Part shown: one piece after another, positions 1 to 38,152 of the stretch
How the letters are laid out: each line of letters begins with the position of its first letter
Numbering within the stretch: position 1 is the stretch's first letter
Origin: a virus
Reading direction: 5' to 3' (one strand)
Virus record (IMG/VR): IMGVR_UViG_3300028654_000037
Location: 1 to 38,152 of that record
Length of the DNA stretch: 38,152 nt
Translations under genes and position numbers: made by a program
The notes under the pieces: model-generated
Seen by the model: the letters and a program-made list of their open reading frames with translations, nothing else
What the model was told of the DNA's origin: nothing
The model's database searches: none

Positions 1-557
1 GTTTTGCTGGCACGAGCAACGCCTATAAATTTCTTCGCTTACGCTTCGTTCGGATGCCGAACACGCTTGTCCTATCGACTGCCTGCGCCCAAATCACGGG
101 CATCGCCGGGAATGTGGTAACAGTGGCAAGTTTTCCCACCTCTCCCGCGCCTTTCACCACAAGCGCGACCTACGATATCATCTCCAATAGTCCGCAGATG
201 TTTGTTAGCCAGGGAGATGATCTTACCGTCTCCGCCATTGATCCCATACTAAAGACCATGACCTTTACTTCGCTACCCGCCGATTCTTTGGGTAATACGC
301 TCGCGCAAGTGGGTGACTGGGTGTGCTTCGCTATGCAATCGCCCATTCCACAGATACCGTTCAAGCCGGGATTTCAATTACTGCTTCAACTCTCGGCGGC
401 TAAGTGCCTAGAAATTCATGGCGATACACAGGGATTCAATGTGGCCATGAGTCAAGCGGCGGACATGAAGAACTATTTCATTTCAGTAATCACGCCTCGC
501 GTCGATGGAAACGTTGTTCGCCTTACTACTCCAAACTCCCTCTACGGGTGGGACTAA
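1..557 (+). CDS. Partial virion gene, possibly head-tail adaptor (3' part)
   Basis: The frame is open from base 3 to the stop just before 558, so this is the C-terminal part of a gene that begins outside the window. An ATG at 54 exists, but 17 sense codons precede it in frame and it has no Shine-Dalgarno (SD) sequence, so I do not take it as the start. The visible part (about 184 residues) has no motif I can name. It abuts the nozzle-type gene directly (stop TAA then ATG). In P22-like phages that place is held by the gp4-type adaptor. The adaptor call rests on position only. Confidence 0.55.
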   Translation, partial: FAGTSNAYKFLRLRFVRMPNTLVLSTACAQITGIAGNVVTVASFPTSPAPFTTSATYDIISNSPQMFVSQGDDLTVSAIDPILKTMTFTSLPADSLGNTLAQVGDWVCFAMQSPIPQIPFKPGFQLLLQLSAAKCLEIHGDTQGFNVAMSQAADMKNYFISVITPRVDGNVVRLTTPNSLYGWD

Positions 558-3218
558 ATGACTCTCGAAACTGATCCGCAGCAAATTCAACTCGACTGTA
601 AAGGGCTATACACAATGCCCAACAGCCTGTCCAAAGTACCGGCGGGCTCTCTCTTGCAGGCCGAGAATGTGGTGGTGGACTATAACGGTCTTCTCTCCGT
701 GCGGCGCGGCATCAAGCAATTCGGGGTAAGTTTCCAGACACTAACGGGGAATGCGAACACTGAGGTATTCGGGGAATTCTTTTATAAGGACTCGAAACTC
801 GCGTGGTATGGTGATGCCACGTTGGCAGATATAAATCCTGCGCGTAATAACTTTGCCTACGATAGTGATGGCCTGGGCACATGGGTGAATACGACGATGA
901 ATGTGCCGTCACCTGCGTATGTTCTCACGGATACTTATCGCTCGGCGCAAAGCAACGACAATATTTATTTCACATCGAACGCGGGGATTTTGAAGGCCGA
1001 CGATCCCTCGCGTCCTCTCTATTCAGCGGGCGGTTTGCCGGGGCTAGATGGCCAGGCTGTTCTTTCAGATAGCTCAGGTTTCATGGCTACCAATACGGAA
1101 GTAGCCTATCGGATGACATGGACCTTTACAGATTTCAATAATAACGCGGTCGAAGGAACACCGAGTACCCGCGTCGTCATTGCTAATAACTCTGGCGGAA
1201 GCCGAAATGTCACTCTAACCTTCACCATACCGCATGGCACAACGATTGACTACCAATATAAAATTTATCGTTCGATCATGTCCGCAACCGGCACTACTGA
1301 ACCGGCGGATGAACTTCAACTTGTCATTACCGGCAATCCGACGAGCACAGACTTGACGAACGGCTTTTTTACGGTGAAAGACACCACCCCAGAGAGTGAG
1401 CTTGGCGCATTCCTGTACACAAACTCAGGACAGGAAGGTATTTCCCAGGCGAACACGATCCCGCCTCTGTCGAATGACATGTGTTTCTTCTTCGGGTATA
1501 TGATTTATGGCTCTTGCACCACACAACAGAAATTTTTGCTCTCTCTTCTTTCAGCAGAAACTCCGCTGGGGCTTGCGATTGGCGACACTTTCACGGTTAC
1601 GCGGGGAAGCACTACGTTTACTCTTACAGCTCATGCCTCAGAGGTGATTGCGTCCGGCTATTTCAAGTTATTCACGGGCGGCGATCCAGGTAGCGACATT
1701 TTGCAGACAAAGTTGTCTTTGATCCACGTATTAAATCGTTATGCACAACTTCTCGTCTACGCTTTCGATGCCTCGGACGTAAATAGTGCCACTTCGCTCC
1801 CGGGCGACTTCTATTTGCAGGAGCAAGGCATCGGTGGCAGCCCATTCAACGTGTTTTCCTCTAACACAACGGCCTGGAATCCCCCTCTCAACCCATCCAT
1901 TGGTGTTCCCTCGCTGGCTGGCGGCGGAAAAGGCATGGGATTTTGTTCAAAATTTCAGCAGCCAGAAGCAGTGCCCCTTTCCAATACAATTAACGTGGGA
2001 AATCCTAATTTTGAGTGGTTGCGGGTGCTTCCTCTCCGAAATAGTGTCGTCGTTCTCAAGGCCGACGGGCTGTTCCAGCTTACAGGGACTACGTTCCCTT
2101 TTACAGTGACCACACTGGACACCGGCACCATTCTCACTGCTCCTGAGAGCCCTGTGGTGATGAACAATCAAGTTTTTGCCTATACAAATCAAGGCATCGT
2201 TGGTATTTCTGAAACTGGTCCCGGCATTCTCTCTCGCCCTATCGAAAACATTCTTCAGCGGATTAGTTCCTACCTCTATGTTCAATTCCCGCAGAAATCA
2301 TTCGGCGCGGCGTATGAAACGGATAGGAAGTATATTTTTAGCACTATATCCGAGAACGATAACTATGTAAAGGCGACCATTCAGTATGTGTACGATACTA
2401 TTACTGAATCATGGACAACCTATACCTATCCTATCGCCCTGTGGGACATTAGGGAAAGCCCCACAGAGCACAGGCTATACCTTACTTCGGCGGACCCCGC
2501 CTATCCGTATGTCTTTCAAGAGAGGAAGAGTTTCACGCGTCTCGACTATGCCGACATAGAGTTACCCGTTACCATAGTGGCCTACGACAATACGCAAACG
2601 CCACCGGTTGTCACTTTGTCCAGTACGGCAGCCGTTACTGTCGGATGGAGTTTGGCACAACTCGTTTTGGTGGGCGGTGTTCCTACGAGCATCTTGAACC
2701 TGTCTGTGATTACACGGGTTATAGATGCCACGCATATTAATGTGACCGATGCAGTGAACTGGGATTTATCAGGGATATCGCTTACGACTGTAGAGCAGCC
2801 GATTCCAGTCAGCGTGGCCTATTGCCCGATTATTGGTTCAGGAGTGGCTTCTACCGGCGCGACAGTGGCGGGCAACCCTGGCATAATTAAGTTCTTCAAA
2901 GAAATCCAATTCTTCTTTCAGAACGTTGACTTTACGCTCGTCAATGTTAGCATCGCCAGCGACTTTGTGGCCGGTGGGGCACCGATGGCCCTGATTCCCA
3001 CAACCGCGACTGTCGGATGGGGCCAATTTGCATGGGGACAAGTGCCGTGGGGTGGAAACTCCGAATTCACCGTACAATCTATACGCACCTATATTCCCCT
3101 ATCTGCAAGACGGGCACACTGGTTGAATATATCTCTGAACGTGGAACAGGCAATGACGAGTTTCACTTTTGGTGGTGCTGTCTTGACATACACGCCGGTA
3201 ACAACGCGTTCCAAATAA
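558..3218 (+). CDS. Large tail nozzle / packaged-DNA stabilisation-type protein
   Basis: 886 residues. The N-terminus reads as the pattern common to podoviral nozzle or gp10-like proteins: a short lead, GLYTMPNSLSKVPAGSLLQA, then a 'V(V)xDYNG...RRGxK' stretch, around residues 16-52. The rest is beta-rich and Thr/Ser-rich with no transmembrane segment or signal peptide, as expected of a beta-propeller nozzle. Near the C-terminus is a Trp-Gly repeat (WGQFAWGQVPWGG, about residue 820). It is almost twice the length of P22 gp10, so extra domains are likely. It lies between the adaptor-like gene and a small virion gene. Confident as a tail structural protein, less so for the exact role. Confidence 0.68.
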   Translation: MTLETDPQQIQLDCKGLYTMPNSLSKVPAGSLLQAENVVVDYNGLLSVRRGIKQFGVSFQTLTGNANTEVFGEFFYKDSKLAWYGDATLADINPARNNFAYDSDGLGTWVNTTMNVPSPAYVLTDTYRSAQSNDNIYFTSNAGILKADDPSRPLYSAGGLPGLDGQAVLSDSSGFMATNTEVAYRMTWTFTDFNNNAVEGTPSTRVVIANNSGGSRNVTLTFTIPHGTTIDYQYKIYRSIMSATGTTEPADELQLVITGNPTSTDLTNGFFTVKDTTPESELGAFLYTNSGQEGISQANTIPPLSNDMCFFFGYMIYGSCTTQQKFLLSLLSAETPLGLAIGDTFTVTRGSTTFTLTAHASEVIASGYFKLFTGGDPGSDILQTKLSLIHVLNRYAQLLVYAFDASDVNSATSLPGDFYLQEQGIGGSPFNVFSSNTTAWNPPLNPSIGVPSLAGGGKGMGFCSKFQQPEAVPLSNTINVGNPNFEWLRVLPLRNSVVVLKADGLFQLTGTTFPFTVTTLDTGTILTAPESPVVMNNQVFAYTNQGIVGISETGPGILSRPIENILQRISSYLYVQFPQKSFGAAYETDRKYIFSTISENDNYVKATIQYVYDTITESWTTYTYPIALWDIRESPTEHRLYLTSADPAYPYVFQERKSFTRLDYADIELPVTIVAYDNTQTPPVVTLSSTAAVTVGWSLAQLVLVGGVPTSILNLSVITRVIDATHINVTDAVNWDLSGISLTTVEQPIPVSVAYCPIIGSGVASTGATVAGNPGIIKFFKEIQFFFQNVDFTLVNVSIASDFVAGGAPMALIPTTATVGWGQFAWGQVPWGGNSEFTVQSIRTYIPLSARRAHWLNISLNVEQAMTSFTFGGAVLTYTPVTTRSK

Positions 3219-3221
3219 ACC

Positions 3222-3650
3222 ATGCAACTTCCTCTCTACAGACGCCTCACCCAAGAAGACCTCGCAGATGCCCCGAAGGGGTCATGGAAAGACCGTCTCT
3301 TGTACGCGATGAATCTATTCTTCCAGCAAATCTATTCGGGGCTCAACAACAATCTTACGCCCGAGCAGAACTGCATCGCGCAGACGAAAACGTTTCAGAT
3401 CACGGGTAGTAGCACCCCGGCGAATAATGCGTACAGCTTCACCGCGAGCTACCCGTATCAGCCACTAGGATACGATCTTTTGAATATCCAGCCGACGGAT
3501 AATAGTACCCCAATTTTTACCGCCGCGCCGCACATCAGTTGGAACTTTGCAAACGGTATGTTTAACATTTTAGGAATATCCGGCCTCACCGATGGAGTGC
3601 AATACATCATCACACTTCGCGTTTGGTGGGGACAGATTATCAACCACTAG
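3222..3650 (+). CDS. Small virion-associated protein, unknown
   Basis: 142 residues, starting 3 bases after the nozzle-type stop. The N-terminal half looks helical (RLTQEDLADAPKGSWKDR), followed by a Thr/Pro/aromatic-rich beta-like half ending ITLRVWWGQIINH. No catalytic motif, signal peptide or membrane segment. Placement between the nozzle and internal-protein genes suggests a small structural or tail-attachment protein. I do not recognise a family. Confidence 0.7.
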   Translation: MQLPLYRRLTQEDLADAPKGSWKDRLLYAMNLFFQQIYSGLNNNLTPEQNCIAQTKTFQITGSSTPANNAYSFTASYPYQPLGYDLLNIQPTDNSTPIFTAAPHISWNFANGMFNILGISGLTDGVQYIITLRVWWGQIINH

Positions 3651-3661
3651 GAGCTATTACG

Positions 3662-5071
3662 ATGCCATTCGTTCCCAACATGACCGACGATGAGCAACAG
3701 AACCCTAACGTACAGGGGGCCGTTGCGCCCGCTGGCGGCGGTGCCGTCCATCTATCTCCCTCTTCTGGTGTCGGATCATCCGCTCCTGCCGGAGCTGCCG
3801 GGGCTCCTGCCACGGGGGCAGGCGGTTCTTTCGCCACGTTAGACAAATATCTTACAGCCAATCAAGGACAGGCCGCGCCTCTGGCTGGACAAATTACCAA
3901 TCAAATTGGCCAGCAATATAGCGGATTGGATGCCCAAAATAATGCCGCCATCGCGAGCATGAATAATCAGGTGACGAATGCTCCCGGCTATACGGCGAGT
4001 GATCCGAATGTGCTGGCACAAGAAGCGGCCAATCCTGTCTCATTTTCTGGCGATCAAGGAAACGTAAAGCAATTCCAAAGTTTGCTAGACAATACATATA
4101 GCGGACCTGCGACGGCAGAGGGAACAACGGATTATACGAATCAGCAGAATGCCATTAATAATGCCATCTCCACGGGACAAGCGGCCACGGGTACAGAAGC
4201 GGGCCGAGAAAATCTTCTGTCACAGAATGAGGCTACACCTACAACTGGTGTCACCGCACTTAATAGCGCGATTCTGTCACAAGACCCGAACGCTCTCGGT
4301 TCTATAGAGAACGCCTATCAGCCGTTCAATAATCTGCTCACCAATCTTAATACAGGCGCACAAGGCGTAGATACGACTATTGGTAAGGAACAGTCGGACG
4401 CGGCCACTTCAAGTGCGGCGGCGAATAAGCAAATTTCTGACCAAATAGCCGCTCTAAATACGAACGTAAATAACGAGTATAGCAATCTTCAAAATCAATA
4501 CGCTACAGCGAATACTGAGGCTTCCAATCTCGCTTCCGGTTTGCAGAGCGGAAAATTACCGACCAGCGGCAATGTTGATCCAAGACTACAAAACTTTATA
4601 AATAACGATATCAATCCTTGGGTAACTGCTAATGATCCGGGGCAGTCGGTGTCCTATAACTTTGCCAATGCGGTTCCCCAGTTTGCCACCAATCCAAGTC
4701 CTACGCTCCCCCAGGCGGCAACTGCCGAGGATTACGCCCAGGCGGGAGCATTTCAAAATCTACTCGCCGGATTGAATACGGGAATAGCCGCGCCTATAAT
4801 TAATCCAACTACAGCATCCCAGGCGGGAACTTATAGCACAGCGGCTCTTCCAGCCGTGAATAATAATACATTGGCCAGTGACATAGCAGGTGGACTAAGC
4901 GCGCTACCCGGTAATGTATCGGCTGCACCATATCAGCAGTATCTTGGTCTGTTGGCAGCTCTTCAGAAGTATCAAGGTTTACCCGTCCAGGGTGGTCCAT
5001 GGGGACCAAGCTGGAATGGGTCTATTCCGACTGATCTTGGCGTAAACAATAGCGGGTTCGGCGGCGTATAA
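3662..5071 (+). CDS. Internal virion protein candidate, Ala/Asn/Gln-rich
   Basis: 469 residues from ATG 3662, chosen because AGGAG at 3649-3653 lies 8 bases upstream; an in-frame ATG at 3623 lies inside the previous gene and lacks an SD. Residues 1-60 are Pro/Gly/Ala-rich and disordered. The middle is rich in Ala, Asn, Gln and Thr with long helical stretches (IGQQYSGLDAQNNAAIASMN and similar), and the end is Gly/Pro-rich. There is no enzyme motif. First of four consecutive low-complexity proteins at the place where P22-like phages keep ejection proteins. Confidence 0.7.
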   Translation: MPFVPNMTDDEQQNPNVQGAVAPAGGGAVHLSPSSGVGSSAPAGAAGAPATGAGGSFATLDKYLTANQGQAAPLAGQITNQIGQQYSGLDAQNNAAIASMNNQVTNAPGYTASDPNVLAQEAANPVSFSGDQGNVKQFQSLLDNTYSGPATAEGTTDYTNQQNAINNAISTGQAATGTEAGRENLLSQNEATPTTGVTALNSAILSQDPNALGSIENAYQPFNNLLTNLNTGAQGVDTTIGKEQSDAATSSAAANKQISDQIAALNTNVNNEYSNLQNQYATANTEASNLASGLQSGKLPTSGNVDPRLQNFINNDINPWVTANDPGQSVSYNFANAVPQFATNPSPTLPQAATAEDYAQAGAFQNLLAGLNTGIAAPIINPTTASQAGTYSTAALPAVNNNTLASDIAGGLSALPGNVSAAPYQQYLGLLAALQKYQGLPVQGGPWGPSWNGSIPTDLGVNNSGFGGV

Positions 5072-5100
5072 AATGAATTACAATTTAGGAGACAGATAAC

Positions 5101-6390
5101 ATGAGCCTTTTCGATTCGTCCGATTCATCCTCGCAAGACTATCTCAAGCAAGCACTCGCCGCCTATCAACAGGCCAATGTGCCCACCATTGCCTCGGAGA
5201 CGGTTAATAATTTACCGCTCGAATCCGTGCAGGGTACGGTCAATCCAGCGAATATTCAAGTGGCCACACAGGCTCCTTCTGCCTATAATGATATTTCGCT
5301 TGACCCAGCGACCCGAGCGGCGCAGATGAACGCTCTCAGCCAATACACAAATATTGCTGACGCGGGCGGACTAGACGCCAATGCTAAACTCGCATTGCAA
5401 CAGACGATAGATGCCACGAATGAGCAATCACAAGGGGCTCAGGGTGCAATCCAGCAGAACGCGCAGGCGATGGGGCAGGGCGGCGGAGATTTCGCTCTCA
5501 CACAACGCGCTATTGCGGCCCAGGGTGCATCCAATACAGGGGCGACGCAAGGCTTACAAGCGGCTGCAGAAGCCGAAGCCAATCGCGAAGCCGCGCTAAA
5601 TCAAATGGCGAATATTGGTGGAAGCGTAAATGCTGCTGATTATTCTCAGGCGGCGACGAAAGCCGGAGCGCAGAACACGATCAATGCCACGAATCAAGCG
5701 GCCACGAATGCCGCTAATACAGGAAACGTGACGAACGCCATCAATGCGGGCGAATTCAATACCAATACTGCGCAGGGTGTAAATGCCGCCAATACAACAG
5801 CCGGTCAGGGCCAGGTTTATTACAATGCCAACTTGCCACAGCAGCAGTTCAATAATGAATTGAGCAAGGCGAGCGGTATTGCAGGTGTTAGTGCCAATCA
5901 AGCGGGGGCAGCGCAAACGGCTCAGAATCAGAACAATGCTATGACGGGTGCACTACTCGGCGCGGCTGGCACAATCGCGGGTGGAGCAATGGGCGGCCCA
6001 GTGGGCGCAGCCGTCGGAAGCCAAGTTGGCAAAGCGGCGGCAGGGGCTACGGCTAACGGTGGCGGAACGAGCGTGAAGAATGCGGCACACGGCGGCTATT
6101 TTGCTAAGGGTGGCTACGCTTGCTATGCCGACGGTGGCGTCGCGCATGACCACGCTATTTGCATGAAGCTCGGCGGCCATGTTGGCGGGGAAGCGAAAGT
6201 GGAAGGCGATAGCGAGACAAACGATACAGTGCCCGCGATGCTGAGTCCTGGCGAGCTAGTGATTCCACGCTCGGTGCCGAAGGATGGGAAAAGCATGGAA
6301 GAGTTTGCGAAACATGCCCCAGTGGGCGGAGACACGAAAAAGAAAGTGGACATGACAGGATTTATGAGCGGCTACAAGAGAGGTAAATAA
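5101..6390 (+). CDS. Internal virion / ejection protein with glycine zipper
   Basis: 429 residues with a good SD (AGGAG, 5088-5092). The first 280 residues are Ala/Gln/Asn-rich and helical. Around residues 285-320 is a glycine-zipper stretch (GALLGAAGTIAGGAMGGPVG and following), of the kind that can insert into membranes. Then come short repeats FAKGG and YADGG and the motif ETNDTVPAMLSPGELVIPR, also seen in tape-measure and internal phage proteins. The layout fits a protein ejected with DNA that forms a path through the envelope. The C-terminal repeat motifs recur in the next gene. Confidence 0.68.
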   Translation: MSLFDSSDSSSQDYLKQALAAYQQANVPTIASETVNNLPLESVQGTVNPANIQVATQAPSAYNDISLDPATRAAQMNALSQYTNIADAGGLDANAKLALQQTIDATNEQSQGAQGAIQQNAQAMGQGGGDFALTQRAIAAQGASNTGATQGLQAAAEAEANREAALNQMANIGGSVNAADYSQAATKAGAQNTINATNQAATNAANTGNVTNAINAGEFNTNTAQGVNAANTTAGQGQVYYNANLPQQQFNNELSKASGIAGVSANQAGAAQTAQNQNNAMTGALLGAAGTIAGGAMGGPVGAAVGSQVGKAAAGATANGGGTSVKNAAHGGYFAKGGYACYADGGVAHDHAICMKLGGHVGGEAKVEGDSETNDTVPAMLSPGELVIPRSVPKDGKSMEEFAKHAPVGGDTKKKVDMTGFMSGYKRGK

Positions 6391-6391
6391 G

Positions 6392-8890
6392 ATGCCTTTC
6401 GAGAGCGACGCGCAAAGACGCTTCATGTACTCCCAACACCCTGAATTAGCCGCCGAATTTGAGAAGGCCACGCCGAAGGGTGCTGATCTGCCAGAGCACG
6501 TTAAGAAGATGGCCGATGGTGGCGTATCGGATGCAGATGAACGTAGCCCAGATTATCCCACCGCCGCAATGACCTCTATGCCGCCCGAAGTTCTCAGCAC
6601 GTTGATGGGTGGTTTGATGGGCGGAATGAATCCTGTTTCTGCAGCGAAAGAAATCCCCTCCGCCCTAGAAGGACTCGGGGAAGCCGGGGAAGCAACATTG
6701 GGGAAAGCTGACCCAGAGGAAGTGACCGCTTTCGTAAAAGGAATTCAGAAAGGCGCACCCGGATCAGAAGGTGTCAAAATTTATGGAGTGAAAGGTAGCC
6801 CCGCGAAGCTGAAGGAATTATTTGGTGATGAGGCTCCTGGTTCAGTGCCGGAAAATGTTCTGAGGGATAAGGGTATTTTACCAGCACAGGTACCCGAGTC
6901 ACAAAACCCCACTGCGCCGTTCGCCCAAGACTTACGGCATCTATGGGGAGACGCAGCGAGTGAACAAAGTGGAACTCCGATTGATGTGCGGGGTCCATAT
7001 GAACGTCCCGATATATTTTTGCCTAAGAAAATGGCGGAGGGTGGAACAATGAAAGGCTATGACGAGAATGACTCCAAATCTTTATTCCGGTCGATGATCG
7101 GGAAATATGCCAACGGTGGGATAGTTAAACCCGAAGGCGAAGAAGAAACCCCCCCGGCGGTAGCACCTGTTGCTCCTGCGGCCGTTGTTAATCCTCCGGC
7201 TCCTCCCGCCCCAAAGAGTGAGGGCGGCGACGCAGCTCCGGTGGCCCCGAAAGATAATACGGCTGGCGTTGCGTCTCCTACACATACGAGCACAGAGACA
7301 GGCGGATCAAGCCCCGGTGGTGCATCAACGGGTGGCGTCGGCAGCGGAATTGGCGGCGCAGGAACAGGTGGAGCCGCTACAGGCGGAGCCTCGACCGGTG
7401 GAGCTGGTACAGTCACCGTAACGGTTTCTGGTGATAGTGGTAAAGGAAAATCAAAGGGTGGAAAAAAGTCTCCTACGACTATTAATATAAGCAATGTCGG
7501 CGGAACTACGGAAGCCGGTAATGTTGCCAGTGGCGATGGTCCTGGTAGCTCTGGTACTGGTGGGAAAGGAAGTGGATCAGGTGGCGGTGGGGGTGGAGCT
7601 ACGCCCAGCGAGCCAGAAGGAATGGCTAAAGGTGGCACGTTCTTAGAGAATGAAACCCCCGCAAAAGCGGCGAAAGATGTTCATTTGAAGATGGCGAAAG
7701 GCGGCATCGTTCCTGATGACAAGAAACGCGCCGCTGTTTATAAGGCTATGGGAATAAAAGGATATGATGACGGTGGAACACCTGATGACACAGCAACGCC
7801 CGCGCCGCCACAGCCGAATGACCCGGGGTATGCGGCTTTCATTCAGAACCTTCTATCCAAGGTAGGGTTTGGACACACGCCGCAAGGCGCGGCTAATGTC
7901 GGAGCCACCGCCGATACGCTCGGAGCGGTGGGAAGTGCACTAGGAAACGCACTACCCACAATGCCAGCGGTGGCGGCAGGAGCCGCGAATGCGGCATCCA
8001 CTCCGGGCCTAGCCCCAGCCATAAATGCTGGTCTAGGGACCAACCTGGCGGCACCAGCGGCTCCCGCGCCAGCCCCAGTAGCAGCCGCGCCAGTTGCGCC
8101 GCCCGCGATGCCCCCAGCGGCCCCTAAGCCTATGGGTGCTCCCGCGATGCCAGGACCAGCGGCCGGTGCTGCTCCTTCTGGTATGCCAGATTTAAGCGGC
8201 ATGTTCAACCAGGACACCTCTAAACTAACACAAGGTGTCAACCCGGAAGATCGGCAAGCTGTGATAGATAAACTACAGGCCCAGCAACATGGGCTAGGTG
8301 CCATCATTTCACAGGCGGTGGCTGGCTTAGGAGATGCGCTATCCGCAAAAGGCGGAAAAGAGACTCATGCTCTGGGAAACATATTTGCCATGAACACACA
8401 GCAACGCCAGGAATCTCTGGCGAACTTCGACAAGGCGCGACAGGACAGAGTGCAGAAGCTACAACTACAGACGCAGATGGGCGACAATGCCTTAAAACAA
8501 GCGGCCGCCGCTGATGCTTATGGCGTTGATGAGCATCTCAACGGACTGTTGAATGCACCGAAAGGAACGATGAAGAAAGACTTGCCAACCTATATGGGAA
8601 TAATGAGCGCGGGAATAGCCGCGAAAGAGAAAGACGAAGACCTGTATATGAAGGCTCACGCGCAGGCGGGAACGGACGTAGATAATGCGATCAAAAACTC
8701 GTCTGTTCTCGGTATCAAGCCGAGCTCTGCGCAAGTACAGGCCATCGGTAATAAACTCGCCGACGTGTATTACAACAAGGCTAAAGGAAATGTGGGTATT
8801 AAAGCCTCCGACGGTAGCCAGCATTGGATACCCGCCGCGAGTCTTGGCAAAGCTAAACAAATGGACCCAGGTGTACAGGTGATACAATAA
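6392..8890 (+). CDS. Very large internal virion protein with repeated MAxGG motifs
   Basis: 832 residues, starting 1 base after the preceding stop. The N-terminus has a short domain (SDAQRRFMYSQHPELAAEFE ... TPKGADLPEHV) resembling a 'KAQxRFMxxxHPE' motif of other phage proteins. Six Gly-Gly motifs (MADGG, MAEGG, YANGG, MAKGG twice, YDDGG) are spread over residues 41-460. Between them lies a long Gly/Ser/Thr linker (about 300-410), and a Pro/Ala linker follows (about 550-610). The C-terminal 200 residues look helical and coiled. Probably an extended internal or ejection protein; no enzyme domain seen. The opposite strand carries long open frames only because of the GC-biased repeats. Confidence 0.68.
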   Translation: MPFESDAQRRFMYSQHPELAAEFEKATPKGADLPEHVKKMADGGVSDADERSPDYPTAAMTSMPPEVLSTLMGGLMGGMNPVSAAKEIPSALEGLGEAGEATLGKADPEEVTAFVKGIQKGAPGSEGVKIYGVKGSPAKLKELFGDEAPGSVPENVLRDKGILPAQVPESQNPTAPFAQDLRHLWGDAASEQSGTPIDVRGPYERPDIFLPKKMAEGGTMKGYDENDSKSLFRSMIGKYANGGIVKPEGEEETPPAVAPVAPAAVVNPPAPPAPKSEGGDAAPVAPKDNTAGVASPTHTSTETGGSSPGGASTGGVGSGIGGAGTGGAATGGASTGGAGTVTVTVSGDSGKGKSKGGKKSPTTINISNVGGTTEAGNVASGDGPGSSGTGGKGSGSGGGGGGATPSEPEGMAKGGTFLENETPAKAAKDVHLKMAKGGIVPDDKKRAAVYKAMGIKGYDDGGTPDDTATPAPPQPNDPGYAAFIQNLLSKVGFGHTPQGAANVGATADTLGAVGSALGNALPTMPAVAAGAANAASTPGLAPAINAGLGTNLAAPAAPAPAPVAAAPVAPPAMPPAAPKPMGAPAMPGPAAGAAPSGMPDLSGMFNQDTSKLTQGVNPEDRQAVIDKLQAQQHGLGAIISQAVAGLGDALSAKGGKETHALGNIFAMNTQQRQESLANFDKARQDRVQKLQLQTQMGDNALKQAAAADAYGVDEHLNGLLNAPKGTMKKDLPTYMGIMSAGIAAKEKDEDLYMKAHAQAGTDVDNAIKNSSVLGIKPSSAQVQAIGNKLADVYYNKAKGNVGIKASDGSQHWIPAASLGKAKQMDPGVQVIQ

Positions 8891-10641
8891 TGGCTGATTT
8901 CTCGTCAATCGGTGGAACGCCCGCACATACGGGCAAAATAGACTTCTCTGCCATAGGTGGAACTCCAATGGTGGGGGGAGATGAATCCGCAGACGACACC
9001 ACAGCCCTCGGCGCGGCCGGGCGCGGTGCTGTCGGCATGTTGCCAATGGGCAACCAGGCGTACTCTGCCATTGCTGGCGCGGCGGAGAAGAAACCATACC
9101 TACAGGAACGCCAGGAGCTTGAAAAAGAGATAGCGTCCGATGCGGAGAACCATGAACCGTCTCGTTTAGTCGGCCAAGCCGCTGGAATAGCGGCTCCCGC
9201 CTTGCTTACAGGCGGTTCTAGCGTCCCAGAGAGCCTTTTAGGCGCGGCAGGTCAAGGAGCGGCCGTTGGGGCTGGATTTGGGGCAGGAAACGCGATAGAT
9301 ACGCTTGCTAGTGGGGGCTCGGGGGTTAAGGCGGCGGGGGATGTGGCTTTAGGCGCGGGACTTGGCGCGGCGGGCGGGGCAATAGGGCAAAAGCTCGCGG
9401 GAGCGGCCGAATCGGCTGTTCCAGGTATCGAAACCTATGCGGCGAAGAAAGCGGCCTCGGCTGTGGGCATGGGGTCCGACAAACTGGGCAATATGAGCCA
9501 GCAGGAGCTTATTGATACCGGCAAAATGCTCATGGACAAGGGCATTGTGAAGCAGGGCGCATCCACCCAGGAGATGTTTGACACGGCTAAAGGTTTGCAT
9601 GAGCAATATGGCGATAAAATAGGACAGATTGGCAATCAAGCGACAGATTTAGGCTTGACTGCCGATACAAAGCCAATGCTAGATGCTTTGCAAGAAAAAT
9701 TCCAGGCCGCTGATGCGCTTCAAAACCCAGACGAAAGAAAGGCCGCTCTTTTTTATAAACGGGGAGCAGCCGATATTCTCGCCATGGCAAAACAAAATGG
9801 GGCAGAACGCGTTGGTCCAGATATTGTCAAAGCGGATATGGCTCCAAGTTTTGTCACATTCGACCAGTTACAACAACTAAAGAAGTCCTATGGGAATTCT
9901 GCGTTCGAGAATGGCGCAGTGAAGAATCCAGCTGCCGCCGACATCTATGGTCAACTCAGCGCGGGTCAAAAGGCCATCGTGAATAAGGCTTCCGGTAATC
10001 CCAATCTGCCAAACGATCTGAAAGATGCCATGAGTGGCTATTCCAAACTTTACCCGGTCGTGGACGGCCTGCAAGATGTCCTCGGCCGCGAACGGGCGGG
10101 AAATATGCCCACGAAGGGATTTGGTATGATCGGGAAACTCGTCGGCCAGATGCCAGGGCAAAGTAATCCCGCCATCAATGCTCTTACATCTCTTGGGCTT
10201 ATGGGGGCCGGTCATCCTCTCTGGGGGATTGGTGCGGCAACCGCTACGATGCAAAATCCTCGCGCTATGTCTACGATGGCGCAAGGCGTTGCAAATGCTA
10301 TCCCCGGCATTGCGGGAAAGCTACCGATGGTCGGGGCACAATTGGGCGGTGTGGCATCGGCACAGAATATGGGGGAGACGAAGCCCATTCACACGAACGA
10401 TTCGACGCTAAAAACACCGGGAAATAATGCTCCTACTACAGTCAATGTTAACCATCCCGCGTTAGCCCCCTGGAAGCAGACATTCCAGAAGAATGCCGCG
10501 CAGGCGAAAGATGCAGGCGAGGTACAGAAGTCGCAGGCGGTGACAGACTTCGTTTTAAGCCAGCGTGATCCATCCTACGCGGCGGCGAAGCAAAAGATGT
10601 CAGATAATCCGGTTACGGAGAACAGCGATGCCCAGTATTGA
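8890..10641 (+). CDS. Internal virion protein with DFSxIGG N-terminal repeat
   Basis: 583 residues; its ATG overlaps the preceding TAA by one base (TAATG). It opens with two copies of DFS(S/A)IGGTP about 17 residues apart, a pattern seen at the start of other large phage internal proteins. A Gly/Ala-rich stretch with zipper character covers about residues 95-175, then a long helical central region (EKFQAADALQNPDERKAAL and so on), then a second Gly/Ala-rich stretch near residues 430-490. No lysozyme or transglycosylase motif seen. Most likely the last of the ejection-protein set. Confidence 0.65.
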   Translation: MADFSSIGGTPAHTGKIDFSAIGGTPMVGGDESADDTTALGAAGRGAVGMLPMGNQAYSAIAGAAEKKPYLQERQELEKEIASDAENHEPSRLVGQAAGIAAPALLTGGSSVPESLLGAAGQGAAVGAGFGAGNAIDTLASGGSGVKAAGDVALGAGLGAAGGAIGQKLAGAAESAVPGIETYAAKKAASAVGMGSDKLGNMSQQELIDTGKMLMDKGIVKQGASTQEMFDTAKGLHEQYGDKIGQIGNQATDLGLTADTKPMLDALQEKFQAADALQNPDERKAALFYKRGAADILAMAKQNGAERVGPDIVKADMAPSFVTFDQLQQLKKSYGNSAFENGAVKNPAAADIYGQLSAGQKAIVNKASGNPNLPNDLKDAMSGYSKLYPVVDGLQDVLGRERAGNMPTKGFGMIGKLVGQMPGQSNPAINALTSLGLMGAGHPLWGIGAATATMQNPRAMSTMAQGVANAIPGIAGKLPMVGAQLGGVASAQNMGETKPIHTNDSTLKTPGNNAPTTVNVNHPALAPWKQTFQKNAAQAKDAGEVQKSQAVTDFVLSQRDPSYAAAKQKMSDNPVTENSDAQY

Positions 10642-10801
10642 TAAGCGTGTGGGTCATTTAGAAGAGACGGTTGAAAAACATCTGATCGAATCTGGCGAGA
10701 TTCGTGCAGATTTGAAATGGTTGAAGAAGTTTATGTGGTTTGTGGTGAGTTCACCATTCGTAGTGGAGGGCATTAAGCACATTCATCTGGCGGGGAAATA
10801 G
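10628..10801 (+). CDS. XhlA-like small membrane-associated protein (possible holin accessory)
   Basis: 57 residues; ATG 10628 overlaps the previous gene by 14 bases. The first 35 residues form a charged heptad-like helix (VGHLEETVEKHLIESGEIRADLKWLKK), followed by a short hydrophobic segment (FMWFVVSSPFVVEGI). This coiled coil plus single C-terminal hydrophobic stretch is the XhlA-type layout. It sits between virion genes and the DUF5675 gene, where lysis genes are often found. The hydrophobic segment is short for a true membrane span, so holin function is uncertain. Confidence 0.55.
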   Translation: MPSIDKRVGHLEETVEKHLIESGEIRADLKWLKKFMWFVVSSPFVVEGIKHIHLAGK

Positions 10802-10803
10802 CT

Positions 10804-11364
10804 ATGGGAGATAATGTATGGACGCAACTATTTGTCCAGGCTGCAAACTTTCTATCGTCCCTATCCGCATCTTCGAGCGTAGCCCAAAATCCGCCCAATG
10901 GTGGCGCATTTCCAAGTGCCCCCGCGAACGTTGCGGCTACAATCTCGACCTCGACAAATGCGACGCGCCTGGAACTAGTTTTAAATCGGAAGGAGACGGA
11001 GAACGGAGGTATTTTCGGGACGATACAGGCGGGAGATGGTAGCAGATTTACCTGTCTATCTTTGGAGAATCAGGCTTTATCAATTCCAACGGGGCGATAC
11101 GAAATCGAAATCTACGACTCTCCTCACGCAGGACATCCCTTACCACGTTTGAAAAATGTACCTGGCAGAACCGAGATAGAAATACACTGTGGAAATATCC
11201 CCCAAGATAGTAAGGGCTGTATAATTGTCGGGGATCACCGCGCAGGGGGCACTCTAGAGGATTCTCGGACGGCATTTGATCGTCTATTTCCATTGATTCG
11301 GGCAGCTATAGCGACTGGTCCACAGTGGATAGAGATTGTCGGTGAGGACATACGCCCTTGTTAA
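10804..11364 (+). CDS. DUF5675-family protein
   Basis: 186 residues, 3 bases after the XhlA-like gene. Residues 1-52 are a low-complexity Ser/Ala/Asn lead. From about residue 55 the DUF5675 pattern is clear: LELVLNRKE, then 'Fxx(L)SLENQ', IPTGRYEIEIYDSPH, PRLKNVPGRTEIEIHCGN and DSKGCIIVGDHR. The family is frequent in phage lysis regions; its activity is unknown to me, though the conserved His and Cys in 'IHxGN...GC' recall L,D-transpeptidase-like folds. Its last 59 bases overlap the convergent HNH gene. Confidence 0.75.
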   Translation: MGDNVWTQLFVQAANFLSSLSASSSVAQNPPNGGAFPSAPANVAATISTSTNATRLELVLNRKETENGGIFGTIQAGDGSRFTCLSLENQALSIPTGRYEIEIYDSPHAGHPLPRLKNVPGRTEIEIHCGNIPQDSKGCIIVGDHRAGGTLEDSRTAFDRLFPLIRAAIATGPQWIEIVGEDIRPC

Positions 11365-11701
11365 AGCCCTTAGCGAGGTTGCAGTTAAAACAAAGAATCT
11401 GATACCTAGTCTTATCCCACCCGAGCTTTTTAGCAAGCTTCTGACCAACTATACCGGCACTCCTTCTAGTGTTTCTCTCCTTCCACCCGTCGTTATTGAT
11501 GTGGTCTAGTGAAAGAAATCGTTTATCATTGTAACCACAACACGCACAAGCACTACCAAGGCAGGAAAACATCTCTGCCCGAAAAGTTAGCGCATATTTT
11601 TTGCGATTAGCTATGGCTCGATCCCGATTTTTCCAGTACCACGATTTCCCACGCCTTATCTCTGATTCTCTATTGGCCAGATATTCTTCCCGTCTCGTCA
11701 C
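11306..11701 (-). CDS. HNH endonuclease (putative homing)
   Basis: 131 residues starting with GTG at 11701, which overlaps the TGA stop of the upstream 36-residue gene as GTGA. A basic N-terminal helix is followed by the HNH core: CACCGYNDKRFLSLDHINND, then YQILCFNCNLAKGFNKGVCPH, giving two Cys pairs and the DH catalytic start. It is the last gene of the leftward block and runs 59 bases into the convergent DUF5675 gene. The small size and intrusion between genes fit a free-standing homing endonuclease; activity is unproven. Confidence 0.75.
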   Translation of the reverse strand: MTRREEYLANRESEIRRGKSWYWKNRDRAIANRKKYALTFRAEMFSCLGSACACCGYNDKRFLSLDHINNDGWKERNTRRSAGIVGQKLAKKLGWDKTRYQILCFNCNLAKGFNKGVCPHRQSLSTVDQSL

Positions 11702-11808
11702 TTTAGCATCCCGTAGAGTTTAAGTATCTCCCTCGCCGCGAACCATTTCAGCACCTCCGCCAGAATTACAGCGTTACCCCATAGAAAACTTTTCAGTATA
11801 GTTGTCAT
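11698..11808 (-). CDS. 36-residue amphipathic small protein
   Basis: ATG at 11808 is preceded by a strong SD (GGGAGGGGAA) and overlaps the stop of the 61-residue membrane gene as ATGA; its own TGA overlaps the GTG of the HNH gene. The product (MTTILKSFLWGNAVILAEVL...) is hydrophobic to amphipathic with a basic tail. No family recognised. It may be a small lysis or membrane peptide, by location and character only. Confidence 0.5.
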   Translation of the reverse strand: MTTILKSFLWGNAVILAEVLKWFAAREILKLYGMLK

Positions 11809-11990
11809 TTCCCCTCCCCGGCCGTCAATCCCGCCTCTGGCAGCGTAAACTGCTTCTTCCTCGCTGTCTTCTTCCTATACAACTCCTTCTCATAGACAAT
11901 CTTATCGAAGTCGTACTCCCTAATCAGAATCCAAAGAATCCCGGCGTCTAGCAGCATACAAACAATGGCGATCAGTCTGTCCCAGGGCAT
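11805..11990 (-). CDS. 61-residue single-span membrane protein
   Basis: Start ATG 11990 has GGGGG a few bases upstream; a longer version from 12017 lacks an SD. Residues 6-23 (LIAIVCMLLDAGILWILI) form a clear transmembrane span, followed by a charged tail (REYDFDKIVYEKELYRKKTARKK). The topology of short N-terminus, one span and charged tail resembles inner-membrane spanins or small holin-like proteins, but 61 residues is short for a spanin. Part of a cluster of tiny overlapping frames beside the secreted protease. Confidence 0.55.
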   Translation of the reverse strand: MPWDRLIAIVCMLLDAGILWILIREYDFDKIVYEKELYRKKTARKKQFTLPEAGLTAGEGK

Positions 11991-11998
11991 ATGTCCCC

Positions 11999-12082
11999 CT
12001 ATTGATGCGCTATCCATAGATATACGGCGATGAGCATGAGATAATAGGCCCCCACCACATATTTTACCTCACTATCGCGCAT
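11999..12082 (-). CDS. 27-residue single-span peptide
   Basis: Begins at ATG 12082, overlapping the last codons of the 31-residue gene, and ends with TAG at 11999. The product is MRDSEVKYVVGAYYLMLIAV plus YLWIAHQ, one hydrophobic span after a charged lead. SD is weak. Supported mainly by its place in a chain of overlapping small hydrophobic frames, so moderate to low confidence. Confidence 0.38.
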   Translation of the reverse strand: MRDSEVKYVVGAYYLMLIAVYLWIAHQ

Positions 12083-12167
12083 TTGCCACCACCATGTAGA
12101 GTGCATTCAGCATCCCTGCTCCCACCGCCACGAAAGTGACAATCGCAATCAACCAGAATATTTTCAT
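12072..12167 (-). CDS. 31-residue single-span peptide
   Basis: ATG at 12167 overlaps the TGA of the protease gene as ATGA. The product is almost all one membrane span (MKIFWLIAIVTFVAVGAGML...). The start has a signal-peptide-like basic first residue pair but no cleavage site. It is the first of four tiny frames downstream of the protease and is probably translated by coupling. Function unknown. Confidence 0.45.
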   Translation of the reverse strand: MKIFWLIAIVTFVAVGAGMLNALYMVVANAR

Positions 12168-12820
12168 CGCAGAAACTCCTTCACGTCATCTATTCCTACC
12201 GCCAAAGATATTCCTTGCCAGCCAAAGAACCCCACCGTCATTGTATTCACGCCAACAAGCTCTCCCTTCGTATTGAATGCCCCGCCACCGCTAGACCCAG
12301 GATTAATCATGGCCGTCGTGATAAGGTAATGCGACGTAAAACCATGGGCGTGATAGTTAATCGCGCCGACGATACCTTCTGACACCACGAATTCAAAATC
12401 AAGCGGCGACCCTATATTGAATATACTATAGCCACGCTTGGGCAGTTTCGCCAGGCGCACATATGGATGACTATAGGGAACTTCAAGCAGCGCGAGGTCT
12501 TTTGCGGCCGAAAGTCGAATAACGTGAACCGGATACCCGACGCTCTCATTCGGCCCCCTCGCCCAGACATATTCTATGGGCAGTTCAAAGCAATGGGCAG
12601 CTGTTAGGATATGCGTGGGGTCCACGTACGTCCCCGAGCAGCCACCACGCATTCTGTGCCCATTTTGATCCTTGTACGTTTTCATTCTCAGCAGAACACT
12701 CGCATCTAATGCGCGGGTAATCACTTTTGGAGCCATAGCGACAGGGCGAGTCGTGAGAGTTTCATACGCGCGAAGACATAAAACTGCGAACAGTGACCAA
12801 ACGATAATCCTAGTCTTCAT
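12164..12820 (-). CDS. Secreted trypsin-like serine protease
   Basis: 218 residues with an AAGGAG SD before ATG 12820. Residues 3-18 are a hydrophobic export signal (IIVWSLFAVLCLRAYE), either signal peptide or N-terminal anchor. The chymotrypsin/trypsin-fold catalytic triad is complete: His76 in ILTAAHC, Asp108 in AAKDLALLEV, Ser177 in NPGSSGGGAF. Cys61 and Cys77 are placed like the disulfide that brackets the catalytic His. The protein should act outside the cytoplasm, probably in the periplasm. It lies between replication genes and tiny membrane peptides near the DUF5675 gene. A role in lysis, envelope remodelling or defence against host factors is inference. Confidence 0.85.
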   Translation of the reverse strand: MKTRIIVWSLFAVLCLRAYETLTTRPVAMAPKVITRALDASVLLRMKTYKDQNGHRMRGGCSGTYVDPTHILTAAHCFELPIEYVWARGPNESVGYPVHVIRLSAAKDLALLEVPYSHPYVRLAKLPKRGYSIFNIGSPLDFEFVVSEGIVGAINYHAHGFTSHYLITTAMINPGSSGGGAFNTKGELVGVNTMTVGFFGWQGISLAVGIDDVKEFLR

Positions 12821-13028
12821 TTTTCGGCTCCTTTTTAAACCCTATTCCGAGGACTTTCTTGCCGCGTAGGCGATTCTTTATGTCTTTATCATTCAGTTTT
12901 ACGGCCCGAAGCTCATAAACCAATTCTTTCAATATAGCTATGCGTTCTTCCTCCGTGACCGCTTTTCTGGCCTCGCGTCGCCGGAAAAACTCTTCGAGCG
13001 TATCTACATCCACTTGAAAGCCTTCCAT
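12810..13028 (-). CDS. Small charged protein, unknown
   Basis: 72 residues from ATG 13028, which overlaps the exonuclease stop (TAATG); GGTGA lies upstream. The product is strongly charged and helical (LEEFFRRREARKAVTEEERI) with a basic C-terminus. No Cys pairs and no membrane span. Overlaps the protease start by 11 bases. Family not recognised. Confidence 0.6.
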   Translation of the reverse strand: MEGFQVDVDTLEEFFRRREARKAVTEEERIAILKELVYELRAVKLNDKDIKNRLRGKKVLGIGFKKEPKNED

Positions 13029-13789
13029 TATTTCACCTTCTCGCCCGTGGCCCATCCGCCACAGCTCTGGCATTGATATCGCTGATACCTGGCTTTATTC
13101 TTTACAGCGACACCACGCCGCTGCATCCGTCCTTTGTCCCCACATACTTTACATAACACCGACGCTTTTTCAGCGATAAACGGGGACGGCATAGACTCGG
13201 GAGCCCATGCCCGTATTTTCATGTAAAGTTCTTCGGTCGCCAGGACATCGTGTTTATTATATATTTCCATTTCTTTCCAGGCTTTCATGTTCCCGGCGAG
13301 GCATTCCGTCCACAACTTCATCCCTGGAAACTTTCTATGCTTCAGCTTTTTATACTTCTTGCACAATACCCCCGACAGATATTCGAGACTGTTCGACGTG
13401 AAACACGCGATGCGCCGGGCCAGTCTGTAGGTATCGAAATGCCGATATGGACTCGGGGGCATCATGCCGTTCAAAATGAATCTGGCATTAAGTTTGGGAC
13501 TGTCGAACTTCTGCCCGTTTTGGGTGATGACAATATCTGCCTCGTCTAGGAGCTGCCACAAAGGGACGAGAATTTTCTTGTCATTAGATAGGTCTTTCGC
13601 ATGGCGCTGATCGTAGTAGATAATCTTTGATGCGGGGTCACCAAGCCATTTAGCCGACCACGCCAGGACTGACCAATCGCTCTTGATCTGGTTGACGGCG
13701 ATGTTCTGGTCATAACGACCCCACACATAGGCAACGGTGGGAGATGTCTCTATGTCCATCGTAAGAACTTTTAGGTCGGGAGTTTTCAT
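13028..13789 (-). CDS. DEDDy 3'-5' exonuclease with C-terminal zinc ribbon
   Basis: 253 residues. RNase H-like exonuclease motifs are complete: Exo I MDIETSP (Asp12, Glu14), Exo II ITQNGQKFD (Asn91, Asp96), Exo III YNKHD (Tyr177, Asp181, the DEDDy spacing). A zinc ribbon follows (Cys213, Cys216, Cys240, Cys243). The family A polymerase upstream also carries its own exonuclease motifs, so this one probably serves repair, recombination or RNA/DNA processing. The SD (AAGGAG) lies inside the end of the LAGLIDADG gene. Resembles YprB-type RNase H-like proteins. Confidence 0.8.
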   Translation of the reverse strand: MKTPDLKVLTMDIETSPTVAYVWGRYDQNIAVNQIKSDWSVLAWSAKWLGDPASKIIYYDQRHAKDLSNDKKILVPLWQLLDEADIVITQNGQKFDSPKLNARFILNGMMPPSPYRHFDTYRLARRIACFTSNSLEYLSGVLCKKYKKLKHRKFPGMKLWTECLAGNMKAWKEMEIYNKHDVLATEELYMKIRAWAPESMPSPFIAEKASVLCKVCGDKGRMQRRGVAVKNKARYQRYQCQSCGGWATGEKVK

Positions 13790-13790
13790 T

Positions 13791-14126
13791 CTATATCTCC
13801 TTTTTATCCAAACATATAGACGCTTGAGCTTTCTTTACGGGGGTTAAAAACGGCCACATGCGACGAAGAACCGCTTTAGCCACTTTTCCATAGGCATAAT
13901 ACTGATAGTATTTCTGTTTATTTGCCGAATACGGACCGTAGGGACCTCTAACGACTCCAAGCCCACCTATAAATCTCCGAAATCTAAGCAATGGCTGTTT
14001 ATGAACCTGGGCGATGGCTACCTGGGCTATAGAAACCTGTTTGTACTTAGGATTTCTACTATGAAAACTAGTAGACCCTTCGCCATCAAAGAATCCCGCG
14101 CACCAAGAATAGTGAACTTTGCTCAC
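13791..14126 (-). CDS. LAGLIDADG-type homing endonuclease (putative)
   Basis: 111 residues from GTG 14126, overlapping the upstream TGA as GTGA. Residues 8-19 (WCAGFFDGEGST) are a LAGLIDADG motif in its 'AGFFDGEGS' form, with the catalytic acidic residue in place. Only one motif is present, so it would act as a dimer. Short for the family, but the rest (VAIAQVHKQPLLRFRRFIGG...YYAYGKVAKAVL) keeps the usual beta-helix pattern. Free-standing between a zinc-ribbon gene and the exonuclease. Confidence 0.72.
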   Translation of the reverse strand: MSKVHYSWCAGFFDGEGSTSFHSRNPKYKQVSIAQVAIAQVHKQPLLRFRRFIGGLGVVRGPYGPYSANKQKYYQYYAYGKVAKAVLRRMWPFLTPVKKAQASICLDKKEI

Positions 14127-14398
14127 TCGGTCCCCTTTGTAAAAAACCCGAACTTAGTGCCGCGCGTGTTCCAATCATCATACAATTCTCTGCGCGTCGC
14201 GTTGATATATCGAGTGCGGACAAGCGGCTTGGGGTCCTTCGGGTCCCCTCCGTATCTAAGATAATCAAAGCCGCCATCCACCATAGTACCGCCACAATTA
14301 CACAAATGGTAATCGTGATGTGCTCGACTATAAATCTCATCGGCGCAGCAACCACATGTGACAGTTGTCACGCGTGTTTTAATGGGTTTCTTCTTCAT
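14123..14398 (-). CDS. Zinc-ribbon protein, DUF7695-like
   Basis: 91 residues. The N-terminal part holds CGCCADEIYSRAHHDYHLCNCGG followed by TMVDGGFDYLRYGG, the pattern of a small phage zinc-ribbon family often named DUF7695. ATG 14398 lies inside the end of the previous gene (overlap about 20 bases). Probably binds zinc; the role is unknown. The C-terminal 40 residues are basic and polar. Confidence 0.65.
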   Translation of the reverse strand: MKKKPIKTRVTTVTCGCCADEIYSRAHHDYHLCNCGGTMVDGGFDYLRYGGDPKDPKPLVRTRYINATRRELYDDWNTRGTKFGFFTKGTE

Positions 14399-14549
14399 GC
14401 TGTTCCTCCACGATCACTTCCATGAGAATATTGGCTCCCAGCATCATCTCGTAAACCACCTGCAGGGCTCCAAGACGACCAACGTGCTTGTACATGGTTC
14501 GCATCTCAAATTTCAACTGCGCGATGTCCAATTCTGTCGGCTCGTTCAT
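14379..14549 (-). CDS. 56-residue small protein, unknown
   Basis: ATG 14549 overlaps the HNH stop as ATGA. The product (MNEPTELDIAQLKFEMRTMY...) is helical with an acidic end (EEQHEEETH). Its stop lies about 20 bases inside the next gene. No family recognised; credible because it exactly fills the gap between two genes. Confidence 0.55.
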   Translation of the reverse strand: MNEPTELDIAQLKFEMRTMYKHVGRLGALQVVYEMMLGANILMEVIVEEQHEEETH

Positions 14550-14944
14550 TCTCTTGCCCCCCGGCGTGCTGCATTTTCAAGTCCAGATTTAATTTTATGG
14601 CATGGTTTACAAAGAATCTGTAGCTTATGCGCCTGGACAAATGTGCGATAGACCAATACATTCATGTCTTTGGCTTGTGGCTCAAGATCGTACAGTTCGC
14701 TGTTCGGTGCCAACGGCCAGCCGGTCAAAGGAATGATCGGCTCAATATGGTCACATTGCGTGTCGCCCATCTCAAACAGTTTCGTGCATGAAGCGCAAGG
14801 AACGACCCATTTGACTCGTTGATTCGGCCAATCTGCTGGCCTCGGGATGCGTACCGCTGCATACGCCTCCGTTCTCGCCCGTATTTTGTAGCTCAGTCGC
14901 CTTATCGCGTTTTTGAGGAACGCTGACAGAACAAACTTTTTCAC
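14546..14944 (-). CDS. HNH endonuclease (putative homing)
   Basis: 132 residues from GTG 14944, overlapping the upstream TGA as GTGA. A basic N-terminus precedes the HNH domain: VVPCASCTKLFEMGDTQCDH, IEPIIPLTGW, and then LQILCKPCHKIKSG, with both Cys pairs and the catalytic DH. The zinc-binding and His residues are intact. Coupled on both sides (GTGA in, ATGA out). A homing role is inferred from size and position. Confidence 0.75.
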   Translation of the reverse strand: MKKFVLSAFLKNAIRRLSYKIRARTEAYAAVRIPRPADWPNQRVKWVVPCASCTKLFEMGDTQCDHIEPIIPLTGWPLAPNSELYDLEPQAKDMNVLVYRTFVQAHKLQILCKPCHKIKSGLENAARRGARE

Positions 14945-15141
14945 TCTGGGTTCCTAACGCAAAAATCCTGAAATTCGCGCAGAGCCATATTCATGTTCTC
15001 CGTAAGTGGTAATTCGTGCGATGCAATATATTTCCTATTAGCGGCCCACATTGCCGTAGCCATATGATCGACAATCGAGCCAAACTCGGCGTTGAGTCGT
15101 TGTTGCTTTCGACTATTTCGCATCGTTCCAATTTTTGCCAT
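14941..15141 (-). CDS. 66-residue basic protein, unknown
   Basis: ATG 15141 has GAGGTGA upstream inside the end of the polymerase gene, which it overlaps by 29 bases. The product is basic at the start (MAKIGTMRNSRKQQRLNAEF) and helical. No Cys pairs or membrane span. Lies directly downstream of DNA polymerase, so a replication-accessory role is possible but unsupported by motif. Confidence 0.6.
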   Translation of the reverse strand: MAKIGTMRNSRKQQRLNAEFGSIVDHMATAMWAANRKYIASHELPLTENMNMALREFQDFCVRNPE

Positions 15142-16966
15142 AGTTCACCTCGGCTTTAAGACGTAGTGTGGGCATCCAGGTTGGCGGATGCTCCATGCAG
15201 CTTTTCAAAAGCGAGGAATAGTAATCGCCGCCTTCATTCTTACATACCGCTAAAATTTCATCGTGTACTTGTCCGACGCAAACCACCCCTTTCCTTTCAG
15301 CCCGTTCGATAGCCTCTTTGCACAGCTCCCCGGCCAGTGCCTGGCAGATGTTCTCGATCATCTTGCCACCATAGAGCTTTGTGGGCTCGGCGACGTACAC
15401 CTTATGGTAGACATCATAAATCCATTCTGTTTGTGGGCCGAAGCGACCCTGTATCACCTCGGGTCTGAGATTCGGGTATTGGATTCGCAAGCCAGAAGGC
15501 AAGACAAGCGCGTTTCGCTGGACTTTTATGAAAGGCGCAAACCAAATACACCCAATCTTTCCCGTCGCTATAAGCGGTAAAAGATTGTGAGCGTTCTCCC
15601 ACAGCTTTGGGACATTGAAATATGTAGTCCGGTAAAGGTTGACAGTTTTCCATGCTTCTTCCTCGCTTATATCCAGGCCGGTCTGGTTTTTAACGGTGGC
15701 CGCGAACTTCTTTGCCCCCATATTATAGCCCAGACCCAGAATGGAACATTTGCCGAATTGCCGTTCAATTTTATCGGCCTTGGTGATCTTCCGGCCGTAC
15801 TTCAACGATGCGAAATCACAATAGAGGTCTTCGTCATTGATGATCTTGCCCATCAGCTTCGGTTCTTTGGCCAGCCATGCCAGCAGCCTTAGTTCAATCG
15901 CGGCAAAATCCCCCACGACAAGCTGATGACCTGCAGGACTGCATATAGCACTGCGAAGAAAACTATTGCGAGTGAAATTCTGAGGATTACCGCCAGCACC
16001 ACTTCCCCCCGAGTATCGGTGTGTCTGGACAGCCCCAGAAAAGCCCACATCGAACGGAAAAGAGCCTGTTTTAGCAACCGCCAATAAACTTTCGCCTCGC
16101 GTTTCCAAAAGGTTAGACTTGCTGGCGATGCGGGCTGCATACAAATCGGGAGCAAACTCGCGGATGCGAGACAATCCATCATCTGTTTTGGCGAAAGCAG
16201 GGATTTGCTGGCCAGTTCTTGCGCTAATTTTAGTCGGGACTTCGTATCCTGACGCGGCCAACAGTTCTGAAAACTTTTTATTACTCGAAAGGGTGGCTCG
16301 GTCAACTCCACTTTTTTTGATGGTTTCTTCGCGCCGCGTTTTTTCATCGTGCACTCCTTTTTCGAGCACGGCCATATTGAGCACCAAGCGTGGTTCAATG
16401 AATGCTCGAATTGTCCAGTCCATCGGTCCGATTTGGCTTTGCGGGAATTGCGGCGCGAGTTTTTCATATATTGCCTCACATATAGTTGCATCATTTCGGC
16501 AGTATTCACCGAGCGCAGTCAATTGTTCGGGGGACGGATGCAACACTCCCTCGCAGGATATCTCACCTTTCGCCGACAGCCCTAAATATTCGGCCAAACG
16601 TTTGAGTGAATAGCCGGATATGTTTTCCCCAAGCACGGCCTTAGAAAGTCCAAGAGTATCCATATAGGCAAACGCTTTTACACCGTACCGCCACGCGAGG
16701 ATAGCCATATCAAATCTGATGTTATGGGCGACCACTACAGTATTGATCCAGTCTATAGAGGCGACCCACGCCTCGACAGCGTGGTGTCCGGCCAACCAAT
16801 GGGATTTCTCATCTCCCACGAAGTGATACGCCATTCCCAAAACCCAAAAACGCCTATCCCTCACATATTCGGTGACGGAAAGACTTTTAAGGTCGTAGGA
16901 TTGTTTTCTGTCCCAAAAAGTTTCGAAGTCAACGCAGACTATGCGCTTCCCGTTATAATCCACCAT
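15113..16966 (-). CDS. Family A DNA polymerase with 3'-5' exonuclease domain
   Basis: 617 residues from ATG 16966 (GAGGG just upstream; an ATG at 17014 is further inside the HNH gene). Exonuclease motifs: DFETF (Asp13, Glu15), AHNIRFD (Asp86), YCRND (Asp159). Polymerase motif A DFAAIELR (Asp353), motif B R402 K406 L410 Y414, motif C QVHDE (His568, Asp569). No 5'-3' exonuclease domain, as usual in phages. The residue matching E. coli Phe762 is Leu410, a variant linked in the literature to slower or temperate replication. This is the phage replicase. It is preceded by an HNH gene overlapping its start and lies downstream of the promoter at 17806-17834. Confidence 0.95.
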   Translation of the reverse strand: MVDYNGKRIVCVDFETFWDRKQSYDLKSLSVTEYVRDRRFWVLGMAYHFVGDEKSHWLAGHHAVEAWVASIDWINTVVVAHNIRFDMAILAWRYGVKAFAYMDTLGLSKAVLGENISGYSLKRLAEYLGLSAKGEISCEGVLHPSPEQLTALGEYCRNDATICEAIYEKLAPQFPQSQIGPMDWTIRAFIEPRLVLNMAVLEKGVHDEKTRREETIKKSGVDRATLSSNKKFSELLAASGYEVPTKISARTGQQIPAFAKTDDGLSRIREFAPDLYAARIASKSNLLETRGESLLAVAKTGSFPFDVGFSGAVQTHRYSGGSGAGGNPQNFTRNSFLRSAICSPAGHQLVVGDFAAIELRLLAWLAKEPKLMGKIINDEDLYCDFASLKYGRKITKADKIERQFGKCSILGLGYNMGAKKFAATVKNQTGLDISEEEAWKTVNLYRTTYFNVPKLWENAHNLLPLIATGKIGCIWFAPFIKVQRNALVLPSGLRIQYPNLRPEVIQGRFGPQTEWIYDVYHKVYVAEPTKLYGGKMIENICQALAGELCKEAIERAERKGVVCVGQVHDEILAVCKNEGGDYYSSLLKSCMEHPPTWMPTLRLKAEVNYGKNWNDAK

Positions 16967-17363
16967 GCCCTCGCTTCCATGTTCTTGCCGCATGACAATT
17001 CGCACAAACGACATCGCATTTTGCTATCTCAGTTAGGATAGATTTAGTGCCGTACATACTCCAGCTTCCACCCAAGTTGAATCTTTTATTCGCAGCATCT
17101 CTATGGTCAAACTGCATGACATAATGCGGATAACTAGTATTGCAATCCATACAAGGAATGTCTTTGGCCGAACGGAGAATACTGATCCGTCCGCTATAGT
17201 AGGCATTATACTTAGAAATATTATTCCGCCGCCATTCACGTTGATATTTTCTCATCGCATCGAGTTTGGCTGGTGACATATTCGCTTTTCGTTCCCGCCA
17301 CCTAGCGGCGATTATATGTTTATGCCCCTGGTAGTAGTCTGCCAACCACTCTTTTCGTGTCAC
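16953..17363 (-). CDS. HNH endonuclease (putative homing)
   Basis: 136 residues from GTG 17363, overlapping the upstream TGA as GTGA. A long basic helix (RWRERKANMSPAKLDAMRKY) precedes CMDCNTSYPHYVMQFDHRD and CDVVCANCHAART: two Cys pairs plus the DH of an HNH core. Placed immediately before the DNA polymerase and overlapping its 5' end by 14 bases. Homing endonucleases next to polymerase genes are common in phages. Confidence 0.75.
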   Translation of the reverse strand: MTRKEWLADYYQGHKHIIAARWRERKANMSPAKLDAMRKYQREWRRNNISKYNAYYSGRISILRSAKDIPCMDCNTSYPHYVMQFDHRDAANKRFNLGGSWSMYGTKSILTEIAKCDVVCANCHAARTWKRGHGGL

Positions 17364-17707
17364 TTGCTCTCCATCTTGGCCTTCACAAACTCATAGCCGT
17401 TTATGTTAAAATACGTGGCACTCGCATGGTCCTCGTCGGTATCCCCGCGCAACCACTGACGAAAATGACGCGCAGCCGACTTGCGAAAGCGCGCCATCTC
17501 TTCCTCACCCGCCGCAAGCGTCCAGTTAGCCACGCCAGGGCGAACATCGGGATACTTAGTCGCCCCTTTCGAGAGATGTTCCGCCCAACGGTCATACATC
17601 GGTCCGTCCATGATGCGTGTATAGTCCACCTTCCCGTCCGCCGTGTCACGAACCATACCAGATTTAAACTCCTGCCGCGCACCCGAATCTTTAACCTCAA
17701 AGCTCAT
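17360..17707 (-). CDS. dATP/dGTP diphosphohydrolase-like protein (DUF5664 type)
   Basis: 115 residues. The pattern GKVDYTRI..GPMYDRWAEHL..GATKYPD..NWTLA, then RFRKSAARHFRQWLRGDTDEDHASATYFNI matches the small phage family annotated as dATP/dGTP diphosphohydrolase N-terminal (DUF5664). Such enzymes adjust deoxynucleotide pools. The conserved Asp/His and GDxDEDH residues are visible. Located upstream of the polymerase in the same leftward unit. Activity inferred from family resemblance. Confidence 0.68.
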   Translation of the reverse strand: MSFEVKDSGARQEFKSGMVRDTADGKVDYTRIMDGPMYDRWAEHLSKGATKYPDVRPGVANWTLAAGEEEMARFRKSAARHFRQWLRGDTDEDHASATYFNINGYEFVKAKMESK

Positions 17708-17708
17708 T

Positions 17709-17897
17709 CTATTCTCCTATTTGTTCACTCTTGTGCTTGCAATACGTTCCATATGCCCACATTAGCCCTGCCAGCACCATAAAGCCGACGAAGTGGACAT
17801 CCCCTAGTATAGCACACATTACCGCCAATGTCAAGTCCGCAGCGGCTATGATAAACGATACTTTATAGACTCGGATTAGTGACATACACGGGTCCAT
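17709..17897 (-). CDS. Small two-span membrane protein
   Basis: 62 residues from ATG 17897 with AAGGAA upstream; the frame is open further up but overlaps the DUF6899-like gene. Two hydrophobic spans: VSFIIAAADLTLAVMCAILG and FVGFMVLAGLMWAYGTYC, with a short charged tail. The consensus promoter at 17806-17834 lies inside this gene. Function unknown. Confidence 0.55.
   Translation of the reverse strand: MDPCMSLIRVYKVSFIIAAADLTLAVMCAILGDVHFVGFMVLAGLMWAYGTYCKHKSEQIGE
17806..17834 (-). promoter_or_regulatory. Leftward sigma70-type promoter inside the two-span gene
   Basis: Minus strand: -35 TTGACA (17834-17829), spacer of exactly 17, -10 TATACT (17811-17806) preceded by GTGC, giving an extended -10 (TGC). 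Both boxes are at or near consensus. It would drive the dNTP-hydrolase-like, HNH and polymerase genes independently of upstream transcription. Four similar promoters occur elsewhere in the window. Confidence 0.7.
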
Positions 17898-18123
17898 TCT
17901 CGATTTCCTTGCGATCCTCGTAAGGACTTGCGATCTTGCGATATAATTCCAGCTTCGCACATTCCAGGGCACCGATGGCCTGATTGATGTTCTTATAGCT
18001 CAATCCAGTCTCCATAAGGAACGAGTCACATAGATGCGTGACCAAATAATTCAACTCGCCCGCTTCCTTCGGCACTCGTCCGGCCTCCATGCTTGCTCTT
18101 ATACCTTTCTCAAGATATGGCAT
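17863..18123 (-). CDS. DUF6899-like phage protein
   Basis: 86 residues. Starts MPYLEKGIR and contains GELNYLVTHLCDSFL, then ALECAKLELYRKIASPYEDR and ENGPVYV, the pattern of the small phage family named DUF6899. Start ATG 18123 overlaps the methyltransferase end by 14 bases. Function of the family is unknown; it is widespread in phage early regions. Confidence 0.68.
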   Translation of the reverse strand: MPYLEKGIRASMEAGRVPKEAGELNYLVTHLCDSFLMETGLSYKNINQAIGALECAKLELYRKIASPYEDRKEIENGPVYVTNPSL

Positions 18124-18985
18124 TAGTTATCTCCTTTTCATCTATCCATTCAATATGGGAAAATATCCAGGCGATAATATCGACTGTCCAGCCATTACCG
18201 AGCATTCTGAATCGCTCTGACATTCTAGCACTTTTTGTATAACCATCTGGAACTGTCTGAAGTCTCTCGTACTCTACGATGGACAATTTAGCATAGGTTA
18301 CATCGTCTAGTTTAACATTTGTGCTAGATGTATTCGTTATAGATGGTGTTCTGGCAGTGATGCAATTAGCTTTTTCATCCAGAGTCTTGACATGACCCCA
18401 TGTATTTCGATAGGCTAGAGTTCCAGGTTTTTTTAGTTTCATTCTGCCGTATATATTCTCCCGAGTTGCTGTTGTATCCCATATATCACGTAAAAATATC
18501 TTCTTCTCGGGTGGGAGGCCTGTTACTGGCAGATTAGTCCAATAGAGTCGCTTACGATGGCCGGCAGATAATCGTGCCGAATCTATCTTTATTGGGGATA
18601 CTCCTAGTCGTGAAGTGATGATTTCAGCCCACTCTTTCTTCATACAGACATTTTCCAAAAGAAAAAAATCGGGCTTGCATTCATCGACTAGGCGACAGTA
18701 CTCAAAGAACAGTTTGCTTTCAGAATGCTCGAAGTTAAGATGAGTACCAGCCATAGAAAACCCTTGGCAAGGACTGCCCCCAATTAGTAGGTCAATGTGG
18801 GGAAGGTCAGCTGCCTTAATGGCTGTTATATCGCCTAGTTGTATAGTGTTGGGATAATTGGCCATTGTGACTGCAATCGCTGATGCATTGATTTCGCTCG
18901 CATAGTATGTGAAGTTTTTAAAACCAGCCCGCTGCAAAGCGATTTGGCCACAACTCATCCCATCGAATAAACTAAGGACGTTAAT
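18110..18985 (-). CDS. DNA (cytosine-5) methyltransferase with probable ATT start
   Basis: The first ATG (18958) would cut off the AdoMet-binding motif. Reading upstream in frame gives NVLSLFDGMSCGQ, the full motif I, back to an ATT at 18985. That ATT sits 9 bases after a perfect GGAGG and 1 base after the upstream stop; no other usable start codon exists between the stop and the ATG. So I start at ATT (291 residues). Motif IV SPCQGFS (Cys73), motif VI LENV, motif VIII HRKRLYWTN, and late GNGWTVDI are present. It methylates cytosine at position 5 in an unknown target, perhaps shielding phage DNA from restriction. No paired endonuclease seen. Confidence 0.88.
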   Translation of the reverse strand: MNVLSLFDGMSCGQIALQRAGFKNFTYYASEINASAIAVTMANYPNTIQLGDITAIKAADLPHIDLLIGGSPCQGFSMAGTHLNFEHSESKLFFEYCRLVDECKPDFFLLENVCMKKEWAEIITSRLGVSPIKIDSARLSAGHRKRLYWTNLPVTGLPPEKKIFLRDIWDTTATRENIYGRMKLKKPGTLAYRNTWGHVKTLDEKANCITARTPSITNTSSTNVKLDDVTYAKLSIVEYERLQTVPDGYTKSARMSERFRMLGNGWTVDIIAWIFSHIEWIDEKEITNAIS

Positions 18986-18986
18986 G

Positions 18987-19127
18987 TTATTTCACCTCCG
19001 AATCATCTATCCACGCCTCTGTAACGTCATGCTTTTCACATAACTGCCGGAAGCGTCGTAACGCTTCAAGCTCGTTTACCGTGGCCATCACTTCTGTACC
19101 ATCATCAATCACTCGAAAAACTTTCAT
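18987..19127 (-). CDS. 46-residue small protein, unknown
   Basis: ATG 19127 follows a good SD (AAGGAG) 8 bases upstream. Product MKVFRVIDDGTEVMATVNEL and onward is acidic and helical, ending WIDDSEVK. Its last codons contain the SD for the methyltransferase. Overlaps the previous gene as ATGA. No family recognised. Confidence 0.6.
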   Translation of the reverse strand: MKVFRVIDDGTEVMATVNELEALRRFRQLCEKHDVTEAWIDDSEVK

Positions 19128-19384
19128 ATTTTCTCCTTTCCCCATGAGGGCATTGCCCAGAAGCCCATGAACCAAATCTCGAAACCATTCTTCCATATCT
19201 CTAAATAAAGCACCATCAGTTTTCCTATTCGCAACTCGATAATAGGATTTGTTGTTCCGCGCATATCATCGCGCCAGCCGTATTCCCAGCCACAAGCCCA
19301 ATCGTCGAGACAGATCAAGGATATGTCAAGCGTGCTGTTCTTTTCCACCCGGTAAAGACGAAAAGGACCGATATCAAAGATCAT
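19124..19384 (-). CDS. 86-residue protein, unknown
   Basis: Starts at ATG 19384, overlapping the HNH stop as ATGA. Rich in Trp, Gly and aromatic residues (DDWACGWEYGWRDDMRG; LEIWKNGFEIWFMGFWAMPS). The C-terminal half is hydrophobic but not a clean membrane span. Not recognised. Confidence 0.6.
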   Translation of the reverse strand: MIFDIGPFRLYRVEKNSTLDISLICLDDWACGWEYGWRDDMRGTTNPIIELRIGKLMVLYLEIWKNGFEIWFMGFWAMPSWGKEKI

Positions 19385-19818
19385 TGTTCATACCTCCGTA
19401 AAAATTTACTATATGCAGCCGCTTCTTTTTCGGTCTGAAAGCGTCCGTGGAATATGCTTTTCAGTCGGACTTGCCATTGCTTTCGCGCCGCATCCCAGAT
19501 AACTCCCAGGACTCTAGAGGACTTCGGCTGGTGCTGGTTCTGTGAATTCACCGTATGAGATACTATGCGAAGATTTTCTCGCGTGTTATTCAGACCGTTA
19601 CCATCAATATGATCGACCTCTTGATTGTTCAATGGGAAACCAATAATCCAATGGTGCAGATAAACAGTAGTTTGTTTATTATTCCCTAGGCCAAGTCGCC
19701 GAATTGCATAGGCCGTTCTACCATGTGGCTTCACACACCACTTAAAAGAACCGAGAAAAGGATAAACATCGTCGTCTACCCATGTCGCATATCCTCGCGT
19801 TAGTGATATTCGCCTCAT
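19381..19818 (-). CDS. HNH homing endonuclease with AP2-like DNA-binding end
   Basis: 145 residues from ATG 19818 (AGAGGA upstream, ATGA overlap with the previous stop). The N-terminal half reads as an HNH homing domain: YLHHWIIGFPLNNQEVDHID, GLNNTRENLRIVSHTVNSQN, with the DH and the NTREN pattern. The C-terminal half (RVLGVIWDAARKQWQVRLK; GRFQTEKEAAAYSKFL) resembles the AP2/ERF-type DNA-binding module fused to many phage HNH enzymes. Strongest homing candidate of the five. Confidence 0.82.
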   Translation of the reverse strand: MRRISLTRGYATWVDDDVYPFLGSFKWCVKPHGRTAYAIRRLGLGNNKQTTVYLHHWIIGFPLNNQEVDHIDGNGLNNTRENLRIVSHTVNSQNQHQPKSSRVLGVIWDAARKQWQVRLKSIFHGRFQTEKEAAAYSKFLRRYEQ

Positions 19819-20258
19819 AGAACATTCCTCTTTACCCATCGAAGTGCTTGAGCTTGGGTAGCACATACCTTTGTTGCAAGAACAGTAGAAAAATTTGTAA
19901 GTTGTCTATCGTACATTCGTGGGGCGACTAGAACAATGGGCCGCTTCCACACAAAATACATTCGAGCAGCTTCCCAAGCCGTGCCCGAACTAGAACTATC
20001 GCCGGTCAAAACGACAATCGCCTTGCACATATCCAAGTTCTTGAAGTCTTTGGCCACATACCACTTCATGCGCCGGATATCCGGCTTTGCGTCGATGACG
20101 AGATGCGGTTTTATCAGCTCATCCTCGGCCGGGTCATAATACTTGAGCCCGAGCTGACGGCAAATCGTTTTTGCGTTCTCGCGCTCGGCCAAAACATCAC
20201 GGCCGAGACGTTTGTGCATGGCACCGGCCAGGTAGCAGTCGTATTTCAGATTTTTCAT
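19815..20258 (-). CDS. Nucleoside 2-deoxyribosyltransferase-like protein
   Basis: 147 residues. YLAGAM near the start, AERENAKTICRQLGLKYYDP, then DFKNLDMCKAIVVLTGDSSSSGTAWE: the pattern of the 2-deoxyribosyltransferase/DUF4406 superfamily, with the nucleotide-binding loop and the catalytic Glu in 'GTAWE'. Such enzymes exchange bases between deoxynucleosides or cleave them. It may feed nucleotide salvage or base-pool control together with the dATP/dGTP hydrolase-like gene. The exact substrate cannot be told. Confidence 0.75.
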   Translation of the reverse strand: MKNLKYDCYLAGAMHKRLGRDVLAERENAKTICRQLGLKYYDPAEDELIKPHLVIDAKPDIRRMKWYVAKDFKNLDMCKAIVVLTGDSSSSGTAWEAARMYFVWKRPIVLVAPRMYDRQLTNFSTVLATKVCATQAQALRWVKRNVL

Positions 20259-20446
20259 ACACGTTCCTCTTCTGGGTAGTCGTCCCAGTCAAAACACTCG
20301 CTATGAACAAGCTCAATGCACTTGGTCGGATGTTCTATAGCGTAATTCACGTCACTCGGCAGCAATTTGAATTTCGCCACCATGATGGCCACCACATCAT
20401 CGCCGTCTTTGAAAGGGTAGTTGCAAATCGGGCATTCTTTTTCCAT
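20255..20446 (-). CDS. Small zinc-finger-like phage protein
   Basis: 63 residues from ATG 20446 with GAGGTG 6 bases upstream. CPICNYPFKDGDDVVAIMVA near the start and HSECFDWDDY at the end give a CxxC...HxxC metal site. The form 'CPxC...FKDGDxVVA...HxECFDW' is common among phage early proteins. Role unknown. Confidence 0.68.
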   Translation of the reverse strand: MEKECPICNYPFKDGDDVVAIMVAKFKLLPSDVNYAIEHPTKCIELVHSECFDWDDYPEEERV

Positions 20447-20461
20447 TAGGCGCACCTCTTG

Positions 20462-20575
20462 TTAGCAATCATTGTCATTCTCCACCAGCTTTTCCAATGC
20501 CCGAGCGATTCTCTCCAAAATTAAAAGCATATTGGCCTGATAGGGGTCCATGTTTTTGACAATATCGACGTTCAT
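20462..20575 (-). CDS. 37-residue helical peptide
   Basis: ATG 20575 overlaps the upstream TAA (TAATG) and has AGGA upstream. Product MNVDIVKNMDPYQANMLLIL continues as one amphipathic helix (ERIARALEKLVENDNDC). Not recognised; supported by SD and gene spacing. Confidence 0.5.
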   Translation of the reverse strand: MNVDIVKNMDPYQANMLLILERIARALEKLVENDNDC

Positions 20576-21108
20576 TAGGAGTCCTTTTGCATCTTCTTCC
20601 AGCAAGATGCACACCGGGTAGAGAGCCAGCCATGTCCTCGCAGCTTGGCAGTCTGACCGCAGGTTTCGCAGGTTAACGCGCTCTTGCGTTCGGCTTCATC
20701 GGTGACAGCATACATTTCTTCCGTCCCTTGGGTGAGATAGAAGCGCAGCGTGCCAAACTTCTCTTTGACTTGAGAGGCGCGCGGCCACCAAGCCGCCGGG
20801 CGACGTAGGCCAATACCGATCATCAGCCATTCCCATATGGCCAGAAAACTATAGCATCGCCATTGCCAGCTGATGTGCATGTTGAACCGACTGAATATCC
20901 AAGACGGAAATTCATTTTGGTATGGATTGGCGGCAATCCACTGGGTGATTAAAGTTTCAAGTTTGAAAGCGGCATCTTCGAGAAGATCATACCAGCCGTC
21001 CCCACAGTCGAAACCCCAGCACATGCAGGTGGTCTTCATATCGGCGTATCTATCTCCGAAAAGATGCGGCGCGATCTTGCAAAGCTGTTCATCCAGTTCC
21101 CGTTTCAT
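20575..21108 (-). CDS. Conserved phage protein with C-terminal zinc ribbon
   Basis: 177 residues; start ATG 21108 chosen because it overlaps the upstream mini-gene stop (ATGA) and has GGGAG upstream, while ATG 21129 has none. CMCWGFDCGDGWYDLLEDAA near residues 28-48 and QVKEKFGTLRFY near 130 are features of an uncharacterised phage family. The C-terminus has CETCGQTAKLRGHGWLSTRC followed by ASC, a four-Cys zinc site. Function unknown. Confidence 0.68.
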   Translation of the reverse strand: MKRELDEQLCKIAPHLFGDRYADMKTTCMCWGFDCGDGWYDLLEDAAFKLETLITQWIAANPYQNEFPSWIFSRFNMHISWQWRCYSFLAIWEWLMIGIGLRRPAAWWPRASQVKEKFGTLRFYLTQGTEEMYAVTDEAERKSALTCETCGQTAKLRGHGWLSTRCASCWKKMQKDS

Positions 21109-21215
21109 GCATCTCTCCCATTCATCCATTTTGAAAATTCAATCCAACAAATCTTGCAGAAGCCGAGTTTGTTGCGCTTGCCGCACCATAGACAGTGGAT
21201 GATTCGTCTAGGCAT
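21105..21215 (-). CDS. 36-residue zinc-knuckle mini-protein
   Basis: ATG 21215 lies in the last codons of the prim-pol gene and its TGA overlaps the next ATG (ATGA). Product MPRRIIHCLWCGKRNKLGFC plus KICWIEFSK...: two CxxC pairs 9 residues apart, flanked by basic residues. Exactly fills the gap between two genes. Likely zinc-binding; role unknown. Confidence 0.6.
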   Translation of the reverse strand: MPRRIIHCLWCGKRNKLGFCKICWIEFSKWMNGRDA

Positions 21216-22734
21216 TGGCCATGTCGTCAAGTGCGCGTACTTCTATGCCACCTTCCACATCTTTGACTGACGTGTAGAAACTTTTCTGCTTTTTCGCGAG
21301 GGTCGATTTCGTATGCCACACGATACTGGTACCATCTTCGACTTTGCGGACTGTAAGACAAAATTCCGCCGCCGCGCCAATGCCGACACTCCCAGCCATG
21401 GTCCCCATATGCGGTTCACCTTGCGGCTCGCCGCTCGGGTAGGCGAACTTGTTCTCGTGGTTGATGAAGATGAAGGTACAGCCCACTTCATCCCGCAGGG
21501 CTTTGATTTTATTAAGCACCTGCTGAATCGCCATGCGGTCATTTTCCGGTGAGTTGTGAAAGGTAGCGAATGAATCCACAATGACTATATCCGGCTGCAG
21601 GCTTAACAGTTCCGTCCGAAAAGCCCGGAGTGAGTCCTCGGCGTCGAGCTTGATAGTCGTTCCACACTTCAAGAAGAGTTTTCCCTTTAAATCGGAACGC
21701 TTCAAGCCTTTCGCCGCAATGACTGCATTGAAACGCCGCTGCGTCTCGCCCTTGAAGCGTTCCTGATCTATGAACAAGACACGGCTCGACGTAACGCCAA
21801 ATATGCCCAGCCAGTTCCCGCAGTCCCTCGCACTTTCTACAGCCAAATCTATTAACAGCCACGTCTTGAGCGTTTCGGGCAATCCAACGACGAATCCGAA
21901 AGACTTTTTTGCGAAGAATGGTTTGCATATCCAGTCCACCTCTGTTGTTTGATCTAGGAATTGGTCAATGTCCTCAGTGTTTCCTGAAATTGAAGCCAGC
22001 GGCTGATACCGCTTCCAGATTTCTGCTATCTTGTCCCGCAGGCCCTCGAACGGGCGGCCATCTTCTAGTGCGTATGGCTGCAGCAGCTTAAATGTGTCTT
22101 CTTCACTGAAATTGTGACTTCGGAATTTTCCAAGGACACTCACAAGCGTACTATGGACATGTCCCTTTTTCATCTCTTCAAGCGCGCCGGATATCCAGCC
22201 GTCAGACTTGCGAATTGTACTCGTCAATCCAGACGCCTTCGGATTTTGAACCTCGAAGACCTTGGGTAGAGGTATAAGAGCGATACGAGATAATGGCGTC
22301 GTCCGCCAGGCGTACCGTTTGCCATTTGGATGCAGGCTTGGGGGAGCCACAACATAGCCACCATTGCCCCTTGTATCTACTCCCGCTGCCAGCTTCTTTA
22401 CAGAGTTCCCTAACAATCCGTTGGGGTCCGCATAAAAGAGTTGTTCTCCATTTCCCGTCATTGCCACAACCGAAGATTGCAGCCCTAGTCTCTTCCCCGA
22501 AGCGATTCCTTCTGGGCCGTCCAAGTCCACTACCGCCAAACCGTTCTTTTTGCCCGTCGCTATTCCTATGTTTGCGTTTGGGCATTTCGTCCACCATCCC
22601 TTTATTGTCTCTGCATCCGTTGTGGCGTCAAGACAACCATTCGGCACAAGTGACCCCAATGGCTCCTTATTGCCTGGGCGACAGGGGAACACGGCAAAGC
22701 CATCAGCAGCGTAACGAAGGGCGTTAAACATCAT
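21208..22734 (-). CDS. Prim-pol / RecA-like ATPase fusion (primase-helicase type)
   Basis: 508 residues from ATG 22734 (ATGA overlap with the 25-residue gene). Residues 1-160 match the bifunctional primase-polymerase domain: YAADGFAVFPCRPGNKEPL, WWTKCPNANIGIATG, VVDLDG (Asp70, Asp72), GVDTRGNGGYVVAPPS (Asp120). The usual His of the second active-site motif is Gln98 (GNGEQLFY). Residues about 270-500 are a RecA/RepA-like ATPase: Walker A GLPETLKT (Lys290), Walker B VLFIDQ (Asp323) and IVIVDSF (Asp387), plus FIFINHENK. It should prime and/or unwind at the replication fork with the family A polymerase. Promoter at 22832-22860 lies just upstream. Confidence 0.88.
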   Translation of the reverse strand: MMFNALRYAADGFAVFPCRPGNKEPLGSLVPNGCLDATTDAETIKGWWTKCPNANIGIATGKKNGLAVVDLDGPEGIASGKRLGLQSSVVAMTGNGEQLFYADPNGLLGNSVKKLAAGVDTRGNGGYVVAPPSLHPNGKRYAWRTTPLSRIALIPLPKVFEVQNPKASGLTSTIRKSDGWISGALEEMKKGHVHSTLVSVLGKFRSHNFSEEDTFKLLQPYALEDGRPFEGLRDKIAEIWKRYQPLASISGNTEDIDQFLDQTTEVDWICKPFFAKKSFGFVVGLPETLKTWLLIDLAVESARDCGNWLGIFGVTSSRVLFIDQERFKGETQRRFNAVIAAKGLKRSDLKGKLFLKCGTTIKLDAEDSLRAFRTELLSLQPDIVIVDSFATFHNSPENDRMAIQQVLNKIKALRDEVGCTFIFINHENKFAYPSGEPQGEPHMGTMAGSVGIGAAAEFCLTVRKVEDGTSIVWHTKSTLAKKQKSFYTSVKDVEGGIEVRALDDMANA

Positions 22735-22808
22735 TTCCCCAGGTCCGCCCATGCTTCACGTTCGCGGCAGAATTTGCATCGACATTTGCGTATGCGTTTA
22801 GTTTTCAT
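22731..22808 (-). CDS. 25-residue Cys-rich mini-protein
   Basis: ATG 22808, TGA overlapping the prim-pol ATG (ATGA). Product MKTKRIRKCRCKFCREREAW plus ADLGK: very basic with three Cys in CRCKFC. SD weak; it may be translated by coupling to a five-codon frame (22825-22808, MKITR) whose ATG lies 6 bases after the -10 box. Low to moderate confidence. Confidence 0.42.
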   Translation of the reverse strand: MKTKRIRKCRCKFCREREAWADLGK

Positions 22809-22831
22809 TATCGTGTAATCTTCATAAGAAT

Positions 22832-22860
22832 AGTATATATCCAAAACGAAATTTTGTCGA
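22832..22860 (-). promoter_or_regulatory. Leftward sigma70-type promoter before prim-pol
   Basis: Minus strand: -35 TCGACA (22860-22855), 17-base spacer, -10 TATACT (22837-22832), in the only clear non-coding gap of this part of the block (22809-22877). The spacer shares CGTTTTGG with the promoter at 30110-30138. Drives prim-pol and the genes to its left. Confidence 0.65.
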
Positions 22861-22877
22861 GGGCGTTCATTTCGCGC

Positions 22878-23039
22878 TTATTCATTGCTATCCCCTATTG
22901 CTCCCAGCAGGTCGGCTATCTTCTCATCTAGACGATCTATCCACCAATGCCGTTTGCCCTCGTCTGGTTCGCCAAGCGTGGCAACGCGTTCCTCTTTCAA
23001 ATCTTCCAGCATAGCTAATTGCTTCTCTTGGAAGGTCAT
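22878..23039 (-). CDS. 53-residue charged protein, unknown
   Basis: ATG 23039 has two GGAG elements upstream and its start overlaps the previous stop. Product MTFQEKQLAMLEDLKEERVA... is acidic and helical with a Trp pair (KRHWWIDRLDEKIADLL). No family recognised. Last gene before the promoter gap. Confidence 0.58.
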   Translation of the reverse strand: MTFQEKQLAMLEDLKEERVATLGEPDEGKRHWWIDRLDEKIADLLGAIGDSNE

Positions 23040-23158
23040 ATGCTCCGCTCCTTCTTGTCGAAAACTTTTCGCTCTTCGACAAAACCACAAGGGCACTCTA
23101 AGTCAGATACTTCTACCATTGGAGGTGTTTCTACTTTTTCAGGATCAATGGCAGTCAT
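23036..23158 (-). CDS. 40-residue protein with one Cys pair
   Basis: ATG 23158 overlaps the upstream TGA (ATGA), and the TGA overlaps the next ATG. Product MTAIDPEKVETPPMVEVSDL then ECPCGFVEERK: one CxC pair in an acidic peptide. Fills the space between two genes precisely. Function unknown. Confidence 0.5.
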   Translation of the reverse strand: MTAIDPEKVETPPMVEVSDLECPCGFVEERKVFDKKERSI

Positions 23159-23406
23159 TTTCCCGCCGTCTTGCGCCAGGCTTCTCCCGATTCCCCTAGT
23201 TCACGTTCCATTTCATTCGGATAATCTCCCTTGCTACGAAAGAAATGAAAGTGCGTTTTGTCGGCACATAACTCTGCCGCTTCCAGGCGGGCGAGGAGAG
23301 CGTTGATATCAATGCCCTCGCGATTAAGATTTAAAAGGTCGTTTGTCTGACGCTCTTTCAACCGCTTCAAATCGTCGTCGGTGAATGTGCTCACTTGAGC
23401 CCGCAT
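23155..23406 (-). CDS. 83-residue helical protein, unknown
   Basis: Start ATG 23406 (a GTG at 23394, overlapping the upstream TGA as GTGA, is an alternative). Strongly helical: DDDLKRLKERQTNDLLNL, INALLARLEAAELCADKTHF. The LLARLEAAE stretch is common in small phage proteins. No catalytic motif. Confidence 0.6.
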   Translation of the reverse strand: MRAQVSTFTDDDLKRLKERQTNDLLNLNREGIDINALLARLEAAELCADKTHFHFFRSKGDYPNEMERELGESGEAWRKTAGK

Positions 23407-23564
23407 ATCTTAATGAGCTGTTCCTGTGCAGCCGCTTTCATCTTGTTAAGCTGGGATAAGGATTCAAGCTTGCGATTGATCTGACGCGCTGCCTTCCTGG
23501 CAAGCCGAATGCACGTCTTGAGCTGTTGAATTGCTTGCCGTTTAGCCGATAACGGTTTTTTCAT
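23391..23564 (-). CDS. 57-residue basic coiled-coil protein
   Basis: ATG 23564 has a strong SD (AAGGAG, 8 bases up) inside the end of the nuclease gene. Product MKKPLSAKRQAIQQLKTCIR... is very basic and heptad-like throughout (INRKLESLSQLNKMKAAAQE). Could bind DNA or RNA; no family recognised. Confidence 0.58.
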   Translation of the reverse strand: MKKPLSAKRQAIQQLKTCIRLARKAARQINRKLESLSQLNKMKAAAQEQLIKICGLK

Positions 23565-24189
23565 TTGATTCTCCTTGTGCTTTCATTTCATCGAACATAC
23601 TTCGCAATTCTAAGAATTTATTGAATACGCGCTTGCCGAGCTTGAACTCTTTCGTCGTCACCTTGAAATGCGGCTTGTCCTTGGAGATATGGACGATCAG
23701 CCCATCCTTGACCTTTGTGCTGTTCATCTCATTGTACGCTTCGGCATACGCCGACAATTGTAATGCCATATCGGGATAGATGCGGCTACCCGTCTTCCAA
23801 TCGATGAGCAGCCGCGTCTTGCCGATCTTGCCCACTGCGTCGAACGTGCCACTGTATACGTGCTTGCGGCTTATCACCTTCATCTCAGTATGATCTATCG
23901 TACCTTCAATGCTATTCGCCCACGCAATCCATGACTGCATCATGCCATTAACCCGCGTATAGCACGATGGATGTTCGTCTACATGAATCACATAGCCACT
24001 GGTATCAAGATACTGCTCTACGCAATCGTGAAACGCGGTGCCAATATATGCCGCCATCTCCATTTTCCGCGTAGCGAGAGAGCCCCATTTCTCCCGCCAC
24101 GCATCAAGCCATGGCGCGGGTTTGGCACCGATGATTGTTGATACGCTCGGATACCAAACGCCATCGATGAAGGACTCGACGTGAGGCAT
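23542..24189 (-). CDS. PD-(D/E)XK nuclease (Cas4/RecB-like)
   Basis: 215 residues. N-terminal YPSVSTIIG and His54 in GTAFHDCVEQYL, then EMKVISRKHVYSGTFDAVG (Glu102, Asp117), LLIDWKTG (Asp130, Lys132) and MALQLSAYAEAY: the ordered motifs of RecB/Cas4-type exonucleases. With the OB-fold-like gene two places upstream it forms a probable recombination or end-processing pair. No Cys cluster for an iron-sulfur centre is seen. Confidence 0.85.
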   Translation of the reverse strand: MPHVESFIDGVWYPSVSTIIGAKPAPWLDAWREKWGSLATRKMEMAAYIGTAFHDCVEQYLDTSGYVIHVDEHPSCYTRVNGMMQSWIAWANSIEGTIDHTEMKVISRKHVYSGTFDAVGKIGKTRLLIDWKTGSRIYPDMALQLSAYAEAYNEMNSTKVKDGLIVHISKDKPHFKVTTKEFKLGKRVFNKFLELRSMFDEMKAQGESNEKTVIG

Positions 24190-24347
24190 TAGCTTTTCAA
24201 CTTTCGCATCGCATCTGCGAGCGCAAAGAACTCTGCATCGTTATACATCATGGAAGCTCCAACCGCGCTACGTTGCATATTTCCAGCAATCATCCCCTCG
24301 CGCTCGCAGATGAGGGCCTGAAGTTCTATCTCGATTGCGTCGATCAT
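24189..24347 (-). CDS. 52-residue small protein, unknown
   Basis: ATG 24347 overlaps the upstream TGA (ATGA) and the TAA overlaps the nuclease ATG (TAATG). Product MIDAIEIELQALICEREGMI... is helical with an acidic start and basic end (ALADAMRKLKS). Tight fit between two genes supports it. Not recognised. Confidence 0.55.
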   Translation of the reverse strand: MIDAIEIELQALICEREGMIAGNMQRSAVGASMMYNDAEFFALADAMRKLKS

Positions 24348-24649
24348 TGCTTATTCACAAACGCGAGTCCGCGTTCCGCCGCCTGTTCGACGAGCTTCAG
24401 ATAGTCTTCCAATGTATTTCCGGTATTTAGCTGAAGCAATCCCACACTCTGCAAACACGCTTGGAATAGTCCTTGCCGCGAAATGCGTTGGTCTTTACTC
24501 GCCCAGTCCGCCTTGCTCATCGTCTCGCTCGCGGCAGCTTTCTTAACAGCCGCTTTAGCGACAGCGACTTGTGCCGTCTGCGCGGGTGTCGGCGCGTCCG
24601 TCTTAGGTGCCTCGACAACGGCAACCGTTCCCTTTTTAATAAGTGGCAT
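24344..24649 (-). CDS. 101-residue phage protein with Ala/Lys-rich lead
   Basis: ATG 24649 follows GGAGG. Residues 1-45 are Ala/Val/Lys/Thr-rich and disordered; residues 46-101 (SKADWASKDQRISRQGLFQA... DYLKLVEQAAERGLAFV) are a helical domain seen in other phages near ssDNA-binding or recombination genes. Role unknown. Confidence 0.62.
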   Translation of the reverse strand: MPLIKKGTVAVVEAPKTDAPTPAQTAQVAVAKAAVKKAAASETMSKADWASKDQRISRQGLFQACLQSVGLLQLNTGNTLEDYLKLVEQAAERGLAFVNKQ

Positions 24650-24650
24650 A

Positions 24651-25016
24651 TTAGCCCTCCAATTCGACTGAGTACGTGTGTGCTGGCTGTCCCTTCCCTA
24701 CTTTCTTCTTACCCGTATGGATGATCGTCACCGTGCTACCGATGGGCACCTGGATAAGTTGCCGCTCAAGCCGCGTAGTGGCGAACAAGTCCACAGTCGC
24801 GCCTTCTTCCGGCGATACGTTCTGTCCTTTGCCCAGACTGAATTCGCACGAAGCATCCAGCACCGTAAGCGAATACACGGGCTTCTTGCCGTACATCGTC
24901 TCCACTTCGCGGCGACCTGTAAGCACACCCTTCAGCATCTTGCCGTCCTCTTTCATAAGCGCGGTAGGGGCGAAGTTTCCACCGCCACCGTTTGTATCAG
25001 GAATCATCTTTCCCAT
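24651..25016 (-). CDS. OB-fold-like, possible ssDNA-binding protein
   Basis: 121 residues from ATG 25016 (AAGGAG 8 bases upstream; ATG 25022 is too close). After a Gly-rich lead, alternating strands KGVLTGRREVET, KPVYSLTVLDASCEF, ATVDLFATTRLERQLI, STVTIIHTGKK, HTYSVELEG suggest a five-strand OB barrel. There is no acidic C-terminal tip like bacterial SSB. Next to the PD-(D/E)XK nuclease region, so an ssDNA-binding or recombination role is likely but inferred from secondary-structure reading only. Confidence 0.5.
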   Translation of the reverse strand: MGKMIPDTNGGGGNFAPTALMKEDGKMLKGVLTGRREVETMYGKKPVYSLTVLDASCEFSLGKGQNVSPEEGATVDLFATTRLERQLIQVPIGSTVTIIHTGKKKVGKGQPAHTYSVELEG

Positions 25017-25028
25017 TTTCATTTCTCC

Positions 25029-25574
25029 TTATAGCCGTACGCTTAAGAATATAGCGGGTTCCGGCTTGCTAATTCCCGCGATGGTCAACGGGTTGATGCC
25101 AATATTCAGCGACGTATTGCTCCAAAAATTCCAGCCGATAGATAGCATCGGCTGAAACGCGGGCTTACGATTGTCCGCCGTCCATCCGAACGATGCGCCC
25201 GCGTCGAACTGACGGAAGTAGAACAGGTGACAGCCGACATAGGCGCGTCCTGTATCACTGTAGCCGACGCCCAAGAATGGCCGCAACTCAGTGCCCCACG
25301 CATGCGCATCCACTTTCACTGTGCCATCTTTGCGTATTTCTACAGCCCCGTCACGGCTGTACTGCCGCGTAGTGCCTTTATCCGTCGTCACCGTCACCGT
25401 ATGTCTGTTCACGTCGAATGATACAAGCTCTTTATCATTCGCTGGTAGCGTGACATGCGGCGGCATGAGCACGTCGCGTATGTGCGCTTTTAAGTAAAAA
25501 TAGCCCCCAAGCAAAAGGGCAACTACCGCGCCGATGACGGCGAGTGTGTGCTTGAAATGGTCTGATAGTATCAT
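25029..25574 (-). CDS. Membrane-anchored protein with barrel-like C-terminal half
   Basis: 181 residues, AGGAGG SD. Residues 8-28 (HTLAVIGAVVALLLGGYFYL) are one membrane span. A polar segment (about 35-95) follows. The last 90 residues alternate hydrophobic and polar residues in strands (FLGVGYSDTGRAYVGCHLFY, MLSIGWNFWSNTSLNIGI, AIFLSVRL), like an outer-membrane strand set. Such a mix is unusual; it may span the periplasm or only resemble a barrel. Envelope role such as superinfection exclusion is inference. Confidence 0.58.
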   Translation of the reverse strand: MILSDHFKHTLAVIGAVVALLLGGYFYLKAHIRDVLMPPHVTLPANDKELVSFDVNRHTVTVTTDKGTTRQYSRDGAVEIRKDGTVKVDAHAWGTELRPFLGVGYSDTGRAYVGCHLFYFRQFDAGASFGWTADNRKPAFQPMLSIGWNFWSNTSLNIGINPLTIAGISKPEPAIFLSVRL

Positions 25575-25699
25575 TGCATCCTCCTAACTAAGACGAAGAA
25601 AACCGAAGCCACCGCCGCGTAAGCATAGCACCATGGCTCTTTAGCCACCCAGGCCGCCGAAGTCAATGCACCAGCCAACATAGCGAGAGCGGTAATCAC
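25571..25699 (-). CDS. 42-residue two-span membrane protein (GTG start)
   Basis: GTG 25699 overlaps the upstream TGA (GTGA); its TGA overlaps the next ATG (ATGA). Product: (M)ITALAMLAGALTSAAWVA, a short polar turn (KEPWC), YAYAAVASVFFVLVRRMQ: two spans with a basic end. Holin-like in size and topology but far from recognised lysis genes. Confidence 0.52.
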   Translation of the reverse strand: MITALAMLAGALTSAAWVAKEPWCYAYAAVASVFFVLVRRMQ

Positions 25700-25911
25700 G
25701 ATTTGGGTGTCCCCTTATTCGAGTAAGCAAAACTCGCAATAGCAAAACTATAGAACGTTGCTTCACTTGCCGTGAGAGCAGGAAACTTTGCAAACGCCGA
25801 CAATGCCACGCGCATGATGAACACGCTCGACATAATACTCATAATCACATCGCCGCGAACGTCAATCAAATCCTGAATGTAATTCCATAAGGCTTTTAGT
25901 TTGCCACCCAT
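25696..25911 (-). CDS. 71-residue membrane protein, holin-like
   Basis: ATG 25911. An amphipathic lead (MGGKLKALWNYIQDLIDV) precedes hydrophobic spans VIMSIMSSVFIMRVALSA and ALTASEATFYSFAIASFAYS. Size and two-span topology resemble small phage holins. Coupled to the 42-residue two-span gene downstream, so the two may work as a pair. No direct evidence for lysis. Confidence 0.52.
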   Translation of the reverse strand: MGGKLKALWNYIQDLIDVRGDVIMSIMSSVFIMRVALSAFAKFPALTASEATFYSFAIASFAYSNKGTPKS

Positions 25912-25912
25912 A

Positions 25913-26308
25913 TCACACCCTCCCGCGAGCTATCGCCGCTTGACAATACACTGTAAGAAACTTTACCGCCCGATTTACATACACTTGTACACTACCCTTG
26001 GAAATGCCCAACACTTCTGCTGCTTCGGCGAGCGATTTCTCTTCCCGCATAATAAGAAGATAGCATTCTTTCTGCCGTCCCTGCAAGTGATCTATGGCTT
26101 CTCCCATGAGAAGTTGTGGTGTGGAAGGTGCAGCGATTTCCGTTTCGGGCAACACGTCAGGGTTAGCCTGCGGATGTTCGCGCGCTGTGCCATCATGCCC
26201 TTCACCATGCCGCGCTACATCGTCCCAATAAGAACTCTGCTCCGTGTGTGATGAGTCCTTACGGCTTTGGATCACGCGTGTCTTTTGAATCTTCACATGC
26301 TTAGACAT
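25913..26308 (-). CDS. Sigma-region-4-like HTH regulator
   Basis: 131 residues from ATG 26308 (GAGG upstream, TAATG overlap). The N-terminal 60 residues are polar and disordered. The C-terminal third (LQGRQKECYLLIMREEKSLA, EAAEVLGISKGSVQVYVNRA, VKFL) is a helix-turn-helix with the 'AEVLGIS...SVQ.YV.RA' pattern of sigma70 region 4 or ArpU-type regulators. No region 2, so not a full sigma factor. It may bias host polymerase toward certain phage promoters. Confidence 0.68.
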   Translation of the reverse strand: MSKHVKIQKTRVIQSRKDSSHTEQSSYWDDVARHGEGHDGTAREHPQANPDVLPETEIAAPSTPQLLMGEAIDHLQGRQKECYLLIMREEKSLAEAAEVLGISKGSVQVYVNRAVKFLTVYCQAAIARGRV

Positions 26309-26460
26309 TAGCAGCCCTCGTCTTCTGGTAAGTCTTCGGCGCATCCTTCACACAATCCATTCACTTGATTAACGATGAGGCCGTCAAACATGCGACCGCA
26401 GCCATTGCCTTTTCCATCGTCGCACAAGAACGCTTCATCGGTGATTGATAGATTAATCAT
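26308..26460 (-). CDS. 50-residue Cys-rich mini-protein
   Basis: ATG 26460 has AGGGG upstream; TAA overlaps the next ATG. Contains FLCDDGKGNGCGRMFDG and LCEGCAEDLPEDEGC, i.e. a CX7C pair and a CxxC pair, with an acidic end. Likely zinc-binding. Not recognised. Confidence 0.55.
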   Translation of the reverse strand: MINLSITDEAFLCDDGKGNGCGRMFDGLIVNQVNGLCEGCAEDLPEDEGC

Positions 26461-26462
26461 TG

Positions 26463-26534
26463 TTATCCCCTATGGTTACCTAAACATGTCATACGTAAGA
26501 CGACCCAAAAGGCCCATGCACAATTCGATGCCAT
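26463..26534 (-). CDS. 23-residue frame, weakly supported
   Basis: ATG 26534 overlaps the upstream TAA (TAATG) and the frame ends 2 bases before the next ATG. Product MASNCAWAFWVVLRMTCLGN plus HRG. Only the overlap geometry supports it; composition gives no hint of function. Confidence 0.25.
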   Translation of the reverse strand: MASNCAWAFWVVLRMTCLGNHRG

Positions 26535-26689
26535 TACTCAACCTCTATCGATTTCCGTTCTAGCCGGGCGGCTTTCTTGCGGACCTTCGCCATCTTCTTA
26601 TTAGCGAGGAAAATATCCCGGCGCGAACCCTTGCGCGTCTTGCGATTCGGCGTAGTCTTCACTGTGAGGTACGATTTATATGTACTCAT
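26534..26689 (-). CDS. 51-residue very basic protein
   Basis: ATG 26689 with a strong SD (AAGGAG, 6 bases up). Product MSTYKSYLTVKTTPNRKTRK then GSRRDIFLANKKMAKVRKKA: about one third Lys/Arg. Likely nucleic-acid binding. No family recognised. Confidence 0.58.
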   Translation of the reverse strand: MSTYKSYLTVKTTPNRKTRKGSRRDIFLANKKMAKVRKKAARLERKSIEVE

Positions 26690-26698
26690 TTTATCTCC

Positions 26699-27091
26699 TT
26701 ATGGTATAAGTATAGTCGGAGATACATAATCCGACTTCTTGGCGATTTCTGTTTTGGGCGATTGTATTAGCCATACTTTTCTATGCTTCACTCCGAATTT
26801 TACCTCTTGATCCCGCGTATAGACAAACACATCAATAGAATTGCGTATGCGCTTGTGCATAGTATCAAACACGGTACGATAGCCGACACCATCAATATAT
26901 AAAACATCATAATACTTAATCTTCCCGCTAACCAATAAATCTTGTGACACGGCGCAGCCAAGTTGATTGACATTTTCATCTATAGATGTGTGGCATGAGT
27001 CCCGATTTTTGCATGCCACCTTCGTCTGCGCCGGGATTGCACGATAGGATGTGATTGTCATCGTACTTAATAGTATTGCTTCGATTAACAT
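26699..27091 (-). CDS. Secreted 3D-domain protein
   Basis: 130 residues, strong SD (AAGGAGG). A short hydrophobic export signal (LIEAILLSTMTITSYRAIPA) is followed by a 3D domain: CAVSQDLLVSGKIKYYDVLY, IDGVGYRTVFDTM, NSIDVFVYTR..VKFG, with the Asp residues that name the domain. 3D domains have a double-psi beta-barrel fold and occur in peptidoglycan lytic transglycosylases. Candidate cell-wall enzyme, notable because no classical endolysin is seen in the window. Confidence 0.7.
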   Translation of the reverse strand: MLIEAILLSTMTITSYRAIPAQTKVACKNRDSCHTSIDENVNQLGCAVSQDLLVSGKIKYYDVLYIDGVGYRTVFDTMHKRIRNSIDVFVYTRDQEVKFGVKHRKVWLIQSPKTEIAKKSDYVSPTILIP

Positions 27092-27106
27092 ATGGCCCTC
27101 CTTGGG

Positions 27107-27295
27107 TCATACTCTTTCCTCGATTCGGCAGAACGGGCACCACCGGGCTGTAACCTTCGCCATTTTCGGAAGATGTACCACCACGGTAGGAAACGCCCAG
27201 CAGTTATGACACCGTTGTGGATACCAGGAATTGCCTTGCATTCCCGTAATCCATTCCGTACCTTCCGGCACTCTATGACCTTTCTCCCAGTTCAT
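27107..27295 (-). CDS. 62-residue zinc-finger-like protein
   Basis: ATG 27295 has GGTGG upstream and overlaps the previous stop (ATGA). RCHNCWAFPTVVVHLPKMAK and WCPFCRIEERV give two CxxC pairs about 24 residues apart, a zinc-ribbon layout. Role unknown. Confidence 0.62.
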   Translation of the reverse strand: MNWEKGHRVPEGTEWITGMQGNSWYPQRCHNCWAFPTVVVHLPKMAKVTARWCPFCRIEERV

Positions 27296-27441
27296 CGTTT
27301 CCACCGATAGCACCGCTGTACCGTAAAACCGAATCGCCTAGAGAATTCGTATCCGTCCCATGAGCACCATGCCTTAAAGTCCACGCATTGCCACGGCCAG
27401 TCAAAGTCTAACACTAGATAGGACTTGCGCTCTCTATTCAT
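27292..27441 (-). CDS. 49-residue protein, unknown
   Basis: ATG 27441 overlaps the end of the DnaJ-like mini-gene (ATGAATAG). Product MNRERKSYLVLDFDWPWQCV... rich in Trp, Phe and Arg (WCSWDGYEFSRRFGFTVQRC). No recognised motif. Start chosen because longer versions run inside the upstream gene. Confidence 0.5.
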   Translation of the reverse strand: MNRERKSYLVLDFDWPWQCVDFKAWCSWDGYEFSRRFGFTVQRCYRWKR

Positions 27442-27568
27442 CGACTTCGCCATATCCGTCGCATTCTTTACAATTCTCAATCACGCCGTCCTCACAATCC
27501 CCCACATCGTACCACCCCATCCCCTTACAGCTAGGACATGAAGATTTCCCCGTATCGAATTCATTCAT
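27434..27568 (-). CDS. 44-residue DnaJ-type zinc-finger mini-protein
   Basis: ATG 27568. Contains CPSCKGMGW and, 19 residues after the first Cys, CKECDGYGE: two CxxCxGxG repeats as in the DnaJ zinc centre. GGGGGG lies upstream. Mini-proteins of this type may act as zinc or redox chaperones, or bind nucleic acids. Confidence 0.62.
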   Translation of the reverse strand: MNEFDTGKSSCPSCKGMGWYDVGDCEDGVIENCKECDGYGEVDE

Positions 27569-27569
27569 A

Positions 27570-27695
27570 TCAGCCCCCCGAATTGTGAAATTCTATGATC
27601 GTCTCACCGCAATCCAAACAAACGTATTCAGTTTCGTGTTCTCTAAAATTCCAGGCATCAAGCCTATGATCCCCCATTGAGCAAGTTAACAGCAT
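27570..27695 (-). CDS. 41-residue Cys/His mini-protein
   Basis: ATG 27695, G-rich SD about 8 bases upstream, one base after the previous stop. Product has CSMGDHRLDAWNF and VCLDCGETIIEFH, possible metal ligands C..H..CxxC..H. Not recognised. Confidence 0.55.
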   Translation of the reverse strand: MLLTCSMGDHRLDAWNFREHETEYVCLDCGETIIEFHNSGG

Positions 27696-27696
27696 G

Positions 27697-28476
27697 TTAT
27701 TTACCCCCCCGGCGATTTTCGTTTTTCATATCGGCCACAAGCCGCCGTAATTCGTCAATCTGTGTCTCTTCATAGCTTTTGCCTAGCTTGAGCATGACCT
27801 TTACGCCTATCGCATAATTTCGCCCGTTGGTAGCATCATAGGCGTCATAGGCGATAGCAGAGACATGCCGGGAATCGAAGAATCGGATATCGGCCTCGGG
27901 CATGACCTTTAGTCGCTCTAGATTGTTCACCCTATCCCCTAGCGCGCCTACGTTCCTATTCGTGGCGTCTATCTGGGCCTGTAGCGCATTATCTCCTGCT
28001 ATGCGGCCCTGAGTCTCATTATCTAGCCCCGCGTTCAATCCTGCTATGCTAGCGGCCTGCCCTTGGTCTGATAACCGATTGTATTCGGACGTTAGGACGT
28101 AAACGTCCTGGGCCTTAGTCGGGTCACCGTCTAGCCCCATGAATGTAAGTTTTGTTAGTGGTACATCCGTCGGCAACGGCTGATTGTATACTGAACTATA
28201 ACCATACCCAGTCTGAGAATTAGGGTTATAGTCATAAGCTTTCGTATATCCGGCGATAGCAAGTTGATTCTTCACCGCGTTTTCTTCGACGTAATCATTT
28301 GCGCCTAGGCTTTGCGTAGGCGTTTGAAACGTGCTAATGCCGTACCTATCGCTCAGCGAATTGAGGATCAACTGGCTATCATGCTGCCCATATGTATCTG
28401 TGCCGAAATTCCACCCGGCGGACGGCGGTTCCGCAAAGACAACGGCAGGTAATAGTACTAGCAATAGTTTTTTCAT
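27697..28476 (-). CDS. Exported YadA-like outer-membrane protein
   Basis: 259 residues with a textbook signal peptide (MKKLLLVLLPAVVFA, cleavage before EPP). The middle is Asn/Gln/Gly/Tyr-rich. A short coiled coil follows (ALQAQIDATNRNVGALGDRV, NNLERL), then a strand-rich segment ending in YAIGVKVMLKLGKSYEE and a charged helix (DELRRLVADMKNENRR). Coiled coil plus terminal strands recall trimeric autotransporter anchors. Points to a Gram-negative host and an envelope role such as surface change after infection; function inferred. Confidence 0.65.
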   Translation of the reverse strand: MKKLLLVLLPAVVFAEPPSAGWNFGTDTYGQHDSQLILNSLSDRYGISTFQTPTQSLGANDYVEENAVKNQLAIAGYTKAYDYNPNSQTGYGYSSVYNQPLPTDVPLTKLTFMGLDGDPTKAQDVYVLTSEYNRLSDQGQAASIAGLNAGLDNETQGRIAGDNALQAQIDATNRNVGALGDRVNNLERLKVMPEADIRFFDSRHVSAIAYDAYDATNGRNYAIGVKVMLKLGKSYEETQIDELRRLVADMKNENRRGGK

Positions 28477-28477
28477 A

Positions 28478-28930
28478 TTATTTACCCCCTATCAGCTTCA
28501 GGCCATAGGCTACTATCTTATTTTTCATTGCGGCAGTGGCAGCGTAGGCGGCAGCGTTGGCGGCAGCAGTGGCGGCGTAGGCGGCAGCGTTGGCGGCAGC
28601 AGTGGCGGCAGCGTTGGCGGCATCCCGACTTTCATCGGTAGGCCGTTCCGCAAAACGCACCGCTGCCTCAATAGCCGCGCGTGGCCGTAAGTCACCGGGA
28701 TATGCCTTTTCGTAAATAGACAACACTTGGTTAGCTGCGAACGCAGCGTAGGTTACCTTCTGAGTGTGTGACATAAACCGCACAAGTACCCAATACACCC
28801 AGTCGTAATGATCCTCTTTGATGAGTTTCATTACGACGGTATCCAACTTAGAGGCGCGCTGATTTAAAAACCATTTCGTTCCGCCTTCACAAGCTCTTCG
28901 CTCTTGCAGCCACCGTTTTGTAATTTTCAT
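28478..28930 (-). CDS. Ala-repeat phage protein, Imm5-like
   Basis: 150 residues. Begins KRWLQERRACEGGTKWFLNQ; middle DHYDWVYWVLVRFMSHTQKV, AAFAANQVLSIYEKAYPGDL, RPRAAIEAAV. This resembles small phage proteins sometimes labelled putative immunity proteins. The C-terminal 35 residues are an Ala-rich repeat (AATAAANAAAY) encoded by a 33-bp tandem repeat. Family link is weak, true role unknown. Confidence 0.58.
   Translation of the reverse strand: MKITKRWLQERRACEGGTKWFLNQRASKLDTVVMKLIKEDHYDWVYWVLVRFMSHTQKVTYAAFAANQVLSIYEKAYPGDLRPRAAIEAAVRFAERPTDESRDAANAAATAAANAAAYAATAAANAAAYAATAAMKNKIVAYGLKLIGGK
28533..28622. repeat. 33-bp tandem repeat inside the Ala-rich gene
   Basis: Two units of 33 bp (28533-28565 and 28566-28598) differing by one base, and a third shortened unit (28599-28622). 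Each unit encodes 11 residues of the pattern ATAAANAAAYA on the minus strand. In frame, so repeat number can change without breaking the gene. Confidence 0.85.
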
Positions 28931-28931
28931 G

Positions 28932-29069
28932 TTATTTATTCCTTTTCGTTATAGCGTCTAGTTTAATTTCGAGCGCGTCATAGCACTTATTACAAAGAAT
29001 TTCCGAAAATGTAACGCCTTCCATTCCATCAGCCCATTCACAACGTATACCGCGTTCATAGCATCGCAT
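28932..29069 (-). CDS. 45-residue zinc-binding mini-protein
   Basis: ATG 29069 overlaps the upstream TAA. MRCYERGIRCEWADG and ILCNKCYDALEI hold a Cys pair seven residues apart and a CxxC. The frame fills the gap between its neighbours. Not recognised. Confidence 0.55.
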   Translation of the reverse strand: MRCYERGIRCEWADGMEGVTFSEILCNKCYDALEIKLDAITKRNK

Positions 29070-29317
29070 TAGATTATTGCCCCCTGTTTTTGGCGCGCTT
29101 CCCATTTCGCTATCACTTCGGATTTGCGCGCTTCGGATAACGGCTCTTTGACGCCTAGCAAATTACGCTTTGTGATTCCCGGCATTGTGTACTGTATACC
29201 GATACAGCCGATAGTCACCACATGTGTATGATACTCAGACCATTTAGCGAAAACCCTTTCACACTTCGCGCAGCGGTTATCAATGCGGGCCACATTCAGC
29301 ATTTGGCTATATGACAT
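29069..29317 (-). CDS. 82-residue zinc-finger-like protein
   Basis: ATG 29317, AGGGG 8 bases up, TAATG overlap. RCAKCERVFAKWSEYHTHVV then GC: a C2H2-like arrangement (CxxC...HxH). The C-terminal half is charged and helical (LSEARKSEVIAKWEARQKQG). Unknown role. Confidence 0.6.
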   Translation of the reverse strand: MSYSQMLNVARIDNRCAKCERVFAKWSEYHTHVVTIGCIGIQYTMPGITKRNLLGVKEPLSEARKSEVIAKWEARQKQGAII

Positions 29318-29391
29318 TAGATTATCCCCTTTTCTTTCGCCGAGTCTGTCAATTCATCGAATGTATAAACCTTAGTCTCTTTGATTCGCAT
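29317..29391 (-). CDS. 24-residue remnant-like peptide (KVYxFDEL motif)
   Basis: ATG 29391, TAA overlapping the next ATG. Product MRIKETKVYTFDELTDSAKE plus KGII. This matches only the N-terminal motif (KVYxFDELSxxAKEKA) of a larger phage family of about 150-200 residues. It may be a truncated remnant kept for translational coupling. Confidence 0.42.
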   Translation of the reverse strand: MRIKETKVYTFDELTDSAKEKGII

Positions 29392-29392
29392 A

Positions 29393-29575
29393 TTAGTTAC
29401 CCCCCATGATTTTGTCGAAGTCTCGCATATTCGCGCATGGTATGCCCTGGGTCTTTTCTCGAATGGCCTTAAAGTCTATTTGCTGGCCGGTCCCCTCACA
29501 TGCCGGGCAGTTGTCGCGCTGCCCGCCCTTTTTACAAAAACAGCTCGCGCCCGTCTTCGGTTGATATGCGCTCAT
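29393..29575 (-). CDS. 60-residue zinc-finger phage protein (MSAYQPKTG type)
   Basis: ATG 29575 has a perfect GGAGG 9 bases upstream. Product starts MSAYQPKTGASCFCKKGGQR and continues DNCPACEGTGQQ: a CxC and CxxCxGxG metal site. This N-terminal pattern is common in phages of proteobacteria. Role unknown. Confidence 0.7.
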   Translation of the reverse strand: MSAYQPKTGASCFCKKGGQRDNCPACEGTGQQIDFKAIREKTQGIPCANMRDFDKIMGGN

Positions 29576-29576
29576 G

Positions 29577-29819
29577 TTATTTAACCTCCACTTTCTCTCG
29601 GCCGATTCTGATAAAATCATGGTAATCAGATCGTGAGATATTCAAGCTATACAATTCTATAAGCCCTCGGCATTCATCCGGTAGGCCTTCATAGCCTTCG
29701 TCTATCACGTCCACAATGCCGCCCTCTTTATTGAGCAACACAAAGACGCGTTGTGGATTGCCATTAGGGCTTTGCGAGGCCCGCAAGTGTTGAAACATGA
29801 CGGCGCGTTTAGATTCCAT
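29577..29819 (-). CDS. 80-residue conserved phage protein, unknown
   Basis: Product contains SPNGNPQRVFVLLNKEGGIV and DVIDEGYEGLPDECRGLIEL, a pattern found in small phage early proteins ('NPNGNPxRVxV...VDVxDEGYxGxP'). Mixed alpha/beta, no Cys pair. Start ATG 29819. Confidence 0.65.
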   Translation of the reverse strand: MESKRAVMFQHLRASQSPNGNPQRVFVLLNKEGGIVDVIDEGYEGLPDECRGLIELYSLNISRSDYHDFIRIGREKVEVK

Positions 29820-29821
29820 GA

Positions 29822-30073
29822 TTATTTCACCCCCGCGATGAGGTTGTCAAAGTATTCTTGCGGCTTTAGACCGTACGCTCCGCCCCTCGGATTCCATTGG
29901 TTGATATGACGGGACGTGGTACGGCTCCAAAACTTATCGGTTTTGTATTGGTGCCAGCCGCCATTTTCGGGCTCTAAAACTAAAACAGCAACCGGCGTTT
30001 TATAACTAAAAAGTATTTGCATACCATCCATGGTCAATTCTGTCATGTTCGCTTTTATCGGGTTAAGGTTCAT
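29822..30073 (-). CDS. 83-residue conserved phage protein (DUF8033-like)
   Basis: ATG 30073, AAGGAG about 9 bases up. MNLNPIKANMTELTMDGMQI, SYKTPVAVLV, FWSRTTSRHINQWNPRGGAY, PQEYFDNLI: a recurring phage early protein (resembles DUF8033). It is the first gene after the promoter at 30110-30138. Function unknown. Confidence 0.7.
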   Translation of the reverse strand: MNLNPIKANMTELTMDGMQILFSYKTPVAVLVLEPENGGWHQYKTDKFWSRTTSRHINQWNPRGGAYGLKPQEYFDNLIAGVK

Positions 30074-30109
30074 TGTGTGAGCTCCTTTAAGTTTATTTTG
30101 ATCTGCTTC

Positions 30110-30138
30110 AGTATAGCCCCAAAACGCCTATTTGTCAA
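30110..30138 (-). promoter_or_regulatory. Consensus leftward sigma70 promoter
   Basis: Minus strand: -35 TTGACA (30138-30133), spacer 17, -10 TATACT (30115-30110) preceded by GGGC. Predicted start about 30 bases before the ATG at 30073 with a good SD between. The best standard promoter in the window; it overlaps the end of the gene upstream. Confidence 0.78.
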
Positions 30139-30301
30139 GACCCATTTTCGGATAATAGCCGCCGGTCTTGCCTAGCTTGACTACGTCCATCTGCCCGCTC
30201 GTTAGCTTCGCGTCTGGGAAATGGCATTGCCCGCTAGAATCTTTAAAACCTTCATGTATATTGAATTCTGTTTCCCGTTGATTGATAGGTCCATGTTTCA
30301 T
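30128..30301 (-). CDS. 57-residue protein, unknown
   Basis: ATG 30301, GGGGG 5 bases up, ATGA overlap with the upstream stop. Product MKHGPINQRETEFNIHEGFK, DSSGQCHFPDAKLTSGQMDV, then a basic Gly-rich end. Not recognised. Its 3' end contains the -35 box of the 30110-30138 promoter. Confidence 0.55.
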   Translation of the reverse strand: MKHGPINQRETEFNIHEGFKDSSGQCHFPDAKLTSGQMDVVKLGKTGGYYPKMGLDK

Positions 30302-30468
30302 AATATCCCCCATTCTCTCAGTGTCGCTACGTCTTCACCTGTAAGCCCGTATGCATTTCTATACACTATTTCCGGCATAGCCGCTATCTCCGCTTCGTCT
30401 AGGGCCTCTTGCGCGTCTAGCTCCGCGTTTATGGCTGCATCCATCTGCTCATATTCTTTGTTGGTCAT
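30298..30468 (-). CDS. 56-residue acidic helical protein
   Basis: ATG 30468 follows GGGGGCG; TGA overlaps the next ATG. Product MTNKEYEQMDAAINAELDAQ, EALDEAEIAAM: strongly acidic helix. Acidic mini-proteins can mimic DNA, but nothing here proves it. Not recognised. Confidence 0.55.
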   Translation of the reverse strand: MTNKEYEQMDAAINAELDAQEALDEAEIAAMPEIVYRNAYGLTGEDVATLREWGIL

Positions 30469-30647
30469 ATCGCCCCCATGGGTCTACATTTTTCATGCCG
30501 TACTAAGTCTCCTACTTTCACTCGCTGCCACGGCATAGACTTAAGGTAGTTCACACTCTTCCCACATATGAAACACCGCTGCACCCAGGGCCGCCCGTCT
30601 GCTGTCAAACTCGGCTTTAACATGTATGGGTCTGTTATTTTATTCAT
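30465..30647 (-). CDS. 60-residue zinc-finger-like protein
   Basis: ATG 30647, GGGGGG upstream. RCFICGKSVNYLKSM and LVRHEKCRPMG form a CxxC...HxxC site like that of the 20255-20446 gene. Basic elsewhere. Role unknown. Confidence 0.62.
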   Translation of the reverse strand: MNKITDPYMLKPSLTADGRPWVQRCFICGKSVNYLKSMPWQRVKVGDLVRHEKCRPMGAI

Positions 30648-30660
30648 GCGCCCCCCTTTC

Positions 30661-30891
30661 CTACCATTCCCCAAACGTGCAGACCACGCCACAACCGCCG
30701 GACGTGTGCCGCGCACCGCTGAAATGGGCGGCCACCTCTGCAGACGCCCGCGCGTCCATCTGGGCGCGAGACGGTCCCCAACCCTTGCGCGCCGGTGCCC
30801 CGGCCGCCAGTTCCCGGCAGCGGCTGCACGCCATATCATACCGGCCAAACACCCGGCCGCATGTTCCATCATGCCGCGTTTTAGTTTCCAT
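30661..30891 (-). CDS. 76-residue conserved Cys-rich phage protein, probably leaderless
   Basis: Product starts METKTRHDGTCGRVFGRYDM and has ACSRCRELAAGAPARKGWG and SGGCGVVCTFGEW: six Cys in a layout seen in other phage early proteins. The ATG (30891) lies 6 bases after the -10 box of the promoter at 30898-30926, so the mRNA should begin at or within a base of the start codon. First gene of the leftward block. Confidence 0.72.
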   Translation of the reverse strand: METKTRHDGTCGRVFGRYDMACSRCRELAAGAPARKGWGPSRAQMDARASAEVAAHFSGARHTSGGCGVVCTFGEW

Positions 30892-30897
30892 ACAAAT

Positions 30898-30926
30898 AGG
30901 ATAGCACCACAAGCCCATTTTGTCAA
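30898..30926 (-). promoter_or_regulatory. Leftward promoter at the head of the early block
   Basis: Minus strand: -35 TTGACA (30926-30921), spacer 17, extended -10 GTGC+TATCCT (-10 at 30903-30898). Spacing puts the transcript start at about 30891, the A of the ATG. It probably starts the leftward early transcription. Confidence 0.75.
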
Positions 30927-30939
30927 GGCCCAAAGGCAT

Positions 30940-31249
30940 ACTACTATACCAGATATATCAAATCATGCAATAAATCTTTTTGCGCCTACCGTGCCGCGCG
31001 TCATCCGCTGTCATGCGTTTGACGCATTCCGGCCCCTATAGTGGAAGGGGTAGGGCCTAACGGCTTTACGCCTTTTTTATTTGCGATAGCACAATTGTAG
31101 GGCACACTCCCTAGTTTCTCTTTCCTGCGTCTGGCGGCTCACGAGCTACCCGGCGGCTTGAGAGTCTATCTTAACTAGGCAAAGAGCCCCGCCCGGCGTA
31201 ATGGCACGGCGAATAGAAGATAAGATAGAACTATGCGAAAGGAGATTAG
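30940..31249. other. Non-coding divergent region, control or origin candidate
   Basis: No credible gene in about 310 bases. It holds an AT-rich stretch (30946-30985), a perfect inverted repeat ATGCGT-TTG-ACGCAT (31013-31027), overlapping stems GGCCC...GGGCC (31031-31057) and CCCCT...AGGGG (31033-31050), and a T-run (31073-31078). A possible rightward promoter overlaps the leftward one (TTGTCA, 16 bases, TACTAT, 30920-30947). It separates leftward from rightward genes, so operators or a replication origin are plausible. Confidence 0.45.
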
Positions 31250-31420
31250 ATGCTTAGATCAATTTATCGCTACACGCCTAAAGAATTAAGGTATAAGAAA
31301 TCTAATCGGAAACCGCGTAGCCGTTACGTGTCTAATGATCTAGTGAACTGGGCTAAAACACTAGACGTTAAGCAACTAGGCGAAGTAGGACGAGTAAAGA
31401 ATAAAAAACTAGTGTGTTAA
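31250..31420 (+). CDS. 56-residue basic protein, rightward
   Basis: ATG 31250 has a perfect SD (AAAGGAG, 6 bases upstream). Product MLRSIYRYTPKELRYKKSNR, KPRSRYVSNDLVNWAKTLDV: very basic first half, possibly DNA-binding. The only small rightward gene in the control region, followed at once by a hairpin. A regulator role is possible but there is no recognisable HTH. Confidence 0.6.
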   Translation: MLRSIYRYTPKELRYKKSNRKPRSRYVSNDLVNWAKTLDVKQLGEVGRVKNKKLVC

Positions 31421-31424
31421 GCGG

Positions 31425-31451
31425 CTACGTTTACCAGATAAATAAACGTAG
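31425..31451. terminator. 8-bp hairpin after the rightward small gene
   Basis: Perfect inverted repeat CTACGTTT, 11-base loop, AAACGTAG, starting 4 bases after the stop at 31420. No long T-run follows, so a factor-independent terminator is uncertain; RNA stabilisation or protein binding is also possible. Confidence 0.4.
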
Positions 31452-31466
31452 AGCATTTATTCACCT

Positions 31467-31478
31467 AAACGGCCGTTT
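31467..31478. repeat. 12-bp perfect palindrome AAACGGCCGTTT
   Basis: Self-complementary with no loop, between the rightward small gene and the leftward frame ending at 31501. May be a protein-binding site or part of a two-way terminator. Confidence 0.5.
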
Positions 31479-31500
31479 TAAGCGGCTGGCGTAGATACAC

Positions 31501-31686
31501 CTATCCGCCCTCATGCGGCCGCCGTTCTATCGTGATAGCGTGCATTTCGTTACACGCTATGTGATTTAAACGCATATGATAAGCGCGGCTGCATTCTAAG
31601 CAAGGTAGTAGTTTGCGGTAGGCGTTTTGTAACGGTATGCGGTAAATTTGGGCAGCTGGCCCCGAAGGGCCGCCCGCCCCCTGCAC
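31501..31686 (-). CDS. Possible 61-residue protein downstream of the 31691 promoter
   Basis: Open frame with GTG at 31686, only 4 bases after a -10 box, so this start would be at or before the transcript start; no SD for any internal start. The C-terminal half has CLECSRAYHMRLNHIACNEM, a possible CxxC...H...H..C metal site like the other mini-proteins. It may be real, or the transcript may act as an RNA. Confidence 0.35.
   Translation of the reverse strand: MQGAGGPSGPAAQIYRIPLQNAYRKLLPCLECSRAYHMRLNHIACNEMHAITIERRPHEGG
31658..31671 (-). promoter_or_regulatory. cUUCGg tetraloop hairpin at RNA 5' end
   Basis: Minus-strand RNA GGCCC-UUCG-GGGCC: five G-C pairs closed by the extra-stable C(UUCG)G loop. 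It begins about 13 bases after the predicted transcript start of the 31691 promoter, so it would cap the 5' end of that RNA. Confidence 0.55.
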
Positions 31687-31690
31687 TATC

Positions 31691-31719
31691 AGGATAGCAC
31701 GGAAACGCTAAAATTTCAA
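31691..31719 (-). promoter_or_regulatory. Leftward sigma70-type promoter
   Basis: Minus strand: -35 TTGAAA (31719-31714), spacer 17, extended -10 GTGC+TATCCT (-10 at 31696-31691), the same -10 block as at 30898. It would make a leftward transcript toward 31500. Confidence 0.65.
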
Positions 31720-31739
31720 TGGGCCGAAAGGCTCAAATA

Positions 31740-31755
31740 TGCAAACAAGTTTGCA
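31740..31755. promoter_or_regulatory. Palindrome TGCAAAC-AA-GTTTGCA, operator candidate
   Basis: Perfect 7-bp inverted repeat with a 2-base centre, 13 bases before the ATG at 31768 and about 20 bases upstream of the leftward -35 at 31714-31719. Typical size for a dimeric regulator site. Confidence 0.5.
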
Positions 31756-31767
31756 CATCGGGGGAAC

Positions 31768-32247
31768 ATGGACACGCCATTAAGCCGGGAACGGGAAGAG
31801 ATGGACCAGACCACCGGCCAACCGTACACGCCGGAACAGATAGCCGGGCCGTGTTGCGACAATGGCCGCTTTGAAGAGGCGCACGCTTGCCAGAAAGGAT
31901 GCCCGCCGCCCGGTACGCCCGTAGGTCCAGCCGTTGAACGCAACGGGGCAGGCATTGAGCGGGCAAAGCTGCGGGGCTCGCCTGGCCGCCCGCCGGGTGT
32001 ACGCGGGCCGCTAAACTCTAAGCACCCTAGCAGCATGGGCCGCAAATTCCTAAAGGCCGGGCTTGACTGGCAGACTGATTTCGCCCTAGCAATCAAGAGC
32101 AACAAGCGTGAGCGTATCAAGCTATGGCTGCGCCTATTGCCCTACCTTGTCACTACGCATAATGTGGTGAAGGTGAAGAAATGGAAGGGCAAGGCGAGCA
32201 AGGCCGCGTTGATAGCCTTGGACGCGCTAGAGGGGAAGAATGGATAA
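31768..32247 (+). CDS. Possible small terminase subunit
   Basis: 159 residues from ATG 31768 (GGGGG 3 bases up); the frame is open further upstream through the promoter region but has no SD there. The N-terminal part is polar with a Cys pair (GPCCDNG...CQKGCPP). The C-terminal half (GRPPGVRGPLNSKH, DWQTDFALAIKSNKRERIKL, WLRLLPYLVTT, KGKASKAALIALDALEG) resembles small terminase or packaging-adaptor proteins. First gene of the rightward packaging block, about 1.5 kb before the large terminase. Call rests on position and weak resemblance. Confidence 0.42.
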   Translation: MDTPLSREREEMDQTTGQPYTPEQIAGPCCDNGRFEEAHACQKGCPPPGTPVGPAVERNGAGIERAKLRGSPGRPPGVRGPLNSKHPSSMGRKFLKAGLDWQTDFALAIKSNKRERIKLWLRLLPYLVTTHNVVKVKKWKGKASKAALIALDALEGKNG

Positions 32248-32413
32248 TTTTATTGGGGAAATTGAGTACGAGCTCAGGCAGATCATCAAGCACCGGTCTA
32301 ATGTTCTCTTGCCGCTGCCGCCTGATGAACTGGACATGCTGGCGAAGCACCACACGCGCAAACTTGCCCGATGGCTGGCCGCGCTTTACATGGACGGACA
32401 CGTCAATGCTTAG
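32240..32413 (+). CDS. 57-residue helical protein, unknown
   Basis: ATG 32240 lies in the end of the previous gene with AGGGGAAG upstream. Product MDNFIGEIEYELRQIIKHRS, LPLPPDELDMLAKHHTRKLA, RWLAALYMDG: helical with many His/Arg. Not recognised. Confidence 0.55.
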   Translation: MDNFIGEIEYELRQIIKHRSNVLLPLPPDELDMLAKHHTRKLARWLAALYMDGHVNA

Positions 32414-32792
32414 ACGCTTATGGGACGCATTGCGCCGCCTGTTCGACTTCTCTACTGTTCGTTTGGCTATCGTTAGGAAATATACAGACGCGAACGGCGC
32501 ATATATCGGTGAACTATATTTAGAGCTACCCGATAAGCACGGCTATAGGATGATAGGGGTATCGCTTGATTCCTTGCCTCTAGACTATCCAGGCGGTAAG
32601 AAATGGCGGCTAGACACGTCTAACGACTTCCTAGCTCCATTGCCGCGTAACGTAGTGCGCGTTGGGGCGGTTGATCCCGGGAATAATGATTTCATACGCG
32701 ACTATGTACAACACTTGCCGCGTTGGGATATGTCGCTCATGGTGCAGAATAGATTTATTGAACATGTTCTAGAGGGGAAGCAGACGAGGTAG
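32406..32792 (+). CDS. 128-residue protein, unknown, ending in amber
   Basis: ATG 32406 overlaps the previous stop. Basic amphipathic start (MLRRLWDALRRLFDF), then beta-rich (VRLAIVRKYTDANGAYIGEL, YLELPDKHGYRMIGVSLDSL, KKWRLDTSNDFLAPLPRNVV). Ends with TAG; the frame then stays open for 36 more codons and encodes a CxC...CxxC motif. No family recognised. Confidence 0.58.
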   Translation: MLRRLWDALRRLFDFSTVRLAIVRKYTDANGAYIGELYLELPDKHGYRMIGVSLDSLPLDYPGGKKWRLDTSNDFLAPLPRNVVRVGAVDPGNNDFIRDYVQHLPRWDMSLMVQNRFIEHVLEGKQTR

Positions 32793-32903
32793 ACTAAAAC
32801 GTGTCAATGCCGACGGGTTACGCCAGTCATATTGGTGTGGAATGAGCCGCTAGGTAGCGTGTATATGTGCCTAGTGTGCAAGGGGATATTGAATGGACGA
32901 TAA
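32793..32903 (+). other. In-frame zinc-ribbon-like frame after an amber stop
   Basis: Directly after the TAG of the 32406-32792 gene, in the same frame, 36 codons encode TKTCQCRRVTPVILVWNEPL, GSVYMCLVCKGILNGR, then TAA. The CxC and CxxC 24 residues apart look like a real zinc ribbon. No ATG opens it; only ACG or internal TTG/GTG codons. It may be a read-through extension, a non-standard start, or a decayed gene. Confidence 0.35.
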
Positions 32904-33180
32904 GCCTAGGACATTGAGCGCAAGCAAGGATGAGCCGCAACTGCTCAGTATGGACGGCGGTATCATGCTACGAGATTTCAATCCCAAAGGTATATTGCGT
33001 TTCACCGGCCGTAAATGCTTTACGTGCAATGGTGAGATACTCGACCATTGGCTCAGGCATTCAGACGATACAAGTTTGCAAGGCGTCTACTGGTGCTCGA
33101 AGACGGGTAGCCAATGGAGCGAAGGATACGCTACGGAATGGGACGTGCCAAAGGATTTCGGACAAACGCAAGGCGCATAG
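32893..33180 (+). CDS. 95-residue protein, unknown
   Basis: ATG 32893 with AAGGGG upstream. Residues 38-50 have KCFTCNGEI and later WCSKTGSQW: possible partial metal site. Acidic C-terminus. Not recognised. Confidence 0.58.
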   Translation: MDDKPRTLSASKDEPQLLSMDGGIMLRDFNPKGILRFTGRKCFTCNGEILDHWLRHSDDTSLQGVYWCSKTGSQWSEGYATEWDVPKDFGQTQGA

Positions 33181-33223
33181 TTTACAGTGCCTTACGAACT
33201 ATAAACCATCGGGGGAAGAGAAC

Positions 33224-33544
33224 ATGAACGATAGCACACAAGCACAATCAGCCGCACCGGTAGCGCAGACTAAGCAGGCAAGTCTCAAAGATATCGAAGC
33301 GGTACGCGACCTATTCGCTAGAGCGCATGATTACATTTCACAGGCTAGTCATCCGGGTCACCTGGGAATGAAAGTAGCCGAGGTGCTGAACTTCCTAGCG
33401 TTTCAATACAATGATTTCAAGACGCGCGCTGAGAACTTGGGCAAGCAGATCGAAGCAGATGCCAAGGCCGAACTGAGCAAGGTGGATGTGGAAGCGGCGA
33501 AAGCGGCCGTTGACGCCGTCATCGTTGAGCAGCCGAAAGCCTAA
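33224..33544 (+). CDS. 106-residue helical protein, unknown
   Basis: ATG 33224 has GGGGGAAGAG just upstream. Low-complexity lead (MNDSTQAQSAAPVAQTKQAS), then helical KDIEAVRDLFARAHDYISQA and FNDFKTRAENLGK-like stretches, ending Ala/Lys/Val-rich. No enzymatic motif. Not recognised. Confidence 0.62.
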   Translation: MNDSTQAQSAAPVAQTKQASLKDIEAVRDLFARAHDYISQASHPGHLGMKVAEVLNFLAFQYNDFKTRAENLGKQIEADAKAELSKVDVEAAKAAVDAVIVEQPKA

Positions 33545-33717
33545 TGGATCTAAACGGCAACCATCCTAGGTGCGAATGCCACGAATGCACACAGGTGCGG
33601 GCTAGAGAGAATGGAATATCTGCCTATCCATACGAAAAGCCTTGGCCAATAAGCAATACGCCATTACTGCCTTGCCTTTGTGGAAAGAGTTATCCGCACA
33701 CTTGCGTGTGGTGCTAG
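33544..33717 (+). CDS. 57-residue Cys-rich zinc protein
   Basis: ATG 33544 overlaps the previous TAA, and the stop abuts the terminase ATG at 33718. HPRCECHECTQVRAREN and PCLCGKSYPHTCVWC hold seven Cys and several His, enough for two metal sites. Immediately upstream of the large terminase; it might act as a DNA-recognition partner in packaging, but this is only a guess. Confidence 0.6.
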   Translation: MDLNGNHPRCECHECTQVRARENGISAYPYEKPWPISNTPLLPCLCGKSYPHTCVWC

Positions 33718-35190
33718 ATGACTGATGCCGAGAAGGCCATCGAAGCCTCTTGGCAAGTAGGGCGGCTGTACGTTCACCTGAATCCGAGTCAGCGGAAGAT
33801 TTACGATGCGTTCAAGTTGAGCATCGGGAAGAACTCTAAATTCGTGGTGAACTGCAGCCGCAAGATCGGGAAGAGCGTTCTTGGTCTGTTTCTGGGCGTG
33901 GAAACGTGCATCGCCAAGCCAAATTCATTGGTGGCGTTCATCGCACCGACCGTGGATGATGTTCAAGAATACGTCCGGCAGCTATGGGATGTGGTGTTTG
34001 CCACATGCCCGGAGCATCTGAAGCCGAAGCTACGGCGAACACAGATTGTGTTCCCAAATGGCTCCAAGATACTGTTCCGGGGCGTTGGCAAGGGTGTGGG
34101 AACGTCCTACAACAATTTGCGTTCTTTTGCCTTTGATTTGATTATTTTGGACGAAGCGGGGTTTAGTGCCAACCTGGACGAGATAGTTGACGGAGCCCTG
34201 GTTGCCACGCTTATACCGCGCAACGGGAACATGCTTCTGCTGTCCACACCCCCCGTCACGCCTGACCACGCGTTTAAGGGCTATTGCGATCAGGCGGAAA
34301 TAGACGGGGCCTATATGAAGCTCACCATACGAGATAGCCATTACTCGATGGAGAGGCAGGAGAAGTTCATCAAAGACCTTGGCGGGATACTCTCCCACAA
34401 GGTAAGGCGGGAGTTCTTTTGTGAATTCGTCATCGATACGGACTTCCAGCTGTGCCCAGAATGGAAGCAGGAATATGAAAAAGAGATACCAAAGACGGAC
34501 AATTTCAAGTGGTGGTTCAAGTATGATGCGCTGGATCAGGGCTGGACAGATAATTCTGTATGCGGGTTTGCTTCTGTGGAGTGGAATGGGGGTAAGTCGG
34601 TTATAGTGTTACGGGATGAAGTGTGCATGAAGTCGCCCGAGCAAACGACCGATCTGCTCGCCGAAAAGATCATCCTGAAAGAGCATGAGGTGTTTGAAAA
34701 TGCGGAGATCAAGAAACGGATTGCGGATAACAACACGCCTTCTCTGTTGCAAGACTTCAACCTACGCCATCACCTTTATTTTTCGCCCGTGGAAAGTAAA
34801 ACGTACTTGGACGTTATGGTTTCCGACGTTCGTGAGCTTGTCAAAGAAGGCCGCGTAATTGTCAGTCCTAAATGCGTTCAAACGCTCGGATGCCTCAAGA
34901 ATGGTGTGTGGACGAAGACGAAAGGGGGAGCGCGGGGGAAGGAATTTTCGCGCTCAAAGACGTTTGGCCACTATGACGGTTTCGCAATGCTGATGTATCT
35001 AGTCCGCAGCGTGGATATGGTGAAGAATCCGCTGCCACCGGCATTCAGGCACAATGAAGAGAACACATTCATCCCGAAAAAGATACTTGAGGGCGACACA
35101 GCGGCAATCCAAGATATAGTGGGCGCGGGAATGGATGCCGCATTTGCCCAGGAATTTAACGCAAAAGAGCACGACGAATCTTATGACTGA
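33718..35190 (+). CDS. terL: Terminase large subunit
   Basis: 490 residues. ATPase: Walker A VNCSRKIGKS (residues 44-53, the terminase form SR(K/Q)xGKS), Walker B LIILDEAG (141-148), coupling motif LLLSTPP (172-178). Nuclease half: ALDQGWTDNSVCGFASV around Asp272, ADNNTPSLLQDF, and HYDGFAMLMYLVRS near residue 421, in line with the RNase H-like terminase nuclease. It drives DNA packaging through the portal encoded downstream. Length is typical. Confidence 0.93.
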   Translation: MTDAEKAIEASWQVGRLYVHLNPSQRKIYDAFKLSIGKNSKFVVNCSRKIGKSVLGLFLGVETCIAKPNSLVAFIAPTVDDVQEYVRQLWDVVFATCPEHLKPKLRRTQIVFPNGSKILFRGVGKGVGTSYNNLRSFAFDLIILDEAGFSANLDEIVDGALVATLIPRNGNMLLLSTPPVTPDHAFKGYCDQAEIDGAYMKLTIRDSHYSMERQEKFIKDLGGILSHKVRREFFCEFVIDTDFQLCPEWKQEYEKEIPKTDNFKWWFKYDALDQGWTDNSVCGFASVEWNGGKSVIVLRDEVCMKSPEQTTDLLAEKIILKEHEVFENAEIKKRIADNNTPSLLQDFNLRHHLYFSPVESKTYLDVMVSDVRELVKEGRVIVSPKCVQTLGCLKNGVWTKTKGGARGKEFSRSKTFGHYDGFAMLMYLVRSVDMVKNPLPPAFRHNEENTFIPKKILEGDTAAIQDIVGAGMDAAFAQEFNAKEHDESYD

Positions 35191-35356
35191 GATGACTCCT
35201 TGTGATTTTGTAAAGGCTGGCACTACGGATGCCAAGAACTTCGGCGAATTTCTGGCTCATGTAGCCGACTGCAAAGACTGTCAGCGTAGGGTATTTTCGC
35301 GCATTATCATTGAATTTAAGCAGAAGCAAATGGAGATAACTAATGGCCAGCGGTAG
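35183..35356 (+). CDS. 57-residue HxxxCxxC protein between terminase and portal
   Basis: ATG 35183 overlaps the terminase stop; the end overlaps the portal start by 14 bases. FGEFLAHVADCKDCQRRVFS has an HxxxCxxC site as in zinc-binding anti-sigma domains, and CDFVKAG adds an upstream Cys. Its 3' end carries the portal's SD. Function unknown. Confidence 0.6.
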   Translation: MTEMTPCDFVKAGTTDAKNFGEFLAHVADCKDCQRRVFSRIIIEFKQKQMEITNGQR

Positions 35357-37433
35357 CATGAACTCGAAGACATTTGGCGGCGAACCCGATCAATATTTCG
35401 CCACGCTACCGGTGGAAGATCTCCTCCAAGAATGCGAGCGGCGCAAAGATGATTATCAAGATTACGTTCTCCGCACTGGCAAGCTAACCGTTTGGCGCAC
35501 CAACTGGGAAATGTGGATGCGTTCGGAGATGAAGATTGGCATAAGATTTGGGGGTGACCGTGGACAGTACAAGCTCATTGAATCAAACATTTACCGCTCT
35601 ATCGTCACCGGGTTGGTATCGACTATCGCCAATCAGCGGCCGTCCTTTCAGCCCGAGGCGATCAACGACGATCATAAGAGCATGTCCCAGGACATCATCT
35701 TTGATTCAGTAAGCAATTATTATTTAAAAGTGAAGCACATGGAAGACGCCTACAAAATGGCGTTGACCTATGGCCTTGTCACCGGCGAAGGGTGGATGTT
35801 CGAGAAGTGGAACGCGGATATTGGCGAGGTGGTAGACACGGTACAGGACGTGAAGACGGGCAAAGAGGTACCAATTAAAGAGGGCGACTTCCAGTATGCT
35901 GTACTTGGACCGATGGATGTCATTCGTGACTACACTCGTATGGATGTGGATAATGATTGGTACATCGCGCGCGAATACCTGAATAAGTGGGACTTGATAG
36001 CCCAGCGACCCGACCTGGAAGATGAACTGAAGGGCTACAGTATGCCCACGACCCTACAGCGTTTCCGCTTCGGGCATATCGTGGACGCCCAGACTTCAAA
36101 CTCCGATCTTATTCCCGTCTACACGTTTGTCCATAGAAAGACAGCGGCCTGTCCCCAGGGCCGCATCACTCAGTACATAGACTCCGATACATGGATTCTC
36201 GACACCGCGCTTCCTTACGATGAGATTCCGCTGTACCCGATGCTCCCCGACCAGACATTATTCAACAATTTTGGTAGCACCGTAATGACCTCCCTTGTCA
36301 AGCTGCAATATGCGTATGACAAAACTCTTAGCGTCATCGTTACCAATCAGCAAGCCTTCGCCATTACCAACATCGTCATCGACGAGTCTACTCAGACTAA
36401 ACCAGAACAGGTGATTGAAGGCTTGAATTTTATCAAAACGAACATGAAGAATGGCGTACCAATGGGTCTAGAACTTTGCAAGACCCCGGCCGAAATTTTT
36501 CAGTTCTTAGAATTACTCGAAGCACAAATGGAGAAGTTAAGTGGACTTCCTAGCATTCTTCGCGGACAACCCCCGACTGGGGTTGAATCTGGTACTGCCA
36601 TGGCCTTTCTGCAAGCGCAAGCACTTGTATTCAATTCGCCTATTCAACAGGCGTATATTAGTTTTCTTGAACGCTCAGCCACAGGACTTTTCAATATGCT
36701 AAAGAGCTTCGCCAACACGAAGCGGATGATTACGATTGCCGGTCAGAGCAAGTCATCCTACATGGGTGAATTTTCTGGCGATGATCTCTCGAACATCTCA
36801 CGCGTCATTGTGTCGGCCGGAAATCCTGCCACGCGATCAGAAGCCGGGAAGCTACAGATAGCGCAGGATTTGATGGCGAAAGGTCTAATCAAAGACGCGA
36901 ATCAGTATTTTGAAGTGCTGGCGACTGGCGAGCTAGACCCCATGACGGAGGGACCGGAAGCTGAGAATATGCTCATCATCAAAGAGAATGAGCAACTTCG
37001 GCGCAGTATTCCGCAAGTAGCGGCTCCTTGGGACAACCACGCCAATCACATCAATCAGCATTTTGTGATTATGATGGACCCAGCTCTCCGACAGAAAACG
37101 AATGACCCGGTATTCGCTGCCACCATGCAACACATTATGTCCCACGCGCAGTTTCTATTCCCTGGCATTCAAACCCCCACTGATCCTCGTTTGATGGGCC
37201 TCATGGGAAACAATGTGCAAGGACCGGCACCGCAACAATCGCCGCAGCAACAGCCGACACCACAACCAGTAGCAAATCCGATGCCCGCCGCCGGACCAAA
37301 TGGTGGCCCTAGTCTGGCCGCCCCACGACCGCCGCACGCCCCAATTTTACCAGGCAAGTCGTCGCCTGCTACCGCTAATGCGGCGCAACAACTAAACCAC
37401 GCGGTGACCCCGCAAATGCCCGGAGGAAAATAA
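35343..37433 (+). CDS. Portal protein (P22-like, podoviral length)
   Basis: 696 residues, ATG 35343 with GGAG 7 bases upstream. The order matches long P22-type portals: N-terminal helical and wing part (LTVWRTNWEMWMRSEMKIGI, ESNIYRSIVTGLVSTIANQR), a beta core (FQYAVLGPMDVIRDYTRM), a long stem helix region (LEAQMEKLSGLPSILRGQPP, ESGTAMAFLQAQAL). A Pro/Gln/Ala-rich C-terminal tail (about 615-696) is probably disordered. It is the DNA entry ring and docks the terminase. Confidence 0.82.
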   Translation: MASGSMNSKTFGGEPDQYFATLPVEDLLQECERRKDDYQDYVLRTGKLTVWRTNWEMWMRSEMKIGIRFGGDRGQYKLIESNIYRSIVTGLVSTIANQRPSFQPEAINDDHKSMSQDIIFDSVSNYYLKVKHMEDAYKMALTYGLVTGEGWMFEKWNADIGEVVDTVQDVKTGKEVPIKEGDFQYAVLGPMDVIRDYTRMDVDNDWYIAREYLNKWDLIAQRPDLEDELKGYSMPTTLQRFRFGHIVDAQTSNSDLIPVYTFVHRKTAACPQGRITQYIDSDTWILDTALPYDEIPLYPMLPDQTLFNNFGSTVMTSLVKLQYAYDKTLSVIVTNQQAFAITNIVIDESTQTKPEQVIEGLNFIKTNMKNGVPMGLELCKTPAEIFQFLELLEAQMEKLSGLPSILRGQPPTGVESGTAMAFLQAQALVFNSPIQQAYISFLERSATGLFNMLKSFANTKRMITIAGQSKSSYMGEFSGDDLSNISRVIVSAGNPATRSEAGKLQIAQDLMAKGLIKDANQYFEVLATGELDPMTEGPEAENMLIIKENEQLRRSIPQVAAPWDNHANHINQHFVIMMDPALRQKTNDPVFAATMQHIMSHAQFLFPGIQTPTDPRLMGLMGNNVQGPAPQQSPQQQPTPQPVANPMPAAGPNGGPSLAAPRPPHAPILPGKSSPATANAAQQLNHAVTPQMPGGK

Positions 37434-37436
37434 TCC

Positions 37437-37805
37437 ATGTCCAATATGCAGACCGTTCCATTCGTCGATCACCAAACGATTGCCCCAGCACTTACTTCTG
37501 CACCTGGGACATTCAACTACAATATGCAAGGTATTGATCGCGCTAGCCTTCAACTTAATACCACATTCAGCAATGCCGGTGATACAGATGTAGTGACTCT
37601 AAAGATCAGTAATGATGGCGTGAATTTTGTGGGCTTTAGTACTGCCAAGACGATTACATTTACTGGCGGCACCACAGATAGCGGATTATTTGAGTTGGGG
37701 GCCGTTGATTATGTATGGCTTCAAGTCTCTTGGGCTGCTACATCTGCCCATACGTTTAAACTCGATGCCTATTTATACGGCACCGGCGGCTCTCAGGTTT
37801 GGTAA
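37437..37805 (+). CDS. 122-residue beta-rich virion protein, unknown
   Basis: ATG 37437 has AGGAGG upstream. Beta-rich, Thr/Asn/Gly-rich: RASLQLNTTFSNAGDTDVVT, LKISNDGVNFVGFSTAKTIT, LELGAVDYVWLQVSWAATSA. No signal peptide. Immunoglobulin-like or decoration-protein character. Too small for the major capsid protein. Confidence 0.65.
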   Translation: MSNMQTVPFVDHQTIAPALTSAPGTFNYNMQGIDRASLQLNTTFSNAGDTDVVTLKISNDGVNFVGFSTAKTITFTGGTTDSGLFELGAVDYVWLQVSWAATSAHTFKLDAYLYGTGGSQVW

Positions 37806-37960
37806 TGACTGCTGACGATATCATCATCACAGGCGTTATTATACGAGAGCTGGAAAAAGAAGGCGTTGGATTGATTCAAGCCACACGTATTGGGAAAGCC
37901 GTCGCGAAGGCCCTGGGGGCGTTACATGCCAGAGACACCATCACAGACAGACACATATAA
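37805..37960 (+). CDS. 51-residue small protein, unknown
   Basis: ATG 37805 overlaps the previous stop (TAATG). Product MTADDIIITGVIIRELEKEG, VGLIQATRIGKAVAKALGAL is helical. Overlaps the next gene by 35 bases. Not recognised. Confidence 0.52.
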   Translation: MTADDIIITGVIIRELEKEGVGLIQATRIGKAVAKALGALHARDTITDRHI

Positions 37961-38152
37961 TACCGCCCTAGATATTTTCGACAAGACACATCCGCTTCGG
38001 GTGGATGTGGATGAAAATCTAAAGGTTACAATCGAAGGGGCGGTAGGTCCAGTCAGTGGTATAGTCAAGATAGAAGATACCGCTGGAAATCCGTTGGTTT
38101 CCTTCGCGGGGGCTTTGAGCGTTGACAATCAGACGCAACTTGTCACATTCGT
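37926..38152 (+). CDS. Partial gene cut by the window end, unknown
   Basis: ATG 37926, G-rich SD (GGGGG) about 5 bases up. 75 residues visible: a polar lead (MPETPSQTDTYNTALDIFDK), then beta-rich VDVDENLKVTIEGAVGPVSG, IVKIEDTAGNPLVSFAGAL. Still open at 38152. Could be a capsid or decoration-type gene; not enough sequence to tell. Confidence 0.5.
   Translation, partial: MPETPSQTDTYNTALDIFDKTHPLRVDVDENLKVTIEGAVGPVSGIVKIEDTAGNPLVSFAGALSVDNQTQLVTF

Follow-up and report, generated by a model that had tools for sequence, protein, structure and literature searches.

What would a phage gain from a protease of the trypsin fold that carries its own export signal? An open reading frame in an uncultivated virus genome raises this question. 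It was first read as a secreted, trypsin-like protease that might attack envelope proteins at lysis, or act earlier against a periplasmic host factor. We analysed the gene, the fold and N-terminus of its product, and the distribution and gene neighbourhoods of its relatives.

The protease gene and its surroundings

The window (the whole stretch of DNA that was analysed, IMG/VR virus record IMGVR_UViG_3300028654_000037) has 38152 bases and no end repeats. On the plus strand, the genes for the terminase (33718-35190) and the portal protein (35343-37433) lead up to the end of the record, and plus-strand genes resume at its start and run to a DUF5675 gene (Table 1). The minus strand encodes replication functions: DNA polymerase A, primase/helicase, two exonucleases, a methyltransferase and a region-4 sigma-factor-like protein. 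The protease gene lies at the downstream end of this minus-strand run, at the place where the run and the structural genes converge.

The protease reading frame is a real, intact gene, with a strong Shine-Dalgarno site, overlaps with both neighbours and a match to Pfam Trypsin_2. The stop of the upstream exonuclease and the start of the 72-aa gene share TAATG, the stop of the 72-aa gene falls within the opening codons of the protease, and the stop of the protease and the start of the 31-aa peptide share ATGA. Because starts and stops overlap at all junctions, these four genes form a single run, which leaves no room for an intergenic promoter. A search for phage homologues of the 72-aa protein found none. 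The neighbours had been described as tiny membrane peptides and a DUF5675 gene, and both gene calls and the PF18925 match agree; three such peptides come after the protease gene.

Other minus-strand genes of the window deserve mention. Several HNH and LAGLIDADG-type endonuclease genes are dispersed in the replication operon (11306-14944). The Sigma-70 region 4-like protein (25913-26308, E=3e-12) is a possible phage regulator of gene timing. A 259-aa protein (27697-28476) has a clear signal peptide (MKKLLLVLLPAVVFAEPP) and, as judged by eye, a coiled-coil and a YadA-anchor-like C-terminus; it has no Pfam or phage match. A 181-aa protein (25029-25574) has an N-terminal transmembrane (TM) segment and a C-terminal part that by eye resembles outer-membrane beta strands; searches with it gave no significant matches.

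Table 1. Coordinates of the protease gene, its key residues and the neighbouring genes in the window.
Feature	Position	Strand	Basis or remark
Serine protease gene, predicted HtrA-type, 218 aa, ATG start	12164..12820	-	PF13365 E=1.8e-19; AF2 model; PDB matches
Shine-Dalgarno AAGGAG of protease, 8 nt upstream of ATG	12828..12833	-	
Cys61, partner of Cys77 (counterpart of trypsin C42-C58)	12638..12640	-	alignment
Catalytic His76	12593..12595	-	invariant
Cys77	12590..12592	-	alignment
Catalytic Asp108	12497..12499	-	invariant
Catalytic Ser177 in INPGSSGG (172-179)	12290..12292	-	invariant
Predicted N-terminal signal anchor, residues 1-22	12755..12820	-	hydropathy 2.85; model helix 3-22
3'-5' exonuclease, DNA polymerase exonuclease subunit	13028..13789	-	phrog_403 E=3.8e-85; heads overlapping run
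72-aa protein, no family known	12810..13028	-	87-aa alternative reading from 13073
31-aa single-TM peptide	12072..12167	-	AAGGAG 8 nt upstream
35-aa single-TM peptide	11999..12106	-	
61-aa protein (70 aa from 12017)	11805..11990	-	N-terminal TM, charged tail
36-aa amphipathic peptide	11698..11808	-	strong SD
HNH endonuclease, closes minus-strand run	11306..11701	-	phrog_2255 E=7.8e-8
DUF5675 protein, last structural-strand gene	10804..11364	+	PF18925; L,D-transpeptidase (YkuD) fold in model
57-aa coiled-coil + hydrophobic C-terminus	10628..10801	+	XhlA-like layout (weak)

Fold and class of the protease

Comparison with HMMs of chymotrypsin-clan families gave 71.4 bits for Trypsin_2 (curated cut-off 27.6) and 40 bits for Trypsin (cut-off 20.6), and profiles of PHROG 9683 (protease) and 11383 matched with E of 2e-16 and 6e-18. 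A PA-clan double beta-barrel is strongly predicted by the AlphaFold2 monomer model (mean pLDDT 86, pTM 0.80). The top PDB matches of the model are all HtrA-type catalytic domains (best TM-score 0.73-0.76). Realignment gave Z 27.8 and an rmsd of 1.8 Å over 188 residues for AlgW, and Z of about 26-27 for DegP, DegQ and DegS, with rmsd values of 1.6-1.9 Å across the HtrA matches. A sequence profile search also returned HtrA as best match, in agreement with the fold. The protease domain spans residues 27-218, up to the protein end; the PDZ domain, a defining feature of HtrA/Deg, is absent, and the Do-family model scores 64.5 bits, below its cut-off of 416.

The triad (H76, D108, S177), the GSSGG loop and the bracketing Cys pair are where the original prediction had placed them. 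We aligned 17 phage proteins, of which one (L002) comes from an annotated phage record. C61, H76, C77, D108, G175 and S177 are invariant, as are G137, G178 and G190; most rows were picked by the CxG...LTAAHC pattern, so that selection explains in part why C61, H76 and C77 do not vary, while the invariance of the other six residues is independent of it. At the DNA level, the C...LTAAHC pattern occurs once in the window and in none of 100 shuffles.

The description as trypsin-like holds for the fold and fails for the specificity. The position of trypsin Asp189, six before the catalytic Ser, is occupied by Met171, that of Asp194 by Ser176 (hence GSSGG, not GDSGG), and INPGSSGG matches the active-site motif N-P-G-[NS]-S-G-G of HtrA/Deg (S1C). 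Given these three features, HtrA-type specificity is expected. The Cys pair flanking the catalytic His has the spacing of trypsin Cys42-Cys58. We class the protein with the Trypsin_2 proteases (PA clan); its catalytic domain is of the HtrA type, and we regard it as neither HtrA nor trypsin proper. Its PADLOC match to RT-Protease_XI (E=1e-8) most likely reflects the common protease domain.

N-terminus and predicted location

We judged the signal sequence from hydropathy and inspection. K2 and R4 are followed by a hydrophobic core (residues 5-16), and the 12-residue mean hydropathy of 2.85 is equalled by 0.5% of shuffles; a value of 2.5 at the N-terminus is reached by 3.8% of background phage genes. 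This favours the export signal proposed earlier. By inspection, no convincing signal-peptidase site follows the core (AMA, then Pro), which makes a DegS-like signal anchor, left uncleaved, most likely. Of 29 relatives among the matches listed, 24 have a hydrophobic N-terminal segment and 13 carry a lipobox, a feature of 0.8% of background genes; others have cleavable signals. Their N-termini suggest that these proteases reach the membrane or periplasm repeatedly and in three ways: by an anchor, as a lipoprotein or with a cleaved signal. An oxidising compartment would suit the C61-C77 pair. The HMM matches, the fold and the signal sequence agree in predicting an exported, catalytically complete phage protease of the chymotrypsin fold, as originally put forward.

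Relatives of the protease

Such proteases had been called rare among phages, which is overstated. The strict motif C-x-G-x8-LTAAHC is present in at least 119 stretches in IMG/VR, there are PHROG families, and named phages carry annotated members. Relatives of 190-262 aa number about 29 (non-redundant) among the IMG/VR motif matches listed. Several 'phage' matches were DegP/DegQ/DegS-type genes in bacterial-looking records, and were left out of the phage-relative count. A single-sequence scan of viral contigs retrieved no close relative of the window protease, and a scan of genome contigs gave one distant MAG match only; a second search found contigs L132 and L133. Among isolates, short homologues are found in Sulfitobacter phages, in Rhizobium phages RHph_TM3_3_14B, AF3 and P10VF, and in Sinorhizobium phage AP-16-3. 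In a tree of 31 proteases the window protein sits on an end branch of 2.17, in no supported set, and the tree is too deep to separate one capture from many. Several phages already have annotated members of this protease group, to which the window gene adds a divergent one. In the open-access literature we found no publication that studies an exported phage protease of the trypsin fold, and only mentions of such proteins in a genome survey (PMC10783043).

Proposed role

We propose, with a probability of about one half, that the gene encodes a single-domain, PDZ-less HtrA-type serine protease of the PA clan, anchored in the inner membrane and facing the periplasm, which is made with the replication exonuclease and cuts host envelope proteins. 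The proposal starts from an observed frame, its residues, the gene overlaps and homology. Through the overlaps, translation of the protease would be coupled to that of the exonuclease. The Sec route would then insert the protein and leave its catalytic domain in the periplasm, as suggested by its N-terminus, its Cys pair and its relatives, and a C61-C77 disulfide would stabilise the domain there. Since the PDZ domain and Asp194 are both absent, no activation trigger should be required: the enzyme should be active upon export, without peptide-triggered or zymogen activation. Because the gene belongs to the same overlapping run as the replication exonuclease, the protease would accumulate before or during DNA replication, a timing that we infer solely from strand and overlaps. 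Its predicted location points to host envelope proteins as substrates. Our first choice of purpose is that the envelope is prepared for later stages of infection, presumably by weakening it ahead of lysis and/or by clearing proteins that hinder the phage.

The Pfam, PHROG and fold matches, a complete catalytic triad that relatives conserve, the Cys pair, the hydrophobic N-terminus (also frequent among relatives) and the overlapping gene run all favour this envelope reading. A further argument comes from another contig (L021), in which an exonuclease of the same type (44% identity) lies just upstream of the protease, with one small TM gene between them. More generally, protease neighbourhoods differ among relatives and include lysis cassettes, a portal gene and replication modules, the last in the window, L021, L082, L052, L056 and L075. 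The lysis-cassette cases also favour the envelope reading, while the mixture itself, without enrichment of membrane neighbours, speaks against it.

Lysis and other explanations

Envelope attack at lysis by the window protease is possible. In its fullest form, this explanation makes the protease a dedicated lysis protein, one of a set with the three tiny membrane peptides and the DUF5675 murein enzyme that ruptures the envelope when infection ends. The protease could, for example, cut proteins tying the outer membrane to the wall, replacing spanins or acting beside them, with the peptides being holin- or pinholin-like. We regard this as conceivable though not probable. Several relatives favour it. 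In Sulfitobacter phages the homologue comes after genes for an endolysin, a membrane protein and XhlA, and that of RHph_TM3_3_14B comes after lysozyme, Rz-like (spanin) and lipoprotein genes. In contig L043 the order is holin-like gene, SAR endolysin, small TM gene, protease, Rz and nested Rz1, the holin, Rz and Rz1 being assigned from layout, not from HMM matches. This compact cassette (L043:1462-3324) encodes its protease as a trypsin-fold lipoprotein with GDSGA.

The strongest candidate for a murein enzyme in the window phage is the DUF5675 protein. Across 33 sequences, its H128 and C139 do not vary. Its model (pLDDT 83), realigned with VIA-align 2, matches L,D-transpeptidases and carboxypeptidases (Pgp2, LdtMt2, Csd6, DpaA, Tlde1a) at Z 8-10, against 2.6 for the next unrelated chains; the fold emerges only from this realignment, as plain Foldseek gave nothing significant, and a profile search of the PDB gave no match. 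Homologues in crAss-like phages are labelled putative transpeptidases, and one is encoded ahead of a holin. DUF5675 genes abound in phages, with at least 433 confirmed loci. Small TM neighbours occur at 42 of 67 DUF5675 loci (63%, against 27% in the background), which also favours a lysis role. So does the search of the window for standard families of endolysin, holin or spanin, which retrieved none and in which one list gives the best 25 of 27 families.

Against this stand the strand of the protease gene, opposite to that of the structural genes and DUF5675, and its coupling to a replication gene; a purely lysis-timed role is for these reasons not favoured. Across the protease family, TM and lysis neighbours are not enriched: small membrane proteins adjoin 8 of 30 protease loci, no more commonly than in the background (27%), and among 89 neighbouring proteins no lysis family was matched by two or more members. 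Since neighbour counts equal the background, we rejected lysis as a general rule for the whole family; some members may have such a role. As a separate observation, a similar 141-aa multi-TM protein is encoded after the protease in two rhizobial phages (L128:5537-5962 and L130:4698-5123), directly or one small gene away; in RHph_TM3_3_14B it has a borderline match to MotA/TolQ/ExbB (E=1e-4), just under the cut-off.

The likeness to AlgW, DegS, DegP and DegQ, and a layout of anchor and protease that amounts to DegS minus its PDZ domain, raise another explanation, envelope quality control or tampering with stress signals. The protein would either be an additional HtrA, dealing with envelope proteins that are damaged or overloaded, or cleave an RseA-like anti-sigma factor in the manner of a DegS without PDZ. 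Its strong divergence (21-28% identity) and the lack of a conserved partner make this unlikely. Superinfection exclusion or receptor shaving, in which receptors, or the injection proteins of newly arriving phages, are destroyed by a protease in the periplasm, would agree with the early or middle expression and membrane tethering that we expect. Exclusion lipoproteins are known, and the lipoprotein forms among the relatives are placed like them. We consider this role quite unlikely here. A virion or capsid maturation protease, suggested by the position of the L131-L133 genes directly after a portal-like gene in the packaging module, is highly improbable given the export or lipoprotein signals (in L131-L133 too), a fold unlike that of known prohead proteases and a gene outside the structural operon here.

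The preferred reading, in which an anchored protease made with the replication genes cuts host envelope proteins, has a wider implication that we put forward tentatively and with considerable doubt. Membrane-tethered HtrA-type proteases could be an unrecognised, recurrent phage tool against host envelope proteins, sometimes as a fourth component of the lysis cassette, and here as a coupled module of protease and tiny membrane peptides made with replication genes. If so, the four-component cassette would consist of holin, endolysin, protease and spanin. Were it routine for phages to have an always-on HtrA-type protease in the periplasm, envelope proteolysis would join murein cleavage and membrane holes as a phage strategy. 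The arrangements in L043 and in the Sulfitobacter phages make the idea directly testable for lysis.

Comparison with known systems

The window protein differs from prohead proteases by its signal anchor, its chymotrypsin fold and its position outside the head block, a distinction already drawn in the original prediction. With trypsin proper (S1A) it shares the fold and the Cys42-Cys58-type pair, and it lacks Asp189, Asp194 and GDSGG. It is a divergent member of PHROG 9683 and 11383. The nearest proteins found, from IMG/VR contigs L131 (= L027), L132 and L133, are 31-36% identical over their full length and have the triad and the Cys pair, but carry a lipobox or signal peptide instead of an anchor and are encoded after a portal-like gene. 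The Trypsin_2 proteases of Sulfitobacter phages pCB2047-A, pCB2047-C and NYA-2014a are about 31% identical over residues 48-191, with the same size, a signal sequence and the same Cys pair. Their signal is cleavable, unlike the anchor of the window protein, and their gene lies within a lysis cassette (endolysin, XhlA). Those of Rhizobium phages RHph_TM3_3_14B, AF3 and P10VF (annotated trypsin-like), and the AP-16-3 homologue, are also short exported trypsin-fold proteases; unlike the window protease, those of RHph_TM3_3_14B, P10VF and AP-16-3 are devoid of the Cys pair. Finally, HtrA/Deg proteases (MEROPS S1C; DegS, AlgW, DegP, DegQ) share with the window protease the double beta-barrel, the His-Asp-Ser triad and the INPGxSGG loop. 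The window protease differs from them in being phage-encoded, at 21-28% identity, without a PDZ domain and with an added C42-C58-type Cys pair, and resembles DegS in its N-terminal anchor.
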